Part shown: positions 1 through 64,000 of the stretch, piece by piece | Position numbering within the stretch: the first letter of the stretch is position 1 | Layout of the letters: every line of letters begins with the position of its first letter | Assembly: GCA_021734745.1 (NCBI GenBank) | Contig: JAIPIK010000001.1 | Span: forward strand, 1-64,000 | Direction of reading: 5' to 3' | DNA: 64,000 bases | Origin: Candidatus Altimarinota bacterium | GTDB lineage: Bacteria > Patescibacteriota > Minisyncoccia > Phycocordibacterales > UBA5272 | Position numbers and translations under genes: made by a program | Notes under the pieces: generated by a model | What the model saw: only the letters and a program-made list of their open reading frames with translations | The model's database searches: none | What the model was told of the DNA's origin: nothing

Positions 1-404
1 TCCTATTGGTGGTTGCAGCAATTGCAATCTTAGCTGGTATCGTTATTGTAGCTATTAACCCAGGAAAGCAGCTTGGTGATACTCGTAACGCACAGCGTCG
101 TTCTGATGTTACTACTATTCTTAACGCTGCATATCAGTACTCAATTGACAACAATGGAGTACTTCCAGCTGGAATTACAGGGACTTCAACAGAGGTATGT
201 GCCTCAGGGGCAGGATCTTGCGTTGGTTTCATTGACTTGTCAGTGCTTGCACTTAATGGTAAGTATCTAATCGGAATCCCAAATGAACCTCAAAAGGTTA
301 ATGCGGATGGAGCTGGTTATATGATCAGTCAAAATGTAAACGGACGTATTACTGTTGTTGCTCAATATCCTGAGCAAGGTGCTGTAATTTCTGTAACAAG
401 ATAG
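1..404 (+). CDS. type IV pilin-like protein, 5' end outside the window
   Basis: The gene is cut by the left edge; the open frame already runs from base 3 with no start codon in view. The visible N-terminus is a hydrophobic helix (LLVVAAIAILAGIVIVAINP) followed by a short basic stretch (GKQLGDTRNAQRRSDV), which is the usual end of a type IV prepilin or pseudopilin helix; the prepilin peptidase site would lie upstream. The remaining ~100 residues form a small globular head with two cysteines (EVCASGAGSC). It would be a surface filament or pseudopilus subunit. The stop lies 11 bases before the histidine kinase start, so the two are probably cotranscribed. Confidence 0.8.
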   Translation, partial: LLVVAAIAILAGIVIVAINPGKQLGDTRNAQRRSDVTTILNAAYQYSIDNNGVLPAGITGTSTEVCASGAGSCVGFIDLSVLALNGKYLIGIPNEPQKVNADGAGYMISQNVNGRITVVAQYPEQGAVISVTR

Positions 405-415
405 TAGGCTTCATT

Positions 416-1237
416 ATGGTTCAAGAAATAGTTGGTCAACAAGAAAGCTCAGAACAAAAGCCTCATGAAGCTGATGGAAGTAATTTACTTTCACTTGCAT
501 CTCATGAACTAAGAACACCACTGTCTGTCATAAAATGGTATACAGAAATGTTATTGGATGGTGATTGTGGCGAGCTTAATGCTGATCAAACTAAATATCT
601 TAGAACTATACAAACAAGTAACCAAAGAGCTATTGACCTTATTAAGTCATTACTAAATGTATCCAGGTTAGACCTGGGTACTTTTAGTATCAACCCAACG
701 GATGTCGACCTTAGATTCATAGTAAAACAAGTATTTACTGAGAATAGATCTATTTTAGATGAAAAAAGAATACACACAGAGGAGATGTACGTAAGTGGTG
801 TTCCAGGAATGATTCCGATATTACAACTAGACAAGCAAATATGTTTAGTTATTATACGTAATCTGATATCTAATGCAGTTATTTATTCGAAAGAGGATAG
901 TGCTATACGCGTAGACATAAGGGAGAAAAAACAAGGTGAAGAATATGGCTCAAAAATATTGAGTGATGATAGCCTTGTTCTTGCTGTCTTTGATTCGGGT
1001 ATAGGTATACCGCAAGAAGAACAAGGTAAAGTTTTTTCAAAGCTCTTCAAAGCAAGTAATGTAACTAATGAGGAGTCAAAAGGGGCAGGATTGGGTTTGT
1101 ATATTGTAGAGACCATTCTTAGTAAGATAGGAGGGTCTATATGGTTTACATCAGTAAAGGGCCAAGGTTCTACTTTTTGTGTAGCATTCCCAAAACATGG
1201 AATGCCTAAAAAGGAAGGTAGGACAATGTTGGAGTAA
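416..1237 (+). CDS. soluble sensor histidine kinase (HisKA + HATPase_c)
   Basis: A 273-residue histidine kinase made of the transmitter only. The H-box is LASHELRTPLSVIKW near residue 30 with the phospho-accepting His; the N-box is NLISNAVIYS, G1 is FDSGIGIP and G2 is GAGLGLYIVE. There is no transmembrane helix and no recognisable PAS, GAF or HAMP sensor, only ~25 polar residues before the H-box, so it is cytoplasmic and its input is unknown. No response regulator lies next to it in the window. It follows the pilin gene by 11 bases and ends in a strong hairpin. A role in pilus control is only a guess from position. Confidence 0.9.
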   Translation: MVQEIVGQQESSEQKPHEADGSNLLSLASHELRTPLSVIKWYTEMLLDGDCGELNADQTKYLRTIQTSNQRAIDLIKSLLNVSRLDLGTFSINPTDVDLRFIVKQVFTENRSILDEKRIHTEEMYVSGVPGMIPILQLDKQICLVIIRNLISNAVIYSKEDSAIRVDIREKKQGEEYGSKILSDDSLVLAVFDSGIGIPQEEQGKVFSKLFKASNVTNEESKGAGLGLYIVETILSKIGGSIWFTSVKGQGSTFCVAFPKHGMPKKEGRTMLE

Positions 1238-1260
1238 CAACAATCTCAAAACAAATAACA

Positions 1261-1298
1261 AAAATATCACGTAAACCGTTAGGTTTACGTGATATTTT
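1261..1298. terminator. bidirectional intrinsic terminator
   Basis: Perfect 17-bp inverted repeat (arms 1261-1277 and 1282-1298, loop GTTA) with A-run and T-run ends. It lies between the convergent kinase gene (+) and the XRE-MurA gene (-) and can stop both. Confidence 0.9.
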
Positions 1299-1320
1299 TA
1301 TATAAAGTAAATATGAATAA

Positions 1321-2835
1321 TTATACCCCTCTAATTACTGTAATTTTTGCACCGATTGAATTAAGTCTTTCAGCTATATCAGCGTATCCACGTTTTATAG
1401 AGTATACATTTCTAAGTAAAGACTTACCTTCACAAGCAAGCATTGCTATTAGAATAATTGCAGTTGGACGAAGGGCGGGTGGGGATACAATTTGAGCACC
1501 ACGTAATTTTTTTACACCAGTAACTAAAGCTCTGTGCGGGTCAAGAAGTTTTATATCAGCTCCTAGGCGGTTAAGTTCAGTAAAATAAATAGCACGATTT
1601 TCCCATGTCCAGTCATGGATTAGTGTTTGACCTTCCGCAAAGCAACATATTGGTACAAAGAACGGAAGATTATCATTGTTTATTCCAGGGAAAGGTTGGG
1701 TATGTATTTTTTCAAGTGGCGCAACTAGTTTTGATGGAGAAATTGTAATGTCAAATAACACAGTTCTTTCATTTTTTGCAAGATACTCTTTTGATAATTT
1801 ATATATAAGACCCATTCGTTTTAGTTTTTCTAATTCGAGAGTAAGAAATTCTTTAGGACAATGAGTAATAGTAAGTTTTGATTTTGTAACAATACCTGCC
1901 GAAATAAAGAACATACTCTCAATTGGATCCTCACTATTATAATGTTCAATATCAACATTAATGTCCTTTTTACCATGAACTACTAGTGTTGTAGAACCGA
2001 TACCTTCAATTTTTATACCAAATCTTTCAAGTAAAAAGCAGACATCTTGAACCTGGTAATTAGGTGGAGCAAACTTGATAGTTGTCTTTCCTTCAATACG
2101 TGACGCTGCAATAATTGCAGTAATCGCACCTGTATCTGATGATTCATAAAGTGGAATAGTTCCAGGGTGCATTTTTTTGTATGAAATATTGTAATGACTT
2201 TGCTTTGTTTCTACATTAATTCCAAGATAGTCTAATGCATATTTATGGCTTGCTACAGTGCGTTCACCCATTTTACATCCACCAGAGTGAGGTAAATTAA
2301 AAGAATCACTAAAGTGAATAAAAGCTCCAGCAAAAGTGAAGGATCTAATATTAGTTGCAACTTTTTTATCCATCTTAGAAAAAGAAAGTTTTTTAGGTGG
2401 TGTAATTGAAAGAGCTGTGTCATCGTATACCCATCGAATTTTTACACCCATACTTTCGAGTAATTCTTTATACCTATTAACTTCCTCAATATGGGGTATA
2501 TCACGGAGAACAGTTGTTCCAGAATTTACAAGTGAAGCAACCATCATATTTACGGCCCCATTTTTGGATGTATTAGTTTTAATTGTTCCAGAAAGTTTAC
2601 GCCCTCCTATTATTTCAAAATCAACAGTATCTTGAAGGCTAACAATATTATGCTTTAACACTTCTCCCATTTTCATGAGCTGATCTATGGTTACATTTTG
2701 ATTACCTGATTCAATACGAGCAACTGCAGATTGTGAAGTTTTGAGTGATTTTGCAAAATCACCTTGTGTCATTCCGCGCTCTTCGCGAAGTCTCTTGATG
2801 AAAAGTCCAATTTTCTCTTGATCACTAGGGTTCAT
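1321..2835 (-). CDS. murA: XRE-type HTH fused to MurA-like enolpyruvyl transferase
   Basis: Residues ~8-65 form an XRE/Cro-type helix-turn-helix (GMTQGDFAKSLKTSQSAVAR). From ~73 on it is an EPSP-synthase-fold UDP-GlcNAc 1-carboxyvinyltransferase, the first committed step of peptidoglycan synthesis. Conserved MurA elements: KNGA (91-94, Lys22/Asn23 in E. coli), the fosfomycin-target Cys in GGCKMGER (~187), FPGINNDN keeping Asp305, WENR (Arg331) and KRGY (Arg397). The usual DLR motif reads ALR, so the Asp369 equivalent is missing. The frame is open further upstream to 2979, but that extension is the tRNA-Ser gene, so I start at the ATG at 2835. No Shine-Dalgarno. At 504 aa it is ~80 longer than normal MurA because of the HTH. 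It could be a regulatory or altered paralogue. Confidence 0.85.
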   Translation of the reverse strand: MNPSDQEKIGLFIKRLREERGMTQGDFAKSLKTSQSAVARIESGNQNVTIDQLMKMGEVLKHNIVSLQDTVDFEIIGGRKLSGTIKTNTSKNGAVNMMVASLVNSGTTVLRDIPHIEEVNRYKELLESMGVKIRWVYDDTALSITPPKKLSFSKMDKKVATNIRSFTFAGAFIHFSDSFNLPHSGGCKMGERTVASHKYALDYLGINVETKQSHYNISYKKMHPGTIPLYESSDTGAITAIIAASRIEGKTTIKFAPPNYQVQDVCFLLERFGIKIEGIGSTTLVVHGKKDINVDIEHYNSEDPIESMFFISAGIVTKSKLTITHCPKEFLTLELEKLKRMGLIYKLSKEYLAKNERTVLFDITISPSKLVAPLEKIHTQPFPGINNDNLPFFVPICCFAEGQTLIHDWTWENRAIYFTELNRLGADIKLLDPHRALVTGVKKLRGAQIVSPPALRPTAIILIAMLACEGKSLLRNVYSIKRGYADIAERLNSIGAKITVIRGV

Positions 2836-2847
2836 ATTATAAAACAG

Positions 2848-2865
2848 TATATCATATGTGATATA
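2848..2865 (-). promoter_or_regulatory. candidate operator/promoter of the XRE-MurA gene
   Basis: Inverted repeat TATATCA-TATG-TGATATA starting 12 bases upstream of the XRE-MurA start. Read on the minus strand it includes a TATGAT -10-like hexamer. An XRE protein could bind such a palindrome; autoregulation is inference. Confidence 0.4.
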
Positions 2866-2898
2866 TCGATAAAGTGGATATACTAATTCAATAATCAG

Positions 2899-2985
2899 CG
2901 GAAATGGTGGGATTTGAACCCACGAACGGATTACTCCGTCGCTTGTTTTCGAAACAAGTGCCTTCAACCACTCAGCCACATTTCC
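2899..2985 (-). tRNA. tRNA-Ser(CGA)
   Basis: Acceptor arms GGAAATG (2985-2979 on the minus strand) and CATTTCC (2906-2900) pair fully; the discriminator is G at 2899 and CCA is not encoded. The D arm is followed by anticodon stem CTTGT/ACAAG with loop TTCGAAA, giving anticodon CGA (reads UCG). A long variable arm (GACGGAGTAATCCGT) and a T arm with GTTCAAATC confirm the serine type. Confidence 0.95.
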
Positions 2986-3050
2986 ATTTAATAAATGTTA
3001 TTCTAGCACCTTTTTAGTAAAAGTAGACAATATTGGTATACTTATAATAT

Positions 3051-4256
3051 ATGCAATTTCTAATGAAAAATAAAATACAAGGTCTAATAATTTTCATTAT
3101 TACTGGCCTCATTGTTTTTGTAGGATATAACTCGTATTTAAGATCAACATCAAAACCAATAGTAATAGAGAAAGAATTGCTTTCAAAAGTGGAAGATAAA
3201 ACGTATGAAAGTATAGTCCTTGCAGGCGGGTGTTTTTGGTGCACTGAAAGTGAGTATAATCACGTCGAGGGAGTAATATCGGCTATATCAGGTTATGCAG
3301 ACACGGAAAATTTATATAAAGTTGGAAGTGGGCCTAGTTATAAAGAAGTTAGTAGTGGTGAAGTAATTGCAAGAGAAGCAGTGCAAGTTATTTATGATTC
3401 AAAAGTAATTCCTATAACTAAAATATTAGAAATCTATTTTAGACATATAAATCCGACTGATGATGGCGGGCAGTTTGCAGATAGAGGATATCAATATTCT
3501 CCTGCAATATATTACACGACAACGGAACAATATAATTTATCAAAAGATATAATAAATAAAATAAATATTAGCCATAAATTTTCTTTACCAGTTGTGGTAG
3601 AGGTTATGCCATTTAGCAATTTTTATCCAGCAGAAGAGTATCACCAGGATTACAAAGATAAAAATCAAGTAAGGTATAATATATACCGTGAAGCTAGCGG
3701 TAGGAATTCATATATTAGATCTAACTGGCTAGAGAACGATGTTTTTATTAAAGAAATTTTTGGAGCTAAAAACAACAATATGAACAATAAAGAAAATGAG
3801 TCACAACCTTGGAACTTGTTCACAGAGGAGATTAAAAAAGAGCAATTAAAAAAATTAACCCCATTACAGTATGCTGTAACTCAAAAAGATGGAACAGAAA
3901 AGGCATTTTTAAATGAATATGACACTAATAAAGCAGAAGGTATTTATGTAGATATTGTTAGTGGAGAACCACTATATTCTTCGAAAGATAAATATGATTC
4001 AGGTACTGGGTGGCCGAGTTTTGTAAAACCAATTGATGATTCATACTTAAAGCTAGTTATAGATAAAGGTATATTTTCAACCCGTACAGAAGTTAGGAGT
4101 GTTATTGCTGATTCACATTTAGGTCATGTATTTCCGGATGGGCCAATAGATAGAGGTGGTAAAAGATATTGTATGAATAGTGCCGCATTACGTTTTGTTC
4201 CGTTAGAAAATATGGAGAAAGAAGGATATGGAGAGTTTGTTAATAAAGTAAAATAA
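3051..4256 (+). CDS. msrAB: membrane-anchored MsrA-MsrB methionine sulfoxide reductase fusion
   Basis: Repairs both epimers of oxidised methionine in proteins. Residues ~10-28 are a membrane anchor, so the enzyme probably faces outside. The MsrA domain (~55-225) has the catalytic GGCFWCTE motif and the Tyr/Glu pattern YHQDY. The MsrB domain (~265-395) has GTGWPSF, HLGHVF and the catalytic Cys in [12 protein letters not shown]. The two zinc CxxC pairs of many MsrB proteins are absent ([11 protein letters not shown]), and the usual resolving Cys position reads RTEVRS. The ATG at 3051 lies 8 bases after a TATACT -10 box; ATG 3063 is the alternative. The electron donor could be the thioredoxin-reductase-like system at 6486. 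Confidence 0.93.
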
Positions 4257-4258
4257 AC

Positions 4259-4675
4259 ATGCAAGAAGAAAAACAAAAATATAATATTGTTCAAGCAGAT
4301 CCGATAAAAACAAAATGGTCTGACATATTGAAAATTTCTAGTTTACCAGTATTCATTGCATCATTATGTTGTTTATCTCCAATAATATTACTCTCATTAG
4401 GTTTTGTAAGTTTGAGTGTGGCAGGGGAATTGGCAGATGTATTTTATGGTACATATAAATGGGTTTTTAGGGTTGTTGGTCTAGTAGCCCTCATTGTTGC
4501 ATTTGTATTTTATATTCGTCGTACCGGAGTATGTACTCTTGATGAAGCAAAAAAAAGAAGAAATGAATTGATAAATAAATTTCTACTCACTGTTATTGTT
4601 GGAGTGACAGGTTACGTGTTCTTCTTGTACGTAGTCGTTCATTACTTAGGGGTATGGCTAAATGTTTGGAAATAA
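4259..4675 (+). CDS. small membrane protein with MerT-like CC motif
   Basis: 138 residues with about three membrane helices (~30-52, 66-88, 108-130). The first carries ASLCCLSPIILLSLGF, a vicinal cysteine pair in a setting like the mercuric/metal transporter MerT; a third cysteine follows the second helix (RTGVCTLDEAKKRR). It starts 2 bases after the msrAB stop and is probably translated with it. Handling a thiophilic metal or carrying reducing equivalents across the membrane to MsrAB would fit, but neither is shown by sequence. Confidence 0.6.
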   Translation: MQEEKQKYNIVQADPIKTKWSDILKISSLPVFIASLCCLSPIILLSLGFVSLSVAGELADVFYGTYKWVFRVVGLVALIVAFVFYIRRTGVCTLDEAKKRRNELINKFLLTVIVGVTGYVFFLYVVVHYLGVWLNVWK

Positions 4676-4704
4676 AGGTATACTTATAGATATAGTCATA
4701 TAAC

Positions 4705-5976
4705 ATGTTTTCAAAATTCAAAAGTTATTGGGCAAAAATTGGTCCAGGAGTAGTGACAGGTGCAGCTGATGATGATCCATCAGGTATTGCTACTTATTCC
4801 CAAACTGGCGCCCAGTACGGATTGTCATTCCTGTGGACTGCAATTTTTACATTACCTTTTATGGTAACGGTTCAGGAAATGTGTGCGAGACTCGGCATAG
4901 TAACAGGTAAAGGTCTAGCTAATAATATACGTACACATTGCCCGTCCTATATTCTATACATATCAACTATATGTCTTATTATTGCTAATACTTTTAATAT
5001 AGGAGCTGATATTAGTGCGATAGGTGAGGCTGTTCAGTTACTTTTCCCTACATTATCAATTGTGTATATAGTGATTATATTCACATTGTTTAGTTTGTTG
5101 CTGCAAATTCTTGTTCCTTATCAAAAATACGCAAGATATCTTAAGTACCTTTCATTTACACTTATTGCTTATATAATAGCAGGGTTAACCGCTGGTCTTA
5201 TTTGGAAAGATTTATTTTTCGCGGTTGCTATTCCTAGTTTTGAGTTTAATAAAGAATCAGCACTACTTATTTGTGCCATATTAGGTACCACTATAAGCCC
5301 GTATTTATTTTTCTGGCAAACTTCCCAAGAAGTTGAAGAAAAAATAGCACGCAGAAAAGGAATTAAATTTGTTGGTTCAGAAATTAGTGAAAACGATAGT
5401 AATAGAGCTATAAGTGGTATGCGTTTTGATGTTTGGACAGGTATGTTCTTTTCTAACCTAACGATGTTCTTCATCATAGCACTTTGCGGAACAGTATTAT
5501 TCCCAAACGGTGTAAGAGATATAGAAACAGCGGCCCAAGCGGCCCAAGCGCTGTTACCTTTTGCAGGAAATGCGACATATATTTTATTCACATTAGGTAT
5601 AGTTGGAACTGGATTGTTAGCTGTTCCTATTCTTGCTGGATCTAGTGCATATGCCATAGCAGAAACATTTAGATTTAAAGAGGGTTTATATCATAAGTAT
5701 AGAGAAGCTAAGGCCTTTTACGGTATAATTGTTTTTTCTATGTTAATTGGACTAGGTATTACCTTCATCGGTATTCCTCCTATGAAAGCATTGATATATT
5801 CCGCTATTTTAAATGGAATCATGGCACCATTTTTACTTATGGTTATTGTTTACCTATCAAGTAAAGAGAGTATTATGGGTAAATGGAAGAATACAAAATC
5901 TCAATCATTTTTGGGTTGGACTATTACAGGCATTATGACTATGGCTAGTGTGACAGCGGTATGGTTCCTTATATAG
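4705..5976 (+). CDS. Nramp-family divalent metal transporter (divergent clade)
   Basis: A 423-residue integral membrane protein with about 11 helices. Helix 1 has GAADDDPSGIATYSQTGAQ, the Nramp DPxx metal-binding signature in the DPSG form; helix 6 has GTTISPYLFFWQ in place of the canonical MPHN motif, which marks the Nramp-related (COG1914) group and not classical MntH. The substrate may be Mn, Fe or Mg. A TATACT box (4679-4684) lies 20 bases before the ATG. It sits beside msrAB and the MerT-like gene, suggesting a metal/oxidative stress cluster. Confidence 0.85.
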   Translation: MFSKFKSYWAKIGPGVVTGAADDDPSGIATYSQTGAQYGLSFLWTAIFTLPFMVTVQEMCARLGIVTGKGLANNIRTHCPSYILYISTICLIIANTFNIGADISAIGEAVQLLFPTLSIVYIVIIFTLFSLLLQILVPYQKYARYLKYLSFTLIAYIIAGLTAGLIWKDLFFAVAIPSFEFNKESALLICAILGTTISPYLFFWQTSQEVEEKIARRKGIKFVGSEISENDSNRAISGMRFDVWTGMFFSNLTMFFIIALCGTVLFPNGVRDIETAAQAAQALLPFAGNATYILFTLGIVGTGLLAVPILAGSSAYAIAETFRFKEGLYHKYREAKAFYGIIVFSMLIGLGITFIGIPPMKALIYSAILNGIMAPFLLMVIVYLSSKESIMGKWKNTKSQSFLGWTITGIMTMASVTAVWFLI

Positions 5977-6005
5977 CTATTGGCCATTAGCTATTAGCTT
6001 TTAGC
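5971..6005 (+). repeat. heptamer array, five 7-bp units
   Basis: Five consecutive 7-bp units ending in GC: ATATAGC, TATTGGC, CATTAGC, TATTAGC, TTTTAGC. The first overlaps the Nramp stop codon. The consensus NATTAGC matches the arrays at 14314 and 19555. Confidence 0.8.
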
Positions 6006-6020
6006 AAATTTATTAATACT

Positions 6021-6374
6021 ATGAAAACAAATCCATTTTTAGAATATATAATATATGATGTTTTTGGTGAAGTGCTCCCAATTACATTTCGCGCGATGAT
6101 GGGAGCTTATATTTTATATTATGAAGGTAAAGCTTTTGCAATTGTAGAAAAAGATGAATTATATTTTAAAGGTAGTGAAGAATTATCCAATTGGTATATG
6201 TCACGTGGTAGTAAGCAATTTATGTATTTGAGAAAAGAAGAAGAAACATATCTAGATTATTTTTCAGTTCCTCCTGAAGTGTATGAAGATAAAATAATGT
6301 TAGAGGAGTGGTTAGGTGTGGCACTATCTGTAGCAAAACCACCTAAACCAAGGAAGAAAAAGAAGGTGAGTTAG
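6021..6374 (+). CDS. TfoX N-terminal-domain protein
   Basis: 117 residues matching the TfoX_N fold: PITFRAMMGAYILYYEGKAF followed by AIVEKDELYFKG, then a lysine-rich tail (KPPKPRKKKKVS). The full TfoX/Sxy protein activates competence genes; stand-alone N-terminal domains are common and of unclear function. Given the pilins elsewhere in the window a competence link is conceivable but not shown. No Shine-Dalgarno. Confidence 0.8.
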   Translation: MKTNPFLEYIIYDVFGEVLPITFRAMMGAYILYYEGKAFAIVEKDELYFKGSEELSNWYMSRGSKQFMYLRKEEETYLDYFSVPPEVYEDKIMLEEWLGVALSVAKPPKPRKKKKVS

Positions 6375-6435
6375 TTTGTAAATATTATGTCAAAGACACG
6401 AATTTGCAAATTCGAAGTCCATAAAATAGAAAGTA

Positions 6436-6472
6436 AAAATACGAGCGAAACCTTCGGTTTCGCTCGTATTTT
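6436..6472. terminator. bidirectional intrinsic terminator
   Basis: Perfect 17-bp arms (6436-6452 and 6456-6472, loop TTC) with A/T-run ends between the convergent TfoX_N and trxB genes. Just upstream, at ~6397-6412, is a separate 16-bp palindrome (CGAATTTG-CAAATTCG). Confidence 0.9.
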
Positions 6473-6485
6473 ATTCTAAACCTTT

Positions 6486-7400
6486 TTACGCATGCAAATG
6501 AAGATATATGTCTTCTAATGCTCGTACAGCATCTCCTGCTGCAATGTTATTCTGATGATAGAGCACATCCGTGCAGTCACCAGCTGACCAAATACCTCTC
6601 ACCGATGTCTCTTGGGTCCTAGGATCTGTAATAATATTTTTTGTTGGAGTCATGTTAACTACATTGTCTGCAAATGATGTAGCGGGGACCTGGCCAATTT
6701 CTACGAACACTGCTGCAGTTGGAAGTACCACATCGTTACCATTCGCATCAATATATGTTATTGATTCAACAAATGTACTACCTTTAATATTTTTTGGGAT
6801 TGCGTTTGTAATTAATTTAAAATGTTCCTTTGTTTGTAACTTTTCTACTGTGATGGCATCTGCTCTTGGTTCACTGCGTGAGAGCAGTGTTACGCTTTTA
6901 CAATATGCTAGCAACTGTGCAGCAGATTCGAACCCAGCATTTCCACCACCAACTACTACAACATCCATTCCAGAGAATAGGGGGCCATCACATGAAGCGC
7001 AATATGTTATTCCTTTGTTCTCGAATTCTACAGCACCATCTACGTCTAATTTCCTGCGAGACGAACCAGTTGATATTAAAATAGTTTTACCTTGATGACT
7101 TTCATTATTTTCAAGAGTAACTGTGAAGTCACCATTTGTTCCAGAAATTGACGATACGGGTGAGCCTTCTTTAACAGTAAGAATATCACCTTTATACTCC
7201 ATTACATGAGCCTTCAGGGATTCTGCGAGCTTTGCACCTGATATATGAGGTGTACCTATCCAATTCTGGATATCATCAGAAACAATTGATTGGCCGCCCC
7301 ATTCTTTTACAATTAGAAGGGTTTTTAATTGTTTTCGAGCTGCATATACTGCAGCTGCACTTCCTGCTGGCCCTCCACCGATAATTATTAAATCGTACAT
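6486..7400 (-). CDS. trxB: thioredoxin reductase-like flavoprotein
   Basis: 304 residues, the normal length for a low-molecular-weight thioredoxin reductase. FAD-binding GGGPAGSAAA at 8-17, redox-active CASC at 134-137 followed by DG, NADPH-binding GGGNAGFESA, and the C-terminal FAD motif GIWSAGDCTD. It passes NADPH electrons to thioredoxin or a similar small protein, supporting ribonucleotide reduction and methionine sulfoxide repair. No thioredoxin gene is in the window. No Shine-Dalgarno before the ATG. Confidence 0.92.
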   Translation of the reverse strand: MYDLIIIGGGPAGSAAAVYAARKQLKTLLIVKEWGGQSIVSDDIQNWIGTPHISGAKLAESLKAHVMEYKGDILTVKEGSPVSSISGTNGDFTVTLENNESHQGKTILISTGSSRRKLDVDGAVEFENKGITYCASCDGPLFSGMDVVVVGGGNAGFESAAQLLAYCKSVTLLSRSEPRADAITVEKLQTKEHFKLITNAIPKNIKGSTFVESITYIDANGNDVVLPTAAVFVEIGQVPATSFADNVVNMTPTKNIITDPRTQETSVRGIWSAGDCTDVLYHQNNIAAGDAVRALEDIYLHLHA

Positions 7401-7403
7401 AAA

Positions 7404-7431
7404 TAGTTTGTGGTTACTAGTTGATAGTTTA
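7404..7431 (+). repeat. heptamer array, four units of TAGTTNN type
   Basis: TAGTTTG, TGGTTAC, TAGTTGA, TAGTTTA in exact 7-bp register, just upstream (minus sense) of trxB. A different heptamer family from the NATNAGC arrays. Confidence 0.65.
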
Positions 7432-7518
7432 TTAATATAGAATTTTAGTATAACAGTCAGATTGAATTTGGTGAACTAATATTTATTTGTTTGATTTTAA
7501 TATAAATTAGTGTAGTAT

Positions 7519-7547
7519 TTGACTTGAGAAGTACTTTATTACATTAT
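7519..7547 (+). promoter_or_regulatory. sigma70-type promoter
   Basis: TTGACT at 7519-7524, a 17-bp spacer and CATTAT at 7542-7547, upstream of the orphan gene at 7565. Confidence 0.55.
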
Positions 7548-7564
7548 AAACAGAGGAGAAAACC

Positions 7565-8059
7565 ATGTCACAAACCGTTACTATAGAATGGGAACAGATA
7601 CTTGATGGAAGAAAGAAAGGTAGGGTGCGTATTAATTTGTCGGGGATATGTAATGACAAAGATGCGCTTGCCTTTTATTTTCAGAAATTAGTTTCTCGTA
7701 CATGCTCTAGATATCTACGAAACAGGATAAAGCAGCAGATAGACAATAAAGGACACCATTGGTTAATTGAGACTTTTTGTGAAAGAGTGCTTTGTATTTT
7801 TAACTCCTCATCTGGTAATGACCGTCTGTTTGACAGCCATGATTTAACTGAGTTGGCAAAAGATATGGAACGTTCGTTTGGTGTGTCTATTGCCTATCTG
7901 TATCACCTTGAGTTAATCGGAAGAAACATAATGATTAATTCAGAAAATGATGGTTTTTTTGAAGTTAGTTTTCATGAAAAGGCAAATTTAGATTACCTCG
8001 ATTTAAATCTTCAAAAGGTGCTTATGGAAGTTTTGGAAAATGAGATGCGACATCTTTAG
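7565..8059 (+). CDS. orphan protein with Shine-Dalgarno start
   Basis: I do not recognise this 164-residue protein. It is soluble, mixed alpha/beta and has five scattered cysteines, without signal peptide or membrane helix. A clear Shine-Dalgarno (GAGGAG, 7553-7558) precedes the ATG, unlike most genes here, and a TTGACT promoter lies upstream. It stands alone between trxB (-) and ftsZ (-) and ends in its own terminator. It belongs to the set of Shine-Dalgarno-bearing orphans (17666, 18304, 28122, 29016, 56567). Confidence 0.8.
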   Translation: MSQTVTIEWEQILDGRKKGRVRINLSGICNDKDALAFYFQKLVSRTCSRYLRNRIKQQIDNKGHHWLIETFCERVLCIFNSSSGNDRLFDSHDLTELAKDMERSFGVSIAYLYHLELIGRNIMINSENDGFFEVSFHEKANLDYLDLNLQKVLMEVLENEMRHL

Positions 8060-8081
8060 AGAATAACTGTTTTTTCAATTC

Positions 8082-8106
8082 AAAAGCGCGACGTAGTCGC
8101 GCTTTT
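8082..8106. terminator. bidirectional intrinsic terminator
   Basis: AAAAGCGCGAC (8082-8092), loop GTA, GTCGCGCTTTT (8096-8106), then T-run. Serves the orphan gene (+) and ftsZ (-). Confidence 0.92.
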
Positions 8107-8122
8107 TTCTTTGTGAATGTTC

Positions 8123-9376
8123 TTATTTCTTTCTTCTTAGGAATGGTGGTAATGCCTCCCAATCATCATCTTCATCATCATCTTCAAACTTAAACACAGT
8201 TTTCTTTGTTGAAGCACTCTTCTTTCCATCTTCTTCAACTATTTTTGCTTCACCATCATCCATTTTAAGATCTATACGTTTTTCATCTCTTCTATCACCT
8301 TCTTTTACAGCTTCTTCAACAGTTTCTTTTTTTGGAAGGTGTGGTTCTGGTTTAAGGGCTTCACTCTCATATTTAGTTTCTATGCCGGAAGCTGTTGGTG
8401 AATTAATTCGTGTAGAAAATGCACTTGGGAATCCAGTAGCAATTACTGTAACTTTTATCTCATCCTTCTTTAGTGATGCGTCAGTTGCGATACCAAAAAT
8501 AATCTTCGCATCTTTATCTACTGATTCAGTAATAATTTTCGCAGCCTCTTGAACTTCAAGCATTCCTAAGTCCTCAGCACCATAAATTGCAAATAGAACA
8601 CCTTTTGCTCCGTGAATAGATACATCAAGAAGAGGGGAATTAACAGCGGCAGAAGCGGCCTCTTTTGCACGATTTTCACCAGCGCCATGACCAACCCCCA
8701 TAAGTGCAGTACCTGAATCTTTAAGAATTCTCTTGATATCAGCAAAGTCGAGGTTAATTGTTCCTGCGGTACGTATAATATTTGAAATACTTTCTACAGC
8801 TTGTTTCAAAACCTCATCACACATTTCGAAGGCTTGTTTAACTGATGTGTTTTTATCAATTACAGAAAGTAGTCTGTCGTTAGGAATAACAATAAGCGCA
8901 TCCACTTCTTTTTCCAACTCCTCTAGACCTTTATCAGCTAACTTCATGCGAGATGCACCTTCAAAGAAAAATGGTTTTGTGAAAACTCCAATTGTAAGGA
9001 TACCTTCATTCTTTGCGATAGCAGCAACAACAGGAGCAGCTCCTGTTCCTGTGCCTCCTCCCATACCTCCTGCTATGAATACCATGTCAGCACCTTTGAT
9101 TACATCCTGAACTTCTTCACGGGTTTCTTCTGCAGAACGCTTTCCAATTTCTGGGTCCATGCCAGCACCAAGTCCTTTTGTTAGGTTTTTACCAATATGA
9201 ATTTTTTTCTCAGCTAAGGAGTGATGAAGGTCTTGTACGTCAGTGTTCATCGCAATGAATTCTACTCCTTGAAGTTTGGAGTTAATCATGTGATTCAGTG
9301 CACCTTTTCCAGAGCCACCTATACCAATTACCTTGATACGTGCGAAGCTTTCGATTTCCGGATTTACTTTTGCCAT
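8123..9376 (-). CDS. ftsZ: cell division GTPase FtsZ
   Basis: 417 residues. The tubulin signature GGMGGGTGTGAAP is at ~103-115; the N-terminal IGIGGSGKGALNHM and the T7-loop region NLDFADIKRIL are conserved. After the GTPase/C-terminal domains (~to 325) comes a charged disordered linker rich in E, K and D, then the C-terminal peptide DDDWEALPPFLRRKK, the part that binds FtsA and other partners. It forms the Z-ring at midcell. It is last of the minus-strand cluster ybeY-ftsA-ftsZ. A TATAGT-like box lies ~30 bases before the ATG. Confidence 0.97.
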   Translation of the reverse strand: MAKVNPEIESFARIKVIGIGGSGKGALNHMINSKLQGVEFIAMNTDVQDLHHSLAEKKIHIGKNLTKGLGAGMDPEIGKRSAEETREEVQDVIKGADMVFIAGGMGGGTGTGAAPVVAAIAKNEGILTIGVFTKPFFFEGASRMKLADKGLEELEKEVDALIVIPNDRLLSVIDKNTSVKQAFEMCDEVLKQAVESISNIIRTAGTINLDFADIKRILKDSGTALMGVGHGAGENRAKEAASAAVNSPLLDVSIHGAKGVLFAIYGAEDLGMLEVQEAAKIITESVDKDAKIIFGIATDASLKKDEIKVTVIATGFPSAFSTRINSPTASGIETKYESEALKPEPHLPKKETVEEAVKEGDRRDEKRIDLKMDDGEAKIVEEDGKKSASTKKTVFKFEDDDEDDDWEALPPFLRRKK

Positions 9377-9478
9377 AGATGTATGATGGATTAGATTATT
9401 ATGTAGTAACTATACCAATTTGATAGATATTTTGCAAAGTTACATTTTTCTCACCATTTTCCAAAAAAGTATTATAAA

Positions 9479-10627
9479 TTAAGGCAAAAACTGAGTTATC
9501 ATTTTCTTGACACGTATAAAAAATGATGTTAAAAGCTCTTTGAGAACGTCGTTCTCTGTGTCTTGTGGTGCCAAAAATGTTAGACCGTAGCATCTAGCCC
9601 ATCCACCGTCACGTAAAGTATCGTGTGTAAGCTTTGCTAACTCATTAGAAATAATTTTTATAGGAAGCTTTAATTCATTTCGAAATACATATTCAAGACG
9701 CATAACTTGTGATGATGAACCACATACTACTATTCCTGCTGGTAAGAGTTCTTGTCTTTGTATTCTTGAAAATTCTTTTGTGATTTTTGTGCAGATGTCT
9801 TCTAGTCGTGCGTCAAGGATTTCTTCGAGACGTCTTTTCGAATGTGGTAAAGTTGAGCGTCCACATTTTATTTCCTCAGCATCTTCTAATGTGATTTTCA
9901 TTCCGAGGGCTATATCTTTCGTCATGTCGTTGCCACCAACGCCAAGCGTAGACACAAGCAATGGGACGTTATTTTCGTATACAAGTATAGAAGTAACTTC
10001 AGCTCCGATATTAATTAGTGCTACCCCAGCTATTTTTTGTTTTTTTGTAAGTAATGGAATACTTTCTGCAACTGGCCCAGCAACAATATCTGTCACACGG
10101 ATTTTTGCACTATCTAATGACTTCTTAAGCATATTCATGCACTGAAGGGGGTAAGTAATGAAAAGAGTTTTTACTTCGAGTTTGTTTCCACGGACACCAA
10201 TTATATTACCAGGGACATCACTACCGTCTAATCTGTATTTCATAGGTATTGTATGGACAATAGCCTTATTACGAATATCTGGAACACCTTTATGTGCTTC
10301 GTGTATTGCATTTTCAATATCCAAATCGGTGACTGAAGCGTCACCACGTGATACTTGTGTTTGGCCATTAACATGATTCGAAGATAGTCCAATCGCACCA
10401 AGAGAAATGAGGGTGTGTAGTGTATCATGCCCTGATTCAGCTTCAAGGGCGTCTACCGCATCCATAATTGCATTCGTAACTTCCTCACTATTTACAATAT
10501 TTCCACGCTCTATTCCATCTATTGCTTTTTTGTAAGTTGCTAGTACAACTGGGTGCCTTACATCTGTATCACGAACAGCACCAATTGCCCGCAAGCTACC
10601 GCTTCCGATATCAATCCCAACAATCAT
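9479..10627 (-). CDS. ftsA: cell division protein FtsA
   Basis: Actin-like ATPase (382 aa) that ties FtsZ filaments to the membrane. Phosphate-1 motif VGIDIGSGSLRAIG starts at residue 2; phosphate-2 is ALINIGAEVTSILVYE; the adenosine motif is GIVVCGSSSQ. The last ~18 residues (ELLTSFFIRVKKMITQFLP) form an amphipathic helix, the usual FtsA membrane-targeting tail. The frame is open to 10699 but that would run into ybeY; the ATG at 10627 places the ATPase motif correctly and leaves a 10-base gap. Separated from ftsZ by 102 bases. Confidence 0.95.
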   Translation of the reverse strand: MIVGIDIGSGSLRAIGAVRDTDVRHPVVLATYKKAIDGIERGNIVNSEEVTNAIMDAVDALEAESGHDTLHTLISLGAIGLSSNHVNGQTQVSRGDASVTDLDIENAIHEAHKGVPDIRNKAIVHTIPMKYRLDGSDVPGNIIGVRGNKLEVKTLFITYPLQCMNMLKKSLDSAKIRVTDIVAGPVAESIPLLTKKQKIAGVALINIGAEVTSILVYENNVPLLVSTLGVGGNDMTKDIALGMKITLEDAEEIKCGRSTLPHSKRRLEEILDARLEDICTKITKEFSRIQRQELLPAGIVVCGSSSQVMRLEYVFRNELKLPIKIISNELAKLTHDTLRDGGWARCYGLTFLAPQDTENDVLKELLTSFFIRVKKMITQFLP

Positions 10628-10637
10628 GTCTTTAATG

Positions 10638-11036
10638 TTACGTGCCACAATAAAATAGGTCGAGGTATTTGTCCTCCAACTTCTCCATTGTACTACCATG
10701 AGCCAATCCTTTCAAATGAAGTACTCCATGAATAACAAGTAGATGAAGGAATTTTTGATATGACATATCAAAATTTTTCGCGTCCTTACGAACTATTGAA
10801 AGTGGTATGTATATCTCGCCCTCATTTTTTGAAAGAGGGAATGATAATATATTAGTTGGATAATTTTTATCTCTGTACTCACTATTCCTTTCTTGTGACT
10901 CCTTCGGTGTACAAAAAACAATAGTTAAATCATAACTCTTCCCAAGTATCTTTTCTTTAATTTGCAAAAAGGGGAGATTTGGAATATCACCCTTCCTTCT
11001 TACTATTGTTAGATTTTTGTATTCTACGAGTGGCAT
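10638..11036 (-). CDS. ybeY: endoribonuclease YbeY
   Basis: 132 residues with the zinc-binding H-x3-H-x5-H signature in HGVLHLKGLAHG near the C-terminus. YbeY acts in 16S rRNA 3'-end maturation and ribosome quality control. The family is usually ~150 aa, so this is compact. First gene of the ybeY-ftsA-ftsZ series; the strong terminator at 11064 separates it from rpsU. Confidence 0.93.
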   Translation of the reverse strand: MPLVEYKNLTIVRRKGDIPNLPFLQIKEKILGKSYDLTIVFCTPKESQERNSEYRDKNYPTNILSFPLSKNEGEIYIPLSIVRKDAKNFDMSYQKFLHLLVIHGVLHLKGLAHGSTMEKLEDKYLDLFYCGT

Positions 11037-11042
11037 TATTTT

Positions 11043-11063
11043 TTACTGGTTACTAGTTTGTAG
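11043..11063 (+). repeat. heptamer units left of the rpsU terminator
   Basis: TTACTGG, TTACTAG, TTTGTAG in 7-bp register, ending where the terminator stem begins. Related reverse-complement units lie on the other side (11108-11128: ACCAGTA, ACTATAG, ACTAGTG). Confidence 0.6.
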
Positions 11064-11104
11064 TATAAATCCCGTGTTTGCCATTGGCAAACACGGGATT
11101 TATA
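11064..11104 (-). terminator. intrinsic terminator after rpsU
   Basis: Perfect 19-bp arms (11064-11082 and 11086-11104, loop ATT) between rpsU and ybeY on the minus strand. Confidence 0.85.
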
Positions 11105-11129
11105 TTTACCAGTAACTATAGACTAGTGT

Positions 11130-11378
11130 TTATCTTCGTCCTCTTTTACGCTCGATAACTTTACCCATTTTTTTTGCAATTTCATATTTTGCTAAGTTTC
11201 CTAGCTTTTTTAGTTTTGCGCGTTTTGATTTAAGTACAGAAAGTGGGCGAACATTGTAGCGAATACCACGAACACGTGGAAGAACGCCTGATTCTTGAAC
11301 ACGCTTCTGGAATCTACGAACAAGAGAAAGTGCGTTCTCGTTCGCGTTCTTCTTTACTTCTACGTTTGTATTTGACAT
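11130..11378 (-). CDS. rpsU: 30S ribosomal protein bS21
   Basis: 82 residues, strongly basic, with the bS21 pattern: an N-terminal ENALSLVRRFQKRVQESGVL segment and a basic C-terminal helix ending KVIERKRGRR. bS21 sits near the 3' end of 16S rRNA and takes part in initiation. Slightly longer than the 71-aa E. coli form. Many genes here lack Shine-Dalgarno sequences, so initiation in this organism may differ from E. coli. Confidence 0.9.
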   Translation of the reverse strand: MSNTNVEVKKNANENALSLVRRFQKRVQESGVLPRVRGIRYNVRPLSVLKSKRAKLKKLGNLAKYEIAKKMGKVIERKRGRR

Positions 11379-11421
11379 ATGTGGGACAATTCTAACACAA
11401 ATAATAAAAAAAACAAAGGGC

Positions 11422-12039
11422 TTATGAAAGGGTTTTATTTACCTCGTTAACTATTTCTTCCCAAGAATAAACTCTTTTTACGGTATCTGGGATAGTTTCA
11501 TTTTCATTCCACGGCTGATTAAGTAAAAGAGATGGGATTCCAGCAAGCGCTACACTAACTGCGTTGTGTACATTATCTTCGATAAAAATATCAATACCTT
11601 CGTGTAGGCAGACCTCTGCTTTAGTAATTGTTTTGTTTTTACCACCCACTGTCCCGACAAAATGTATTTTACTAAAAATTTTATCCCACGATTTAATTTC
11701 ATTAGTATAAAAATGCTGAAGTAATTTTTTGGTCACTTCTTCTGCTTCGGGTGGTCGGGCAGTTATAATAAAAAGCTCGTAATTTTTTGATAGTTTATGA
11801 ATTGCTTTCACCACTCCAGTCATCGGTTCCATTGAATGATGTTCTTCCGAGTTATAGAATTCTAGTATACGCTTATACGCTTCTTCCTTTGTGCATTTCC
11901 ATAAATCATGTAGATAATAAGTTGCGATGTTATCTTTAACGAGGTTTGTGCCATAACGAGAATTATGAAAAGGTTGTAGTCTCTCATTGCAAGAAAATAA
12001 CACATCATCAAAATCAATTCCAATACGCTTCTTTATCAT
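11422..12039 (-). CDS. HAD-superfamily 5'-nucleotidase-like phosphatase
   Basis: 205 residues with HAD motif I IGIDFDDVLFS (nucleophile Asp), motif II FIITARPPE and motif IV FIEDN. The short helical cap and the position of motif II resemble the 5'(3')-deoxyribonucleotidase (NT5C)/COG5663 group, so it probably dephosphorylates a nucleotide or small phosphoester. It starts 21 bases after hisS and is probably cotranscribed with it. Exact substrate unknown. Confidence 0.8.
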   Translation of the reverse strand: MIKKRIGIDFDDVLFSCNERLQPFHNSRYGTNLVKDNIATYYLHDLWKCTKEEAYKRILEFYNSEEHHSMEPMTGVVKAIHKLSKNYELFIITARPPEAEEVTKKLLQHFYTNEIKSWDKIFSKIHFVGTVGGKNKTITKAEVCLHEGIDIFIEDNVHNAVSVALAGIPSLLLNQPWNENETIPDTVKRVYSWEEIVNEVNKTLS

Positions 12040-12060
12040 AATACTCTTATTTTATCGTAC

Positions 12061-13371
12061 TTACTTTAAATGCTTAATGTAATCACTCAGCGCATCAATC
12101 TTTACTGTATCTTGTGAATGTATAGACATATTACGAACAATTACAGTGTTGTCCATCGCTTCCTTTTGTCCGAAAATAATACAGTATGGAATTTCCATTT
12201 TTTCTGCCTGTGCTAACTGTGCTGAGAGTGAGTCCTTAGATAATGTCTGATAAACAGGAATCTTATTCTTACGAAGTGTTTCCATAATGCAAAGACTTTT
12301 TAGTTTCGCCTCGAATCCTAATTGTATAAAATATACTTTCGGTTGCTTGATAATACGAGGGAGTAACTTTTTACATTCTGGGAACATCATAATACGCTCC
12401 ATTCCAAGGCCTGTACCAACAGATGGGATGTCTTTTTTACTACCCATCATCTTAGATAGATAATCATAGCGACCACCACCTGTGATAGTGATTTCTTTTT
12501 CTTTCCCATTTTCATCAGTGTCGATTTTTATAACTTCAAAGACTGTGCGACTGTAATAATCTAACCCTCGAACAAGTGAATTATTAATACGATATTGTAT
12601 TCCCATTTCTTCTAAATACTGAAGAACTTCTTTGAAGTGTGAACGAGCATCATTCGAAAGGAATGAAAGCGAAGAAGGGGCATTTTCTTTGAATGGCTGG
12701 CAACCTGGTTGCTTACAGTCAAGTAATCGTAATGGATTAGTCTTAATACGCTCATGGCAATCTTTACACAAGGTTTCGAGATGTTTTTTGTAATAATTTG
12801 TTAATTCTTTTATGAAAAGTGGTCTAGTTTCTTTGTCTCCCATTGAGTTAATGTCTACAATTAAATCTTTAAAACCGTACTCCTCAAGAATTGTTGTGAG
12901 TGTACGAATGACAAGTGCATCAGCAATAGACTTTGTAGTTCCAAGAATCTCAAGATTAAATTGTCTAAATTGACGAAGGCGTCCCTTTTGTGGATTCTCA
13001 TGACGAAACACTGGCCCGTACGAATAAAGCATTACTGGTTGAGGAAGAGTTTGCATGCCATGTTCTAGATATGCGCGCATAACTGATGCTGTATATTCAG
13101 GTCGAAGCGAAAGACGTTCGCCTCCTTTTGAGCGAAATGAATACATTTCTTTGTCGACAACATCGGTTCCTTCTCCAAGGGCAGATAAGAAAACCTCTTC
13201 ACGCTCTAATACTGGTGTTTCGATTGGTTTGAATCCATAATATAACGCAACTTCTTGTGCTTTCTCAAACAACCCCTGGTAGATGTAATATTGATCATCT
13301 AAGATGTCGTACATTCCTTTAAGTGACTGTGGAGTTTCTTTCTTTTCTTTTTTTTGCATGTTGTCGTTCAT
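12061..13371 (-). CDS. hisS: histidyl-tRNA synthetase
   Basis: Class II aminoacyl-tRNA synthetase of 436 residues. Motif 2 region YGPVFRHENPQKGRLRQF, the histidine-binding RGLDYYSRTVFEV, and motif 3 GTGLGMERI are present; the C-terminal ~90 residues are the anticodon-binding domain. It charges tRNA-His. A middle insertion has four cysteines (CKDCHERIK and LLDCKQPGCQPF), probably a zinc knuckle. It leads the hisS-HAD pair on the minus strand, downstream of a gap with a long inverted repeat. Confidence 0.96.
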   Translation of the reverse strand: MNDNMQKKEKKETPQSLKGMYDILDDQYYIYQGLFEKAQEVALYYGFKPIETPVLEREEVFLSALGEGTDVVDKEMYSFRSKGGERLSLRPEYTASVMRAYLEHGMQTLPQPVMLYSYGPVFRHENPQKGRLRQFRQFNLEILGTTKSIADALVIRTLTTILEEYGFKDLIVDINSMGDKETRPLFIKELTNYYKKHLETLCKDCHERIKTNPLRLLDCKQPGCQPFKENAPSSLSFLSNDARSHFKEVLQYLEEMGIQYRINNSLVRGLDYYSRTVFEVIKIDTDENGKEKEITITGGGRYDYLSKMMGSKKDIPSVGTGLGMERIMMFPECKKLLPRIIKQPKVYFIQLGFEAKLKSLCIMETLRKNKIPVYQTLSKDSLSAQLAQAEKMEIPYCIIFGQKEAMDNTVIVRNMSIHSQDTVKIDALSDYIKHLK

Positions 13372-13413
13372 ATGGTTGATTTTTAAAGAGAGAGGCGATT
13401 ATAAAAATTACCA

Positions 13414-13507
13414 CCCAGCCATTCTAGATTAGTAATTTTATTTCTTTGTAGTAATTTATGTGTCATGCTTTAATTTATATTATTATATCATTTATTGAAT
13501 GGCTGGG
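13414..13507. repeat. spaced inverted repeat upstream of hisS
   Basis: CCCAGCCATTC (13414-13424) and GAATGGCTGGG (13497-13507), 11-bp perfect arms around 72 very AT-rich bases that contain AGTAATTT twice. It could fold as a long hairpin or be a decayed miniature element. Confidence 0.5.
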
Positions 13508-13543
13508 TAAGAAAATTATAGTCATTTCATTTTTTAATTTTAC

Positions 13544-14272
13544 TTACTTAGTATACATATATTGTCCGGGTTCGTAAGCAGCTGACTTGAAAGGGTATAC
13601 CCTAAATAGTACTTGCCCTTTGATATTAGTCATATCTAGTGGCCCCCAATCACGACTATCATAGCTTTGGGCTCTGTTATCGCCCATCATAAAGTAGTGA
13701 TTTTCATCAAGTGTAATATCCGCATTTTTATTAAAATCTCTATAATTAACAAATGGTTCATCTAAAGTGAAGCCACTTGGGTTATCTTTGTTATAGATTG
13801 TGGTTATGCCATCCCTAACAATAACGTGTTCACCTGGAAGTCCTATAACTCGCTTGATAAGGTGTTTTCCTTCATATGGATTGTCGCTATTTTCGTAAAG
13901 TTTAAAAATCATAACGTCACCTCGTCTTGGTGGGTGAAGATAATATGAAAGTTTGTCCACAAGAAGAAACTCGGCATTGTGATACGTAGGAAGCATAGAA
14001 CCACCATCTACTATGAATGGTTGAATAATAAAACCTTGTACTAGTTTTACAACAATTATTATGCCGATAATCCAAAGTAGTAATGATGAAGGTTCTTCAT
14101 CTTCTTCTAATAGTTTTACTGTAATTAATCTATCTCTCCAAGACGGGAAAATAGTTGCGAGTATTAGCGTGATTATAAAAATAAAAAGAATACTAAAAAT
14201 AGCAATCGATACTGGATTTTGTGATATATCTGACAATGAAGAAAGTGTTACGCTCGTGATAGAAGAAAACAT
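13544..14272 (-). CDS. lepB: signal peptidase I
   Basis: Cleaves signal peptides of exported proteins at the outer face of the membrane. 242 residues with two membrane helices (~21-42 and ~64-83), catalytic Ser92 in GGSMLPT, catalytic Lys140 in KRVIGLPGE, and the box E motif MGDNRAQSYDSRDWG. The ATG at 14272 lies 9 bases after a minus-strand TATACT box. Probable clients in this window include the pilin-like proteins at 24-33 kb. Confidence 0.95.
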   Translation of the reverse strand: MFSSITSVTLSSLSDISQNPVSIAIFSILFIFIITLILATIFPSWRDRLITVKLLEEDEEPSSLLLWIIGIIIVVKLVQGFIIQPFIVDGGSMLPTYHNAEFLLVDKLSYYLHPPRRGDVMIFKLYENSDNPYEGKHLIKRVIGLPGEHVIVRDGITTIYNKDNPSGFTLDEPFVNYRDFNKNADITLDENHYFMMGDNRAQSYDSRDWGPLDMTNIKGQVLFRVYPFKSAAYEPGQYMYTK

Positions 14273-14313
14273 TGTGAGCTCAGTATATAGATTTGAAATG
14301 AGAGATGCAAGAA

Positions 14314-14413
14314 ATACAGCTCGTAGCTAGTGGCTTGTAGCTTATAGCTAAATGCAAATACATCTTGTTGTATTTTTTTATTAGCCACTGGCCGTCAGCT
14401 ATTAGCTATAAGC
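14314..14413 (+). repeat. two heptamer arrays flanking a hairpin
   Basis: Six units at 14314-14355 (ATACAGC, TCGTAGC, TAGTGGC, TTGTAGC, TTATAGC, TAAATGC), a hairpin (AAATACA...TGTATTT, ~14356-14375), then five units at 14379-14413 (TATTAGC, CACTGGC, CGTCAGC, TATTAGC, TATAAGC). All are in 7-bp register with consensus NATNAGC. The second array ends 9 bases before the pth -10 box. Confidence 0.85.
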
Positions 14414-14435
14414 TATTTATTGTATACTATGTTTC

Positions 14436-14966
14436 ATGACTTATACCATTGTTCCATTAGGTAATCCAGGAAGTAAGTATGCAAGAACAAGACATAATGT
14501 TGGTCGTGTTGCTATCGACATGATAAAAGATGAAATTGAAAAAATAGAGAACTGTGAGATTTTTATTCCTGAAACTTTTATGAATGAAAGTGGTAAAACA
14601 ATCAGCGAATATTTTAGATACCATGAGGGTCGGGAGCTTGTAATTATTTATGATGATAAAGATTTAGCATTTGGAAAGTTACGCATATCACACGATAGGG
14701 GAGATGGTGGGCACAATGGTGTTAAGAGTGTAATTGAAAGCTTGGGAACAAAAGAATTCATTCGTATACGTATTGGTATCGCACACAAAGACACAGATGG
14801 TAAAGAAATAAAGTCACTTCACGGTGAAGAAGTACAAGGATATGTAATGGGACAGATATCTGAAGACGAAATGGAATCTTTAAAAGGAATTAGTATGCAA
14901 TTGGTGGGGGCTATTAAAACAATTACAGAAGAAGGATATCAAAAGGCAATGGAGAGGTATAATTAA
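14436..14966 (+). CDS. pth: peptidyl-tRNA hydrolase
   Basis: Frees tRNA from stalled peptidyl-tRNA. 176 residues with LGNPGSKYARTRHNVGR (catalytic His), FMNESG, DDKDLAFGKLRI (catalytic Asp) and GGHNGVKSV, all in the normal order. TATACT at 14423-14428 ends 7 bases before the ATG, so the mRNA is probably leaderless. Compact compared with the ~190-aa E. coli enzyme because of a shortened segment after residue 40. Confidence 0.95.
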   Translation: MTYTIVPLGNPGSKYARTRHNVGRVAIDMIKDEIEKIENCEIFIPETFMNESGKTISEYFRYHEGRELVIIYDDKDLAFGKLRISHDRGDGGHNGVKSVIESLGTKEFIRIRIGIAHKDTDGKEIKSLHGEEVQGYVMGQISEDEMESLKGISMQLVGAIKTITEEGYQKAMERYN

Positions 14967-14974
14967 AATATATT

Positions 14975-15811
14975 ATGCCACCAATAATTACTCCACAATC
15001 AATCGAAAAGAATAATAAAGATGATGAATTAGAAAGTTTACTTACTCAATTACCAAAAGAATTACGAAGTAAATGGGAAGACAAAGCGTATAATCTTAAT
15101 GTTGATGAAGCGATTTTACTAATAAGAAAAGTTTTAAGTGATAGAGGTGTAGCTAAAGAAACAATGTTTACTGAAATTGGTAAGATAGAGGACCCAGTTC
15201 TTAAAGAAGAAGTTAGGGTTGCAGTAAAAACAGTGGAAGGGTCCTTTGGTAACCCAAGTCTTTTTGTAGGTAATGGTTCCGTAGCGGAAGTGTATGAAAT
15301 ACCAGAAGCGCCGCATGTTTGTGTTAAATATCTTGTTAACCCCTTGATGGCAAAGGAACATGGGAACAATTTCAGGGAGGAATCACAGTACTTGGATGAT
15401 ATGAATGGTTTTGTTGTCGACGGTATACGAGTGCCTAATTTACTTTTCTACCACACATCTGATTTCGGTACATGTTTTGGTATGGAAAAAATTAATGGGA
15501 AGTCCATTAATCTAATTGCTGAAAAACCGGAGTCAGTAGATTATTTAGATGTGATTAAAAGGCAGAATATGATGGAGGTAATTTCAAGAATGAGGAATTT
15601 TATTATGCGTATGCACAAGGAAAAAAAGATAGTACATAGGGATTTAACCGCGAGAAACATAATGGTTGATAAAAATGGGGACTGGTACGTTATCGATTTC
15701 GGAAAGGCTAAAAGAATTGAAATTGGAGATGATTCAACAGATTTATCAGAAAATTCTGATGCTTCAACTGTTGAGAATGCAATTAGAGGGTTGTTTGCAA
15801 AAATTTCTTGA
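14975..15811 (+). CDS. Bud32/RIO-like atypical protein kinase
   Basis: 278 residues. The first ~90 are helical and unrecognised; then a kinase core with P-loop GNGSVAEVYE (~99-108), ATP-binding Lys in VCVKYL, catalytic loop HRDLTARNIMV and metal-binding YVIDFGKAK. Only ~40 residues follow DFG, ending STVENAIRGLF, so the C-lobe is minimal as in Bud32 and RIO kinases and not as in Hanks-type kinases. It follows pth by 8 bases and is probably cotranscribed. A link to tRNA or ribosome maturation is possible, but the substrate is unknown. It ends in TGA. Confidence 0.8.
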   Translation: MPPIITPQSIEKNNKDDELESLLTQLPKELRSKWEDKAYNLNVDEAILLIRKVLSDRGVAKETMFTEIGKIEDPVLKEEVRVAVKTVEGSFGNPSLFVGNGSVAEVYEIPEAPHVCVKYLVNPLMAKEHGNNFREESQYLDDMNGFVVDGIRVPNLLFYHTSDFGTCFGMEKINGKSINLIAEKPESVDYLDVIKRQNMMEVISRMRNFIMRMHKEKKIVHRDLTARNIMVDKNGDWYVIDFGKAKRIEIGDDSTDLSENSDASTVENAIRGLFAKIS

Positions 15812-15836
15812 CATTTGTCACGATATGTTATATTAT
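15808..15836 (+). promoter_or_regulatory. consensus-like sigma70 promoter
   Basis: TTGACA (15808-15813), exactly 17 bp, TATTAT (15831-15836). The -35 overlaps the TGA stop of the kinase gene. Drives the small gene at 15867. Confidence 0.75.
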
Positions 15837-15866
15837 TAGTATAGGTCAACTTTTGAAAGCTATATC

Positions 15867-16058
15867 ATGAAAATTGCACAATATTTAATAGAGGCAGCTG
15901 AAAAGCTACTTCGCTATGAGGGAAATAAAAATCTTCCTCAGAAATTAGCAGATACTGAATTTTATTTGGCGAAAGCAGATGATGATTCAATAATGGCATT
16001 TGGTGTGATCAAGTTCGAGGAGGTTGAATATAGGATCGGAACAAAAAAATTAAGTTAA
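15867..16058 (+). CDS. small protein of unknown function
   Basis: 63 residues, not recognised. The first ~35 are helical and charged, with AEKLLRYEGNKNLPQ, then a beta-rich end. It has its own strong promoter and terminator, so it is probably a real and well-expressed gene. No Shine-Dalgarno. Confidence 0.65.
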   Translation: MKIAQYLIEAAEKLLRYEGNKNLPQKLADTEFYLAKADDDSIMAFGVIKFEEVEYRIGTKKLS

Positions 16059-16074
16059 TAATTTGTTTTAAGTG

Positions 16075-16099
16075 ACCCTCTACATTTTGTGTAGAGGGT
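16075..16099 (+). terminator. intrinsic terminator
   Basis: ACCCTCTACA (16075-16084), loop TTTTG, TGTAGAGGGT (16090-16099), then a T-run. Confidence 0.92.
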
Positions 16100-16125
16100 T
16101 TTTGTTTTAGTGTTAAAAGGTAAAA

Positions 16126-16156
16126 GAAAAAAGAGACACAGTGTGTCTCTTTTTTC
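16126..16156. terminator. intrinsic terminator of rpsA
   Basis: 14-bp arms 16126-16139 and 16143-16156 around loop AGT, with A-run and T-run. Bidirectional; main user is rpsA on the minus strand. Confidence 0.88.
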
Positions 16157-16180
16157 TTAGATACTTATTTTATCTAATAT

Positions 16181-17281
16181 TTACTTATCCGCCTTCTTCA
16201 CTTCTCCGTATGCAAGTGTCATTCTTTCGTCGTTTGCATCAAATAGGGTAATAGTGAACGGGTAACTCTTTCCAAGTGAAAGTGCAGTGCGTAATGCAAG
16301 TTCATCTCCGAAATCAGATACGTGTACAAGCCCAGCGACACCTTCTTCAATAGATACGAGTGCTCCATGCTTGTTGAATTTGATTACAACACCTGTAACT
16401 TCATCTCCTTTTTTGTATTTCTTAACAGCTTCTTTCCATGGATTTGATTTTAATGCCTTAAGTGAAAGTGAAATCTTACCATCTTTGATTTCAATTATTT
16501 TTGCTTTTACTTTTTCACTTACACGTGCGTATGCTTTTGTGTCTTCAACTAGACCCCAGTCAATTTCACTTTTGTGAACAAGACCCTCTACGCCATCCTC
16601 TAGTTTGATAAAGATACCGAATTCAACTACACCAGTAACTGTTCCGTCTACTTCATCTCCGACTAGATAATTTCCTGAAGCAAGTTCTTTAGTTTCTTTT
16701 GTTCCGCCATCTTTTTCTGAGAAAATAAGTTTACCTTCCTTTGGAATTGCTGAAATAATACTTACAGAAACACGCTTTCCGATAAGCTTCTTAAGTTCGC
16801 GAAGTATCTTATCCTTATCTCCATCTTCGATACGAGGATAGTTATCTTCCTTAAGTTGTGATGCTGGTAGGAACCCAGACATACCTTGCCATTCGATAAT
16901 AAGACCACCTTTGTTCGCATCTTTTACGACTAGATCCATAACACGCTTTTCTTTGATAGCCTGTTCAGCATCATTCCACATAAGAGCCTGACGAGCTTCC
17001 TTGAGAGAAAGTTCTACATAACCATCAGAGTTTTCACGCTCAACAATCTTTGCTGAAATAGAATCACCAATATTAATACGCTTAATAACGTCACGAGCAT
17101 TCATGAACTCGATACCATAAATGATACCTGTTCCTGAAATACCAAGGTCAACATATAGTGCTGCCTTTTCAATCGCAACTACGACACCCTCAATGATGTC
17201 CTCTTCTTTAAAAAATACTGCATCCACTGCAAACGGTGCAATCACTTGCTCTGCACTCTTTTCTGTAACTGTTGTTATCAT
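16181..17281 (-). CDS. rpsA: S1-domain ribosomal protein (bS1 family)
   Basis: 366 residues with four S1 RNA-binding repeats (~35-110, ~120-205, ~220-295, ~300-365); clear S1 signatures include GTVTGVVEFGIFIKLEDGVE and GLVHVSDFG. bS1 helps load mRNA on the 30S subunit. E. coli bS1 has six repeats, so this is a short form like those of Gram-positives. The frame is open to 17320, but that part would read through a leader hairpin; the ATG at 17281 gives a normal start (MITTVTEKSAEQ). Confidence 0.9.
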   Translation of the reverse strand: MITTVTEKSAEQVIAPFAVDAVFFKEEDIIEGVVVAIEKAALYVDLGISGTGIIYGIEFMNARDVIKRINIGDSISAKIVERENSDGYVELSLKEARQALMWNDAEQAIKEKRVMDLVVKDANKGGLIIEWQGMSGFLPASQLKEDNYPRIEDGDKDKILRELKKLIGKRVSVSIISAIPKEGKLIFSEKDGGTKETKELASGNYLVGDEVDGTVTGVVEFGIFIKLEDGVEGLVHKSEIDWGLVEDTKAYARVSEKVKAKIIEIKDGKISLSLKALKSNPWKEAVKKYKKGDEVTGVVIKFNKHGALVSIEEGVAGLVHVSDFGDELALRTALSLGKSYPFTITLFDANDERMTLAYGEVKKADK

Positions 17282-17291
17282 AAAATATAAA

Positions 17292-17310
17292 TTTCCCACA
17301 CGAAGTGGGA
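17292..17310 (-). promoter_or_regulatory. hairpin in the rpsA 5' leader
   Basis: TTCCCAC-ACGAA-GTGGGAA, a 7-bp stem ending about 10 bases before the rpsA ATG. It could serve as an autoregulatory site or an insulator; no T-run follows, so it is not a terminator. Confidence 0.55.
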
Positions 17311-17339
17311 ATAACCACATCGGTCTGGGCTTCCAGCTT

Positions 17340-17390
17340 CAGTTTTGAACTTCTCATTTTACTTCAAACAAAAAGTATATTTCAAAACTG
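17340..17390 (-). promoter_or_regulatory. rpsA promoter enclosed in an inverted repeat
   Basis: CAGTTTTGAA (17340-17349) and TTCAAAACTG (17381-17390), perfect 10-bp arms. A minus-strand TATACT lies between them at the left edge of the upstream arm, so the repeat brackets the likely start of transcription. Confidence 0.5.
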
Positions 17391-17475
17391 GGGCTAGAGG
17401 ATTACGCCAGAACGGTTTTCTATTAATAGAATAGTTGTAATACTACAATAATTGTATGTAAATAGCAAACAAAAA

Positions 17476-17504
17476 CCACCAGGCGACTCGCGTCGTACTG
17501 GTGG
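17476..17504 (-). terminator. intrinsic terminator
   Basis: CCACCAG...CTGGTGG stem with an inner CGAC/GTCG pairing; on the minus strand it is followed by TTTTTG. Ends the transcript of the orphan gene at 17666. Confidence 0.85.
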
Positions 17505-17665
17505 CTTGATTAGATTGGTCTTTTTTTGACCTTACCCGTTAACGGGCTGACAAGAGTTCTAATCGTTGAGGTTGCCGAGACCTCTACCCTTGTGCCGGAT
17601 TGTATGTCCGGCCGATTCATCTGTACCAGGTCATTTCGTCTCCTTAACGTGGCCGGGGTTGTGGG
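17505..17665 (-). other. GC-rich structured 3' region of the orphan transcript
   Basis: No gene seen. It contains a 12-bp palindrome (CCCGTTAACGGG), a two-part hairpin (ACAAG..ACTCTTGT enclosing GAGGT/ACCTC) and another hairpin (GCCGGA/TCCGGC). It lies between the stop of the gene at 17666 and its terminator and is much richer in G+C than its surroundings. Confidence 0.45.
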
Positions 17666-18091
17666 TTACAGGAAATCGTAGTGGTGAGTGGGGCGCTTGT
17701 GTGCCGCTCGCAGTTCGCCAGATTTTCCGAGGCGACCCATGTGGTCTTTGTAGCGAGGCTTGCGACCTTGATTCCGGTCGCTGTTGCTTTTGTGGACTTC
17801 AGTGCTGTCGTCATAACCCGAGCGAGTATGCCCGTGATCATTTTTGAAGACTTCAGTGATGTCATCAAATCCGGAGCGAGTTTGTCCGTGCATTTTCTTG
17901 CATGAGCACGCACGGCCGATGCAAATCTGGTCTGGTTGCGAATGAGTCGCGACCTTCTTGTTATTCTGAACGACTTGTTTTTTCGATACTTTGTTCACCC
18001 TTTCTTCTTCGAGGTGAGTGGTTGCATCCGAGGGGATGAACCCAATCGCATTGTTGGGAATGGTTATGGTGTAACGTTCGATACGGGGCAT
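17666..18091 (-). CDS. orphan basic protein with an internal repeat
   Basis: 141 residues, not recognised. It is hydrophilic and basic. An 18-residue unit occurs twice in tandem at ~69-104: HGQTRSGFDDITEVFKND then HGHTRSGYDDSTEVHKSN. Three cysteines sit just before it (CIGRACSC). A Shine-Dalgarno (GAGGAG) precedes the ATG and a TTGACA/TACAAT promoter lies ~55 bases upstream. Base composition is clearly richer in G+C than that of its neighbours, suggesting transfer or unusual constraint. Confidence 0.7.
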   Translation of the reverse strand: MPRIERYTITIPNNAIGFIPSDATTHLEEERVNKVSKKQVVQNNKKVATHSQPDQICIGRACSCKKMHGQTRSGFDDITEVFKNDHGHTRSGYDDSTEVHKSNSDRNQGRKPRYKDHMGRLGKSGELRAAHKRPTHHYDFL

Positions 18092-18141
18092 GCTTTTCTC
18101 CTCTTTTACCCACGTTGATGATAATGTGCAAACCTTCCACT

Positions 18142-18169
18142 ATTGTACACTATTTAATACTTTTGTCAA
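18142..18169 (-). promoter_or_regulatory. strong sigma70-type promoter (minus strand)
   Basis: Minus strand: TTGACA (18169-18164), 16 bp, TACAAT (18147-18142). Upstream of the orphan gene at 17666-18091. Confidence 0.75.
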
Positions 18170-18205
18170 GTGATTTACAAAAAATGTTAAAGATAAAGGA
18201 TATTA

Positions 18206-18234
18206 TTGACTTTTTTAGTATCAAAGAGTAGTGT
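18206..18234 (+). promoter_or_regulatory. promoter TTGACT-N17-TAGTGT
   Basis: TTGACT (18206-18211), 17 bp, TAGTGT (18229-18234). The same layout with TAGTGT recurs at 28039-28067 before another Shine-Dalgarno orphan gene. Confidence 0.5.
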
Positions 18235-18303
18235 TATTTTGGGTTTAGGTGAAAATATTTTTACCTGAAAATCGTTGTGTTTTAATTAAATGGAGATACA
18301 ACC

Positions 18304-18738
18304 ATGTCATTATCTGACTGTCCAATAACATCGGACTCTGAGAAGGGTTCAGCAAAAAAAGAACCAAAGTACGAGGAAGTTGGTTTCACTTTAAAAAACG
18401 GAATGAAAATTTCACTTCATCGTCCTGGGCTTCATGGAGAATCTGTGGAAGGTGAACATATCGACCTAGTTATCGAACATCCAAATGGTTCTCGAGCAAT
18501 AGTGGTAGTAACTTGTTCTGGTAGAACAAATGGTGACAAGTATGTTGATTTTACTCCGTATGTAGGGCAACCTCTGAAAATGAATGGCGTAACATACGCG
18601 TCTTGGGGGCCTTCCTTTCAACCATTTAATTTGGACTATGTCGGAATTTCGGCAGATAACAAAATTGATTGTGTTGTAAAAGGTGTTTTTTCAAACATGC
18701 GATTAAATCTTGTTCAGAGAGATAAAAAATATAGATAG
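18304..18738 (+). CDS. orphan protein with Shine-Dalgarno start
   Basis: 144 residues, not recognised. Predicted beta-rich after a ~25-residue polar N-terminus; no membrane helix. A GGAG Shine-Dalgarno precedes the ATG with a TTGACT/TAGTGT promoter ~70 bases upstream. It is divergent from the orphan at 17666 and they share a 212-bp intergenic region. It ends in a hairpin terminator. Confidence 0.75.
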   Translation: MSLSDCPITSDSEKGSAKKEPKYEEVGFTLKNGMKISLHRPGLHGESVEGEHIDLVIEHPNGSRAIVVVTCSGRTNGDKYVDFTPYVGQPLKMNGVTYASWGPSFQPFNLDYVGISADNKIDCVVKGVFSNMRLNLVQRDKKYR

Positions 18739-18782
18739 GTGTGAGCACACGTATTAATAAACATATAAGTGTTCCTTAAAAG

Positions 18783-18801
18783 ACGACCCGAAGGGTCGCC
18801 T
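18783..18801 (+). terminator. intrinsic terminator
   Basis: CGACCC-GAA-GGGTCG stem followed by CCTTTTT. Confidence 0.85.
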
Positions 18802-18865
18802 TTTTATATTTTAAAACTAGGCTATTTTTTAAAAAAATGATTAGTTATGTTAATATACATTCATT

Positions 18866-19501
18866 ATGATTATCACTCACTATGGACGTCAACATTTTAA
18901 ATTAACAGTAGGGGATTTAACTATTGCAGTTAATCCTGTTTCAAAGGACGGGAAAGGAAAGGTGGCAAAATATGGCGCTGATATTACACTTATTACCACT
19001 AATCACCCTGATTACAACGGTTCTGAGCAGACTGCACATGGAGATAAGTCACCTTTTGTTGTTAGAGGTCCTGGAGAGTACGAAGTAAAGGATATTTTTA
19101 TAAAAGGATTCGGTACAACAACAAAGCTTCATGAAGGAAAAAAAGAAAAGGAATATCAGAATACAAGTTATGTTTTAACTTTAGATAATATTCGTATTAC
19201 ATTTTTAGGAGCACTTTCAACTGCGCTTTCACCTGAACATAAAGAAATAATTGATGAAACAGATGTGTTATTCCTTCCTGTTGGACATGATTCATTCTTA
19301 CTTAATCCATATGATGCGCATAAGATGGCGGTTTCTCTTGAACCGAAACTTGTAATTCCGATGGATTATGATGAACAGTCACTTCCAATATTTTTGAAGG
19401 AAGCAGGAGCAGAGAAAGTTGAGCCAGTTGAGAAGTTAACAATTAAGAAGAAAGATATAGATGGCAAGCTTGGTGAAGTTGTCCTTTTCCACGAACTCTA
19501 A
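18866..19501 (+). CDS. MBL-fold (UlaG-like) protein with degenerate metal site
   Basis: 211 residues resembling the COG2220 metallo-beta-lactamase-fold hydrolases: an N-terminal beta hairpin (MIITHYGRQHFKLTVGDLTI), TTNHPDYNG at the first metal-motif position, a central FLPVGHD and a late VIPMDYDE. The canonical HxHxDH is reduced to NHPDYN, so the active site may be altered or inactive. The -10-like TATACA ends 6 bases before the ATG. Confidence 0.75.
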   Translation: MIITHYGRQHFKLTVGDLTIAVNPVSKDGKGKVAKYGADITLITTNHPDYNGSEQTAHGDKSPFVVRGPGEYEVKDIFIKGFGTTTKLHEGKKEKEYQNTSYVLTLDNIRITFLGALSTALSPEHKEIIDETDVLFLPVGHDSFLLNPYDAHKMAVSLEPKLVIPMDYDEQSLPIFLKEAGAEKVEPVEKLTIKKKDIDGKLGEVVLFHEL

Positions 19502-19554
19502 AAAGCTAATAGCAAAAATACAGTCTAAGTAGTATTTATTGAGTATACTTTTAT

Positions 19555-19631
19555 CATCAGCCATCAGCCATCAGCCATCAGCCATCAGCCATCAGCCATC
19601 AGCCATCAGCTATCGACTATAAGCTATTAGC
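19555..19631 (+). repeat. heptamer array: eight perfect CATCAGC units plus three degenerate
   Basis: CATCAGC repeated eight times in tandem (19555-19610), then TATCGAC, TATAAGC, TATTAGC (19611-19631), running to 2 bases before the TATAAT box of the next gene. The perfect part looks recently expanded. Confidence 0.95.
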
Positions 19632-19646
19632 TGTATAATATGTCTC

Positions 19647-19994
19647 ATGAAAAGAATTCTAAAGAAATACATTAATCCTACAGCTTGGCTCACATATTTG
19701 CGTAAACAGCCAAAGCATATGCAGCATGTGTATTCTGCTTTTATTGCTGGAGGAATTACGATGCTAATTGCAGTATTTATACTATATGTGGATTATGGGT
19801 TTTGGCATGAAAGATATATTCGAGAAGATACGGTTGTGCCAAGTGAGATAAGTAATGTCGAAGCTACGCCAGAATCACCAACCGAAATGTTGTCTAGATT
19901 AATTGATGAGGCACGTATCCAGCTACAAAATATCAACACTTCAAGTCAGGAGTTAATGAAAGGAAAAGAGACATATATAAATGATAGTAATTAG
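19647..19994 (+). CDS. single-pass membrane protein of unknown function
   Basis: 115 residues. A basic, amphipathic N-terminal segment (~1-27), one membrane helix (~31-49, FIAGGITMLIAVFILYVDYG) and a polar tail of ~65 residues, predicted N-in. TATAAT (19634-19639) ends 7 bases before the ATG. No family recognised. Confidence 0.7.
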   Translation: MKRILKKYINPTAWLTYLRKQPKHMQHVYSAFIAGGITMLIAVFILYVDYGFWHERYIREDTVVPSEISNVEATPESPTEMLSRLIDEARIQLQNINTSSQELMKGKETYINDSN

Positions 19995-20136
19995 TTAATT
20001 TTATTTTGTTAATATTTGATATTACATATATTATTTTGATTAAAAGTTGAGTATTTGCACTTGAATTACTATTATTATTGAGTGGCAAAAAGATGTAATT
20101 AATGCTATACTGTGGCGATTATAACCGCTTTATTTT

Positions 20137-22623
20137 ATGGCAAAAAAGACAACAACACCACAAGAAGAACCAATCGTACCTAAAGCAGTTCACGTAGGCC
20201 TACATCCAGTAAACATTGCACAAGAAATGCGCGAAGCATATCTTGATTATGCGATGTCAGTTATCACATCTCGCGCTCTACCTGATGCACGTGATGGTCT
20301 TAAACCAGTGCATCGTCGTATTCTTTTTGCGATGAATAATATGGGGCTTACTCCAGGAGCAAAGTTCCGTAAGTCCGCGACAATTGTTGGAGATGTGCTT
20401 GGTAATTATCACCCACATGGTGATGCTTCTGTATATGATGCAATGGTAAAATCAGCACAGGATTTTTCATACAGGTATCCACTCGTTATGGGGCAAGGAA
20501 ACTTTGGCTCAATTGACGGTGATGGTGCAGCTGCATACCGTTACACTGAAGCCAAGATGTCAAAGGTATCTATGGAAATGCTGCGTGATATTGAAAAAGA
20601 TACTGTTCAAATGGAACCAAATTACGATGGTAGTAAAAAAGAACCTCGTGTACTTCCAACTGCTGTCCCTAATCTCTTGTTAAATGGAACTCTTGGTATT
20701 GCTGTTGGTATGGCGACTAATATTCCGCCGCACAATTTAACAGAAGTTATTGATGCAACAACTCATTTGATTGATAATCCAACTGCAACCACTGAAGATT
20801 TGTGTGAATTCGTGAAAGGACCTGATTTTCCATTGGGAGGAATTGCTTTTGGTCAAGCAGATATAAGAGCTGCCTATGCAACTGGTCGTGGGGGTGTAAC
20901 AGTAAGAGGTGAAGCGGAGATTTTCGAGACAAAGAATGGACTGTTCCAAATTATAATTACATCAATTCCTTTTCGTGTGCTTAAAAGTAATTTGATTGAA
21001 AATATTGCAGATCTTGTACGTGAAAAGAAGATAGAAGGAATAAAAGGACTTCGTGATGAATCAACAAAAGATATTCGTGTTGTTATCGATTTGAAATCAG
21101 GAACTCAACCACAAAAAGTTCTTAACTATTTATACAAACACACTGAACTTGAAAGCATGTTCCACTACAACGTGGTTGCACTTGTTGATGGAGTACCACA
21201 GACACTTGCTCTTAAGGGTGCACTTGAATCATTCATTGGTCACAGAAAGGAAGTTGTACGTCGCCGTACCGAGTTCGACCTTAAGCGCGCACTTGAGAAG
21301 GAACATATTTTACTTGGACTTAAGAAGGCTCTTGATCATATAGACGAAATTATTAAGACTATTCGCGCATCGAAAGATACACCGGACGCACATGCAGCTC
21401 TTGTTAAGAAATATAAGTTTTCTGATATTCAAGCAACAGCAATTCTTGAAATGAAGTTGCAACGTCTAGCAGGCCTTGAAAGAAAGAAAATCGAAGATGA
21501 TTTGAAAGCAGTACAAAAACTTATTGCAGAGCTTCAAGCAATACTAGCTTCTGTTAAGAAGATGATGACTATTATTAAGGATGAGCTTACTGATATAAAA
21601 GCAAAGTATGGAGATGAGCGTCGTACTAAGATAGTGAAGCACAAAGCAAAGGAATTTAATCCGGAGGATTTGATTGCAGACCGTGATGAGGTGCTCGTCT
21701 ATACATCAGGTGGTTATGTTAAACGTACCGACCCAGATGAATTCCGTACACAAAAGCGTGGAGGTGTTGGTGTTGTTGATTTGAGTACAAAAGAAGAGGA
21801 CTTTGTTATTATGTCGCTCACCACTTCAACGCATAGCGACTTACTATTCTTCACTGATAAAGGAAAAGCTTATCAGATCAAAATGTATGACCTTCCAGAA
21901 GGAAAGCGTGCAACACGTGGAAAGAGTATTATGAATTTCCTTCAATTATCCGACGGTGAAAAAGTCACAAGTATTCTTCCAATGCCAAAAGAAATGAAGA
22001 ACGCAAAAGGTGAAGAGAAGGTTTCACTTATGATGATTACAAAGGAGGGGACAGTTAAGAAATCTTCAGCAGATAGTTTCAAAGATGTTAGACGTAATGG
22101 TTTAATTGCAATTAAATTAGATGGTGATGATGAGTTATTAGCAACATTATTCGTACAAGGAGAAGACAGTGTGATATTAACTACTCAGAATGGTCAGTCA
22201 ATTCGTTTCAGTCATACTGATGTTCGTGAGATGGGAAGAACAGCAGCTGGTGTTATCGGTATGAAATTAGACAAAGGAGACGTAATAGTAGCATCAGATA
22301 AAGTTCCAGGTGGTGTGAAAGGTCAGGAGCTTCTAATCATGTCGGCAAATGGTTATGGAAAGAAGACTAAGCTTTCTGAGTACAAGATACAAAAGCGTGG
22401 CGGTAGTGGTATTAAGACCGTTAAAGTAACCGAAAAAACAGGTAAACTTATTGTTGCAAGAGTTGTAACATCTGAGAATGAAGAATTACTCGCTGTATCA
22501 AAGGACTCACAAGTGATTCGTACAGAGCTCACTTCTATTCCTACTCTTGGTCGCGACACACAAGGTGTGCGTATTATGAAGTTACGTGAAGGGGACTGCG
22601 TTGCAAGCTTTAATTTACTATAA
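20137..22623 (+). CDS. gyrA: DNA gyrase subunit A
   Basis: 828 residues; catalytic subunit that breaks and rejoins [23 protein letters not shown] near the start, the active-site Tyr in AAAYRYTE (~residue 134), and C-terminal beta-pinwheel repeats. GyrA-box-like QKRGGVG and QKRGGSG occur in the C-terminal domain, favouring gyrase over ParC. In the quinolone region HGDASVYD the E. coli Ser83 position is Ala. A TATACT box lies ~26 bases before the ATG. The small gene at 22629 follows by 5 bases. Confidence 0.95.
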
Positions 22624-22628
22624 AACAT

Positions 22629-22949
22629 ATGGAACAATTTGGAAATAATAGTGTCGAATCATTGGAAATGCTTACAATACCTGGCGTTGATGGTCAGATA
22701 TCAAGACAAGAGGCAGAAATAGAGGCGCAAGAAGGAAAAGTTGGCAATATTTTTGTTGGGAATGATTTTACTTTAAAAAAAGTAGAAGAGATGCGGGTTA
22801 CAGCGAGAAAATTTAAATCAGATATTTTTGCTTCAGATATCGAGCTGGATAGTTATTTGAAGGAGGTTGTAGATCCAATTGAAAGGAAGGTTTTGATTAG
22901 AGATTTTCTTAAAAAAGAAAAGGAAGGGAAAGAAAATGGAGGTAAGTAA
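22629..22949 (+). CDS. small conserved-pair protein A
   Basis: 106 residues, acidic and helical, not recognised. It is a paralogue of the next gene: both share IPGV, an EAE motif, a GK..GNI segment, an EEMR/EELR helix, a SxxY element and a (E/R)RK/RLLIR segment near the end. It begins 5 bases after gyrA and is probably cotranscribed with it. Confidence 0.7.
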   Translation: MEQFGNNSVESLEMLTIPGVDGQISRQEAEIEAQEGKVGNIFVGNDFTLKKVEEMRVTARKFKSDIFASDIELDSYLKEVVDPIERKVLIRDFLKKEKEGKENGGK

Positions 22950-22985
22950 TTTGTTTTATTAAATAATAATATATACTGTAAACAT

Positions 22986-23414
22986 ATGAATATGGAACAA
23001 CCAAATTATGATCCAAAAAGTTTAGATTTTACTGGCAATAATCAAGGAAAAGGTGAGGAGGTGGCTCCTGAAGAATTTTCAGAAGTACTTGCAAAAGAAA
23101 TAGAAACAAAAGTTGAAGATCCACAGATACTTCTTGAAAAAATTGTTGTTCCTGGTGTTGGTGTTATGACTTTACAAGAAGCTGAAAGTTTAATAAGTCC
23201 AGGTAAAATACCAGGAAGTAATATTGAATTTAGTGATGATTATTCTGCAGATAGATTGGAAGAATTGCGTGCTGAAATGGAAAGATACAGAGGACTATTT
23301 TCAGAAACTGATATTAGAACATATTCTGGGTTCATACAAGAAATTGACAGAAGATTATTGATTAGAAAAGCCTTGGATGAATTAAAGAGAAAATCAGAAG
23401 AGACTATACATTAA
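22986..23414 (+). CDS. small conserved-pair protein B (paralogue of 22629)
   Basis: 142 residues, not recognised. The C-terminal ~95 residues align with the preceding gene (VVPGV, LQEAESL, GKIPGSNIE, RLEELR, RRLLIRKAL); ~45 extra acidic residues precede them. It has its own TATACT box (22972-22977) ending 8 bases before the ATG. A local duplication is the simplest explanation. Ends in a strong terminator. Confidence 0.7.
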   Translation: MNMEQPNYDPKSLDFTGNNQGKGEEVAPEEFSEVLAKEIETKVEDPQILLEKIVVPGVGVMTLQEAESLISPGKIPGSNIEFSDDYSADRLEELRAEMERYRGLFSETDIRTYSGFIQEIDRRLLIRKALDELKRKSEETIH

Positions 23415-23441
23415 TTAAGTTTTTTATTGAATAAATGTTTG

Positions 23442-23470
23442 AATAAGCGACGTCGTAGACGTCGCTTATT
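23442..23470 (+). terminator. intrinsic terminator
   Basis: AATAAGCGACGTC (23442-23454), loop GTA, GACGTCGCTTATT (23458-23470). Confidence 0.88.
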
Positions 23471-23473
23471 CTG

Positions 23474-23500
23474 TATCCACTAGTTGCTAATGGATAGTGG
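23474..23500 (+). repeat. heptamer units before the methyltransferase gene
   Basis: TATCCAC, TAGTTGC, TAATGGA, TAGTGG in 7-bp register directly after the terminator and 2 bases before the next TATACT box. Confidence 0.55.
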
Positions 23501-23516
23501 TATATACTGTATACAT

Positions 23517-24038
23517 ATGTCTTTTCTTACACCAGAGCACTTAGTGCGTGAATTATATTTGAAGCCAGGCGACAGAGTTGCTGATATTGGTTGTGGGACT
23601 GGTGTTTACACAATAGCGCTTGCGCAAGAGGTTGGTGAAATGGGTCAAGTTTATGCGGTAGATGTACACAGAGAAGCACTTCATACATTAGCTGGGACTC
23701 TAGAAAAGAGAAGTATACAAAATGTTGAAATGCTATGGGCAGATGTAGAGCAGCACATACCTATTGATGGGTATAGTTTGGATGCTGTTGTAATATCAAA
23801 TGTACTTTTTCAACTTGGAAATATTAATCAAGTATTGTTACATGTTTCTAAAATTTTAAAACCAGATGGGCAGCTGTTAATTGTGGAGTGGAGTGATAGT
23901 CATGGTGGAGTAGGTCCGCACAAAGACCATGTTATTACTGAAGAGTACGCAGAAGATGTTGCAGTTAAAAATAACTTTAGAATATTAAAGAGATTGCCAG
24001 CGGGAAGTTATCATTATGCTTTTATAGCAATAAGTTAG
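23517..24038 (+). CDS. SAM-dependent methyltransferase (UbiE-like, class I)
   Basis: 173 residues with SAM-binding motif I VADIGCGTGVYTIAL, motif II acidic AVDVHREAL, and post-motif ILKPDGQLLIVEW. It is a class I methyltransferase of the type 11 group; the substrate is not evident. TATACT (23503-23508) ends 8 bases before the ATG chosen here; the frame is open 33 bases further upstream, across the promoter. Confidence 0.85.
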   Translation: MSFLTPEHLVRELYLKPGDRVADIGCGTGVYTIALAQEVGEMGQVYAVDVHREALHTLAGTLEKRSIQNVEMLWADVEQHIPIDGYSLDAVVISNVLFQLGNINQVLLHVSKILKPDGQLLIVEWSDSHGGVGPHKDHVITEEYAEDVAVKNNFRILKRLPAGSYHYAFIAIS

Positions 24039-24079
24039 GAGGAAGTCTGTAAAGTCAAAATTTGCTAGTTCGAAAGTTA

Positions 24080-24112
24080 ATACAAAGCAATCACAAAGTG
24101 ATTGCTTTGTAT
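24080..24112 (+). terminator. intrinsic terminator flanked by GACTTT-type repeats
   Basis: Perfect 15-bp arms 24080-24094 and 24098-24112 (loop AAA) followed by TTTTG. Degenerate AAAGTC motifs lie on the left (~24043-24078) and the inverse GACTTT motifs on the right (~24122-24152). Confidence 0.88.
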
Positions 24113-24179
24113 TTTGTCCCCACTTTCGACTTTATAGACTTTAAAGACTTTTGATTAGATGTTGTATACTATATTCTAT

Positions 24180-25481
24180 ATGGTATCAAAAATTCTACTT
24201 GGTGTTGGTTTGTTTGCATCACTTTTCGCGATGCTTATTTTTTCAGGTAAGTTAGACATAGGAAACAAAAAGGATACACCTCAAGGTGAGGTTGTTATGT
24301 GGGGGACACTTCCAGAAAGTCCAATGAATGCAATAGTCCAAGAATTTAACCCACAAGCTAAGACATATCGAGTTGTTTATAAAGAGGTTAGGGAAGAAGT
24401 TTTTAATCAAAAGTTACTAGAGGCACTTGCTAACGGAACAGGTCCTGACTTGATAATGGCACCATATCAAATAATTCTTTCAGAAGCATCTCGTATTTAT
24501 ACTATTCCACTCGCTTCTCTTGGTGAAAAACAATTCAAAGATAGTTATGTTAGTGGTGCTTCAATATTTTTTAGTCCGAGTGGGGCTATAGCACTTCCAG
24601 TTTCTATTGAACCAATGGTTCTTTTTTATAATCGTACACTTTTCTCAAAGCATGGAGTTATCAATCCTCCGGCATATTGGGATGAGGTAACTACTGTGGT
24701 TCCTAAGCTTACACTTAAGAATAACAGAGGGCAGTTTATTGAGTCAGGTATAGCATTAGGTGCGCCGAATACCCCATATGCGAAAGATATAATCATGGCA
24801 ATTGTTGGACAGCTTGGACAGATACCAGTGTTATCTCAAAGTAATCAAATGGGTGAAGTATATATGAGCGTTATAGCTAATGAGCCACTCTTAGAAGGTG
24901 GAGACATTTTCCCACTTACTTCAGTTGTAAGGTTTTTTTCACAGTTTGCTGATGCATCACAAGATACCTATTCTTGGAATGAGTTTATGGGCAAGGCCGA
25001 CGATTTTTTTGTAGCAGAAAAACTTGCAATGTATATCGGATATTCTGGTGAATTAACAACTCTACGTGAGCGTAATCCGAGAGCAGAAATTGAAATGACA
25101 GGATTTCCTCAGACAAGAGGACAGAATACATTTACTACCGGTATGCGCATGTACGGCATAGCAACTTTAAAAAGTTCAAAGAACCCAAGTGTAGCTTTTG
25201 CAGTTGAAGGGCAATTCGCAGGAAGTGGTATATCTCCGTCAATTGCCGCAATAGTTGGAGGTGTTCCAGCCTTCAGGGGGTATGCCACAACACCGGGGTT
25301 AAGTTCTGTTATTTCAGGTAGTATGTTAGTAGCTCGTGGTTGGTATGATAGTTTTTATAATCAATCAACAGCTTATACATCTGCAATGATTTCCGATATT
25401 TTAAATAACAGACAAGGAGTATCAGATGCCACATCTATTTTCGTGTCTAGACTTCAAGATTTGTACACACCACTAAAGTAA
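24180..25481 (+). CDS. extracellular solute-binding protein (family 1)
   Basis: 433 residues with an N-terminal membrane anchor/uncleaved signal (~3-21) and the periplasmic-binding-protein fold: VVMWGTLPESPMNAIVQEFN, GPDLIMAP, and LPVSIEPMVLFYNRTLF, as in sugar-binding ABC proteins. TATACT (24165-24170) ends 9 bases before the ATG. No permease or ATPase gene is adjacent; it is followed directly by the pilin-like cluster, so it may act as a surface adhesin or serve a transporter encoded elsewhere. Confidence 0.85.
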   Translation: MVSKILLGVGLFASLFAMLIFSGKLDIGNKKDTPQGEVVMWGTLPESPMNAIVQEFNPQAKTYRVVYKEVREEVFNQKLLEALANGTGPDLIMAPYQIILSEASRIYTIPLASLGEKQFKDSYVSGASIFFSPSGAIALPVSIEPMVLFYNRTLFSKHGVINPPAYWDEVTTVVPKLTLKNNRGQFIESGIALGAPNTPYAKDIIMAIVGQLGQIPVLSQSNQMGEVYMSVIANEPLLEGGDIFPLTSVVRFFSQFADASQDTYSWNEFMGKADDFFVAEKLAMYIGYSGELTTLRERNPRAEIEMTGFPQTRGQNTFTTGMRMYGIATLKSSKNPSVAFAVEGQFAGSGISPSIAAIVGGVPAFRGYATTPGLSSVISGSMLVARGWYDSFYNQSTAYTSAMISDILNNRQGVSDATSIFVSRLQDLYTPLK

Positions 25482-25593
25482 CAAGTTAGGAAAGTTGGTT
25501 GTTAGGGTTAGTGGTTAAAATTTGGATAACGAATAATACCATAACTAATAACATCTAGTTTCTGACAAATATCCCTGTTATACTATTTAAAAT

Positions 25594-26811
25594 ATGAAAC
25601 GTCATTATCTTCTAACATTTATTATCGCTAGTTTTTTAATAGTTGTAGCATTTCATGGAGTAAATGTTCAAGCGGCAGTATCTGGTGATGAATTGTGTGG
25701 AGGGTCAAAAGTGCAGATTGTTGATGGGAAAATAGTAAGTGGTGCGTGTGGTATTAATGATATTGTAACGATATTCAAAGGAATTTTCAGTACTATTATT
25801 GCAATAGGGCTTCCTCTTTTAGTGATTTTTATTATGTATAGATTTCTATATGCTTGGTATCAGCTTCAACAAGGGAACGCTAATGCATATAAAGACGCCA
25901 TAGGTAAAGTTACACAAGCAATAATTGGATTTATAATAATAGTCGCATTATTCGGTGGAATATTATTTGCGATGCTTAAATTTGTGGGGGTAAGAAATGA
26001 TGCTGAATTTAACCCGTTATTACTTCTAAAGAAGTTATCTGTAGAAATAATCCCGCATGCTTATGCAGCACCTGTTCCAAAAAATTCCTGCCCAGCAAAA
26101 CCCGAAGGACTGCCTTGTATAACAGATGATAATAAGGCCGGTTTTTGTACTGGTCCTTCACAGTGTAGTTTATTAATTACAACTGGAGGGCAAGTTCCTA
26201 AAGGTAATTGTGGGGGTAATTACGGTACAGGAGCTTCTTGTTTAACAGATGATAATGAAAATGGTGCCTGTTACACAAATTATTGTGTAAAATTATTACC
26301 AGAATTACCAGATCCAGTTGCTACACCAGCACCTGCGGTTGCACCAACTTCAGCACCAGCTCCAACCCCAACAGATACAACACTCCCGAATCCGCTAGGA
26401 GTTGATAGTCTGTATGATTTTATTTTATCTGCACTTAGTTTAATTATGAAGTTCTTTATTTATCCAGGTCTAATTGCAATGTGGGTATGGTCTGGGTTTA
26501 ATTATGTGTTAGCGCAAGGTGCACCGGAAAAGTTATCGAAGACTCATAACTTACTGATGTGGGCAGTTATTTCAACATTAGTTGTTTTCGTTGCTCAGGG
26601 ATTCCTTATAGCAGTTCGTGGCTCGGTGGAGAAAATAGTTCCGTCAAGTTCAGTAGTTACTACTCCGTCTGCAACCAGTGGGTCAGCACAAAATGGTGGT
26701 TTGTATGACACGAATCAAGGTATCGGGACAATATGTTATTCAGATTCTAATTGTGGTGCTGGACTTAAATGTGATTTTAATAGCAGGGGAGACAAAGGTA
26801 CTTGTCAGTAA
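25594..26811 (+). CDS. double VirB2-like membrane protein with Cys-rich linker
   Basis: 405 residues. A signal peptide (~1-27) is followed by a first two-helix pilin-like unit (~45-130), a Cys-rich region with two similar blocks (GLPCITDDNKAGFC and ASCLTDDNENGACY), an Ala/Pro/Thr-rich linker (~235-265), a second two-helix unit (~275-345) and a short Cys-rich tail (CYSDSNCGAGLKC) like that of the gene at 27368. It resembles TrbC/VirB2-type pilins or minor T4SS components of CPR genomes. TATACT ends 9 bases before the ATG. Confidence 0.7.
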   Translation: MKRHYLLTFIIASFLIVVAFHGVNVQAAVSGDELCGGSKVQIVDGKIVSGACGINDIVTIFKGIFSTIIAIGLPLLVIFIMYRFLYAWYQLQQGNANAYKDAIGKVTQAIIGFIIIVALFGGILFAMLKFVGVRNDAEFNPLLLLKKLSVEIIPHAYAAPVPKNSCPAKPEGLPCITDDNKAGFCTGPSQCSLLITTGGQVPKGNCGGNYGTGASCLTDDNENGACYTNYCVKLLPELPDPVATPAPAVAPTSAPAPTPTDTTLPNPLGVDSLYDFILSALSLIMKFFIYPGLIAMWVWSGFNYVLAQGAPEKLSKTHNLLMWAVISTLVVFVAQGFLIAVRGSVEKIVPSSSVVTTPSATSGSAQNGGLYDTNQGIGTICYSDSNCGAGLKCDFNSRGDKGTCQ

Positions 26812-26878
26812 ATATTAATTAATGAAGCAGTGCGTTGCTTTTTTTGAGTAATACGTTGTACACTTTATAGTATTGAAT

Positions 26879-27268
26879 ATGAAAAAATTATCTTTTTTAA
26901 AAATCAGTATCATACTAACTGTTATTTTATCTCCCGTGTATGTATTTTCTGCTACAGGAGCTAGAGAGGGAGCAGAAACCTTTGCGTCACTTGTTAGTTT
27001 GTTCACAAACAGTGTAATGAGTGCCGTAGGAGGTCTTCTTGTTTCTGGAGGAATGCTCGCATTTCTTTATGGGGTAGTTGAATATATTTGGGCAAGGAGA
27101 AACGGTGACTCAAAAGGATTAGAAGATGGAAATAGATTTATGGCTTGGGGATTAATTGGGCTTTTCATTATGTTTTCTGTTTATGGAATTATAAAACTAG
27201 GACAAGGTATACTTTTCGGCAATAAAGATGTAACAACAATTAGCATCCCAAACATTAAATTGAAGTAA
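26879..27268 (+). CDS. VirB2-like pilin (class B)
   Basis: 129 residues: signal peptide (~1-23), then two membrane helices (~45-67 and ~85-105) separated by a basic loop ARRNGDSKG, and a polar tail. Near-identical in plan to the next gene (YGVVEYIWARRNGD against YGIVEYIWAKRNGD; SVYGIIKLGQGILF in both). TATAGT ends 7 bases before the ATG. Probably a secreted or membrane-stored filament subunit. Confidence 0.78.
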   Translation: MKKLSFLKISIILTVILSPVYVFSATGAREGAETFASLVSLFTNSVMSAVGGLLVSGGMLAFLYGVVEYIWARRNGDSKGLEDGNRFMAWGLIGLFIMFSVYGIIKLGQGILFGNKDVTTISIPNIKLK

Positions 27269-27367
27269 AATTTGGAATTAATTAAGTCAGAATCGTGTGC
27301 TGTATTATATTAGTATTCGTTGCTTTCTTAAATAACTATGGTGTACACTATAATTACAAATTTAACT

Positions 27368-27991
27368 ATGAAAAAATCATTTATTTCTAAGGCGATTATT
27401 TTTACAAGTATAGCTATCACCCCTTTAATTACTTTTGCTGAGGGGGGAGTAACAGTAAGAGATGCTATGGTAGGAATAGGTACAACTGCAATACTTATTC
27501 AACTGTTTACATCAACTGTTGTAAAAGCACTCGCTACACTTGCGCTTTCTGTCGCACTACTCGCATTCTTTTACGGTATAGTTGAATATATTTGGGCTAA
27601 GCGTAACGGTGATGCAGGTGGTGTAAAAGGTGGTGGTGATTTTATCAAATGGTCACTCATGGCGCTTTTCGTAATGTTCTCTGTTTATGGAATTATAAAA
27701 TTAGGGCAGGGGATACTTTTCCAAGGTAAAGATGTTACAAAAATAGATATTCCGAGTTTCAATTTTGGTCCGAGTGGGTCATCTAATACAAATAGTGGAC
27801 TACCTTCTGCTCCATCATCACCCGGTGCAACAAATAGTGGTGTACCAGCTCAGTCTACTCCAGGAGCAACAAATAGTGGTACACCAAGTAGCGCACCATT
27901 TGGAGCAGGGGCAGATTGTGTTACAGATGGTGAGTGTAATAATGGTCTAACTTGTTACAATTATAAATGTCAGATGGTTCCAGTTCCGTAG
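27368..27991 (+). CDS. VirB2-like pilin with Ser/Pro tail and Cys-rich end (class B)
   Basis: 207 residues: signal peptide (~1-24), two membrane helices homologous to the gene at 26879, then a low-complexity tail with repeats of PGATNSGxPxxS (three degenerate copies) and a C-terminal CVTDGECNNGLTCYNYKC. I start at the ATG at 27368; the frame opens 30 bases earlier but that spans the TATAAT box (~27349). The Cys-rich ending matches those of the gene at 25594, suggesting a disulfide-bonded surface module. Confidence 0.78.
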   Translation: MKKSFISKAIIFTSIAITPLITFAEGGVTVRDAMVGIGTTAILIQLFTSTVVKALATLALSVALLAFFYGIVEYIWAKRNGDAGGVKGGGDFIKWSLMALFVMFSVYGIIKLGQGILFQGKDVTKIDIPSFNFGPSGSSNTNSGLPSAPSSPGATNSGVPAQSTPGATNSGTPSSAPFGAGADCVTDGECNNGLTCYNYKCQMVPVP

Positions 27992-28038
27992 TATTAATAT
28001 AATCAAAATACGTCTTTAAAAGAGCGTGTTTTATTAAT

Positions 28039-28067
28039 TTGACAAACATATTAAACTAATGTAGTGT
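28039..28067 (+). promoter_or_regulatory. promoter TTGACA-N17-TAGTGT
   Basis: TTGACA (28039-28044), 17 bp, TAGTGT (28062-28067), 54 bases before the GTG start. Same plan as 18206-18234. Confidence 0.6.
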
Positions 28068-28121
28068 GTAGAAAGATGTTGTTTTAGTTAACATATTTCT
28101 AATTCTTTGGAGGTATACACC

Positions 28122-28994
28122 GTGGAAAAAGGACAAAAGCAGGGACCAGATTCTTCTGCCGAGGATATTGCATTATCAAGGGCTCAAAAGGAATTAGGTA
28201 GAATTTTCAATATTCCTAAAGCCAGTGCATCAGATTCATCAGCATCAGAACCGGTAAAACCAAAATCAACACCAACTGAAAATAACTTACCTAAGTCATC
28301 GCCAACTACAGACGATGGAAAAGGTGGTGGTGGTAATGGTAACTCAGGAAAAGGTGGAGGTGGATCAGGTGGTGGAAATGGTGATGGATTTTTCAGTCAT
28401 GAAAAATGGAAAAATCCAAGATTCGTTGTTTCAGCCATTGTTTCAATTATCGGAGTGATAAGTCTGTTTGTAATTGCAGTCAGGACAAATCATGAAAAGA
28501 AAGAGGATTCTTCACAGGCATATTCACAGCAGAAAATATCTGAGGCTACACACGCAAGCCCTCCTGGCTGGACTCCAGCACCAGTTGTAACAAGTGGTCA
28601 TGTTGACCAAATGTCACAACAGGTGAATTCTCCAGTTAAAAAACCAAGAACAGTTATCTATGCAAAGATGTATGATTGCTCAACAGATGAGAAGAGGATA
28701 GATTTTTATTCTCAGAAAATTTTTCAATATCTGGAGGGTGATTCACAGTCGATGCATGTTGGATCTGGCTGTGTGCTAACCAAAGTATCAGGAAACATAA
28801 CCAAATTAAATGGTCAGAAATACCGACTTTCTGTTTTGGACAATGATCCACAAAAACCGAATCATTTTTACAATTGTGGAGATATGGGTGGCAGTCATGA
28901 TCAAACAAGTGATTGCTTAAGTTTCGTAAACCAACACTCCGGACGTGAGATGCGTATAAGCGTATTAAACGGCGGCTTTGTAAATTTGAACTAA
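28122..28994 (+). CDS. single-pass membrane protein with Gly-rich linker, Shine-Dalgarno start
   Basis: 290 residues from a GTG start set by GGAGG at 28109-28113. A polar N-terminal ~65 residues, a Gly/Asn/Lys-rich stretch (~72-92), one membrane helix (~105-127, VVSAIVSIIGVISLFVIAV) and a ~165-residue outer domain with four cysteines. Not recognised. Forms an operon with the next gene. The promoter and ribosome site put it in the orphan class described in the findings. Confidence 0.75.
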   Translation: MEKGQKQGPDSSAEDIALSRAQKELGRIFNIPKASASDSSASEPVKPKSTPTENNLPKSSPTTDDGKGGGGNGNSGKGGGGSGGGNGDGFFSHEKWKNPRFVVSAIVSIIGVISLFVIAVRTNHEKKEDSSQAYSQQKISEATHASPPGWTPAPVVTSGHVDQMSQQVNSPVKKPRTVIYAKMYDCSTDEKRIDFYSQKIFQYLEGDSQSMHVGSGCVLTKVSGNITKLNGQKYRLSVLDNDPQKPNHFYNCGDMGGSHDQTSDCLSFVNQHSGREMRISVLNGGFVNLN

Positions 28995-29015
28995 TCTCAC
29001 TTAAAGGAGAGTGTC

Positions 29016-29261
29016 ATGAGTGATGCGAAAAAAGAAGGTAGTGGTCCACCATCTCCAGGAAAGTTGTTTGCGTATTTTGTGGTTGTGGGGATTGGTCTTG
29101 TAATCTTAAGAATGGGAGCAGAATCACTATTTGAGATGAGTCGAAGTATTAGTATGAGCTTCGACATGTTGACAAAGCCGATTCTGGTCATCATTGTCAT
29201 ATTAGGCCTTCTCGGAATGTTTAGTTCTGATAAAGGGTCTGGTAAAGAAGATAAGCATTAA
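29016..29261 (+). CDS. two-helix membrane protein, Shine-Dalgarno start
   Basis: 81 residues with two membrane helices (~17-35 and ~52-70) and polar ends; not recognised. GGAG precedes the ATG by 7 bases. It follows the gene at 28122 by 21 bases and shares its terminator. Size and helix count resemble the VirB2-like proteins around it, but the loop motifs differ. Confidence 0.7.
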   Translation: MSDAKKEGSGPPSPGKLFAYFVVVGIGLVILRMGAESLFEMSRSISMSFDMLTKPILVIIVILGLLGMFSSDKGSGKEDKH

Positions 29262-29311
29262 TCAGCCGGAGAAAACCGTATAAAACCGTAGTCATACGCA
29301 ACTGACACTAT

Positions 29312-29373
29312 AAGAGAGGTTTTCCTCTCGCACATTGCCTTATCGCGATGCCGCGAGTAAGGAAGCCTCTCTT
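29312..29373 (+). terminator. branched intrinsic terminator
   Basis: Outer stem AAGAGAGG (29312-29319) with CCTCTCTT (29366-29373) then T-run; inside it a second stem (CCTTA-CGCG with CGCG-TAAGG, ~29338-29362). Confidence 0.8.
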
Positions 29374-29383
29374 TTTTCTTGCT

Positions 29384-29418
29384 CAGATATTAGATTTTGG
29401 ACTTTAGATTTTAAATAA
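29384..29418 (+). repeat. heptamer array, TAGATTT type
   Basis: CAGATAT, TAGATTT, TGGACTT, TAGATTT, TAAATAA in 7-bp register, directly after the terminator. Confidence 0.65.
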
Positions 29419-29466
29419 ACTCATAAATGTACACACATAATAAATGCAAAGCACATCTACTGTATT

Positions 29467-29501
29467 ATCTAAATTCTAGAATCTAATCTCTATAATCTGC
29501 C
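29467..29501 (+). repeat. heptamer array, ATCTAAN type (inverse of the preceding array)
   Basis: ATCTAAA, TTCTAGA, ATCTAAT, CTCTATA, ATCTGCC in 7-bp register. Its units are the reverse complement of those at 29384; the 48 bases between the two arrays hold no gene. Confidence 0.65.
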
Positions 29502-29571
29502 CAGTTGTCCCCAAACGTCCTTGCAAAGTCACTGTGTCGAGGTATACTTAAGTGATAATAACAATATATAT

Positions 29572-29970
29572 ATGAAAAAGGCTTTATCTTTAATTTCGTT
29601 AGTAGTTGGTAGTGTAATGATTTCTTCTGCGCAAACAATTAATATCGGTACAACTGCATCAGTTGGACAGGTCAACGGTGGTCCAATTCTTCAGCTTTTA
29701 GCTCTTGCACAAACAATTGTTTCAAGATTGGTTCCATTTGCAGTTGGGGTTGCTGTTATTGCATTCTTTTGGTATTTAATTAAATTTATTATGCAAGGGG
29801 GTGAAAGTGGTGAGCAGAAGAGTGTTTCTCTTAAAGGTATGGGTTATTCTATACTTGCAATCTTCGTAATGGTTTCTATTTGGGGGATTATCGGTGCATT
29901 AGGTGGAATGTTAGGTGTTGGCCAAGGTGGGTCTGTTCCAATTCCAGGTGTTCCAGTTCCAACAAATTAA
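29572..29970 (+). CDS. VirB2-like pilin (class A)
   Basis: 132 residues: signal peptide (~1-21, ending SSA-Q), then LLALAQTIVSRLVPF leading into two membrane helices around the loop MQGGESGEQKSVSLKG, and a short Pro-rich tail. Very similar to the genes at 30055 and 32372. The frame opens at 29521 but the ATG at 29572 places the signal peptide properly, after a TATACT at ~29544. Probably a filament or T4SS-type subunit. Confidence 0.78.
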   Translation: MKKALSLISLVVGSVMISSAQTINIGTTASVGQVNGGPILQLLALAQTIVSRLVPFAVGVAVIAFFWYLIKFIMQGGESGEQKSVSLKGMGYSILAIFVMVSIWGIIGALGGMLGVGQGGSVPIPGVPVPTN

Positions 29971-30054
29971 TCAATATATATTAGAAAAAATCTCACACAA
30001 AGTGAGATTTTTTCTTTGCAAAGGCAAGAAATACTATTATACTTAAAATAATAT

Positions 30055-30516
30055 ATGAAAAAAATAATAATCAGTACATTTCTTATAATCGTTAGTAGTA
30101 GTATGTTTGCTGCGGCACAGTTAAATGTTGGTGGAACAATAGGAGGCGTTCCCGTTAGTGTTAGTACTGGAAATGGTGGAGTTATAAATATTGGTAGTGG
30201 TGCACAAGGTATGATGGGTGCTGGTGGAAGTCCAATTCTTAGACTACTTGGTCTTGCACAGACAGTAGTTTCAAGATTGGTACCATTTATGATTGGTGTT
30301 GCTGTGATAGCTTTCTTCTGGTTCCTTATTCAATATATTTGGAAAGGTGATGAAAGTGCAGGAAAACGTCAGGAAGGACTAAAAGGAATGGGGTATTCAC
30401 TACTTGCACTTTTTGTTATGGTTTCTGTATGGGGAATAATTGCTGTAATGTCATCTATTCTTGGTGTTGGTGTAGGCGGAGGGCTACCGCCACTTGAGAT
30501 GCCGGCAATGAAATAA
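30055..30516 (+). CDS. VirB2-like pilin (class A)
   Basis: 153 residues: signal peptide (~1-22), a Gly-rich segment (~25-60), then LLGLAQTVVSRLVPFMIG and two membrane helices separated by WKGDESAGKRQEGLKGMGYS. Class A features match the genes at 29572 and 32372. TATACT (30038-30043) precedes the ATG by 11 bases; a terminator-like hairpin lies just upstream (~29984-30014, AAAAAATCTCAC/GTGAGATTTTTT). Confidence 0.78.
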   Translation: MKKIIISTFLIIVSSSMFAAAQLNVGGTIGGVPVSVSTGNGGVINIGSGAQGMMGAGGSPILRLLGLAQTVVSRLVPFMIGVAVIAFFWFLIQYIWKGDESAGKRQEGLKGMGYSLLALFVMVSVWGIIAVMSSILGVGVGGGLPPLEMPAMK

Positions 30517-30548
30517 TTATTTTACTAACTTAATTTATACTTATTTAT

Positions 30549-30800
30549 ATGGAAAAGAATGCTGATGTTATTTTAGATAAAATAGTTACTGAAATTTTCA
30601 CCCCGTTATATCAATTGGTTGCAGCTATTGCGCTCCTATACTTTCTTTATGGTGTGGCAAAGTTTATTTATGATGCTAGGAATCCAACTGACAAAAATAC
30701 AGGCAAGCAGCATTTGTTATGGGGAATGGTTGGGTTATTTATTATATTGTCTGTAGGTGGAGTGCTTAGTCTTTTCGGGAGTGTTTTCGGAGAACTGTAG
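30549..30800 (+). CDS. short VirB2-like two-helix protein (class C)
   Basis: 83 residues without a signal peptide: two membrane helices (~20-40 and ~58-78) around KFIYDARNPTDKNTGKQH. It keeps the helix-loop-helix plan of its neighbours but lacks leader and tail. TATACT (30536-30541) ends 7 bases before the ATG. Confidence 0.72.
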   Translation: MEKNADVILDKIVTEIFTPLYQLVAAIALLYFLYGVAKFIYDARNPTDKNTGKQHLLWGMVGLFIILSVGGVLSLFGSVFGEL

Positions 30801-30893
30801 ACTAGTCAGGGGCTTACTTATATTTAGTTCTGATTGTTTAATCTAAAGTTTGATATGCATTACTGCTTGTAACATGTGATATAATCATAAAAT

Positions 30894-32312
30894 ATGAGTA
30901 CAGATGATTCACAATCACGAATGGAAGCAATCGTATCCCTTTGCAAGCGAAGGGGATTTATTTTCCCATCTTCCGAAATTTACGGTGGCTTTTCAGGTGT
31001 TTATGATTATGGACATTATGGAACACTTCTTATAAATAATGTGAAGCAAGCTTGGCAAAAAAACATAGCACAAGAACGTCTTGATGTTGTGTTGCTCGAT
31101 AGTGCTATTTTTATGCATCCAACTGCATGGAAAGCATCAGGTCACGTTGATGGATTCAATGACCCACAAATTGATTGCAAGAAATGTAAGGCACGTTTCC
31201 GAGCAGACCATCTACTTGAAAGTTTTGGTATTAATGCAGACAAACAACCTCTTGAGTTTATTAATCAAGAGTTAGATAAATTACGTGGAGAGAAGAAACT
31301 AGTTTGTGCTTCATGTGGTAGTGCGGACGTTACAGAAGCGAAAGTGTTCTCACTTATGGTGAAGTCCAATCTTGGTTCGCCAACTGATGCGTTAACTGAA
31401 GAGAATGTAGTGTATCTCAGACCTGAAACATGTGGAGGTATTTATTTGGAATACAAAAATACAATTGATTCACTTCACCCAAAACTTCCATTTGGTATTG
31501 CGCAGATTGGTAAAGCTTTTCGAAATGAAATAGTTGCAAAGCAATTCGTTTTTCGTACAAGAGAGTTTGAGCAAATGGAGATGCAATATTTTCATCATTC
31601 ATCACAGACAAAGGAATTGTTTGAACAGTGGCATAAAGACAGATGGGCATTTTATTTAGAATATGGAATTCCTGAGGAGAAATTGAAATGGTATAAACAT
31701 GAAAAGTTGGCCCATTATGCCAGTGAGGCATATGATATAGAATATAACTATGCGATGCTTGGTGGTTTTAAGGAAATGGAAGGAGTTCATGCGAGAGGGG
31801 ATTTTGATTTGACTCAACATGCAAAGTTTTCAGGAACTGATTTATCATATTTTGATGAAGCAACAAAAGAAAGATTCGTTCCACATATTGTTGAAACATC
31901 AGTAGGTGTTGCCCGTATGACATTAGCATTCATTGATAATGCATATACAGAAGAAGTATTACCCGCAACCAAAGAAGGAGAGAGTGGCGAAACAAGAGTT
32001 GTTCTAAAATTCGATAAGCGTTTAGCCCCAATAAAAGTCGCTGTGCTACCACTTTCAAAAAAAGAAGAACTTTCAGTTCCTGCAAAGGAAATTTGGAAAA
32101 CATTATCCAAAAAAATGTTCGTAGAGTATGATGATACTCAATCAATCGGCAAAAGATATCGTAGACAGGATGAAATTGGCACACCATACTGCGTAACAGT
32201 TGATTTCGATACTTTGACCGACAATGCAGTAACTGTGCGTGATAGAGACACTATGGAACAGGTGCGTATTCCCGTTGTTGAGCTTACGTCTTATTTCGAT
32301 AGCTTGTTTTAA
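30894..32312 (+). CDS. glyS: glycyl-tRNA synthetase (alpha2 dimeric type)
   Basis: 472 residues, class II. RRGFIFPSSEIYGGFSGVYDYG at the N-terminus, motif 2 region IGKAFRNEI, motif 3 SVGVARMTLAF, and the anticodon domain from ~375. CxxC pairs (CKKCKARF and CASCG) form a zinc site. This is the single-chain archaeal/eukaryote-like form, not the alpha2-beta2 form. TATAAT (30880-30885) ends 8 bases before the ATG. It interrupts the pilin-like cluster. Confidence 0.95.
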   Translation: MSTDDSQSRMEAIVSLCKRRGFIFPSSEIYGGFSGVYDYGHYGTLLINNVKQAWQKNIAQERLDVVLLDSAIFMHPTAWKASGHVDGFNDPQIDCKKCKARFRADHLLESFGINADKQPLEFINQELDKLRGEKKLVCASCGSADVTEAKVFSLMVKSNLGSPTDALTEENVVYLRPETCGGIYLEYKNTIDSLHPKLPFGIAQIGKAFRNEIVAKQFVFRTREFEQMEMQYFHHSSQTKELFEQWHKDRWAFYLEYGIPEEKLKWYKHEKLAHYASEAYDIEYNYAMLGGFKEMEGVHARGDFDLTQHAKFSGTDLSYFDEATKERFVPHIVETSVGVARMTLAFIDNAYTEEVLPATKEGESGETRVVLKFDKRLAPIKVAVLPLSKKEELSVPAKEIWKTLSKKMFVEYDDTQSIGKRYRRQDEIGTPYCVTVDFDTLTDNAVTVRDRDTMEQVRIPVVELTSYFDSLF

Positions 32313-32371
32313 TATTATGTTTATTAAATCTGTACTTTAGTTTATACTGGTTAAATAATAACAATATAATT

Positions 32372-32752
32372 ATGAAAACTTTTTCACTATCAGCTTTGTT
32401 TTTTGTTGGCACATTTACTAGCGTTTTTGCACAACAAGGTCAAGTAAATGGTTCTTGGTTGCTTTCTATTATTAATTTAGCTCAGACCGTTGTTAACAGT
32501 TTGTCTCCAATATTAATTACAGTTGCACTTCTAGCTTTTTTCTGGTTTCTTATTCAATTCATTTGGAAAGGAGGAGAAAGTCCAAGTGCGCATGCAAATG
32601 GTATGAAAGGTATGGGATACTCAATACTTGCACTTTTTGTTATGGTTTCTATTTGGGGCATTATTCAAGTTTTGCAGAATATATTTGGTGTACCAACAAT
32701 TACTAACCAGCCGGACGTACCAACTCTCCCACCAAGTATGAGAAATCAGTAG
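32372..32752 (+). CDS. VirB2-like pilin (class A)
   Basis: 126 residues: signal peptide (~1-20, ending FAQ), then IINLAQTVVNSLSPILITV and two membrane helices around WKGGESPSAHANGMKGMGYS, with a Pro-rich tail. Class A like 29572 and 30055; separated from them by the short gene at 30549 and glyS. Confidence 0.78.
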   Translation: MKTFSLSALFFVGTFTSVFAQQGQVNGSWLLSIINLAQTVVNSLSPILITVALLAFFWFLIQFIWKGGESPSAHANGMKGMGYSILALFVMVSIWGIIQVLQNIFGVPTITNQPDVPTLPPSMRNQ

Positions 32753-32800
32753 TAATTAATCCTTGATTCCTGCTTCTTTATGTGATAGAATCACATAACT

Positions 32801-32962
32801 ATGTCAAAAGCACAAGACCGTCTCATACAGTTAAAGAATAAGGAAACAGGCGAAGTATACTGGACTTCTAAGAATAAGAAGCTTGTTACTCGTAAAATCG
32901 AACTTAAGAAGTATTCAAAGAAACTTCGTAAGCATATTACTTTCAAGGAAACTAAGAAGTAA
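32801..32962 (+). CDS. rpmG: 50S ribosomal protein bL33 (zinc-free form)
   Basis: A 53-residue basic protein: MSKAQDRLIQLKNKETGEVY, then WTSKNKKLVTRKIELKKY and SKKLRKHITFKETKK. It matches bL33 in length and pattern but has no cysteines, so it is the C-minus form that does not bind zinc. TAGAAT (32786-32791) ends 9 bases before the ATG. Confidence 0.85.
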   Translation: MSKAQDRLIQLKNKETGEVYWTSKNKKLVTRKIELKKYSKKLRKHITFKETKK

Positions 32963-32997
32963 AATAAAAACCTGTGCATTGCACAGGTTTTTATTTT
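32961..32997 (+). terminator. intrinsic terminator of rpmG
   Basis: Perfect 17-bp arms 32961-32977 and 32981-32997, loop ATT. The stem begins inside the stop codon. Confidence 0.9.
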
Positions 32998-33030
32998 ATG
33001 GTTTTACCCGATATAAAATTACGAATTATA

Positions 33031-33039
33031 TGTTAGAAT
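33031..33039 (+). promoter_or_regulatory. extended -10 promoter of the L1-stalk/tRNA-Trp transcript
   Basis: TGTTAGAAT: an extended TG motif plus TAGAAT (33034-33039). The predicted start of transcription is at ~33046, where the stalk helix begins. Confidence 0.55.
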
Positions 33040-33046
33040 AGTCTTT

Positions 33047-33162
33047 GTCGAGATAGACTGTGATGATGTGTAGGATAAGGCTGAGGCTGTGAAGTGTTGT
33101 CGCTAGATGACATGGAGCCACCCTTGAAATAGGCCTCTTTATCGAAGTCTTTCTATCTTGAC
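33047..33162 (+). ncRNA. free-standing copy of the 23S rRNA L1-stalk region
   Basis: About 85 bases (33060-33145) align closely with E. coli 23S rRNA around helices 76-78, the uL1-binding stalk. They share GATGTGTAGGATA, TGAAGTGT, CATGGAGCC and CCTTGAAATA. The helices are kept by compensatory changes: H76 is AGGCT/GGCCT here against GGUGG/CCACC, and H78 is TGTTGTC/GATGACA around loop GCTA. The element is closed by its own 10-bp helix (33047-33056 with 33153-33162) plus ACT/AGT. No other rRNA sequence is nearby. tRNA-Trp begins 6 bases later and is probably cotranscribed, so processing of the tRNA 5' end would release this ~115-nt RNA. Function unknown: uL1 decoy, regulator, or remnant. Confidence 0.82.
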
Positions 33163-33168
33163 TTCTTT

Positions 33169-33242
33169 GGGCCTATAGTTTAGTGGCAGAACAACGGCCT
33201 CCAAATCCGTTGGTCGAGGTTCGATTCCTCGTGGGCCCGCCA
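33169..33242 (+). tRNA. tRNA-Trp(CCA), CCA end encoded
   Basis: Acceptor GGGCCTA (33169-33175) pairs with TGGGCCC (33232-33238, one G-T pair); discriminator G, then encoded CCA at 33240-33242. Anticodon loop CTCCAAA gives CCA (reads UGG). T arm CGAGGTTCGATTCCTCG is perfect. The last anticodon-stem pair is C-T, a mismatch. Confidence 0.95.
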
Positions 33243-33245
33243 AGT

Positions 33246-33286
33246 CGTTTAGGTTCTGGTGCTCGATGAGCTTAGAAAACTAAACG
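33246..33286 (+). ncRNA. 3' hairpin of the stalk/tRNA-Trp transcript
   Basis: CGTTTAG (33246-33252) with CTAAACG (33280-33286), enclosing GCTC-GAT-GAGC (33261-33271). It lies between tRNA-Trp and the terminator and may protect or guide processing of the 3' side. Confidence 0.45.
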
Positions 33287-33295
33287 AAGAAAGAA

Positions 33296-33332
33296 AACAT
33301 AAAAACTACTCGGACGGAGTAGTTTTTATGTT
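33296..33332 (+). terminator. intrinsic terminator of the RNA operon
   Basis: 16-bp arms 33296-33311 and 33317-33332, loop GGACG, T-rich end. Confidence 0.9.
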
Positions 33333-33379
33333 TTACTTATCTTCAAAAAAACTCCTAAAAATGGTATTATATTAAAATA

Positions 33380-35947
33380 ATGAAAAAAGAAGCTTCAGCT
33401 AGAATAAAGATAAATAAACTCTTAGAAGAATCTGGCTGGAGATTTGAGAGTGATAGTAACGGCCTTTTAAATATAGAACTAGAGCCTGGTGTAATTCTTT
33501 CTGAAATGGGAGATGACTTCGAGAATGTTTCCAAAGGATATATTGATTTTCTACTTCTAGATGTAGATGGAAGACCTCTTGTTGTTGTGGAGGCAAAAAA
33601 AGAGTCAATTGATCCACTTTCAGCAAAAGAACAAGCACGAAATTATGCTCGTAATGTAAATGCTCGTTTCGTAATTCTTTCTAATGGTAATCTTCATTAT
33701 TTCTGGGACACCAAGCATGGTAATCCTGATACTATCTCTCGTTTTCCAACGCAAGATTCTATAACACAATACGAAAAGTACACTCCAAATCCTCAAGAAT
33801 TAGGTAATACAAATGTAGATGAAAACTACATTGTAGAATCACAAATGCCATCATATGCAAATGATCCTGATTTTCAAGACGAATCAAAACGTCAAGATTT
33901 TTTGCGTAACAATAATCTTAAACAGATGCGACCGTATCAAATAGCGTCAATAAAAGCATTGCAGTCAGCCGCTCTTGAGAATAAGAATAGATTTCTTTTT
34001 GAAATGGCAACAGGAACTGGGAAGACTCTTACATCTTCTGCTGTAATAAAGCTATTTCTAAAGTCAGGTAATGCACGACGTGTGTTATTCCTCGTTGATC
34101 GACTTGAACTTGAAGATCAGGCTCATAAAGCCTTCAAGCAATATCTAGGAAAAGATTATACAACTGTTATTTATAAAGACAGTCCTGATTCATGGAGAAA
34201 TGCACAGATTGTTGTTTCCACTATTCAAACATTCATGTCTGGAGATAGATATAAGAAAGAATTTTCACCAACTGATTTCGAGCTTGTTATTTCAGATGAA
34301 GCACATCGCTCTATTGGTGGTAATAGTCGTGCAGTGTTTGAGTATTTTGTTGGTTATAAGTTAGGGCTAACAGCAACACCAAAAGATTATTTGAGAGGGT
34401 TCGACGGAGAGGGTGCAGATACACAACGAGAATTTGAGCGTAGACAATTGCTTGATACATACAAAACATTTGGATGTGAACCAAGCAAACCAACATTTAG
34501 TTATGACTTACTTTCAGGGGTGAAAGATGGTTTCCTTATTAATCCTGTTGTAGTAGATGCTCGTACAGAGATTACCACTGGATTACTTTCAACAGATGGT
34601 TACGCAGTCCATTCTACGACAGTAGAAGGAGAAACAATTAACGAAGTATTTAATGAACGTCACTATGAGAAGAAATTCTTTAATGAAGAAACAAATATTG
34701 CTATGTGTAAGGCTTTTTTGGATAACGGATTCTATGATCCTATTGCCAAGAAATATGGTGTAGATCTTTTTGGTAAATCTATTATTTTCTGTGTATCACA
34801 AAAGCATGCATCTCGTGTTACAAACATCTTAAACAAGTTAGCTTTTGAAAAATGGCCACAGCAATATAATGAGTCAGATTTTGCAGTCCAAGTCACATCA
34901 CTTGTTGCAAGTGCTCAACAAATGACCATCAACTTTTCTAATAATATGCTTAATGGAAAAGTAAAAAGACCTCAAGGATATGATTCTAGTAAAACTCGTG
35001 TAGCAGTTACTGTTGGAATGATGACAACCGGATATGACTGTCAGGATATTCTTAACCTCGCTCTCATGCGACCAGTATTTAGTCCTTCAGAATTCGTGCA
35101 GATGAAAGGAAGAGGAACACGAAAGTATCGATTTGAATATACAGATTACAATAATCAAGAAACAGTAGTAGAGCTAAAAGAACATTTTAAATTCTTTGAT
35201 TTCTTTGCTACGTGTGAATATTTTGAAAATGAGTTCAAATATGACGAAAAAATAAAGTTACCAAAAATACAGAAGATAACAGAAGTAGACGCTACAACAG
35301 GACAACCTACTACAGATAGTTCACAAGGTGAATTCGTAGATGAGAATGGTGTGAAGATTTTCAAGGGTCCTATAGACTTAGCAACACAAGATGATATTAC
35401 ATCTGTGAAAGAATCACATGTTGGACAAGAAGGAATGCGTATAGATCGTGAAGGGTTTAGGCGTGCTGTAGAAGAGGATATTTTGACCAACGAAACATTG
35501 AAGAGTATGTGGAATAATGGAGATGTTGCAGGAGCAGAAGATTATACTAAGACAAATATTTTCGATAAGCCGAATCACTTCCTTAATCTGCAAGGAATAC
35601 GAAAAGCATTTAATGTTGATCGTCGTATAACTGTTCGTGAATTTTTACAGGTAGCTTTCGGACAAAAGGATGGGTTTGAATCTAAGGATGAATTACTTGA
35701 ATCAGAATGGAACAAGTTCACAGAAATAAATCCTGTAGATCAAGAACATTATGCACCAGTAAAGAGTTTCTTCAAGGCATATATTGTTGATCCTCAAGTA
35801 CGTGAGATTATAGATACCAAACAACTTGCACAACTCCACTTTTGTCCATCATTTGATTTCGAGGAGTACGAGCAATTAAATGGTTTCAAGGCAATGGTTC
35901 CCACATATATCAAGGACTACGTATCGCTTAATACTTTTATGAATTAA
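33380..35947 (+). CDS. hsdR: type I restriction enzyme, HsdR subunit
   Basis: 855 residues. The N-terminal PD-(D/E)xK nuclease has YIDFLLLDVDGRPLVVVEAKK; the SF2 translocase has Walker A MATGTGKTLTSS (~212), SDEAHRS (~310) and GRGTRKYR (~575); the C-terminal ~200 residues are the helical complex-binding part. It cuts unmodified DNA after translocation. TATTAT ends 9 bases before the ATG. The fused HsdM-HsdS gene follows by 4 bases. It begins just after the tRNA-Trp operon. Confidence 0.95.
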   Translation: MKKEASARIKINKLLEESGWRFESDSNGLLNIELEPGVILSEMGDDFENVSKGYIDFLLLDVDGRPLVVVEAKKESIDPLSAKEQARNYARNVNARFVILSNGNLHYFWDTKHGNPDTISRFPTQDSITQYEKYTPNPQELGNTNVDENYIVESQMPSYANDPDFQDESKRQDFLRNNNLKQMRPYQIASIKALQSAALENKNRFLFEMATGTGKTLTSSAVIKLFLKSGNARRVLFLVDRLELEDQAHKAFKQYLGKDYTTVIYKDSPDSWRNAQIVVSTIQTFMSGDRYKKEFSPTDFELVISDEAHRSIGGNSRAVFEYFVGYKLGLTATPKDYLRGFDGEGADTQREFERRQLLDTYKTFGCEPSKPTFSYDLLSGVKDGFLINPVVVDARTEITTGLLSTDGYAVHSTTVEGETINEVFNERHYEKKFFNEETNIAMCKAFLDNGFYDPIAKKYGVDLFGKSIIFCVSQKHASRVTNILNKLAFEKWPQQYNESDFAVQVTSLVASAQQMTINFSNNMLNGKVKRPQGYDSSKTRVAVTVGMMTTGYDCQDILNLALMRPVFSPSEFVQMKGRGTRKYRFEYTDYNNQETVVELKEHFKFFDFFATCEYFENEFKYDEKIKLPKIQKITEVDATTGQPTTDSSQGEFVDENGVKIFKGPIDLATQDDITSVKESHVGQEGMRIDREGFRRAVEEDILTNETLKSMWNNGDVAGAEDYTKTNIFDKPNHFLNLQGIRKAFNVDRRITVREFLQVAFGQKDGFESKDELLESEWNKFTEINPVDQEHYAPVKSFFKAYIVDPQVREIIDTKQLAQLHFCPSFDFEEYEQLNGFKAMVPTYIKDYVSLNTFMN

Positions 35948-35951
35948 CATT

Positions 35952-38432
35952 ATGAATGCAGAAACAAAACGCCACATAGATGCAGCTCGCCAAGTGCTTG
36001 TAGGGGTAGTGCCGAATCCAGCATCACAAATAGACCAAATCACTAATGCTCTTATTTATAAGTTCATGGATGATATGGATCAATCAGCTATCAAGCAAGG
36101 TGGTGAGCCATCGTTCTTTACTGGTGACCTCAAGGACTATGCGTGGACTCGTCTTATGGATACTCGTATAGGGAATCAAGAGCGAATGAATATATATAGT
36201 GAAGCCCTTGTGAAGTTCTCTGAGTCCAAGCAATTGCCACAGCTATTTCGTGAGATTTTTAAATCTGCATTCTTGCCATATCGTAGCCCTGAAGTATTAG
36301 GGTTATTCTTAAAAGAAATAGACTACTTCGACTACTCTCATCCTGAAGAGCTTGGGAATGCTTACGAATACCTTTTGTCTATTATGTCCTCACAAGGAGA
36401 TGCGGGTCAGTTCCGTACACCACGACATATTATTGACTTCATTGTTAATATTATTAACCCTACAGCTGAAGATAAAGTGTTAGACCCTGCATGTGGCACT
36501 GGAGGTTTCTTAGTAAGTGCTTATAAACATATTGCGGAACAACACGATGGAAAGAATTCTGATGGATCAAAAAATAAAGAGAAACCACTAACGCCTGACC
36601 AGCGTAAGAATCTAATGAGTAACTTTGAAGGATATGATATAGACCCTGGAATGGTACGTATAGCACAAGTGAATATGTATCTGCATCAGTTCAAGAACCC
36701 AAAGATTTATAACTATGATTCTCTTTCTATGGATGAAAGGTGGAATGATAAGTTTGATGTAATACTGGCTAATCCTCCTTTTATGTCACCAAAAGGCGGA
36801 GTGAGTACTCATAATAAGTTCAGTATTAACGCTACTCGGTCCGAAGTATTGTTCGTGGACTACATCATGAACCATCTTAAACCAAAAGGTAAAGCAGGTA
36901 TTATCGTACCTGAAGGAATTATTTTCCAGTCTGGTACATCACACAAGCAATTACGAAAGAATCTTGTTAATGATGGGTTGTATGCTGTTGTTAGTTTACC
37001 AGCAGGAGTGTTTCAGCCATACAGTGGAGTAAAAACTAGTATCTTGCTTTTTAATAACGAGCTTGCAAAACAGAGTAAAGAAATTTTGTTTGTAAAAGTA
37101 GAGAATGATGGTTTTGGTCTTGGTGCTCAAAGAAGAACATCTACTAAGAATGACCTACCAGAAGTATTAGAGATTTTGAATAAGTGGAATAGTAACAAAA
37201 AGGTAGAAAATGTAAATGTTCTATATGTAGAAAAGACAAAAATTGCAGAAACAGATGACTATAACCTTTCTGGTGACCGATATCGTACAGCGATTGATTA
37301 CTCTAATGTCAAATGGTCAATGGTTTCATTGGGTGATGTTTGTGACTTACATAGGGGTGTTGTTTATTCAAAATCAGACGAAGTACTCAGTGATGGTTAT
37401 GGAATACTGCGCGCAAACAATATTTCATTAGATAGTGGTTTAATTTTGGATGATGTTAAATTAATTTCAAAAAATCTTAAACTGAAAGAGGTCCAAAAAT
37501 TTAAGGCAGGCGATATTTTCATTTGTCTTGCCAGTGGCAGCAAAGATCATATAGGGAAAGTAGCATATATCAAAGAAGATACTGATTTTTATTTTGGGGG
37601 CTTTATGGGAGCAGTAAGAATTAAAAATGGGACAATCGATTCCCGGTTCCTTTTTTCTTTGCTTAAAGATCAAAAATTCAATGATTTTTTGCGTCAAGAA
37701 ATTAGTGGTGCAAACATAAATAATCTTAATTCTGGCATTCTTTCTAGATACAAAATCCCTCTTCCTCCTCTTGATGTCCAAGAGAAAATTGTTGCTGAAA
37801 TAGATAGTTACCAAAATATCATCACTGGTGCCAAGCAAATCACCAACAACTGGAAGCCTTTAATTGATATTGACCCAACATGGGAAAAAGTAAAATTGGG
37901 TACTGTGTGTGGATATGCTGGAGGGACTCAACCACCAAAATCAACATTTGTAGATAATCCCAAAGAGGGTTATGTTAGATTGCTCCAGATTAGAGATTAT
38001 AAGTCAGACAAAAATGCTACATATATTTCTACTTCTGTGCGTCATAAAACCTGTAATGAAAACGATATAATGATTGGTAGATATGGTCCACCAGTTTTTC
38101 AAATTTTGCGTGGTAAAGCCGGGGCCTATAATGTAGCACTAATGAAGTGTCTACCTGATAACAGTAAAATTACTAATGACTGGTTATATTATTTCCTAGT
38201 ATCTGACTCCGTTCAGGAGAAAATAATTTCCTTATCAGGTAGGGTCAGACAGTCAGGTGTAAATCCTGCGGATTTAGATGAGTTAGTAATTCCTCTTCCT
38301 GTTCTTGAAATTCAAAAACAAATAGTAGAACGTGTAAAAGTTGAGCATTCTCTTGTAGAAGGTAATAATAAATTAGTCGAAATCTACGAACAAAAAATAA
38401 GAGAAACCTTAGCAAAACTTTGGGAACAATAA
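35952..38432 (+). CDS. hsdM: fused HsdM-HsdS type I modification/specificity protein
   Basis: 826 residues joining two normally separate subunits. Residues ~1-440 are the N6-adenine methylase: a helical HsdM N-domain, SAM motif DPACGTGGFLVSAY (~178) and catalytic NPPF (~273). From ~452 come two target-recognition domains, each opening in S-subunit style (KWSMVSLGDVCDLHRG and TWEKVKLGTVCGYAGG at ~642) and ending in a coiled coil (PPLDVQEKIVAEID, PVLEIQKQIVERV). With HsdR at 33380 it forms a complete type I system in two genes. The recognition sequence cannot be read from the TRDs. Confidence 0.93.
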   Translation: MNAETKRHIDAARQVLVGVVPNPASQIDQITNALIYKFMDDMDQSAIKQGGEPSFFTGDLKDYAWTRLMDTRIGNQERMNIYSEALVKFSESKQLPQLFREIFKSAFLPYRSPEVLGLFLKEIDYFDYSHPEELGNAYEYLLSIMSSQGDAGQFRTPRHIIDFIVNIINPTAEDKVLDPACGTGGFLVSAYKHIAEQHDGKNSDGSKNKEKPLTPDQRKNLMSNFEGYDIDPGMVRIAQVNMYLHQFKNPKIYNYDSLSMDERWNDKFDVILANPPFMSPKGGVSTHNKFSINATRSEVLFVDYIMNHLKPKGKAGIIVPEGIIFQSGTSHKQLRKNLVNDGLYAVVSLPAGVFQPYSGVKTSILLFNNELAKQSKEILFVKVENDGFGLGAQRRTSTKNDLPEVLEILNKWNSNKKVENVNVLYVEKTKIAETDDYNLSGDRYRTAIDYSNVKWSMVSLGDVCDLHRGVVYSKSDEVLSDGYGILRANNISLDSGLILDDVKLISKNLKLKEVQKFKAGDIFICLASGSKDHIGKVAYIKEDTDFYFGGFMGAVRIKNGTIDSRFLFSLLKDQKFNDFLRQEISGANINNLNSGILSRYKIPLPPLDVQEKIVAEIDSYQNIITGAKQITNNWKPLIDIDPTWEKVKLGTVCGYAGGTQPPKSTFVDNPKEGYVRLLQIRDYKSDKNATYISTSVRHKTCNENDIMIGRYGPPVFQILRGKAGAYNVALMKCLPDNSKITNDWLYYFLVSDSVQEKIISLSGRVRQSGVNPADLDELVIPLPVLEIQKQIVERVKVEHSLVEGNNKLVEIYEQKIRETLAKLWEQ

Positions 38433-38435
38433 AAT

Positions 38436-38639
38436 ATGAAATCAGAAGAAAAAATATTTTTAGTTTTAGAAAGAATTAAAAGCAAGGTCGACATTGCTCC
38501 TTCTGGTTCTGCGATTAACTATCGTGCAGGTGAAGAAGTCAAAGAGCTTGGTGCAGAAGATGAGATTCTTATATTGAATAAATTAGCTGAAGAAGGTGTT
38601 ATTAATGTCGTGAGTAATTATGCTTCTGATTATATATAA
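38436..38639 (+). CDS. small winged-helix-like protein upstream of a HEPN gene
   Basis: 67 residues, helical with a short beta end (EEGVINVVSN), resembling half of a winged helix; not firmly recognised. It starts 3 bases after hsdM-S and ends 3 bases before the Ymh/HEPN gene, in the same reading frame, with a single TAA between them. It could be the N-terminal domain of that protein split by a stop, or a small partner of it. Confidence 0.6.
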   Translation: MKSEEKIFLVLERIKSKVDIAPSGSAINYRAGEEVKELGAEDEILILNKLAEEGVINVVSNYASDYI

Positions 38640-38642
38640 AAT

Positions 38643-39128
38643 ATGAAATACAAAGGATTTATATTTAATATCAAACCGAACAAAGTCGCTTTTGAAGAAG
38701 CTTTCTTAAAGTATTCGACTTCAGTATCACTAAATGAAAATGTTGTTATAGAAGTAGATAAACTTTTTGGAATTCATTCCGAAATACAAACTAAATGTTT
38801 ATCATTATATCAATCAGGTGCTCACGCAGAAGCTGTAGAAAAAAGTTTTAAAGTAGTAAAAGATAAATTGCGAGCTTTAACTGGGCATGAATCTGGTTCT
38901 GATGCTTTTGGTAAAGGTAAGTTGCATATAAAAGGTGCTGCCGCATTAAATGTTGACGATGATTTCAATAAGGCAGTTCAGTTTTTAACTATGGCAATTG
39001 ATATGTTTAGAAATGAAAAAAGCCACACATCAGACGCAAAGATTGAAGACCCTGTAAGATCTTACCAGTACTTAGCCATGAGTAGTTTGGCTCTGTCTCT
39101 GTTAGAAAATTCAGAAATAATTAAGTAA
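38643..39128 (+). CDS. HEPN-type Ymh-family protein (TIGR02391)
   Basis: 161 residues resembling the Ymh family: HSEIQTKCLSLYQSGAHAEAVEKSF, a middle block ending KGAAALNVDD, and RNEKSHTSDAKIEDPVRSYQYLAMSSLAL. The RNEKSH segment fits the R-x4-H motif of HEPN ribonucleases, several of which are toxins or abortive-infection effectors. It sits directly downstream of the type I system, a common place for such effectors. Ribonuclease activity is inferred, not shown. Confidence 0.75.
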   Translation: MKYKGFIFNIKPNKVAFEEAFLKYSTSVSLNENVVIEVDKLFGIHSEIQTKCLSLYQSGAHAEAVEKSFKVVKDKLRALTGHESGSDAFGKGKLHIKGAAALNVDDDFNKAVQFLTMAIDMFRNEKSHTSDAKIEDPVRSYQYLAMSSLALSLLENSEIIK

Positions 39129-39132
39129 AATC

Positions 39133-39834
39133 ATGTTCCTTTCTATTTTTTCATATCTTTCACTTCGGTATGAAAATGAAGAAGATCAAAAATATATTGA
39201 GGGTCTTATTGAGCAGTTTCGTAAAGCCCAGGAAAATGGTTCGTTCCATTTAGCCCTCTTTGCTTACCATTTGCTCTTTATGATTTTTATATATCAAACA
39301 ATATATAAAGCAAAATTATGGAAACTGGAACAGTTTTCTCTCGCTTTCACAATTTCTCCGGCAGATAAAAAAAAGCAATACACAGAAACATCTACTGTTT
39401 ATGCTTTTGTAGAAATACCAGAAAGGACTATTTTTACCCTACTTTCTTTATTCCAAGAGTGTGAAAATACCATTTCAAAATGTAAGAAAATTATTGATTA
39501 TCGTAACAATAATCTTGGCCATGCTACTCCTTATATCGTTTCTGAAGGTGAATTTGAAAATAAGATAGAAGAGTATGACCAAGTAGCTTTTGAAATTCAC
39601 AAGCTAACTCATACTGAGTTAGCAAATATATTCGATAAATATTTCGCTTCCATTGATTCAGAAGTCGATCAAACAAAAGACGACATAGAACTTAATTTGA
39701 TTGTTCCAAATAGACTAAGTGATAAAGATCTCGAATCGTTTGCTTCTGAATGTTTAATAGTTCCAGATTTCAAAAAGAAACAAGCTTCAAAAATACTTAA
39801 AGATTATTTTGGTGTATCTGTTGAACTAGCTTAA
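39133..39834 (+). CDS. second HEPN-like protein
   Basis: 233 residues, helical, with a hydrophobic segment near 40-57 (LALFAYHLLFMIFIYQTIY). RNNNLGHATPY (~130) fits the HEPN R-x(4-6)-H pattern. I do not recognise the family otherwise. It starts 4 bases after the Ymh-type gene and overlaps the convergent serine recombinase by 9 bases. With the upstream gene it may form a two-component HEPN module guarding the restriction system. Confidence 0.6.
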   Translation: MFLSIFSYLSLRYENEEDQKYIEGLIEQFRKAQENGSFHLALFAYHLLFMIFIYQTIYKAKLWKLEQFSLAFTISPADKKKQYTETSTVYAFVEIPERTIFTLLSLFQECENTISKCKKIIDYRNNNLGHATPYIVSEGEFENKIEEYDQVAFEIHKLTHTELANIFDKYFASIDSEVDQTKDDIELNLIVPNRLSDKDLESFASECLIVPDFKKKQASKILKDYFGVSVELA

Positions 39835-41148
39835 GCTGATTACTTTATTCTTAAGTAGTATCTTACTCTTAAAACATCCTAACAGTTCTCTTTTTTCTAA
39901 GTCACTTCCTTCTTTGAGGATATACTTAGCATAGTTACGAATATCTACGTCTTTAATCTTGATTTGCTTCGTATCTCCTAAAACGCTTCTCTGGAAGCTC
40001 TTAATCCTTTCAACTTCAGTTCGTATCTTTTCTTTCATTCCTATCTCATCTAGGTCAATTTTATCGAGTAGTTCTTGAAATTGTTTTATAAGTTCATCTT
40101 CATTGGTATAACCACACTTACAGTTCTTATCTTTAGACTTTGTGCATGCATAATAGACATAACGATGAACATTACCGTTCATCTGTTTCTTTATCTTTTC
40201 ATCGGCTGTAATACCAGAACCACATAGTCCACAAGTCATTAGTTTAGTGAAAGCAAATTCTCTGTTATTAAATTCAGTTCTTGTGACCTGTCTAGTTAAT
40301 TGAGCCTGTACCTGATCATAAAGTTCTTTAGTAATGAGTGGTTTATGACTACCTTTGTACCAGTTACCACTTTTCCTCGGATACTCAAATTCTCCATAGT
40401 AAAAAGTATTCTTTAAAAGTAAATTAATGTTTCCTAAACTAAGATGTTTCTTTCCATATGAAGTTCTAAAATTAAGATCAAATTTAAGCCAATGATACAC
40501 CTTTAAACAACTCACTTTATCATAAGCAATTTTCTCAAACATTTCTTTAATGATATGACCTCTATCTGGATCAATATACGTTTGGCACTTTCTATCCATT
40601 CTATTTTCTTTTAAATATCCAGTAGGGGCAGGACATGGCCATAAACCCATTTCAACTCTAGTTCTTAGTCCTCGTTTTACGTTTACACTTTTGTTATCAT
40701 TCTCTAGTTTTGCTTGAGAACATAAAATCATGAGTAAAAACTTTTCGTTAGGTGAATTACTAAATGTTTGTCCATATGTTCGTATTTGAAAAAGTAACTG
40801 TTGATCCATAAGATCTACTATTGAACCTAAGTCACCTGCATTTCTACTAATTCTTGAAGCGTCCCATGCTAAGATTCCATTAAACCTTCCTCTTTTAATA
40901 TCTTCTAGTATTTCTTTAAAAACTGGTCGTTGTCCTGAATCTTTAGCAGAATGAGATTCTCGTCTGATGTCTACAATTTCTAAACCTTCTCTTTCTGCTA
41001 ATCTAAGCATTTCTTTAATTTGAGAATCAATAGAAAGAATTTGTCTTTCTTCTGATTCGGTACTTTTTCTACTATACAAAACATATTTCATTTTTTGAAT
41101 AGGTAAAGCTACCATATTGCCCATAAGTCCAAATGTTTGTTGTTCCAT
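39826..41148 (-). CDS. large serine recombinase / integrase
   Basis: Up to 440 residues. The resolvase domain starts YVLYSRKSTESEERQ (catalytic Ser26), with LAWDASRISRNAGDLG; then a recombinase domain with GTRPAP-like PAPTGYLKE, and a zinc ribbon (CGLCGSG and later CTKSKDKNCKCG). It moves DNA by site-specific recombination and is probably the integrase of the island. A minus-strand TATAAT abuts the first ATG, so translation may begin at one of the internal ATGs at 41124, 41115 or 41091. Confidence 0.92.
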   Translation of the reverse strand: MEQQTFGLMGNMVALPIQKMKYVLYSRKSTESEERQILSIDSQIKEMLRLAEREGLEIVDIRRESHSAKDSGQRPVFKEILEDIKRGRFNGILAWDASRISRNAGDLGSIVDLMDQQLLFQIRTYGQTFSNSPNEKFLLMILCSQAKLENDNKSVNVKRGLRTRVEMGLWPCPAPTGYLKENRMDRKCQTYIDPDRGHIIKEMFEKIAYDKVSCLKVYHWLKFDLNFRTSYGKKHLSLGNINLLLKNTFYYGEFEYPRKSGNWYKGSHKPLITKELYDQVQAQLTRQVTRTEFNNREFAFTKLMTCGLCGSGITADEKIKKQMNGNVHRYVYYACTKSKDKNCKCGYTNEDELIKQFQELLDKIDLDEIGMKEKIRTEVERIKSFQRSVLGDTKQIKIKDVDIRNYAKYILKEGSDLEKRELLGCFKSKILLKNKVISLS

Positions 41149-41175
41149 ATTATATTAATGACAGAACCATAATCC

Positions 41176-41192
41176 CTGCATAGTCTATGCAG
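41176..41192. repeat. 17-bp near-perfect palindrome beside the recombinase gene
   Basis: CTGCATAG-T-CTATGCAG, 28 bases upstream of the recombinase start. Could be a recombinase binding half-site pair, an operator or a small hairpin. Confidence 0.5.
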
Positions 41193-41231
41193 AACTAAAA
41201 AAGGCGACATTGTGAGAGTAAATAAAAAGCC

Positions 41232-41260
41232 TTAGCAAAAGACCTTTTATGCGATATAAT
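41232..41260 (+). promoter_or_regulatory. promoter of the structured leader
   Basis: TTAGCA (41232-41237), exactly 17 bp, TATAAT (41255-41260); predicted RNA start at ~41267. Confidence 0.7.
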
Positions 41261-41266
41261 CAATAG

Positions 41267-41493
41267 ATTAATACAACTTGTATTAAGAAGAACAATTCAA
41301 TAGTAACCTAACCCTTTAGCTCCTAGAACTAAAGATATGGTGAAGAAAGTCCTATCAGAGTAAAAACCCCATCATGTGGGCTTTGCTCTGATAGGCCATA
41401 TCTGGAAACGGATATGAAGGTCGCAAGACCTTACTCACGTGGTGGGATTTTTGCTACCCAACGAGAGATTACTAAGTCCTATCAGACAATTTT
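41267..41493 (+). ncRNA. structured leader RNA with mutually exclusive stems
   Basis: A 227-base leader without a gene. It folds into several hairpins: GATATGG (41334-41340)/CCATATC (41396-41402), then CCTATCAGAG (41351-41360)/CTCTGATAGG (41386-41395) capped by CCCA/TGGG, a perfect AAGGTC-GCAA-GACCTT tetraloop hairpin (41417-41432) and GGTGG/CTACC (41441-41458). The 13-mer AAGTCCTATCAGA occurs at 41347 and again at 41474, 7 bases before the ATG, so the 41386-41395 strand can pair with either copy. CATATC/GATATG (41397-41416) is a further alternative. This is the layout of a switch controlling the downstream gene. No Rfam class recognised. Confidence 0.65.
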
Positions 41494-42246
41494 ATGAAGC
41501 AAAACAAATCTCCTTTCGGAGATAATTTTAGATATTTAGTAGAGGAACGAATCAAAAACTTTTGGGGATACGGTAACTTTAAAAGTGATGTATGGTTTAT
41601 CGGAATGGAAGAAGGTCATAGTGGAGATATTGAAAGCTTAGTCAAAAGATTAGAAGCAACAAAAGATAAAGAAACTTTGGATATCTATGATGACATGAAA
41701 CATGACGTCGCTCATATGAAATGGTTTGAGGAAGGAGCAAAAACTCAAGCAACCTATCGTCGATTAATTTACATACTACTCTATCTTAAAAATAAGGTAG
41801 AGCCAACGATTGAAGAAATACGGCAATTTCAAATAAAAGAGTTCGGTAGAAAAACATCTAATCATACAGTATTGGAATTAATGCCTCTTCCTGCAAAATC
41901 TATTAGTGCTAAGGACTGGGTATATAAGGAAGCAAATGTTGAAGGGCTACATACTCGAAAAGAATATTTAGCAACATACAGACCAAAAAGAATAGCACGA
42001 CTTCGTGAATTAATTTCTATACATAAACCAAAAATGGTTATATTTTACTCTCGAGTGTATTTACGAGAATGGAGAGAAACCGTACCTGTACCTTTAGAAG
42101 AAATCAAGGATACTAAACTTCATATAGCAAAAGACCACAACACATTATATGTTGTGGTCCCTCACTCAACTTCTTTCGGAATATCGACAAGCGATTGGAA
42201 GAAGATTGCAGAAGTATTACTTAGTCACCATAGTCATCATCATTAA
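41494..42246 (+). CDS. uracil-DNA-glycosylase-superfamily-like protein
   Basis: 250 residues. The order of motifs resembles the UDG superfamily: SDVWFIGMEEG (motif A position), LELMPLPAKSI, KPKMVIFYSRVYLREW, and VVVPHSTSFGIS (motif B HPS/HSxSxG position). The catalytic Asp/Asn of motif A is replaced by Glu, so either the chemistry is altered or the assignment is a distant fold match. It ends in LLSHHSHHH. It has a long structured leader, unusual for this genome. Overlaps the end of the convergent gene at 42221. Confidence 0.5.
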   Translation: MKQNKSPFGDNFRYLVEERIKNFWGYGNFKSDVWFIGMEEGHSGDIESLVKRLEATKDKETLDIYDDMKHDVAHMKWFEEGAKTQATYRRLIYILLYLKNKVEPTIEEIRQFQIKEFGRKTSNHTVLELMPLPAKSISAKDWVYKEANVEGLHTRKEYLATYRPKRIARLRELISIHKPKMVIFYSRVYLREWRETVPVPLEEIKDTKLHIAKDHNTLYVVVPHSTSFGISTSDWKKIAEVLLSHHSHHH

Positions 42247-42625
42247 CATCACCAACTACATTTGACGGCATGTTTAATGGATCAACAGTATTGATAGTGA
42301 TTGAGCTAATAGGGACAAATGGTTTCTTCCACATGTCTTTAGATCGTGGCTTAATATAGTCCTTCTTTTTGTTATCAAGCCAATACGCAATTGCTCGAAA
42401 GTCAGAACCATTAATTAGACCTATCAACTTACTTTCTGCAAGATCACTAACGGAATCATTTCCAATAGCCATAGCTTGATCAAGACGATGCTTGAATTCA
42501 GGATCTTCATTGCACCAACGATAGATAGTGTTTCTTGATAAACCAATTTTTTGACATGCTGACGATATATTAGGTACATGTTGAATTTCTTCAAGAAAAG
42601 CAACTTCCTTTTTATATCGTTTCAT
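42221..42625 (-). CDS. terminase small subunit-like HTH protein
   Basis: 134 residues. FLEEIQHVPNISSACQKIGL followed by SRNTIYRWCNEDPEF is the DNA-binding helix-turn-helix of phage terminase small subunits (phBC6A51 group), followed by a helical oligomerisation part. Its start overlaps the ParB-methylase gene by 14 bases, a tight phage-style arrangement. No large terminase follows: the next sequence is the convergent UDG-like gene. It is best read as part of a phage remnant. Confidence 0.75.
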   Translation of the reverse strand: MKRYKKEVAFLEEIQHVPNISSACQKIGLSRNTIYRWCNEDPEFKHRLDQAMAIGNDSVSDLAESKLIGLINGSDFRAIAYWLDNKKKDYIKPRSKDMWKKPFVPISSITINTVDPLNMPSNVVGDVNDDDYGD

Positions 42626-43907
42626 TTCCTCGCACTATTTTCGCCTTGTCGTTAGTCATCAGTTCATATCGTCGTATGATGAGATCGCAAAAAGCTGGCT
42701 CGAGTTCACATCCATATACTCTGCGACCAAGCTGTTCCGCAGCCAAGAGGGTGCTTCCTGATCCAAGGAAACTATCAAGAATAATGTCGTCTGGTTGTGT
42801 ACAACGTTTGATTGCCTTTTCATGGAGATCTAAAGGCTTACTCGTTGCATGCATATAATCTTTAGAAGCAAGACGTTTTGCTGTCCAAATTTCCAAGAAG
42901 TCATCGACCTGTGAAAGAAGTTCATTGCCTGTGGTAAATTCCTTGTTAAGAACTTCATTAAGGTTAGTCATCTGTTCTGCAAGATATGGTCGTCCTCGTA
43001 TTGCATATACAGCAGGTTCGTAAGCCTTGTTACAGAAGACCTTACTTACAGGGTTCTGGGAATTTTTCAACCAAATACATACTCGCTTGTTGGTTAAGCC
43101 AAGTAATCGGAACACTTCCTGAATTAGACCTATATAGATCTGATCGCAGTAATAAAAACAATGAACATCATACTTTGATACAGATGAGGCGGCTTCCAAG
43201 CTGTCACTGATGAAACCTTTGTACTCTGCGAAAGTTCGAGAATCGTTAACATGACCCCCGTAATCCTGAGAACCACCTATGCCACCATTATAATTAATGT
43301 TGATGTTGTAGACTGGGTCCGAGTAGATCATTGAAGCTCTTTCGTCACCAAATAGCTTCATAAGATTTTCTGGTAAGGTGGAATCACCACAGAAAATCTT
43401 GTGTTTGCCGAGCAAGATTATATCACCAAGCTTTGTCTTTGGCTTGGTAATCTTTTTGATTTCCTTGTCGACATCAAAATTATCATCGACTACGCCATTG
43501 TCTGTATCCCAGAACTTAGCGATTTCTATCTTATCTAGTCCTGCTTCCACAAGCAGGTCTACTTCAAAGGATTTCAGTGCTTCGTAATCCCATTCGCCAC
43601 TTATGGCGTTCGATGCTATGAGGTACTGCTTTTCCTCATCGTCTGTTAGTGGGCGGTTTGGAATTCTAACATCAATCATGTCATCTCCTCGACCAAGGAG
43701 TTGTAATGCTTTGATACGCTGGTGTCCTGCAAGAATTTTTGAATTATTGCCGATTGCAGGAATCTCCACCAAGTTGTACTTCTCAAGACTTTTCTTAAGA
43801 GATGACATCTGGGAGTCATTGATCTTTCTGGGATTAACGTCTTGAGGAATAAGGTCGTTAACTTTTCTGCTTACCGTTAACCATTCTAACTTTATTGTCT
43901 TTGTCAT
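42612..43907 (-). CDS. ParB-like domain fused to DNA methyltransferase
   Basis: 431 residues. The N-terminal ~110 are a ParB/Srx-type domain (DVNPRKINDSQM, ILAGHQRIKALQLLG). The C-terminal ~270 are an N4/N6 amino-methyltransferase of the beta class: catalytic YSDPVYNI (DPPY variant, Pro to Val), then FLGSGSTLLAAEQLGRRVYG as the SAM motif. This pair is typical of phage and integrative-element genomes next to terminase genes. The frame opens to 43934, but ATG 43907 avoids overlap with the next gene. Confidence 0.9.
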   Translation of the reverse strand: MTKTIKLEWLTVSRKVNDLIPQDVNPRKINDSQMSSLKKSLEKYNLVEIPAIGNNSKILAGHQRIKALQLLGRGDDMIDVRIPNRPLTDDEEKQYLIASNAISGEWDYEALKSFEVDLLVEAGLDKIEIAKFWDTDNGVVDDNFDVDKEIKKITKPKTKLGDIILLGKHKIFCGDSTLPENLMKLFGDERASMIYSDPVYNININYNGGIGGSQDYGGHVNDSRTFAEYKGFISDSLEAASSVSKYDVHCFYYCDQIYIGLIQEVFRLLGLTNKRVCIWLKNSQNPVSKVFCNKAYEPAVYAIRGRPYLAEQMTNLNEVLNKEFTTGNELLSQVDDFLEIWTAKRLASKDYMHATSKPLDLHEKAIKRCTQPDDIILDSFLGSGSTLLAAEQLGRRVYGCELEPAFCDLIIRRYELMTNDKAKIVRGNETI

Positions 43908-43911
43908 AAAA

Positions 43912-44100
43912 TTATTTGTTATGGTTGGTAACATCTGAAAGAAGAATCGACTTAATTTCTTCTAGATCGTCTCCGTCGATATCTTCACCACACCATGGAC
44001 ATGAGACATGTGCTTCTTTCTCATCACTACCAGACCAAGTGATAATTATTTCTGGGAACTCTGGTGCAACCACTGCACCCTTTGTATGAATGTATTTCAT
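43912..44100 (-). CDS. small protein with one CxxC pair
   Basis: 62 residues from MKYIHTKGAVVAPEF. A single SCPWCGED motif could form half of a zinc site or a redox pair; the rest is acidic. It is 4 bases upstream of the ParB-methylase gene and probably cotranscribed. The frame extends to 44145 but the shorter start is better placed. Not recognised. Confidence 0.6.
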   Translation of the reverse strand: MKYIHTKGAVVAPEFPEIIITWSGSDEKEAHVSCPWCGEDIDGDDLEEIKSILLSDVTNHNK

Positions 44101-44131
44101 ATTGTTTATTACGCTAATGCACTTAATAAAC

Positions 44132-44170
44132 AAAAGCTCACGCACCTTGGGTAAGGTTGCGCGAGCTTTT
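44132..44170 (-). promoter_or_regulatory. terminator-like hairpin in the leader of the phage-like operon
   Basis: AAAAGCTC (44132-44139) with GAGCTTTT (44163-44170) and inner ACCTT/AAGGT pairing, followed on the minus strand by TTTTG. A minus-strand TATAAT (44210-44215) lies upstream, so it may act as an attenuator for the genes at 43912-42221. Nothing else is seen in 44101-44308. Confidence 0.55.
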
Positions 44171-44308
44171 AGTTAAAAAATCACTCGAGATATTGCTTTT
44201 GTATCTTTTATTATATCACAATAATTTTTTGTGCAAGTTTCTTATTTTTAAAGGATTTTTTGGAAATTTGGTTTAAAAAGTTCTGTTTGAGAATCGTTTT
44301 TTGAAGAA

Positions 44309-44914
44309 TTATATCTGTTCTTTTTCTTGTTCGTATCTTCGCTTTCTTTCGTCCAATGTTTCTTCTTCAAACTCCCAATAAAGTGGACCAGCAACAAGAG
44401 AAGAGTAGCCAAGAGCTTTTTGAGCTGCCTTTGATAAACTCATGACTTCATTTCTAAAAACAACATTTGATCCTTCTGTCAGGGTACAAGTAACTTCTGG
44501 ATTTCTTGTAAAAGTAAATATACTTCCAATTGGTAATTCATATGTTTGAAAATCGTATCTCTTTGTCGTTCTTCTTGATTTGATAAGAGCCTTCTTATCT
44601 TCTTCGTACTCAACAATATCTTCGTGTGGTGTAACTTCTCGTACTTCAGCTAATTTAAGTGCAGCTACAACTCGTTCAGGAGTTTCAGTGAAGAACTCTC
44701 TATTTTCTGCAACCCTCGTTCTTCCAAAAGCTTCGTGAAGTTTCTTCTCTACGAAGTCCATGTCATTTACTTCCGAAGCATAGAAAACTTCAAAAGGAAG
44801 GGGTACGCCTGAATGTCTTGAGAGTTCTTTAACTCTTCTGTCGAGATCATTTGTTTTACCAATTTTTATGTACCCAGGCATTGCCACGTTTGTTAAAATG
44901 TAGATGATATTCAT
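44309..44914 (-). CDS. GIY-YIG-like (T5orf172/Mug113) protein
   Basis: 201 residues from MNIIYILTNVAMPGYIKIGKT. The YILTN...GYIKIGKT start is the GIY-YIG core in the T5orf172/Mug113 variant, followed by FGRTRVAENREFF with the conserved Glu/Asn region. The C-terminal ~60 residues (LTEGSNVVFRNEVMSLSKAA) resemble a DUF4357-type domain. Such proteins are frequent on phages and mobile elements. Divergent from the gene at 44983; both have -10 boxes in the 68-bp gap. Confidence 0.82.
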   Translation of the reverse strand: MNIIYILTNVAMPGYIKIGKTNDLDRRVKELSRHSGVPLPFEVFYASEVNDMDFVEKKLHEAFGRTRVAENREFFTETPERVVAALKLAEVREVTPHEDIVEYEEDKKALIKSRRTTKRYDFQTYELPIGSIFTFTRNPEVTCTLTEGSNVVFRNEVMSLSKAAQKALGYSSLVAGPLYWEFEEETLDERKRRYEQEKEQI

Positions 44915-44982
44915 ATTCAATAATACTATCACACAGGGTAAAAAGGTTCTACTTTAAAAGTGATATAATATAAAAATTAGGT

Positions 44983-46251
44983 ATGGGAAAAACTCTCCAT
45001 CTTAAAGATAGACAAGAATACCTCGATCGCTATGACCGATTTACTGTTGATTATTGTCGCAGAATAGATAGATCTTATAATGATGACATTGATCCAAAAT
45101 CTCTTAAAGATAAAAAGATAACTAAAAAAGAAGCAAAGCAAGTTAATAAATGGGCTCATGACATGCAACTCTATTTTGAGAAAGGAGAGCGGTATGCAAA
45201 CAGAGACAAAACTGTTCAAGAATGGATGGATGCTGACAGAAAAAAAGATGAGATGTACGAATCAGCAGAACCACCAGAGAATGTTAGGTGTCTTACTTGC
45301 AGAAATAGACTTACTCCAATATTCAAAGAGCTAATGTCTAACTTAGACAAAGAAGACAGAATACTATTTATGTTCGAGTGTCCAAATAAGTGTCTCCCTC
45401 GTAGGGCCTTTTATGCTAACGGTGAAGAATGGAGATCAAAACCAGATCTCTGTCCTCATTGTGATAAACCACTAGCAGTTACCATGAAAGATGACGGTAA
45501 AGTAAGCACTACCACTTACTCATGTGCTAAGTGTAAATATAAGAGATCTGAAGATTACACATGGCGACATAAAGAAGATGACTATGACGAGAATTTTGCC
45601 ACTGATAGAGATAAATACTGCCTTACCGAAGAAGAAGGTAAAGAGTACCTAGATGCCAAGTGGAGCTTAGAAGGCTTAACCAAGATTACAAAGGAGTTTC
45701 AAGAAGAAGAAAAAGCAAAGCAAGAAAGACTAAAGGAAGAACCTAACGGTTTTGCAGTTGAAGGACACGGAGGATCTTCTTGTTCACTCTGTGGTCAATA
45801 TAATCAAGATGGAGATTTTTGGTACGACAAGTGGGGTGTTAAATGTTTTGTGTGTCAAAGAGCTATTGATAAAAAAGAGATACCTGGATCATTAATGAAA
45901 TTTAGAGATAGTTGGTATTCAAATTTTGATATTCAAAACAGATTCAATCTAAAAAGCCCAACGATACAGAAATGGGTTAGACAAGGAATTCTTAAAGTTC
46001 GAACTATAAGCCATTACGGTAAAGGCACTTGGTCGCAAGTATTTCTTATAAAAGATAACGAAGACTTCTTACCCCCAAAGAAATTCACCAGTTCAAGAAG
46101 TTATAGTTTTGTTAAAGACGGCAAGACTTGGCACACATCTGCTGAATGGTACAAGTATGCAGATCTTCGTAAGAAAGTGGAGAAATATAAGATCATGAAC
46201 TACATCAAAGTAGTGGAAGTTGAGAAGGAAAAAGAAAAACAAAATGATTAG
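44983..46251 (+). CDS. multi-zinc-ribbon protein with C-terminal HTH
   Basis: 422 residues, hydrophilic. Cysteine pairs in order: CLTC (~103), CPNKC (~132), CPHC (~158), CAKC (~179), CSLC (~266), CFVC (~289), enough for about three zinc ribbons. Around 305-340 is a MerR-like helix-turn-helix (IQNRFNLKSPTIQKWVRQG). It is probably a nucleic-acid-binding partner of the helicase gene 31 bases downstream. No known family recognised. TATAAT (44964-44969) precedes the ATG by 13 bases. Confidence 0.65.
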   Translation: MGKTLHLKDRQEYLDRYDRFTVDYCRRIDRSYNDDIDPKSLKDKKITKKEAKQVNKWAHDMQLYFEKGERYANRDKTVQEWMDADRKKDEMYESAEPPENVRCLTCRNRLTPIFKELMSNLDKEDRILFMFECPNKCLPRRAFYANGEEWRSKPDLCPHCDKPLAVTMKDDGKVSTTTYSCAKCKYKRSEDYTWRHKEDDYDENFATDRDKYCLTEEEGKEYLDAKWSLEGLTKITKEFQEEEKAKQERLKEEPNGFAVEGHGGSSCSLCGQYNQDGDFWYDKWGVKCFVCQRAIDKKEIPGSLMKFRDSWYSNFDIQNRFNLKSPTIQKWVRQGILKVRTISHYGKGTWSQVFLIKDNEDFLPPKKFTSSRSYSFVKDGKTWHTSAEWYKYADLRKKVEKYKIMNYIKVVEVEKEKEKQND

Positions 46252-46282
46252 TGTTTTCTTGTAGTTTTGATAGGATTACAGG

Positions 46283-48982
46283 ATGGCAACACTCTTAGAA
46301 AAGATTGATGTAATCAATGGAAAAATAAACAAGAATATTAGTATTCTTGCAAACAAAGAAAGAGGTCTTGCGTCTCAGGCTATTTTAGACGACTTGCGAG
46401 ATTTGGTGGAACATACCGCTGTTTTGATTTATGCTGGAAAAGATGCAGAAATTGGTTTCGATTTGATAGGAGAAAGTCTTGAGCACATACGACAGTTTTC
46501 AAAGTATAGTTTTTTGTACAAATTTCACAGCAGATTAAATTCTGGTATTTCGCACTATGAGCCGAATGAGAGTGATGCTGAAATGCTGATATTAGGGTAT
46601 ATGCATAACTTGTTTCTTATAAAAAAGTTTTATATTGAAACCTATAAGTATCAGATTTTACAAGAACTAAAAAACTATCCATTAAATCTTGATCCTGGTT
46701 TGTCAGCTTATTACAATGCAATAATTGAGAAAATAAAGACTGCCGACTACGAAAAGAATATAGATAAAGGCGACTTTTACATTGATAGGGTGAAACCGTT
46801 GATTATTGATAACGAACTATATTATGAAGTAACTTTTCGCCCTGCAATCAACAACTTCGCAAAGTTTAATAAAACAGTTGCGTACACACAACATAAAATT
46901 GAAACAAATTACGCTCTTAGATTATTTTTAGCAAAAACTCAAATAAATGTATTTGATACAAAATCGCGAGTTCTTATTATCTTAGATTTTGAAATCTCCA
47001 TTCGTCCATGTGAAATAGAACACCTAGGGATGATTTTCGATCGAAACTTTAAGTTCAATGGAAGGGGGAAAGAATATCAAAATCTAATGGAAGGTTTAAA
47101 GATGAGTCAGCTTACACTACTTGAAGTGGCTAGATTAAATGATGAGAGGTTTGAAAAGTTTAAAAATTATTTGAATGATGATTCCCGTTCAGGAAAAATT
47201 TTACTAGTTATCGAAAAATGTCGACAGGTAATTAATAAAAACGAAAGTGGTAGCAATGTTCTTAGTTATCTTTTAACTAACCTAAATAATGTCGTATTGA
47301 AAAATCAACTAAGTACTCAAAAATGCAACATGCTTTCAAACATGTATTTGCAGAATGGATGTAAGGTGTTTGATGATATGCCTTTTTGTTCATCTTTAAA
47401 GTATCACAATCCAACGAGGATTTCTTTAATTGACTGTATTTCTTCAAAGGACAGGAAGTATGAATTCTTAGCAAGGCGTGTCAACCAAAATACAAGAACG
47501 AAAAAGATTCTCTATACTCCGATAGAAGAAGTGGAGAAAGATTACGATGTTGATAAAGAAATTAATGCTTTTAATTCAAAAGTCTGGCGTGGTCATAAAC
47601 CAGACCGTGAGCTGAGAACGTACTCAAAATATATATACAATCACGGAGCAGATAAAAATTGTTATGAGATATTTACTAAAATAGTAAGTCTTACAAATTC
47701 TGGAATTAAAGACTACCAAACACTTATTGATTTGTGGCTTGGTCAACAAGAAGATATTGATTCTGATCAAAAGAAAAGAATTCTTAGAGAACTATTTGCA
47801 AAGTCTAGAGTTTCACTTATCTATGGATCGGCTGGAACTGGAAAAACTAAGATGATTGAATATATTAATAATATTTTTCATACTGAAAATAAAGTATTCT
47901 TATCTAATACTCACGCTTCAGTAAATAATCTTAAGATAAGGATTGGTGAAAGTGATAAACACACATTTTCAACAGTTGCCTCTTATCTATCGAATATTGA
48001 GGAATATGTTGATTCGGAAATACTTTTTATTGATGAATGTAGTACTGTGAGCAATGATGATCTTCTAGGAGTTCTCAGCCACGGAAAGTTTAAGAAAATT
48101 GTCTTGGTTGGTGATGTTTATCAAATTGAAGCGATAGATTTTGGGAATTGGTTTTACCTATGCAAAAATCTACTACCAAAGCATTGTATCTTTGAGTTAG
48201 ACGATACCCATAGAACTAAGAAAGAAGATTTGAAGTTGTATTGGACTGCAATTCGTAATTCTGAGGACAATGTGCGTGAAATTGCTTCTAGAGGTCATTT
48301 TACAAAACCAGTTGACCAGTTCATAAAAAACTATGAAGATAGTGAGGATCAAATCGTATTATGCTTAAATTATGACGGTCTTTATGGGATTAATAATTTA
48401 AACAAGCTGCTACAGGAAAAAAATCCAAATATTGCAATAGATTGGGGAGTTCATAGTTATAAAATTGGAGATCCAATTATCTTTACTGAATCATCTAGAT
48501 TTGGTCCAGTCTTATATAACAACTTAAAGGGTCGTATATCTGAAATTACTACTAGTGATAATGAAATAATATTTGAAATAATTATTCCTTATTCAGTGAA
48601 TCCATTTGACGCTCATCGCTACGGTGTTGAATTGTTGGAGAACTTGCCTGACGATAAGTCAAAAATTAGATTTTCAGTAAATAGGTTACAAAACGTTGAT
48701 GAGGATTTAGATGATTCCGAAAGAATGGTTCCATTCCAGGTTTCTTATGCTACATCTATTCATAAAGCTCAAGGTCTTGAGTATAAAGCCGTAAAACTTA
48801 TTTTTGTTGATGAGGTGCAAGACATGGTTACACATAGTATATTTTATACTGCTATAACAAGAGCAAAAGAAAAACTGGAGATTTATTGGTCTCCTGAAAC
48901 CGCAGATAAAGTATACGAAAGGATCAAAACAAATCTAAACAAGCAAGATTCGAATATTTTTAAAGGTAAATTCAAACTATAA
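46283..48982 (+). CDS. SF1 (RecD/UvrD-like) helicase with HEPN-like N-terminal region
   Basis: 899 residues. The C-terminal half is an SF1B helicase: Walker A GSAGTGKTKM (~514), Walker B LFIDECST (~581), LVGDVYQIEAI, SYATSIHKAQGLEY (~822) and FYTAITRAKEKL (~857). The N-terminal ~490 residues are not a known helicase domain; near 39-44 there is RDLVEH, an R-x4-H pattern in a helical setting as in HEPN domains. It forms a pair with the zinc-ribbon protein upstream. The arrangement suggests a two-gene nucleic-acid-targeting or defence module; that is inference. Confidence 0.78.
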   Translation: MATLLEKIDVINGKINKNISILANKERGLASQAILDDLRDLVEHTAVLIYAGKDAEIGFDLIGESLEHIRQFSKYSFLYKFHSRLNSGISHYEPNESDAEMLILGYMHNLFLIKKFYIETYKYQILQELKNYPLNLDPGLSAYYNAIIEKIKTADYEKNIDKGDFYIDRVKPLIIDNELYYEVTFRPAINNFAKFNKTVAYTQHKIETNYALRLFLAKTQINVFDTKSRVLIILDFEISIRPCEIEHLGMIFDRNFKFNGRGKEYQNLMEGLKMSQLTLLEVARLNDERFEKFKNYLNDDSRSGKILLVIEKCRQVINKNESGSNVLSYLLTNLNNVVLKNQLSTQKCNMLSNMYLQNGCKVFDDMPFCSSLKYHNPTRISLIDCISSKDRKYEFLARRVNQNTRTKKILYTPIEEVEKDYDVDKEINAFNSKVWRGHKPDRELRTYSKYIYNHGADKNCYEIFTKIVSLTNSGIKDYQTLIDLWLGQQEDIDSDQKKRILRELFAKSRVSLIYGSAGTGKTKMIEYINNIFHTENKVFLSNTHASVNNLKIRIGESDKHTFSTVASYLSNIEEYVDSEILFIDECSTVSNDDLLGVLSHGKFKKIVLVGDVYQIEAIDFGNWFYLCKNLLPKHCIFELDDTHRTKKEDLKLYWTAIRNSEDNVREIASRGHFTKPVDQFIKNYEDSEDQIVLCLNYDGLYGINNLNKLLQEKNPNIAIDWGVHSYKIGDPIIFTESSRFGPVLYNNLKGRISEITTSDNEIIFEIIIPYSVNPFDAHRYGVELLENLPDDKSKIRFSVNRLQNVDEDLDDSERMVPFQVSYATSIHKAQGLEYKAVKLIFVDEVQDMVTHSIFYTAITRAKEKLEIYWSPETADKVYERIKTNLNKQDSNIFKGKFKL

Positions 48983-49013
48983 GTAAACAATAGGGGTGAC
49001 TTTAATCACAATA

Positions 49014-49072
49014 ATTAGTTACATTTAACTGTAACTAATATAGCTAAAAAAGTGTCACTTTTGTCACTTTTT
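49014..49072 (+). terminator. inverted repeat plus terminator after the helicase gene
   Basis: First a 10-bp inverted repeat (ATTAGTTACA/TGTAACTAAT, 49014-49039), then AAAAAGTG (49047-49054) with CACTTTTT (49065-49072). The second resembles an intrinsic terminator. Confidence 0.6.
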
Positions 49073-49194
49073 ATACTGCTCGAGGAGCGTCGATTATGGT
49101 AAACTAAAAATAGTTGGAATAACCTTACAGGTCTTGTTCTCAAAAGGTCCTAACTCGAGGATCCCCGCCATTGTGTCATTATAAAATATCTAAT

Positions 49195-50790
49195 ATGAAA
49201 AGACTTATTGAAATAATGGCTCCAGCAGGTAGTTTTGAGTCACTTGAAGCAGCAATAAAGGCCGGAGCAGACTCGGTTTATTTTGGTGTAACACAATTAA
49301 ATATGCGTGCACGAGCGTCAGCAAATTTTACAATCGAAGACATGAGAGAAATAGTTCGTCGAGCCAAATCAGCCAAAGTTACAACTTATCTAGTTGTTAA
49401 TACCTTGCTTTATGACCATGACATTATTATTGCTAAAACACTGATTGACGCAGCAAAAGATAGTGGAGTTGATGCAATTATTGCTTTTGATTTTGCTGCC
49501 ATGAATTACTGCAATGAAATTGGAATGCCAGTTCATGCAACAATTCAATTTTCAATCTCTAATTATGAAGCAGTCAAATTCTTTTCAAAAATGACTAATC
49601 GTGTAGTTTTGGCACGTGAGTTAACGCTTGATCAAATAAAGTCCATTCATACCAATATTGTAAACGAAAACCTAATGGGAAATGAAGGTCGCTTGATGGA
49701 AATTGAAGTATTCGGACATGGTGCACTTTGTATTGCACAGTCTGGGCGTTGCTGGATGAGTCTATATACTGACAACGCCTCGGCTAATCGCGGAGCATGT
49801 TTGCAAAATTGTCGACATGCTTATAAGGTAACTGACTTAAGTACAGGTAAAGATTTAGTTTTAGACAATCAGTATATTATGTCTGCGGCAGATATATGTA
49901 CAATTGATTTTTTGGATAAATTTATTGATGCTGGTATTTCTGTTTTGAAAGTTGAAGGTAGAGGAAGAGCACCAGAATATGTATACACTGTTATTTCTAC
50001 CTATAAAAAAGCCCTTAAGGATATAGAGGAGGGAAGTTATACAAAAGAAAAAATTGAAGGTTACTTCAAAGATCTTGAAACTGTATTTAATCGAAAGTTA
50101 TCTCATGGTAATTTCTTTTTGGGTAAAGAAATTGGTGAATATTCGGATATATATGGATCAAAGGCGACCGAAGAAAAAATTTATAAAGGCAGAATAACAA
50201 ATTATTTTGGAAAGCTGGGTGTTGCTGAAGTTACCCTTCTAGCTGGTGCTGTAAAAGTTGGTGAAAAGTTTTTAATTACCGGAAATAAGACTGGTGTTTC
50301 TTTCGGCACTATAGATGAAATTCGAGTTGACTATAAAGTGGTTCAAGAAGCGGCTCCAAAAAGCATCATTTCAATCAAAGTGCCTGAAAAGGTAAGAAAA
50401 AATGACATGTTTTACATTGTTGTACATAAGGAAAATCCACAGGATTATGCGAATGTTAAAACAGTGACAGATAATGAAGATAGAGAGGATTATGTAGATG
50501 TTAAAAAGAAAGTAGACAAGGAAGACGTGCAGAATTTTACGAATATTCAAACTGATAAAAAGAAGTTTATAATTTCTCTACAAAGAAAAAATTGTATTGG
50601 GTGTGGCTCTTGTGCTGTGTACTCACCTAGCTGTTGGAAGATTAATAAACAGACCGGGAGAGCTGATTTAATTAATGGTGTTGAAAAGGGTAATGTTGTA
50701 GTTGCTGAAGTTAATAGGGAGTTTCTGGAGGAAAACAAAAGAGCTGCTGACTCTTGCCCAATGCAAGTTATTAAGCTTAATAAAGATTAA
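49195..50790 (+). CDS. U32 peptidase-family protein (TrhP/YegQ-like) with C-terminal ferredoxin
   Basis: 531 residues. The U32 part starts IEIMAPAGSFESLEAAIKAG and has the four-cysteine Fe-S set HGALCIAQSGRCWMSLY / GACLQNCRHAY. TrhP-type U32 proteins take part in 5-hydroxyuridine formation at tRNA position 34. After a beta-barrel region and a charged linker, residues ~460-531 form a ferredoxin: CIGCGSCAVYSPSCW and a final SCPMQVI, one 4Fe-4S cluster. A fused electron donor is unusual. I chose ATG 49195; the frame opens 24 bases earlier. Confidence 0.85.
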   Translation: MKRLIEIMAPAGSFESLEAAIKAGADSVYFGVTQLNMRARASANFTIEDMREIVRRAKSAKVTTYLVVNTLLYDHDIIIAKTLIDAAKDSGVDAIIAFDFAAMNYCNEIGMPVHATIQFSISNYEAVKFFSKMTNRVVLARELTLDQIKSIHTNIVNENLMGNEGRLMEIEVFGHGALCIAQSGRCWMSLYTDNASANRGACLQNCRHAYKVTDLSTGKDLVLDNQYIMSAADICTIDFLDKFIDAGISVLKVEGRGRAPEYVYTVISTYKKALKDIEEGSYTKEKIEGYFKDLETVFNRKLSHGNFFLGKEIGEYSDIYGSKATEEKIYKGRITNYFGKLGVAEVTLLAGAVKVGEKFLITGNKTGVSFGTIDEIRVDYKVVQEAAPKSIISIKVPEKVRKNDMFYIVVHKENPQDYANVKTVTDNEDREDYVDVKKKVDKEDVQNFTNIQTDKKKFIISLQRKNCIGCGSCAVYSPSCWKINKQTGRADLINGVEKGNVVVAEVNREFLEENKRAADSCPMQVIKLNKD

Positions 50791-51261
50791 TTTTTGGTAA
50801 AGAACTTTATTTGTAGTTGAATCTCACATTCTCGTGATTTGCGTCATATGTGAGATAAATTGATGGTCGGAGCTATGTTTTGGTAGTAATAAAAACGAGT
50901 GAGAGTTGACCTGCAAGTTCGTTGATGAATTAGTGGTTCTCTTTCTGTGATGGTAACGAGACGAAACCCGTAGAAGATTATTAGCGTACTTGAATTATAA
51001 TATAGAATTCTAGATTATTTTCACATATTTCCATTTAATCATTACATTACAACACTTTTTACTATATTCTGTAATCAGTAAATTTATAGATATCAAAAAC
51101 AATATTTTTTCCAATAAACCACATCTTCATTTCTGTAAAGGTTTTTCCGTATAAAATACTATTTTACAAGGCCAAAACTGTCCCCAATTTTTTGGTTGCG
51201 GAAGAGGCAAAGTCAAAGGATAATGGATATACAATCTTTATTATTTAATTACGTTTTACAT
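50791..51261 (+). other. 470-base intergenic region before nrdD, unassigned
   Basis: No convincing gene. A 9-bp hairpin (ATCTCACAT/ATGTGAGAT) lies at ~50820-50856. The following GC-richer stretch to ~50985 has no clear open frame and may be transcribed structured RNA. 51000-51180 is very AT-rich, and TATACAAT lies at ~51227 before the nrdD ATG. A TTAC-N8-GTAA palindrome at ~51058-51075 is a weak NrdR-box candidate. Confidence 0.4.
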
Positions 51262-53433
51262 ATGACTATGCTCACAAAAATCACTAAAAGAGACGGGAAA
51301 GAGGAGGTTTTCGATAAGGAAAAAATTACTCACGCAGTTGCAAAAGCTGGTAAGGCAACAGGGGAATTCAGAGATGAGGAGGCTCGTGATTTAACAGAGC
51401 AAATAGTTGCATATGTAGAAAATAAAGAATATAAAAATACTCCTACAGTTGAGCAAATTCAAGATGCTGTTGAGCAAATCTTGATGCATTCACGTTATAA
51501 GCAAACTGCAAAGGCTTATATTGTATACCGAGAACAACATACTGAAATGAGAGCTTTTGCTACAAAGGCATCACTTGGACTAGTTGATAATTATTTGGAC
51601 AAACTAGATTGGCAGGTAAAAGAAAATAGTAATATGGGGTATTCTCTACAAGGTCTTAACAATTACCTTTTTTCTGAAGTTAGTAAGACATATTGGTTAA
51701 ATAAAATTTATCCAAAAGAAATTCGCGATTCATATGAAGGTGGAGATATTCATATTCATGATTTAGGAACTCTTGCTATTTACTGCGTTGGATGGGATTT
51801 GATGGATCTCTTAACAGAAGGGTTCAGAGGTGTTGCAGATAAAATTGAATCTGCTCCTCCGAAGCATTTCCGTACAGCAATCGGTCAGATAGTTAACTTC
51901 ATGTATACAATGCAGGGTGAAGCAGCAGGAGCAATTGCATTTTCTAACTTCGATACATTACTCGCACCATTTATCCGTCATGACAAACTTACAAAAAAAG
52001 AAGTAAAGCAATCTATTCAGGAATTCGTGTTTAATATGAATGTGCCAACACGTGTTGGGTTCCAAACACCGTTTTCTAATATTACACTTGACCTCAACCC
52101 ATCACCAAACTTCAAGGATATGCCTGTAATTATTGGAGGTAAGCCACAGAAAGAAAAGTACGGAGATTTCCAAGTAGAGATGGATATGTTAAATGAAGCA
52201 TTCTTCGAAGTTATGGCAGAAGGGGATGCATCAGGAAGAGTTTTCTCATTCCCAATCCCTACTGTTAACATTACAAAAGATTTTAATTGGGAAAATGAAA
52301 ATTTAAAAGGTCTTTGGGAGATTACAGCAAAGTACGGTATTCCATATTTTAGTAACTTTGTGAACTCAGATATGAAACCAGAGGATACACGTTCAATGTG
52401 TTGCCGTTTACGTTTAGACCTAGAGGAGTTGGACCGTCGTGGAGGTGGACTATTCGGTGCGAATGCTCTAACTGGCTCGGTTGGTGTTGTTACAATTAAC
52501 TTACCTCGTCTTGCATATGTTGCAAAACTAAAGAATAAAGATTCTATAGAAAAAGCTAAGGCTCATTTCTATGAAAAACTAGACAGACAAATGGATATCG
52601 CGCAAGAAAGTCTAGAAATAAAAAGAAAGCTTATCGAGCGTCTAACTGAGGCGAATCTCTACCCGTACACAAAGTTCTACTTGAGAAATATTAAGAAAGG
52701 TTTTGGTGAATATTGGAAAAATCACTTCTCTACAATTGGACTTATTGGCATGAACGAAGCGTCACTCAATATTATAGGTGAAGACATAGGTTCTGAAGAT
52801 GGAAGGGCTTTTGCCGGAGAAGTTCTGGATCATATGCGTCATAGACTTATAAGTTATCAGCAGGAAACTGGCAATTTGTACAATCTAGAGGCAACACCAG
52901 CAGAAGGCGTAACGTACAGGTTCGCTTCTCGTGATAAGAAAATGTATCCAGGTATTATTGTTGCAAATGAATCAGAGTGCAAAACAGGAGCTCAGCCGTT
53001 TTACACTAACTCCTCACATCTTCCAGTTAATTATACAGAAGATATTGTTGAGACATTAGATATTCAGGATGGTTTACAAACAAAATATACAGGAGGAACT
53101 GTCATACATCTTTTCTTAGGTGAACGTGTATCAGATTATAAGTCCGTCCCTAACTTAGTGAAAAAGATTTGTGAGAATTATAAGTTGCCATACTTTACAA
53201 TCACGCCAACATTCAGTGTGTGTTCTACGCATGGATATATTTCTGGAGAACATTTTACATGTCAGACATGCGCAAGTAAATGTGAGGTATATTCAAGAGT
53301 TGTTGGTTATTTAAGACCAGTTAGTCAGTGGAATGATGCTAAGAAGGCAGAATATGATATTCGTGAAATGTATATTCCAGAAGTAAATCCAGTATGTGTT
53401 AAAGAAGAGGTGACTGTTTCTGTTAAAGTATAA
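51262..53433 (+). CDS. nrdD: anaerobic (class III) ribonucleoside-triphosphate reductase
   Basis: About 723 residues. An ATP-cone regulatory domain at ~3-95 (LTKITKRDGKEEVFD), the ten-stranded barrel with the active-site region DTRSMCCRLRLD, a zinc site near the C-terminus (CSTHGY, CQTCASKC) and the glycyl-radical loop RVVGYLRPVSQWNDAKKAEY. It makes deoxynucleotides without oxygen and needs NrdG, encoded 5 bases downstream. The frame extends to 51196, but ATG 51262 follows the TATACAAT box. Ends with a Cys-containing tail (NPVCVKEE). Confidence 0.95.
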   Translation: MTMLTKITKRDGKEEVFDKEKITHAVAKAGKATGEFRDEEARDLTEQIVAYVENKEYKNTPTVEQIQDAVEQILMHSRYKQTAKAYIVYREQHTEMRAFATKASLGLVDNYLDKLDWQVKENSNMGYSLQGLNNYLFSEVSKTYWLNKIYPKEIRDSYEGGDIHIHDLGTLAIYCVGWDLMDLLTEGFRGVADKIESAPPKHFRTAIGQIVNFMYTMQGEAAGAIAFSNFDTLLAPFIRHDKLTKKEVKQSIQEFVFNMNVPTRVGFQTPFSNITLDLNPSPNFKDMPVIIGGKPQKEKYGDFQVEMDMLNEAFFEVMAEGDASGRVFSFPIPTVNITKDFNWENENLKGLWEITAKYGIPYFSNFVNSDMKPEDTRSMCCRLRLDLEELDRRGGGLFGANALTGSVGVVTINLPRLAYVAKLKNKDSIEKAKAHFYEKLDRQMDIAQESLEIKRKLIERLTEANLYPYTKFYLRNIKKGFGEYWKNHFSTIGLIGMNEASLNIIGEDIGSEDGRAFAGEVLDHMRHRLISYQQETGNLYNLEATPAEGVTYRFASRDKKMYPGIIVANESECKTGAQPFYTNSSHLPVNYTEDIVETLDIQDGLQTKYTGGTVIHLFLGERVSDYKSVPNLVKKICENYKLPYFTITPTFSVCSTHGYISGEHFTCQTCASKCEVYSRVVGYLRPVSQWNDAKKAEYDIREMYIPEVNPVCVKEEVTVSVKV

Positions 53434-53438
53434 TTACG

Positions 53439-54131
53439 ATGGAATTCGGAGGATTTGAAAAATGCACACTTATAGACTATCCAGGGAAGATAGCTTGTAT
53501 GGTCTATACAATTGGTTGTAATTTTAGATGTCCGTATTGTCATAATCCTGAGTTGGTTGATGAAACAGTGATACATAGGTTTAGTGAAAAAGAAATTTTA
53601 AATTTTCTTGATACAAGAAAAAAGATGCTAGATGGGGTTGTCATAACAGGAGGCGAACCCACAATACACGGCGATAAACTTATTTCTTTCATGAAAGAGG
53701 TAAAGGGTCGTGGATTTCTTGTGAAATTAGATTCAAATGGAATGAACCCAGAATTTTTGAAGAAAATAATTAGTGAAAAATTAGTTGATTATATTGCGAT
53801 GGATATAAAGTCTCCATTAGAAAAGTATAGTCAAACTGTTTCAAGGCCAGTAGACATCGAAGCAATTAGAAAAAGTAAAAAAATAATTATGGAGTCTGGT
53901 ATAGAATATGAGTTTCGTACTACTGTTTTGAAGATTATGTTATCACCAGAGGATATAGAGGAAATTGGTAAGGAAATTAAAGGGGCGAAAAGATACTATT
54001 TACAAAAATTTATACCATCAAAAATTCTAAATCCACAATTTTTGAAAAAAACTACATACAATGATGAAGAATTCTCTGCGCTGCAGAAAAATTTGGAAAA
54101 GAAATATGTGGAATTTTGTGGTATCAGGTAA
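53439..54131 (+). CDS. nrdG: anaerobic ribonucleotide reductase-activating radical SAM protein
   Basis: 230 residues. The radical-SAM cluster motif is CNFRCPYC in IGCNFRCPYCHNPELV (~27-42); SAM-binding VVITGGEPT follows. It installs the glycyl radical on NrdD. This is the longer TIGR02495-type activase, not the ~155-aa E. coli form. It begins 5 bases after nrdD. Confidence 0.93.
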   Translation: MEFGGFEKCTLIDYPGKIACMVYTIGCNFRCPYCHNPELVDETVIHRFSEKEILNFLDTRKKMLDGVVITGGEPTIHGDKLISFMKEVKGRGFLVKLDSNGMNPEFLKKIISEKLVDYIAMDIKSPLEKYSQTVSRPVDIEAIRKSKKIIMESGIEYEFRTTVLKIMLSPEDIEEIGKEIKGAKRYYLQKFIPSKILNPQFLKKTTYNDEEFSALQKNLEKKYVEFCGIR

Positions 54132-54151
54132 AATGTGTCATGCTATAAAAT

Positions 54152-55351
54152 ATGGAAATGAAAGGTCTAATTTATTTGGATAATGCTGCTACAACACCGA
54201 TTGATGAAAAGGTGTTAGAAAAGATGCTCCCATATTTTCGAGGTGAGTACGGTAACCCGTCATCTATTTATAAGAGTGGTAGAAAAGCAAAACAGGTTAT
54301 AGAACATGCAAGGCAAGGCCTTGCAGATGTGATTGGTGCGAAATCCAGTGAAGTTATTTTTACTGGTTCTGGAACTGAAGCAAATAATCTGGCTATCCTA
54401 GGTGTTGCTAGGGCAAATAAAAAATATGGAAATCATATTTTAGTTTCTACAATCGAACATAAATCAGTTCTTGAGTCAGTAAAACAACTTGAAAAAGAGG
54501 GCTTTATTATTGAATATATACCAGTAGATAATTATGGAGTGATTGATGTGGATGAAATTATGAAACTCATAACTGATAAGACTATTTTAATTTCTGTTAT
54601 GTATGCGAATAATGAAATTGGAACAATTCAGCCGATACAAGAATTAAGTAAAAGAGTAAGTGAGTTTAAAAACCAAGAACCAAGAACTATTAACTACCCA
54701 CTAGTACATACAGATGCATGCCAAGTGGCAGGGCAATTATCAATAGACGTACGAAAGCTCGGAGTAGATTTGATGACTTTAAATGGCGGTAAGATATACG
54801 GTCCGAAAGGTATTGGGGTTTTGTATAAAAAAGAAAATATAAATATTGAACCGATTATTTTTGGTGGTGGTCAAGAAAGTGGATTGCGAGGTGGAACAGA
54901 AAGTGTCCCATTGATTGTTGGGATGTTAGAGGCATTGTGTATGGTTGATAAGAATAGAGAAATAGAATCAGTGCGACTCACCGAGCTACGTAATTACTTA
55001 ATAGTAAAATTAAAAGAAATTATTGGGGACGTCGTATTAAATGGCCATCCAACAAATCGCTTACCTAACAATGTACATATATCAATTCCAAAAATAGAAG
55101 GAGAGGCAGTAGTTTTAATGCTAGATGAAATGAGCGTTCAGGTATCAACTGGCTCCGCTTGTTCATCAAAAGATTTGGAAGTTTCTCATGTTCTGAAGGC
55201 AATTAACCAATCTCCTGAAATAATACATGGGAGTATTCGTTTTTCACTAGGAAAAGAAACTAGAAAGGATGATATTGATTATGTAATGGGTGTTTTAGGA
55301 GACATTGTTAAAAGATTGAAAAGTATGTCATCATTAACTATAAATATATGA
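54152..55351 (+). CDS. iscS: cysteine desulfurase (IscS/NifS family)
   Basis: 399 residues. IYLDNAATTPIDEKVLEKM, EANNLAILG, cofactor His region STIEHKSVLE, PLP-Lys in LNGGKIYGPKGIGVLY (His of the usual SxHK is Gly) and catalytic Cys in STGSACSSKD. It supplies sulfur for Fe-S clusters, here presumably for NrdG, the U32-ferredoxin and the flavin reductase partner. It overlaps the IscU-like gene by 4 bases (ATGA). Confidence 0.93.
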   Translation: MEMKGLIYLDNAATTPIDEKVLEKMLPYFRGEYGNPSSIYKSGRKAKQVIEHARQGLADVIGAKSSEVIFTGSGTEANNLAILGVARANKKYGNHILVSTIEHKSVLESVKQLEKEGFIIEYIPVDNYGVIDVDEIMKLITDKTILISVMYANNEIGTIQPIQELSKRVSEFKNQEPRTINYPLVHTDACQVAGQLSIDVRKLGVDLMTLNGGKIYGPKGIGVLYKKENINIEPIIFGGGQESGLRGGTESVPLIVGMLEALCMVDKNREIESVRLTELRNYLIVKLKEIIGDVVLNGHPTNRLPNNVHISIPKIEGEAVVLMLDEMSVQVSTGSACSSKDLEVSHVLKAINQSPEIIHGSIRFSLGKETRKDDIDYVMGVLGDIVKRLKSMSSLTINI

Positions 55352-55788
55352 GTACTAATGAATTTAATAAATGTGACGGAGAAGATTGGTTATACAGCGA
55401 TATAGTGAAGGAGCATTTTTTTCATCCACAAAATATTTTGATAGATGATAAGGACTATGTTGCAGATGGAATTGGAGTCACAGGTAGTCCATTATGCGGT
55501 GATATGATGGCTGTTTGGATAAAAGTAGATAGAGATAAAAATGTTATTACAGAATGTAAATGGAGGACGTTTGGCTGTGCGTCTGCCATCGCATCAACAT
55601 CAATGATGTCTGTTATGGTTGTAGAAAATGGTGGTATGGATTTACATAAAGCAAAAAGATTAACACCAGAGGCAATTATTGAAAGATTGTCAGGTTTACC
55701 AGACAGAAAGTATCATTGTTCGGTATTGTCACATCTGGCTTTACGTGAAGCCATTGATGATTATCAGAAAATTCATGCAAAAAAATAA
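55348..55788 (+). CDS. iscU: IscU/NifU-like Fe-S scaffold
   Basis: 146 residues with the three scaffold cysteines: SPLCGDMM, FGCASAIAST and YHCSVLSHLAL. It receives sulfur from the overlapping desulfurase and assembles Fe-S clusters. The CGD, GCA and HC motifs match the NifU_N family. Its 3' end overlaps the next gene by 14 bases, so the group is translationally coupled. Confidence 0.92.
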   Translation: MSTNEFNKCDGEDWLYSDIVKEHFFHPQNILIDDKDYVADGIGVTGSPLCGDMMAVWIKVDRDKNVITECKWRTFGCASAIASTSMMSVMVVENGGMDLHKAKRLTPEAIIERLSGLPDRKYHCSVLSHLALREAIDDYQKIHAKK

Positions 55789-56479
55789 TAGAACAAATTA
55801 TATAGTAAAAGAAAAAATAGTTGAGTCACATGATGTTGTGACTTTGAAATTAATTTGTGATGCCGGTATTCCAGAATATATAGCTGGGCAATTCATAACA
55901 GTATTTTTTGACGATATCGGAAACGCTGAAGGTAAATCCTATACAATATCTAGTGCACCATCTGAGGACACTCTTAATCTTACGGTAAAAGGAATTGGTG
56001 AGTTTTCAAATAAATTATGCAGTTTGAATATTGGTGACAATCTTGAGGCGTCACTACCTTACGGATATTTCTACAGTGAATCAGATAATACTTCACTAAT
56101 TATGATAGCAGGGGGGATAGGAGTGACACCATTTAGAAGTATGATTGCGGACGCTCTTAAAAGTAATAGTTCGCGAAAACTAGTTCTATTTTATAGTAAT
56201 AAAACATCCTCTGATATTATTTTTGGAAACGAATTTATAGAGTTACAAAAAACCCACAGTACTTTTGATATAAATAATTATTTAACTAGACAAGATATAG
56301 TTCCAGAAGGGGTGAAAAGTGGAAGAATTACAATTGATGATATTGTTAATATAACAAAAGATATAAAAGATAAAGAATTTCTTATTTGTGGTTCAATACC
56401 TTTTGTTCGTGATTTTTGGAAAGGTCTGAAGGAGGCTGGAATTCCTGAAGAAACAATTTACACAGAGGCGTTTTTTTAG
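55775..56479 (+). CDS. ferredoxin-NAD(P)H reductase-like flavoprotein
   Basis: 234 residues from ATG 55775 (the upstream open frame is a shadow of iscU). FAD-domain motifs AGQFITVFF and GKSYTISSAP, NAD(P)-domain MIAGGIGVTPFRSMI and the C-terminal IYTEAFF typical of the FNR family. No Fe-S domain of its own. It probably supplies electrons from NAD(P)H to a ferredoxin or flavodoxin for NrdG activation or Fe-S assembly. Confidence 0.88.
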   Translation: MQKNNRTNYIVKEKIVESHDVVTLKLICDAGIPEYIAGQFITVFFDDIGNAEGKSYTISSAPSEDTLNLTVKGIGEFSNKLCSLNIGDNLEASLPYGYFYSESDNTSLIMIAGGIGVTPFRSMIADALKSNSSRKLVLFYSNKTSSDIIFGNEFIELQKTHSTFDINNYLTRQDIVPEGVKSGRITIDDIVNITKDIKDKEFLICGSIPFVRDFWKGLKEAGIPEETIYTEAFF

Positions 56480-56566
56480 TTTTACAATAATTTAAAAATA
56501 TGGTATTATTCTATCATCGTAGGCATTTTGCTTATGGTGTTCTTTATAATATAGGAGAAAAGAAAT

Positions 56567-56761
56567 ATGGATGATTTTTATAGAAGTTCTGTATTAGGGT
56601 GTGTTTCCTCGCTGCCTTCATATCATGAGGACCAAGCTTTCTATGATTACGACAGGATGAATTATATCCGTGTAATTAGTGAGTTTGATCCAATTATGTT
56701 GACCTCAGCAAGAAAGCCATCGCTTGACGAACAAGAAGGAAGTATCAGTTACGAGAATTAA
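56567..56761 (+). CDS. small orphan protein with Shine-Dalgarno start
   Basis: 64 residues, acidic and Tyr-rich, not recognised. AGGAG lies 10 bases before the ATG, with a TATAAT-like box just upstream. It is one of the Shine-Dalgarno-bearing orphans. Confidence 0.6.
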   Translation: MDDFYRSSVLGCVSSLPSYHEDQAFYDYDRMNYIRVISEFDPIMLTSARKPSLDEQEGSISYEN

Positions 56762-57035
56762 GTAGTATCGTATCAGGTATCTTGGTTGTATAAAGATACA
56801 TACAGCATCATCACATATACGAAGTTGCGCTAGAGCATATTACTTGCTCGCCTCATCTCTTCGTGTAAGCCTCTTACTTAATTGTGAGGGGTTTTGTGTT
56901 TTCGAGCAACTTGGTTGCGAAGACGTCATTTACTAGCAAGTAAAGGACGTAAATAGATTTTTTGGACAAAGTCCAATCTTTACATCCCAGTTATCAACTA
57001 GTTCATCGCTGTCAATCACTGTATACTAAAATGAT
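56762..57035. other. intergenic region before gapA
   Basis: No gene seen. It holds several hairpins: TATCTT/AAGATA (~56778-56800), a CCTC/GAGG stem followed by TTTT (~56872-56895, probably the terminator of the gene at 56567), GCAAC/GTTGC (~56904-56916), TTTACT/AGTAAA (~56929-56944) and a larger stem GTAAATAGATT/AATCTTTAC (56949-56983). TATACT at 57022-57027 is the gapA -10 box. Confidence 0.45.
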
Positions 57036-58094
57036 ATGGATAAAAAAATACGAGTTGGAATAAATGGTTTTGGACGTATCGGCCGTGCATTTTTTAAGGT
57101 TGCACTTGAGCGGGACGATATGGAGGTGGTTGCTATTAATGATTTAGGAGATGTTCACAATCTTGCATATTTACTTCAGTACGATACCGTATATCGCGTA
57201 TCACATTTTGATGTACATGCAGAAGTTCATGATGATATAAAAGAACAATATTTGGTTATTGAAGGGGAGAAAGACATGAAGGTAAAAGTAATTCAAGAAA
57301 GAGATCCTGCACTTATTCCATGGGGAGCAAATGAAGTGGATGTGGTAGTTGAATCAACTGGATTATTTGTAACTTATGACAAAGCTTCAGCTCATTTAAA
57401 AGGTGGAGCAAAAGCTGTGGTCATATCTGCTCCTGCAAAGAAAGGGGAAGATGCATCGGTAGCAGGAGAGACCATTCTTATGGGTGTTAATGAAGAAAAA
57501 TTCGGCACATGCCAGGTTACTTCTAATGCATCATGCACAACGAATGCGTCTTCACCGGTTATTTCTATATTAGATGCTGCTATTGGTATTGAAAAAGCAA
57601 TTCTAAATACAGTTCACTCATATACTGCCTCACAAAGTCTGGTAGACGGACCTAATAAAAAAGATTTTCGCGAAGGACGTGCAGCAGCACAGAATATGGT
57701 TCCTTCTTCTACGGGTGCAGCTATTGCTGTAACGAAGGCCTTTCCTTCACTTGAGGGATTATTTGACGGAGTGTCTATTCGCGTCCCTACACCAGCTGGT
57801 TCAATTGCGGACATTACTTTTATTTCAAAGAGACCAACTACAGTGGAAGAAGTTAATAATGCATTAACTGAAGCATCTCGTTCGGAACATTGGAAAGAAA
57901 TTTTTGCAGTAACAGAAGAAGAACTTGTATCTAGTGACATATTAGGTCTTCCTTTTGCATCTATTGCAGACCTTAAAATGACTCGTGTAGTAGGAGGTAA
58001 TTTAGTTAAAGTTCTAGCTTGGTATGACAATGAAATGGGGTATACCAATACTCTTGTTTCTCATGTGGCAAAAGTTGGAAAAACCATAAAATAG
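57036..58094 (+). CDS. gapA: glyceraldehyde-3-phosphate dehydrogenase
   Basis: 352 residues. NAD-binding RVGINGFGRIGRAF, catalytic Cys in SNASCTTNASSPV, the substrate region HSYTASQSLVDGPN and the C-terminal WYDNEMGYTN. Central glycolytic step to 1,3-bisphosphoglycerate. TATACT ends 8 bases before the ATG. Ends in a strong terminator. Confidence 0.96.
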   Translation: MDKKIRVGINGFGRIGRAFFKVALERDDMEVVAINDLGDVHNLAYLLQYDTVYRVSHFDVHAEVHDDIKEQYLVIEGEKDMKVKVIQERDPALIPWGANEVDVVVESTGLFVTYDKASAHLKGGAKAVVISAPAKKGEDASVAGETILMGVNEEKFGTCQVTSNASCTTNASSPVISILDAAIGIEKAILNTVHSYTASQSLVDGPNKKDFREGRAAAQNMVPSSTGAAIAVTKAFPSLEGLFDGVSIRVPTPAGSIADITFISKRPTTVEEVNNALTEASRSEHWKEIFAVTEEELVSSDILGLPFASIADLKMTRVVGGNLVKVLAWYDNEMGYTNTLVSHVAKVGKTIK

Positions 58095-58221
58095 TTAGCT
58101 TCGTTGTTGCAACTTCATTTTTGTCAGTCAATGTACTATTCGTACATCTTTTTCCAAAAATTTGTTGCGCCTAGAATCTAATCTATTTTCTGGTTTTTCT
58201 ATAGAGTTATGTGTGTTTTTG

Positions 58222-58262
58222 AAAAATAATAAGCGCAAGCTTCGCTTGCGCTTATTATTTTT
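58222..58262 (+). terminator. intrinsic terminator after gapA
   Basis: Perfect 19-bp arms 58222-58240 and 58244-58262, loop TTC, T-run. The 127 bases before it hold a small ATGTAC/GTACAT hairpin (58128-58144) and nothing else recognisable. Confidence 0.92.
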
Positions 58263-58295
58263 GTAATTTAGTATATACAGGTATACTTAAAGTAT

Positions 58296-58763
58296 ATGAA
58301 AATTTATTTAGCAACTGACCACGCAGGTTTTGAATTAAAAGAAGAGGTTAAGAAATATTTAGAAGAAAAAGGGAATGAGGTTTATGACTGTGGGGCTCTC
58401 ACACTTGAACCAGGGGATGGGTATCCAGAATATATGGTGAGAGTTGCTGAGAATATACAAAAGGATGCAATGCACGCTCCAGCTATGGGTGTAATATTCG
58501 GTGGGTCAGGGCAAGGTGAGGCAATAGTAGCGAATAGGTTCCGACATGTTCGAGCAATTGTATATTCTGGTGGAAATTTAGAGCTTGTGAAGTTGGGTCG
58601 TGAGCATAATGACGCGAATGTTATTTCAATCGGTGCACGTTTCGTGACATTCGCAGAAACAGCACAAGCAATTGATTTATTTCTCGGAACACCATTTTCA
58701 CACGATGAAAGGCATGCCGACCGTATTCTTCAAATAGAGGAATTAACTAAAAATCATCATTAA
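58296..58763 (+). CDS. rpiB: ribose-5-phosphate isomerase B
   Basis: 155 residues of the LacAB/RpiB family: YLATDHAGFELKEEV at the N-terminus, GGSGQGEAIVANRFRHVRA in the active site and REHNDANVISIGAR. The usual catalytic Cys (CGTG) is replaced by Gly; the GGSGxGE form, with Glu as base, matches the mycobacterial type of RpiB. Converts ribulose-5-P and ribose-5-P. TATACT (58282-58287) ends 8 bases before the ATG. Confidence 0.9.
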   Translation: MKIYLATDHAGFELKEEVKKYLEEKGNEVYDCGALTLEPGDGYPEYMVRVAENIQKDAMHAPAMGVIFGGSGQGEAIVANRFRHVRAIVYSGGNLELVKLGREHNDANVISIGARFVTFAETAQAIDLFLGTPFSHDERHADRILQIEELTKNHH

Positions 58764-58772
58764 TAAATAAAT

Positions 58773-59423
58773 ATGCAAATTACCCCAGCAATACTACCAA
58801 AAGATTTTGATGAGATTTTAGAAAAAATAAATATTCTAGAATATCTTGTTCCTCGTGTTCAAATTGATTTATGTGATGGAGAATTCGGACTTTTAGAAAC
58901 ATGGTTACCAAAAGGAGGAGAGACACTTCCTGATGATTATGAGTATGAGTTCGATATTATGGTTAACGACTGGAGGCCATATGTGATGAAAGCAATAGAT
59001 ATGGGGGCATCACGCATCGTAGCCCATGTAGATAATTTTTCTGAAGCTGACGGAGTAGAACTTGTTGAAATGTTGGAACACACAGGAACTGCTCTCGGTG
59101 TTTGTGTCTCTAATAATGTCCCAATTGAAAATCATATTAATTTTGTGAAATTTTTTCAAGAAAGATATGACAACGTTTTCATTCAAGTTATGGGCATAAG
59201 AGATATAGGAGCACAAGGGCAGCCTTTTGATAAAAGTGTACTTGAGCGAATAGAAACATTAAAGGAAGAGTGTGATGATGTAGAGATTCAGGTTGATGGC
59301 GCAATGAATAATGATACAGCAGAAAAGGTAAAAGATGCTGGAGCTACTACAGTCATTTCAGGGTCTTATATTTTTGGTGGAGAAGACGTTGCAGGTGCAA
59401 TTGAGGCAATAGAGTCAATTTAA
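58773..59423 (+). CDS. rpe: ribulose-phosphate 3-epimerase-like protein
   Basis: 216-residue TIM barrel. ITPAILPKDFDEILEKI, VQIDLCDGEF (normally HxDxMDGxF; the metal-binding His is Gln), EFDIMVND (second His position is Asp), QVMGIRDIGAQGQPF (PGFGGQxF loop) and VDGAMN (VDGGI). The fold and most of the pattern fit Rpe, but the altered metal ligands mean the activity may differ. It follows rpiB by 9 bases and precedes transketolase, supporting a pentose phosphate role. Confidence 0.82.
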   Translation: MQITPAILPKDFDEILEKINILEYLVPRVQIDLCDGEFGLLETWLPKGGETLPDDYEYEFDIMVNDWRPYVMKAIDMGASRIVAHVDNFSEADGVELVEMLEHTGTALGVCVSNNVPIENHINFVKFFQERYDNVFIQVMGIRDIGAQGQPFDKSVLERIETLKEECDDVEIQVDGAMNNDTAEKVKDAGATTVISGSYIFGGEDVAGAIEAIESI

Positions 59424-59475
59424 TTGTGTATTTATACCTATACGCTAGCAGAGATTAATTATATACTATCTAAAT

Positions 59476-60342
59476 ATGCATTCACTTACTGATGTTGAAG
59501 TACAAGCACTCACACTACGAGCAGAAGATATTCGTGAAAGTGTTATTAAGATGCTTGTAGAGGCAGGTAGTGGTCACACAGCAGGGTCACTCGGTATGGC
59601 TGATATATTCACTGCGTTATATTTTCGTATTATAAATCACAACCCGAGACATCCTGAATGGGTGCAACGTGATAGAGTTATTCTTTCAAATGGACACATC
59701 GCTCCAATACTTTATGCAACAATGGCACATGCTGGGTATTTTTCTATTTCAGAATTAAAAACTCTCCGTAAATTCGGTAGTCGTTTACAAGGGCACCCAC
59801 ACAAAGGTACGCTTCCTGGAATAGAGACTTCATCTGGACCACTCGGTTCTGGGCTTTCACAAGCAATCGGTATGGCACTCATGGATAGATTAGAGAATCA
59901 TAGACCAGAAAGATATTTTTATTGTTGTATGGGTGATGGTGAAATAAATGAGGGTCAAGTATGGGAATCATTTTTGCTTCTTAATAAATATAAGCTCTCA
60001 AAAGTAATATCAATAATCGATCGTAACACTATCCAGATTGATGGGTATACAGAAGATGTTTTACCACTAGAGTCACTTAAAGATAAGTTGGAAAGTTTTA
60101 ATTTTCATGTAGTAGAAATAGATGGTCATAATTTTAAGGACATTGTACAAGCGGTTGGTATGGCAAAAAGTACTTTAGATAGACCAACCGTGATTATTGC
60201 ACACACTATCCCAGGGAAGGGGGTAACTGCATTCGAAGGAGATTATAGATGGCATGGAAAGGCACCAAGTATTGAAGAGGGTAAAAGTGCTCTCAAGGAA
60301 TTGCGTTCGCTAAGGGGGAAGGTTAAGTATGGAGAGTTGTAA
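59476..60342 (+). CDS. tktA: transketolase, N-terminal half
   Basis: 288 residues, the ThDP-binding half of a split transketolase: GSGHTAGSLGMADIFTALY, SNGHIAPILYA, GPLGSGLSQAIGMA and the ThDP motif GDGEINEGQVWE. It pairs with the C-terminal half 57 bases downstream. TATACT ends 8 bases before the ATG. Confidence 0.94.
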   Translation: MHSLTDVEVQALTLRAEDIRESVIKMLVEAGSGHTAGSLGMADIFTALYFRIINHNPRHPEWVQRDRVILSNGHIAPILYATMAHAGYFSISELKTLRKFGSRLQGHPHKGTLPGIETSSGPLGSGLSQAIGMALMDRLENHRPERYFYCCMGDGEINEGQVWESFLLLNKYKLSKVISIIDRNTIQIDGYTEDVLPLESLKDKLESFNFHVVEIDGHNFKDIVQAVGMAKSTLDRPTVIIAHTIPGKGVTAFEGDYRWHGKAPSIEEGKSALKELRSLRGKVKYGEL

Positions 60343-60350
60343 TTATTATG

Positions 60351-60399
60351 AAATCTGTATTATCTAAAATCTAACACCTAAAAACTAACATCTATCCCT
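60351..60399 (+). repeat. heptamer array abutting the tktB start
   Basis: Seven 7-bp units: AAATCTG, TATTATC, TAAAATC, TAACACC, TAAAAAC, TAACATC, TATCCCT. The last ends exactly at the ATG (60400). Core consensus TAANANC. It fills nearly the whole gap between the two transketolase genes. Confidence 0.75.
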
Positions 60400-61386
60400 A
60401 TGATAAGAGAAACATTATTCACACCTAAAGAAGAAGAAGAAACAACCAGAGGAGGATTTGGTGAAGGGTTGTTACGTGCTGGAGAATTGAACCCACGTGT
60501 TGTAGCACTTTGTGCTGACTTAACAGATAGTGTGAGAATGGATTTGTTTAAAGCAAAATTCCCAACAAGGTTTTTTGAAATGGGTATAACAGAACAAGCA
60601 ATGTCTGGACTTGCTAGTGGAATGGCAGGATTCGGATATATTCCATTTATGGCGAGCTACGCAGCTTTTTCTCCAGGAAGAAATTGGGAGCAAATTCGTA
60701 CCACGATTTGTTATAACAATGTTCCTGTAAAAGTTATTGGCGCACACACAGGACTCTCAGCTGGTCCAGATGGAGCAACTCATCAAGCGATAGAAGATAT
60801 TGCTTTAATGAGAATGATTCCAAATATGCAAGTGTTCGTACCGTGTGATTATGTTGAGGCACGAGTTATTACAGAACATGTTGCAACAACTCCTTTTCCG
60901 TCATATATTCGTCTTACTCGAGAAAAAACGCCTATTATTTTACCAGACTCATATGTTTGGAATCACGGTAAGGCAAATGTGTTATCTGTTCCTCAGAAAA
61001 AAGACGGTGGGCAGTTCATGTACAATGTCGGCATAATTGCATGTGGTCCAGTTGTGTATGAAGCACTCAAAGCTGCGAAGTTACTAGAGAAAGAGGGGGT
61101 TGGAGCAACGGTAGTTAATATGGCTCAGATAAAACCACTAGATACTGCTTTCTTACTTCGTTTTGTAAAAGATATACGAACAGTAATTACAGTAGAAGAA
61201 CATCAAATAGCAGGCGGGTTAGGAAGCGCTGTTGCAGAATTTTTGAGTGAGCATCATCCAGTAACAGTTGCACGTATTGGAATAGAAGACAGATTTGGTC
61301 AGAGTGGAAAGTTGCAAGAGCTACACGAAGAGTATGGATTAACTGCTAAGCATATTGCGGATAAGGTGAGGATGATAGTAAAATAG
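60400..61386 (+). CDS. tktB: transketolase, C-terminal half
   Basis: 328 residues with the pyrimidine-binding and C-terminal domains: TRGGFGEGLLRAGELN, FFEMGITEQAMSGLASGMA (catalytic Glu), HTGLSAGPDGATHQAIED and VITVEEHQIAGGLGSAVAE. With the N-terminal half it shuttles two-carbon units between sugar phosphates. The gap upstream is a heptamer array with no promoter, so it is probably cotranscribed. Confidence 0.94.
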   Translation: MIRETLFTPKEEEETTRGGFGEGLLRAGELNPRVVALCADLTDSVRMDLFKAKFPTRFFEMGITEQAMSGLASGMAGFGYIPFMASYAAFSPGRNWEQIRTTICYNNVPVKVIGAHTGLSAGPDGATHQAIEDIALMRMIPNMQVFVPCDYVEARVITEHVATTPFPSYIRLTREKTPIILPDSYVWNHGKANVLSVPQKKDGGQFMYNVGIIACGPVVYEALKAAKLLEKEGVGATVVNMAQIKPLDTAFLLRFVKDIRTVITVEEHQIAGGLGSAVAEFLSEHHPVTVARIGIEDRFGQSGKLQELHEEYGLTAKHIADKVRMIVK

Positions 61387-61392
61387 TAATAA

Positions 61393-61429
61393 AAAAATAA
61401 AACCATCATAAATCGATGGTTTTATTTTT
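61393..61429. terminator. bidirectional intrinsic terminator
   Basis: 15-bp arms 61393-61407 and 61415-61429, loop ATAAATC, A/T-run ends; between tktB (+) and the PfkB gene (-). Confidence 0.9.
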
Positions 61430-61437
61430 TAGCTAGT

Positions 61438-62448
61438 CTAGTCTGCTTTAATTGAGGGTTCAAGTATTGTTAACTTATAACTCTCTGGGGCATTTTTTAA
61501 ATACTCTTCGATTTTTTCTTCACTCATGAGTCCTTCTTGAGCCCCTATATGTTGAACAACATTCATACTATTAATTGGAGCACGTTTGATTGCTTCAGTT
61601 GCATCGAATCCTTTTGCCATATATGCAACGAAAGTTGAGAAGAAGGCATCGCCAGCACCAGTTCTTTCATATGGTGCAGCAATATCAGGATATATAGGCA
61701 TATTGAAATAACTGTTCTCATACTTCATGTATGAACCCTGGTGTCCGTCAGTTATAATTACAGTCTTAGGTCCAAATGCCTCTAGTCCATCTAATAACTT
61801 AATCATATCTGCACCTTCCATATCAAGTAGCCCCTCAGCTTCTTCTTTATTCATGCATACAACCGTTGTTTTTTTGTAGAGGTCTACAATTTCATGTCCG
61901 TAAGCAAGTTGAAATGTGCCAGGTTGAAAAGCAAAGTTTACTTCTGGGTGACTATCCAAATATGCAATTATGTCAAAATGAAATGGAAGGGTATGTTTTC
62001 CTAAAGAAGATAAGTACATCCATTTCGGGCTACCAATTTCTGGGATAGAAGGAGTGAACTCCTCATGTTTAATCAATATTGTACGATCAACTCCTTTCCA
62101 AAGCACATAATGGTAATTTGTCTTCTTTCCGTCTTCTTTCCTGATGAAATCTGTAGCAACGTTATCTTTTGTAAACTGTGTAATACAATCTTGCCCGTAA
62201 GTGTCATTGCCGATAGAAGTAATAATTCCTGTCTTTAGAGAAAGTCTAGCAGCTGAAACAGCAGCGTTAGCACTATTTCCTACAGCTGGAAGTATATATA
62301 CGTCATCAAAAGGGATTTTGGCACCATAAGGTAGGCATATTTCTGACCCATGAGCAGATTCTTGAATATGACCTTCTGATAATTTTATAAATGCATCAAT
62401 AACCGTATCTCCAATAGAGATGAAATCAAATTCTGTTTTATTTTCCAT
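61438..62448 (-). CDS. PfkB-family sugar kinase
   Basis: 336 residues of the ribokinase/PfkB superfamily: early DFISIGDTVIDAFIKL, the Gly-rich/Asn signature region VGNSANAAVSAARLS, and the anion-hole signature TGAGDAFFSTFVAY with catalytic Asp. It phosphorylates a sugar or sugar phosphate; its place opposite fba makes a fructose-6-phosphate or ribose role plausible, but specificity cannot be read. Its start lies 7 bases from the minus-strand TATACT of the shared promoter. Confidence 0.88.
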   Translation of the reverse strand: MENKTEFDFISIGDTVIDAFIKLSEGHIQESAHGSEICLPYGAKIPFDDVYILPAVGNSANAAVSAARLSLKTGIITSIGNDTYGQDCITQFTKDNVATDFIRKEDGKKTNYHYVLWKGVDRTILIKHEEFTPSIPEIGSPKWMYLSSLGKHTLPFHFDIIAYLDSHPEVNFAFQPGTFQLAYGHEIVDLYKKTTVVCMNKEEAEGLLDMEGADMIKLLDGLEAFGPKTVIITDGHQGSYMKYENSYFNMPIYPDIAAPYERTGAGDAFFSTFVAYMAKGFDATEAIKRAPINSMNVVQHIGAQEGLMSEEKIEEYLKNAPESYKLTILEPSIKAD

Positions 62449-62453
62449 ACATT

Positions 62454-62484
62454 ATAGTATATCAGTAGATTGCTGATATACTAT
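62454..62484. promoter_or_regulatory. symmetric divergent promoter of pfkB-like gene and fba
   Basis: Perfect 12-bp inverted repeat (62454-62465 and 62473-62484, spacer TAGATTG). Each arm holds a TATACT facing outward (62478-62483 on +, 62461-62456 on -), and each ends 5-7 bases from the repeat border and exactly 7 bases from its ATG. Both mRNAs should be leaderless. Confidence 0.8.
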
Positions 62485-62490
62485 GTTGAT

Positions 62491-63381
62491 ATGAAATCAT
62501 TATCATCACAATCAGAATTTTATTTAGAAACAGTTAATGAATATAAGAATAAAGGAAATGCGATAGCACATTTCAATATTTCTAATTTGGACCAGGCACG
62601 AGCTATTGCTGAAGTTGCAGAAGAACTCAAGCAACCAGTTATTATTGGAGCAAGTGAAGGGGAACGTACATATATGGGTGTGACTATGGTAAGAAAAATT
62701 GTTGATGAATTAAATCAGGAATACAATGTTGCGATTTTCTTGAATGCAGATCACACATACTCTTTAGAAAAGGTACAAGAAGTAGTAGAGGCGGGTTACG
62801 ACAGCGTGATTGTTGATGGTGCAAAACTTCCGTATGAAGAAAATGTAGCATTAGTAAAAGAATGTGTTGATTATGTTCGTGGCTATGAAGCAAAGACAGG
62901 TAAAAGAGTTCTAGTAGAAGCTGAGCTTGGGTATATAGGTCAGTCATCATCATTAAATAGTGCATTACCAGAAGGGGTGAGTGAAGACAATATAACAACT
63001 ATGGAACAGGCGAAAGATTTTGTATTAAGAACTGGTATTGATATGTTCGCTCCTGCAATAGGTAATGTTCATGGTATGTTAATAGATGCAGAAATGCCTA
63101 AGTTACACATCGAAAGACTAAAAGAGATAGCTACTGGAACAGGTATGCCACTTGTACTTCATGGTGCAAGTGGTAATACAGATGACGACTTAGTAGCATC
63201 AGTTAATAATGGCATTGCGATTATTCATATTAATACTGAAATACGAAAAGCTTTTCGTGATGGTGAAAAGAATTATATGGACGAACATCCTAATGAAGTA
63301 GCACCGTATAAGTTCGGTCATGAAGGACAGGAAGAGATGAAGAAAGTTGTGAAGGCAAAGATGGAGCTTTACACGAAATAG
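62491..63381 (+). CDS. fba: class II fructose-bisphosphate aldolase
   Basis: 296 residues. Zinc and substrate motifs: FLNADHTYS (zinc His), VEAELGYIG, GNVHGML (zinc His) and VLHGASG (zinc His), in the usual order. Splits fructose-1,6-bisphosphate. I start at ATG 62491, 7 bases after the TATACT box; the upstream 21 bases of open frame are the promoter. Confidence 0.95.
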   Translation: MKSLSSQSEFYLETVNEYKNKGNAIAHFNISNLDQARAIAEVAEELKQPVIIGASEGERTYMGVTMVRKIVDELNQEYNVAIFLNADHTYSLEKVQEVVEAGYDSVIVDGAKLPYEENVALVKECVDYVRGYEAKTGKRVLVEAELGYIGQSSSLNSALPEGVSEDNITTMEQAKDFVLRTGIDMFAPAIGNVHGMLIDAEMPKLHIERLKEIATGTGMPLVLHGASGNTDDDLVASVNNGIAIIHINTEIRKAFRDGEKNYMDEHPNEVAPYKFGHEGQEEMKKVVKAKMELYTK

Positions 63382-63398
63382 AATTTAATTGTGCTTAT

Positions 63399-63432
63399 AA
63401 TTAAAAACTCTCCATACGGAGAGTTTTTAATT
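63399..63432. terminator. bidirectional intrinsic terminator
   Basis: 15-bp arms 63399-63413 and 63418-63432, loop ATAC; it reaches the stop codon of the VIT-family gene. Confidence 0.9.
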
Positions 63433-63911
63433 TAAACAATTTGTGAAATATAACTACTCACAAAATATGATATCAAAGCACAAGCTGTTCCAATTGCTAC
63501 AGATTGTGTTGCTAGTCGCAATGGATCACGATGAAGTACTCTGCCTCGCAAATAACCAATTGAAGCAAAAGTTAAAAGAGTGAATATGCAAGAATACAAA
63601 AAAGCATTATTTTTCAACAACAAAACAGGAATTAGGGGAACAAAACCAATAATAACAAATGATAAAAATGTTACATAAGCATTACGAAGAGCAAGTTTTT
63701 TACCTTCCCCAGCGCGAGAATCCTCTGAAAGATAATCAGCAGACGCCATAGAGAATCCATCAGAAAAAAGATTAGCAAGACCAAGAATAATAACGATTCT
63801 TGTATCAATTCCAGCACCAACTGCTCCAGCCATAACTGCAAATGTTGTAACAGTCCCATCTGAACCGCCATATACAATACTTGGCAAATAATCTTTTATA
63901 GTTTTTTTCAT
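63432..63911 (-). CDS. short VIT/CCC1-family membrane transporter
   Basis: 159 residues with about five membrane helices. GGSDGTVTTFAVMAGAVGAG and NLFSDGFSMASADYLS are the VIT1/CCC1 helix 1 and 2 signatures (iron/manganese transport). The cytosolic metal-binding domain between helices 2 and 3 is missing, as in the smaller bacterial members. TATACT on the minus strand ends 8 bases before the ATG. Confidence 0.88.
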   Translation of the reverse strand: MKKTIKDYLPSIVYGGSDGTVTTFAVMAGAVGAGIDTRIVIILGLANLFSDGFSMASADYLSEDSRAGEGKKLALRNAYVTFLSFVIIGFVPLIPVLLLKNNAFLYSCIFTLLTFASIGYLRGRVLHRDPLRLATQSVAIGTACALISYFVSSYISQIV

Positions 63912-63918
63912 ATGGCTT

Positions 63919-63930
63919 TAGTATATACTA
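63919..63930. promoter_or_regulatory. palindromic divergent -10 region
   Basis: TAGTATATACTA, a 12-bp palindrome with a TATACT on each strand, between the VIT-family gene (-) and the gene starting at 63951 (+). Confidence 0.55.
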
Positions 63931-63950
63931 TTAAAATTAAACATATAATT

Positions 63951-64000
63951 ATGCAACACGACTATAATCAAGAAGCTTTAGACCTACATAAAAAAAATAA
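63951..64000 (+). CDS. start of a probable malic enzyme, cut by the window edge
   Basis: Only 16 codons are visible: MQHDYNQEALDLHKKN. DYNQEALDLHKKN resembles the N-terminus of short NAD-dependent malic enzymes (xxYxxALxLHxKxxGK). The assignment rests on this short match only. Confidence 0.4.
   Translation, partial: MQHDYNQEALDLHKKN

Follow-up and report, generated by a model that had tools for sequence, protein, structure and literature searches.

Free-standing copies of the 23S rRNA L1-stalk head in Patescibacteria and large tailed phages form a candidate RNA family

The closest described relative of the RNA reported here is the L1 stalk of the 23S rRNA itself (H76-H78, part of Rfam RF02541), a mobile arm of the ribosome, with which it shares a 72-nt ungapped core, helices, loops and invariant residues, and from which it differs by standing outside any rRNA gene, with its own closing helix and its own promoter and terminator or tRNA. 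A non-rRNA RNA resembling the uL1 site is also known from the mRNA leaders that mediate autogenous repression of rplK-rplA (PMC10931766); however, those leaders are short irregular stem-loops with a bulge, whereas the present element comprises the whole stalk head including H78, has no rplK or rplA downstream and resides in a genome without uL1. The L1 stalk stacks on the tRNA elbow with the same elbow-docking module of interdigitated T-loops as RNase P and the T-box (PMC4810234), but the stalk RNA is derived from rRNA and has no catalytic core, specifier or antiterminator. Phages, finally, carry pieces of the translation machinery, such as tRNA arrays and ribosomal proteins, often near tRNA clusters, and the jumbo cyanophage PhiMa05 encodes uL1 (PMC13157829); here, in contrast, an rRNA domain is carried as RNA, without uL1. 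Our literature search found no description of a free-standing stalk RNA. To our knowledge, the RNAs so far known to mimic rRNA act in cis, as leaders of mRNAs for ribosomal proteins. Judged by sequence comparison, the L1-stalk head (H76-H78) with its own closing helix appears to be an undescribed RNA family of Patescibacteria and large tailed phages.

The window analyzed here, a 64,000-nt stretch, is contig C10 of G000, a 960-kb, 97% complete Patescibacteria-like bin. In blastn, positions 33047-33162 matched the E. coli 23S rRNA with 76-78% identity (E 1e-6 to 1e-7), and the stalk-head core at 33067-33138 on the plus strand aligned to about 2109-2180 of E. coli over 72 nt without a gap, the numbering being calibrated on G2112, A2169, G2141 and G2148 as named in PMC5309774. 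The stalk homology outside rRNA, which an earlier note had claimed from the letters of this DNA, is thus real; the extent given there, E. coli 2095-2185, was slightly wide. The core has the same helices, loops and invariant residues as the 23S stalk, with H76 at 33078-33082/33132-33136, H77 at 33085-33088/33116-33119 and H78 at 33094-33101/33106-33113. The minimum-free-energy fold encloses the core in a closing helix of its own, in which the 5' strand (33047-33059) pairs with 33146-33150 and 33155-33162 of the 3' strand (33146-33162), giving 8 + 5 bp with a 4-nt bulge in place of the 10 bp first suggested; inside it, six further pairs lead up to the core, and the element folds with z = -2.7 against shuffles. 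The statement that no other rRNA is nearby is borne out, as Rfam at gathering thresholds reported only two tRNAs and a LOOT RNA in the window, and this search together with a flank test found the 23S flanks (H75/H79 and other domains) absent around the element. Among the curated Rfam families, the LSU rRNA around 2131-2210 alone matched the stalks.

The element lies in a putative transcription unit. Its upstream neighbor is rpmG (bL33; open reading frame at 32801-32962, plus strand), as found by tblastn and intergenic comparison also in G010, G009, G016, G004 and G014. An extended -10 box, TGTTAGAAT, was recognized by eye at 33031-33039 (plus strand), with an expected RNA start at about 33047. 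A simple promoter scan did not call this box, so the promoter of the earlier note is upheld only in that most members of the genus that have no element carry this box ahead of their tRNA-Trp as well, and for that reason an RNA start near 33047 is likely. As had been noted, tRNA-Trp (CCA anticodon; 33169-33242, plus strand) follows 6 nt after the element, and the terminator scan placed a bidirectional intrinsic terminator with an 18-bp stem behind it (33294-33334, plus strand); rplK/rplA or another uL1-regulated ribosomal-protein gene is not found downstream, where tRNA-Trp and the terminator stand instead. Transcription would make the stalk RNA the 5' leader of tRNA-Trp, from which RNase P, cutting at 33168/33169, would free an RNA of about 120 nt with a paired 5' end.

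The bin contains two 23S genes, one on C9 and one on C26. The C9 gene (L003) has large CPR-type inserts and a diverged stalk in which H76-H78 are retained, whereas the C26 gene (L002, L017) belongs to an operon of the order 16S-tRNA-Ile-tRNA-Ala-23S-5S-5S, has a canonical stalk unlike the C9 type and may sit on a foreign contig. The inserts of L003 are long and intron-like (about 3330-4060 and 5130-5890), as reported for CPR. In G147, too, a canonical 23S is found, on the 4-kb contig G147:C6. A blastn search of the bin with the element found no match but the element itself, which differs in sequence from both 23S genes. A recent copy of the cell's own 23S confined to one genome, an origin that the earlier note had considered, is ruled out, as the own stalks bear a different signature and relatives carry the element. 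Its proposal that a stalk is supplied in trans is not supported either: the own 23S keeps H76-H78, diverged, which makes such a supply unnecessary. That the element serves stalk-less ribosomes, or that it is an artefact of assembly or contamination, seems extremely improbable to us; the foreign-looking second rRNA operon in the bin would fit it, but the presence of H76-H78 in the own 23S, the synteny of the contig with G010 and the dissimilarity of the element to both 23S genes speak against it.

This lineage is one without uL1, as the earlier note had mentioned of some CPR lineages. No match to uL1 (PF00687) was found in G000, and none over the cut-off in the 397 genomes of the order, while 14 of 14 control genomes were positive; this agrees with the report that Paceibacteria keep H78 but are without rplA and der (PMC12641178), a combination that makes a canonical stalk outside the ribosome a testable puzzle. 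The uL1 decoy or sensor that the earlier note had also offered is therefore unsupported as far as its target would be a uL1 made by this cell.

In G010, of the same genus, a homologous but strongly diverged element occupies the same rpmG/tRNA-Trp gap, beside an rpmG that is 89% identical, and a homologue in the same locus excludes an assembly artefact. It has an insertion in the H78 arm, GGGA/UCCC in H76 and, in the same place, a new closing helix that is longer, perfect and of different sequence. The distribution in the genus is patchy, as expected for a dispensable or decaying element: a clear element is present in 2 of 16 genomes and an eroded hairpin fills the gap in a third (G009), while in most of the remaining members whose leader could be read the promoter box is immediately followed by tRNA-Trp. 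Taken together, the element appears to have been present in the genus for long enough to diverge and has often been lost, with its pairing kept in G010. It is quite unlikely, in our estimation, that it is a decaying relic, i.e., a once-useful stalk fragment captured from a phage gene or before the loss of uL1 and now drifting in the genus. The loss in most of the genus, the eroded hairpin of G009 and the H78-arm insertion of G010 are what a relic would show; however, the window copy has every canonical signature position, and the window and G010 differ by compensatory pairs, including the new perfect closing helix. The remnant first suggested as one possible role is thus matched by the erosion and loss in relatives, but not by the compensatory changes in G010 and in the phage copies.

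The position of the element raises another possibility, namely that the stalk fold acts in cis and aids only the transcription, 5' processing or folding of tRNA-Trp. Indeed, in both genus members the element is placed exactly between promoter and tRNA, with a spacing of 2-6 nt to the latter. We nevertheless regard a purely cis-acting leader as very unlikely, as stalks with no tRNA behind them occur in G338, L061, L070, L074 and L075, the closing helices differ greatly in length, an argument against docking on the neighboring tRNA, and most relatives have no element at all.

Free-standing stalks were found in four more Patescibacteria, G010 as well as G338, G129 and G562. A DNA search of the 397 order genomes yielded the stalk of G338 (Ca. 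Yonathbacteria RIFCSPLOWO2_01_FULL_47_33b; L004), which is flanked by rpmA (bL27) on one side and a strong terminator on the other, away from any rRNA. A covariance model (R1) built from the window and G338 stalks scored these two at 107 and 105 bits; those matches in the order listed at 49-70 bits that were checked are all 23S stalks except the one in G129 (55.6 bits), which has no 23S flank, and second matches of the model in other genomes are mostly 23S pieces by the flank test. The stalk of G562, from the wider phylum, lies between typA and a DEAD-box helicase gene. A scan of genome contigs gave a convincing stalk on the G338 contig only, the other matches failing the covariance model, and a pattern search of the 397 genomes for a stalk before tRNA-Trp returned only the window, the matched stretches of the five others being without a stalk. 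A tRNA T-arm-like sequence stands just upstream of the stalk both in G129 (L189, G129:C15, 150-200) and in G562 (L182, G562:C1, reverse strand 380-290); neither ARAGORN nor Rfam called a tRNA there, and in these two genomes a longer tRNA-like RNA may include the stalk as one of its domains.

When IMG/VR was scanned with sequence patterns, many large contigs proved to carry a free-standing stalk: L050/L051 (413 and 410 kb), L053, L057, L054, L055, L060, L061, L084 and L087, and further L052, L066/L071, L070, L074, L075, L083/L085 and L141/L142/L144. After near-identical or orthologous records were merged, these represent at least 12 uncultivated tailed-phage lineages, and seven of the phage records searched with PHROGs carry terminase, tail sheath, baseplate, DNA polymerase or SSB. 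About 45 nt separate the stalk from a following tRNA-Arg in L050, L051, L053 and L057, so that the tandem arrangement with a tRNA is shared by the window, G010 and four phage loci; other phage stalks have tRNAs at a distance of less than 1 kb, and for some no tRNA is nearby. uL1 is encoded in 0 of 18 phage records, most of which are fragments. Among cultured phages blastn found no relatives, only 23S contaminants or tRNAs, and the viral matches L059, L067 and L049 were rejected as true 23S contaminants. The stalks are not part of GOLLD, ROOL or another Rfam RNA, none of which matched. In some phages the stalk may be a domain of a longer RNA. In L052 and L087 the similarity continues downstream for about 33 nt beyond the core, which suggests a longer conserved phage RNA. 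In a phage related to L066/L071 by its tRNA cluster, the stalk (L148:5003-5111, minus strand) is altered in its 3' half (15.8 bits) and is a decaying or rebuilt copy. L058 (IMGVR 3300000032_000059, 1-200) has a stalk at the contig end, after a near-perfect long hairpin that is not 23S, and may be a free-standing copy or a chimera.

The compensatory changes that the earlier note had seen in the helices are confirmed across the copies. In a plain MAFFT alignment of 17 free-standing copies, standard pairs fill 88% of the pair cells, both partners have changed in 20 of 22 base pairs, and covariation scores 0.753 compared with 0.217 for shuffled and at most 0.163 for slid controls; the free-standing copies have H76 in many versions, while the canonical 23S genes of this comparison mostly have GGUGG/CCACC. 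Part of the covariation among distant copies could be inherited from different donor 23S genes, and for this reason the comparisons within a locus matter: the window and G010 differ by paired changes at H76 (core 12 and 15), at H78 (29 and 31) and throughout the closing helix, and the orthologous phage loci L050 and L053, with homologous flanks, exchange GGUGG/CCACC for GGCGA/UCGCC. The structurally maintained RNA family is real. Its donor lineage is not resolved by identity from 72 nt.

Which ligand the stalk RNA might bind was approached by comparing positions among 10 canonical stalks (including L058, at a contig end), 27 from the order that lacks uL1 and the free-standing ones. At positions 2111, 2116, 2144, 2145, 2147, 2165 and 2166, the canonical nucleotide stands in 15-17 of 17 free-standing copies, whereas the 23S of the order deviates from it; the CPR copies match the canonical and not their own 23S signature. 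We treat this signature with caution as a set of uL1 determinants, since T. thermophilus, which has uL1, differs at most of these positions; its sequence would leave G2116 as the only clean uL1 marker among them. G2112-A2169, the pair that stacks on the tRNA elbow (PMC5309774), is kept in the 23S of the order and in the window. Among 21 free-standing copies, 2112/2169 is G-A in 14, U-A in 3, A-G in 3 and G-G in 1, i.e., the tRNA platform is changed to U-A or A-G in 6 of 21, and A2112 is found exclusively together with G2169 (Fisher p = 0.003, with phylogeny ignored). uL1-type and tRNA-platform positions are both largely kept, and as the whole head is preserved, the sequence by itself does not choose between uL1 and tRNA.

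We propose that the element, presumably transcribed here as the leader of tRNA-Trp, serves as a portable stalk head and binds one of the stalk's natural ligands in trans, a reading that we hold in about even balance with all others; binding in trans is probable in view of the whole head being kept. Two ligands come into question: First, in phages the stalk RNA would bind host uL1 as a sponge, relieving uL1 autorepression or withholding uL1, an appealing role given that uL1 represses by binding RNA (PMC10931766). Second, in cells without uL1, including this one, the ligand would most likely be deacylated tRNA, whose elbow is the well-known ligand left to the stalk in such a lineage. G010, which has lost G2116, an S7 contact in the P/E state (PMC5309774), and kept G2112, G2168 and A2169, fits a tRNA-elbow ligand. 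It is also conceivable that the CPR copies were acquired from phages as uL1 sponges and act, if at all, on a uL1 not their own, that of a superinfecting phage or of a host cell. The phage copies retain G2116 and the canonical H78 loop, the CPR copies bear the canonical and not the own-23S signature, and uL1 is known to repress its own synthesis through mRNA sites that resemble its site on the rRNA (PMC10931766); but the CPR order has no uL1, and the structure of G010 is kept despite the loss of G2116. G2116 is, moreover, presumably the one clean marker that T. thermophilus leaves to this explanation, which we consider unlikely.

The portable stalk head would fit a mobile class of rRNA-domain RNA, in which a gene for a detachable L1-stalk head provides phages and some epibiotic bacteria with a decoy for uL1, for E-site tRNAs or for both, a generalization that we offer tentatively, as slightly less than evenly balanced. 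This goes beyond the first reading of the window alone, as the stalk family is common to CPR and phages. A separate gene for an rRNA domain, structurally selected in both, would be a new way to act on translation. The stalk RNA would also provide a compact natural RNA for dissecting stalk-uL1 and stalk-tRNA binding, and a handle on ribosome function without uL1.

The surroundings of the unit hold further features. Type I restriction-modification genes (HsdR-like and HsdM/S-like, 33380-38432) come directly after its terminator, several short paralogous membrane proteins that look pilin- or VirB2-like surround a glycyl-tRNA synthetase gene at 29521-32752, and the LOOT RNA, a curated Rfam sRNA family (RF03000), lies at 41305-41432 on the plus strand with 86.5 bits.

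Follow-up and report, generated by a model that had tools for sequence, protein, structure and literature searches.

Comparative analysis indicates that LOOT RNA is a folded leader able to swap pairing partners, often beside the start codon of a mobile-element gene

The leader of a gene resembling uracil-DNA glycosylase (UDG) genes in the 64,000-nt stretch of Candidatus Altimarinota DNA analysed here (the window) contains an RNA of the LOOT family, and comparison with its homologues indicates that LOOT is a folded leader able to swap pairing partners, often beside the start codon of a cargo gene in a prophage or similar mobile element. An earlier note on the window had proposed a cis-regulatory leader at this place, with two alternative pairings that would mark a two-state switch. 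The observation is upheld, and homologous sequences support the two-state idea: the two competing partners of 41386–41395 recur, whereas the other proposed alternative, CATATC with GATATG, is unsupported. That note had missed the LOOT identity, a second conserved helix (b–b′) and the mobile-element setting. The features discussed below are as follows.

39826..41148, − strand: divergent large serine recombinase/phage-type integrase (Pfam PF00239, PF07508 and PF13408; phrog_95, E 3e-58)
41232..41260, + strand: promoter-like hexamers TTAGCA-17-TATAAT (scan; not above chance alone; −10-like boxes cluster in other LOOT loci)
41305..41432, + strand: LOOT RNA RF03000, full model 1–121 (score 86.5 bits, threshold 46.4)
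41306..41341, + strand: stem P1 with conserved CCUAA/AUGG internal loop (cmscan alignment; z 19, 130 loci)
41351..41360, + strand: a, 5′ strand of the lower part of the long stem P2, in which pairing extends to 41364 (a–a′ z 65, 130 loci)
41362..41380, + strand: b, upper 5′ part and tip of P2 (b–b′ z 30; local tip hairpin z 15)
41386..41395, + strand: a′, 3′ strand of P2, partner of a or a2 (swap tests)
41397..41416, + strand: hairpin P3 with GAAA loop (cmscan alignment; z 29.5)
41417..41432, + strand: hairpin P4 with GCAA loop (cmscan alignment)
41434..41452, + strand: b′, 3′ partner of b, with a U run at its end, outside the Rfam model (swap tests)
41474..41486, + strand: a2, second copy of the 13-mer, alternative partner of a′, 7 nt before the start codon
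41494..42246, + strand: UDG-superfamily-like cargo gene, 250 aa (AlphaFold2 model and PDB structure matches)
42221..42625, − strand: terminase small subunit-like gene (phrog_4044, E 6.5e-8)
42612..43934, − strand: ParB/N6-N4 DNA methyltransferase of phage type (Pfam search; phrog_498, E 5e-79)

The cmscan match covers the RF03000 model over its full length, and its whole-model score lies above the gathering cut-off, which places the element in the family. Two further copies are found in the same genome (960 kb in 30 contigs), at C21:4960-5077 and C28:303-429, and LOOT was present in 20 of 60 relatives. In a sample of 379 genomes of the phylum, presumably Patescibacteria (CPR), 83 had it (81 of them above the cut-off); most of the genomes are small (0.5–1.5 Mb). 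The discovery paper of the family is reportedly from 2017. In the passages that mention it, LOOT is cited for an extreme number of cross-covariations (PMC7657543), serves as an example figure (PMC7779021) or gains two base pairs with R-scape (PMC11701678); no function was given for it in the text returned by a literature search on LOOT and RF03000. Riboswitches in the host group are treated only as tools in the relevant part of PMC11665869, and a search for structured RNA together with the candidate phyla radiation found no paper.

For the comparison, 158 LOOT places with their flanks were collected within the phylum from the 60 relatives and 379 sampled genomes, leaving out G155:C88. At least 60 nt of downstream sequence was available for 154 loci, 138 passed the segment parse, and 130 non-redundant loci remained after near-copies had been removed (8 dropped, including the window copy, L004, and L015). 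Covariation support was measured by scoring each strand against its own partner and against swapped partners from other loci. Loci with the a2 repeat are referred to as class A (42 loci) and those without it as class B (96 loci).

The position of LOOT relative to genes is nearly constant. For 150 places the downstream sequence reached 600 nt or more; in 124 of them the first same-strand ATG frame of 60 codons or longer begins 30–100 nt after LOOT, compared with 511 of 3,765 random positions (13.6%). On this positional evidence LOOT acts as a 5′ leader, and it lies where a riboswitch would, in the leader of a putatively regulated gene behind a putative promoter. The Rfam type 'Gene; sRNA', a label rather than a structural criterion, implies independence from the downstream gene and does not agree with this placement. 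The promoter named in the earlier note is present as hexamers in the window; however, the match by itself is not above chance, since the region 41140–42300 contains one site of this type against 4.4 ± 2.4 in shuffled sequence. In a set of 120 loci, boxes resembling TATAAT are concentrated about 15–35 nt upstream of LOOT. Transcription would start near 41267, from which, with the ATG at 41494, the previously stated leader of 227 nt follows. A palindrome, TTAATACAA-C-TTGTATTAA, lies at 41268–41286, right at this putative start; it is kept in slightly altered form in L028 and L174 and is a possible operator. A separate hairpin, TGCATAGTCTATGCA, is found at 41174–41194, upstream of the promoter and between LOOT and the divergent integrase, and the sequence around it is partly kept in L173 and L174.

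The 13-mer AAGTCCTATCAGA has two exact copies, at 41347–41359, where a overlaps it, and at 41474–41486, just before the ATG; the repeat scan listed no other direct repeat in this region. By inspection of the letters, 41386–41395 (CTCTGATAGG) can pair either with 41351–41360 (10 bp) or with 41478–41486 (9 bp). In other loci the repeat recurs with other sequences. Within 260 nt downstream, a match to the locus's own stem strand a (score ≥9) was found in 44 of 154 loci, compared with 25 of 1,848 comparisons using stems from other genomes; its end lies −3 to +5 nt from an ATG in 38 of these 44, and within 12 nt in 41. When the search was confined to the start region (−22 to +4, score ≥8), 36 of 130 loci had the repeat, as against 78 of 16,770 swapped pairs (0.5%), and the same search gave 0 of 130 inside the gene, 1 of 130 upstream and 0 of 130 on the opposite strand. 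The sequence of a2 differs from locus to locus. Leaders of homologous cargo genes illustrate how it changes: the window gene has AGTCCTATCAGA twice and L015, whose cargo is 63% identical, has AATCCGTCCAAA twice, and the same joint change is seen for L073/L108 (67% identical cargo), L069/L120 (63%) and L058/L075 (43%). By this comparison, a, a′ and a2 have changed jointly, as three strands. The closer relatives L173 and L174 retain the window's a/a2 sequence; L087, which is the last of the LOOT-bearing UDG-like relatives, has no a2.

These results bear on both ways in which the proposal could have failed. The stems in homologous leaders do covary, and mere duplication of a site does not explain the 13-mer, because dozens of loci have a different sequence repeated at the corresponding position; the swap test rejects site duplication, and to chance or duplication as an origin of the repeat we give almost no credence. 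On the other hand, a2 is absent from about 70% of loci, so the core function of LOOT is something other than the pairing of a′ with a2. The test of a′ against the tail gave z 27 in class A, a value that is circular because the class was chosen on the repeat, z 0.1 in class B and z 19.7 overall. A Shine–Dalgarno 4-mer is present in the start region of 2 of 42 class A loci versus 20 of 96 class B loci, a scarcity in class A that counts in favour of the switch described below.

The second helix, which joins b to a strand in the roughly 20 nt that follow the end of the Rfam model, is near-universal among the loci. Its own pairing score is 32.4 against 18.8 for swapped strands, and none of 2,000 permutations reached the former (130 loci). 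In the 118 of 130 loci with a score of at least 25, several columns exchange among G–C, C–G, A–U and U–A, while two columns are mostly G–U and an A–C mismatch is frequent. Since the local hairpin at the P2 tip is supported besides b–b′, as is pairing between b′ and the tail that precedes the gene (z 9), each of three strands has two supported partners in the swap tests: a′ pairs with a or a2, b with its own tip or b′, and b′ with b or the tail. Taken together, the comparison supports a–a′, b–b′, the tip hairpin and b′–tail generally, and a′–a2 in about 30% of loci. Judged by covariation, b–b′ competes with the P2 tip. The strands shared between partners give LOOT the mutually exclusive conserved helices expected of a riboswitch. 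With a median of 23 nt, the interval between a and a′ seems unable to bridge the 18-bp b–b′ helix while a–a′ stays paired; on this geometry a–a′ and b–b′ would exclude each other.

The GCAA-tetraloop hairpin pointed out earlier is P4. In the P1 internal loop (41307–41340 in the window) a non-Watson–Crick covariation was seen among 120 loci: in 76 of them an A follows CCUAA and a C precedes AUGG, and in 33 these two bases are C and U, respectively. As for CATATC/GATATG, the complementarity exists, but 72 of 2,000 permutations reach its own score (z 1.8, 130 loci), and this second alternative was rejected.

We consider it reasonably probable that the LOOT leader acts in cis and switches translation of a mobile-element cargo gene between two stable states. 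In state I, a–a′ would be paired and b folded on itself, leaving open the 3′ tail, which carries a2 and the start codon. In state II, b′ would invade the loop at the P2 tip to form the long b–b′ helix, which is probably incompatible with an intact P2 stem; the freed a′ would be captured by a2, and this pairing would probably cover the ribosome landing site. State II would then be the OFF state, the two states would be mutually exclusive in vivo, and a ligand, a protein or a process would pick between them. Energies of explicit structures (mean of 38 class A loci) are −66.2 for state I and −47.9 for state II plus −17.0 for a′–a2, so that the states are nearly equal before any pseudoknot penalty. 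In class B the corresponding values are −61.4, −44.1 and −4.9, with no compensating −17, and in the window they are −58.2, −40.6 and −14.9. If a pseudoknot is assumed to cost 8 kcal/mol, state II is the more stable in only 1 of 38 class A loci; the RNA alone should therefore rest in state I, and something must favour state II.

A U run of at least five in b′, present at 68 of 130 loci, counts against a translation switch in that it fits a transcriptional mechanism too. LOOT might be an attenuator: b–b′, with its A run, GC core and U run, would be a terminator interrupted by a large insert, P2 would serve as antiterminator, and a2 would be a secondary feature. The near-universality of b–b′ agrees with this, as does a CTCAC/GTGGG hairpin with ATTTTTG flagged in the window. 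Yet the run is three or shorter in 29 of 130 loci, it pairs with the A run of b and takes part in exchanges such as A–U to C–G, the local hairpin before it is unsupported (z 1.8) and was rejected as a terminator, and a2 beside the ATG is left unexplained; we therefore regard attenuation as unlikely. That LOOT is a stand-alone trans-acting sRNA, with the adjoining gene a mere neighbour or one target among others, appears quite improbable: the Rfam type speaks for it, as does the fact that many copies finish in a U run, but the distance and strand relative to the next gene are fixed, and the exact stem-a 10-mers of the three copies in the window's own genome have no further start-site target there. 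The window 10-mer has one extra match, at C9:24708 inside a long frame, and those of C21 and C28 have no extra exact match in that genome.

It is less probable again that the repeat and stems act as DNA, as an operator or recombination site of a serine integrase element. A divergent serine recombinase is indeed often near, but its distance varies from 0.8 to more than 10 kb while that to the start codon is nearly fixed, and a2 still matches the stem at loci where both have acquired another sequence, a pattern more in keeping with RNA pairing than with a single DNA-binding protein.

The bistable leader that we favour would act within mobile elements. The order of genes in the window is integrase, LOOT with the UDG-like gene, small terminase and ParB-methyltransferase, and G414 has the same order together with a large terminase. 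In 64 genomes hand-picked for having LOOT, a PF07508 recombinase lies within 5 kb of at least 49 of 116 copies, a lower bound to be set against about 3.4 expected for 900-kb genomes and uniform placement; it is on the 5′ side and divergent in 43 of the 49, and 40 of the 116 copies have no recombinase on their own contig among the matches listed. In the same LOOT-selected genomes, 14 of 22 phage large-terminase matches are within 3 kb of a LOOT, and 48 of the 64 have no such match. A scan of viral_contigs with two patterns gave one match, which is not LOOT by cmscan, and blastn against phages and plasmids found nothing; both kinds of search miss most divergent LOOTs. The LOOT genes are read here as accessory cargo, for which the term 'morons' is in use, of prophages and integrase elements. 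Several integrase-plus-LOOT units stand in tandem on one contig of G414 (L179–L181, C6:156001-214358), a row that suggests stacked integrative elements or prophages. Contigs C25, C40 and C88 of G155 end or start exactly at LOOT copies, as expected because assemblies break at repeated sequence. In the window, a tRNA gene and then type I restriction-modification genes (33169–39834) precede the integrase, and the protein directly before it (39133–39834) has a weak PADLOC match to a reverse-transcriptase-associated family (E 0.0013).

Support for the UDG-like label, already used in the earlier note, comes entirely from the fold. The AlphaFold2 model (pLDDT 71, 6 sequences) has thymine- and uracil-DNA glycosylases as its top PDB matches (best E 7.5e-5, TM ~0.4–0.5), which supports membership of the UDG superfamily with a predicted glycosylase-like fold; no Pfam family scored above cut-off, and PADLOC and PHROGs gave no match at E 0.1. 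The genes downstream of LOOT are diverse, comprising, as named from their translations (family searches covered the window genes), DNA methyltransferases, nuclease-like, UDG-like, zinc-ribbon and other membrane or secreted proteins.

Little is known so far about gene regulation in this large, mostly uncultured group of bacteria with tiny genomes. The leader role, the helix outside the model and the three-strand covariation at the start codon make LOOT, a family given no function in the passages cited above, a testable regulatory RNA, and point to control of prophage cargo genes in this group. More tentatively, and with rather more doubt than belief, LOOTs could be widespread natural strand-exchange leaders of this phylum, borne by prophages and serine-integrase elements, each with a private a/a′/a2 address that avoids cross-talk and all receiving a common signal via the P1 loop. 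If so, the several copies in one small genome could each switch their own cargo gene.

The element in the window shares with the catalogued family a full-length covariance match, stems P1 to P4, the invariant CCUAA and the tetraloop hairpins. It differs in running beyond P4, where the Rfam model ends, to include b′, and in being a 5′ leader, often with a2 at the start codon, rather than the sRNA of its type label; the leader role, the b–b′ helix and the start-codon repeat are thus the additions that this comparison would make to the family. Like ligand-binding translational riboswitches, LOOT has helices that compete with each other, and one of them would mask the start region; unlike them, its switching strands are locus-specific in sequence and its cargo genes are diverse. 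LOOT also resembles synthetic toehold switches in that a loop, the one at the P2 tip, could be the toehold for strand invasion by b′, except that in LOOT the invading strand is part of the same RNA and the design is a natural one.
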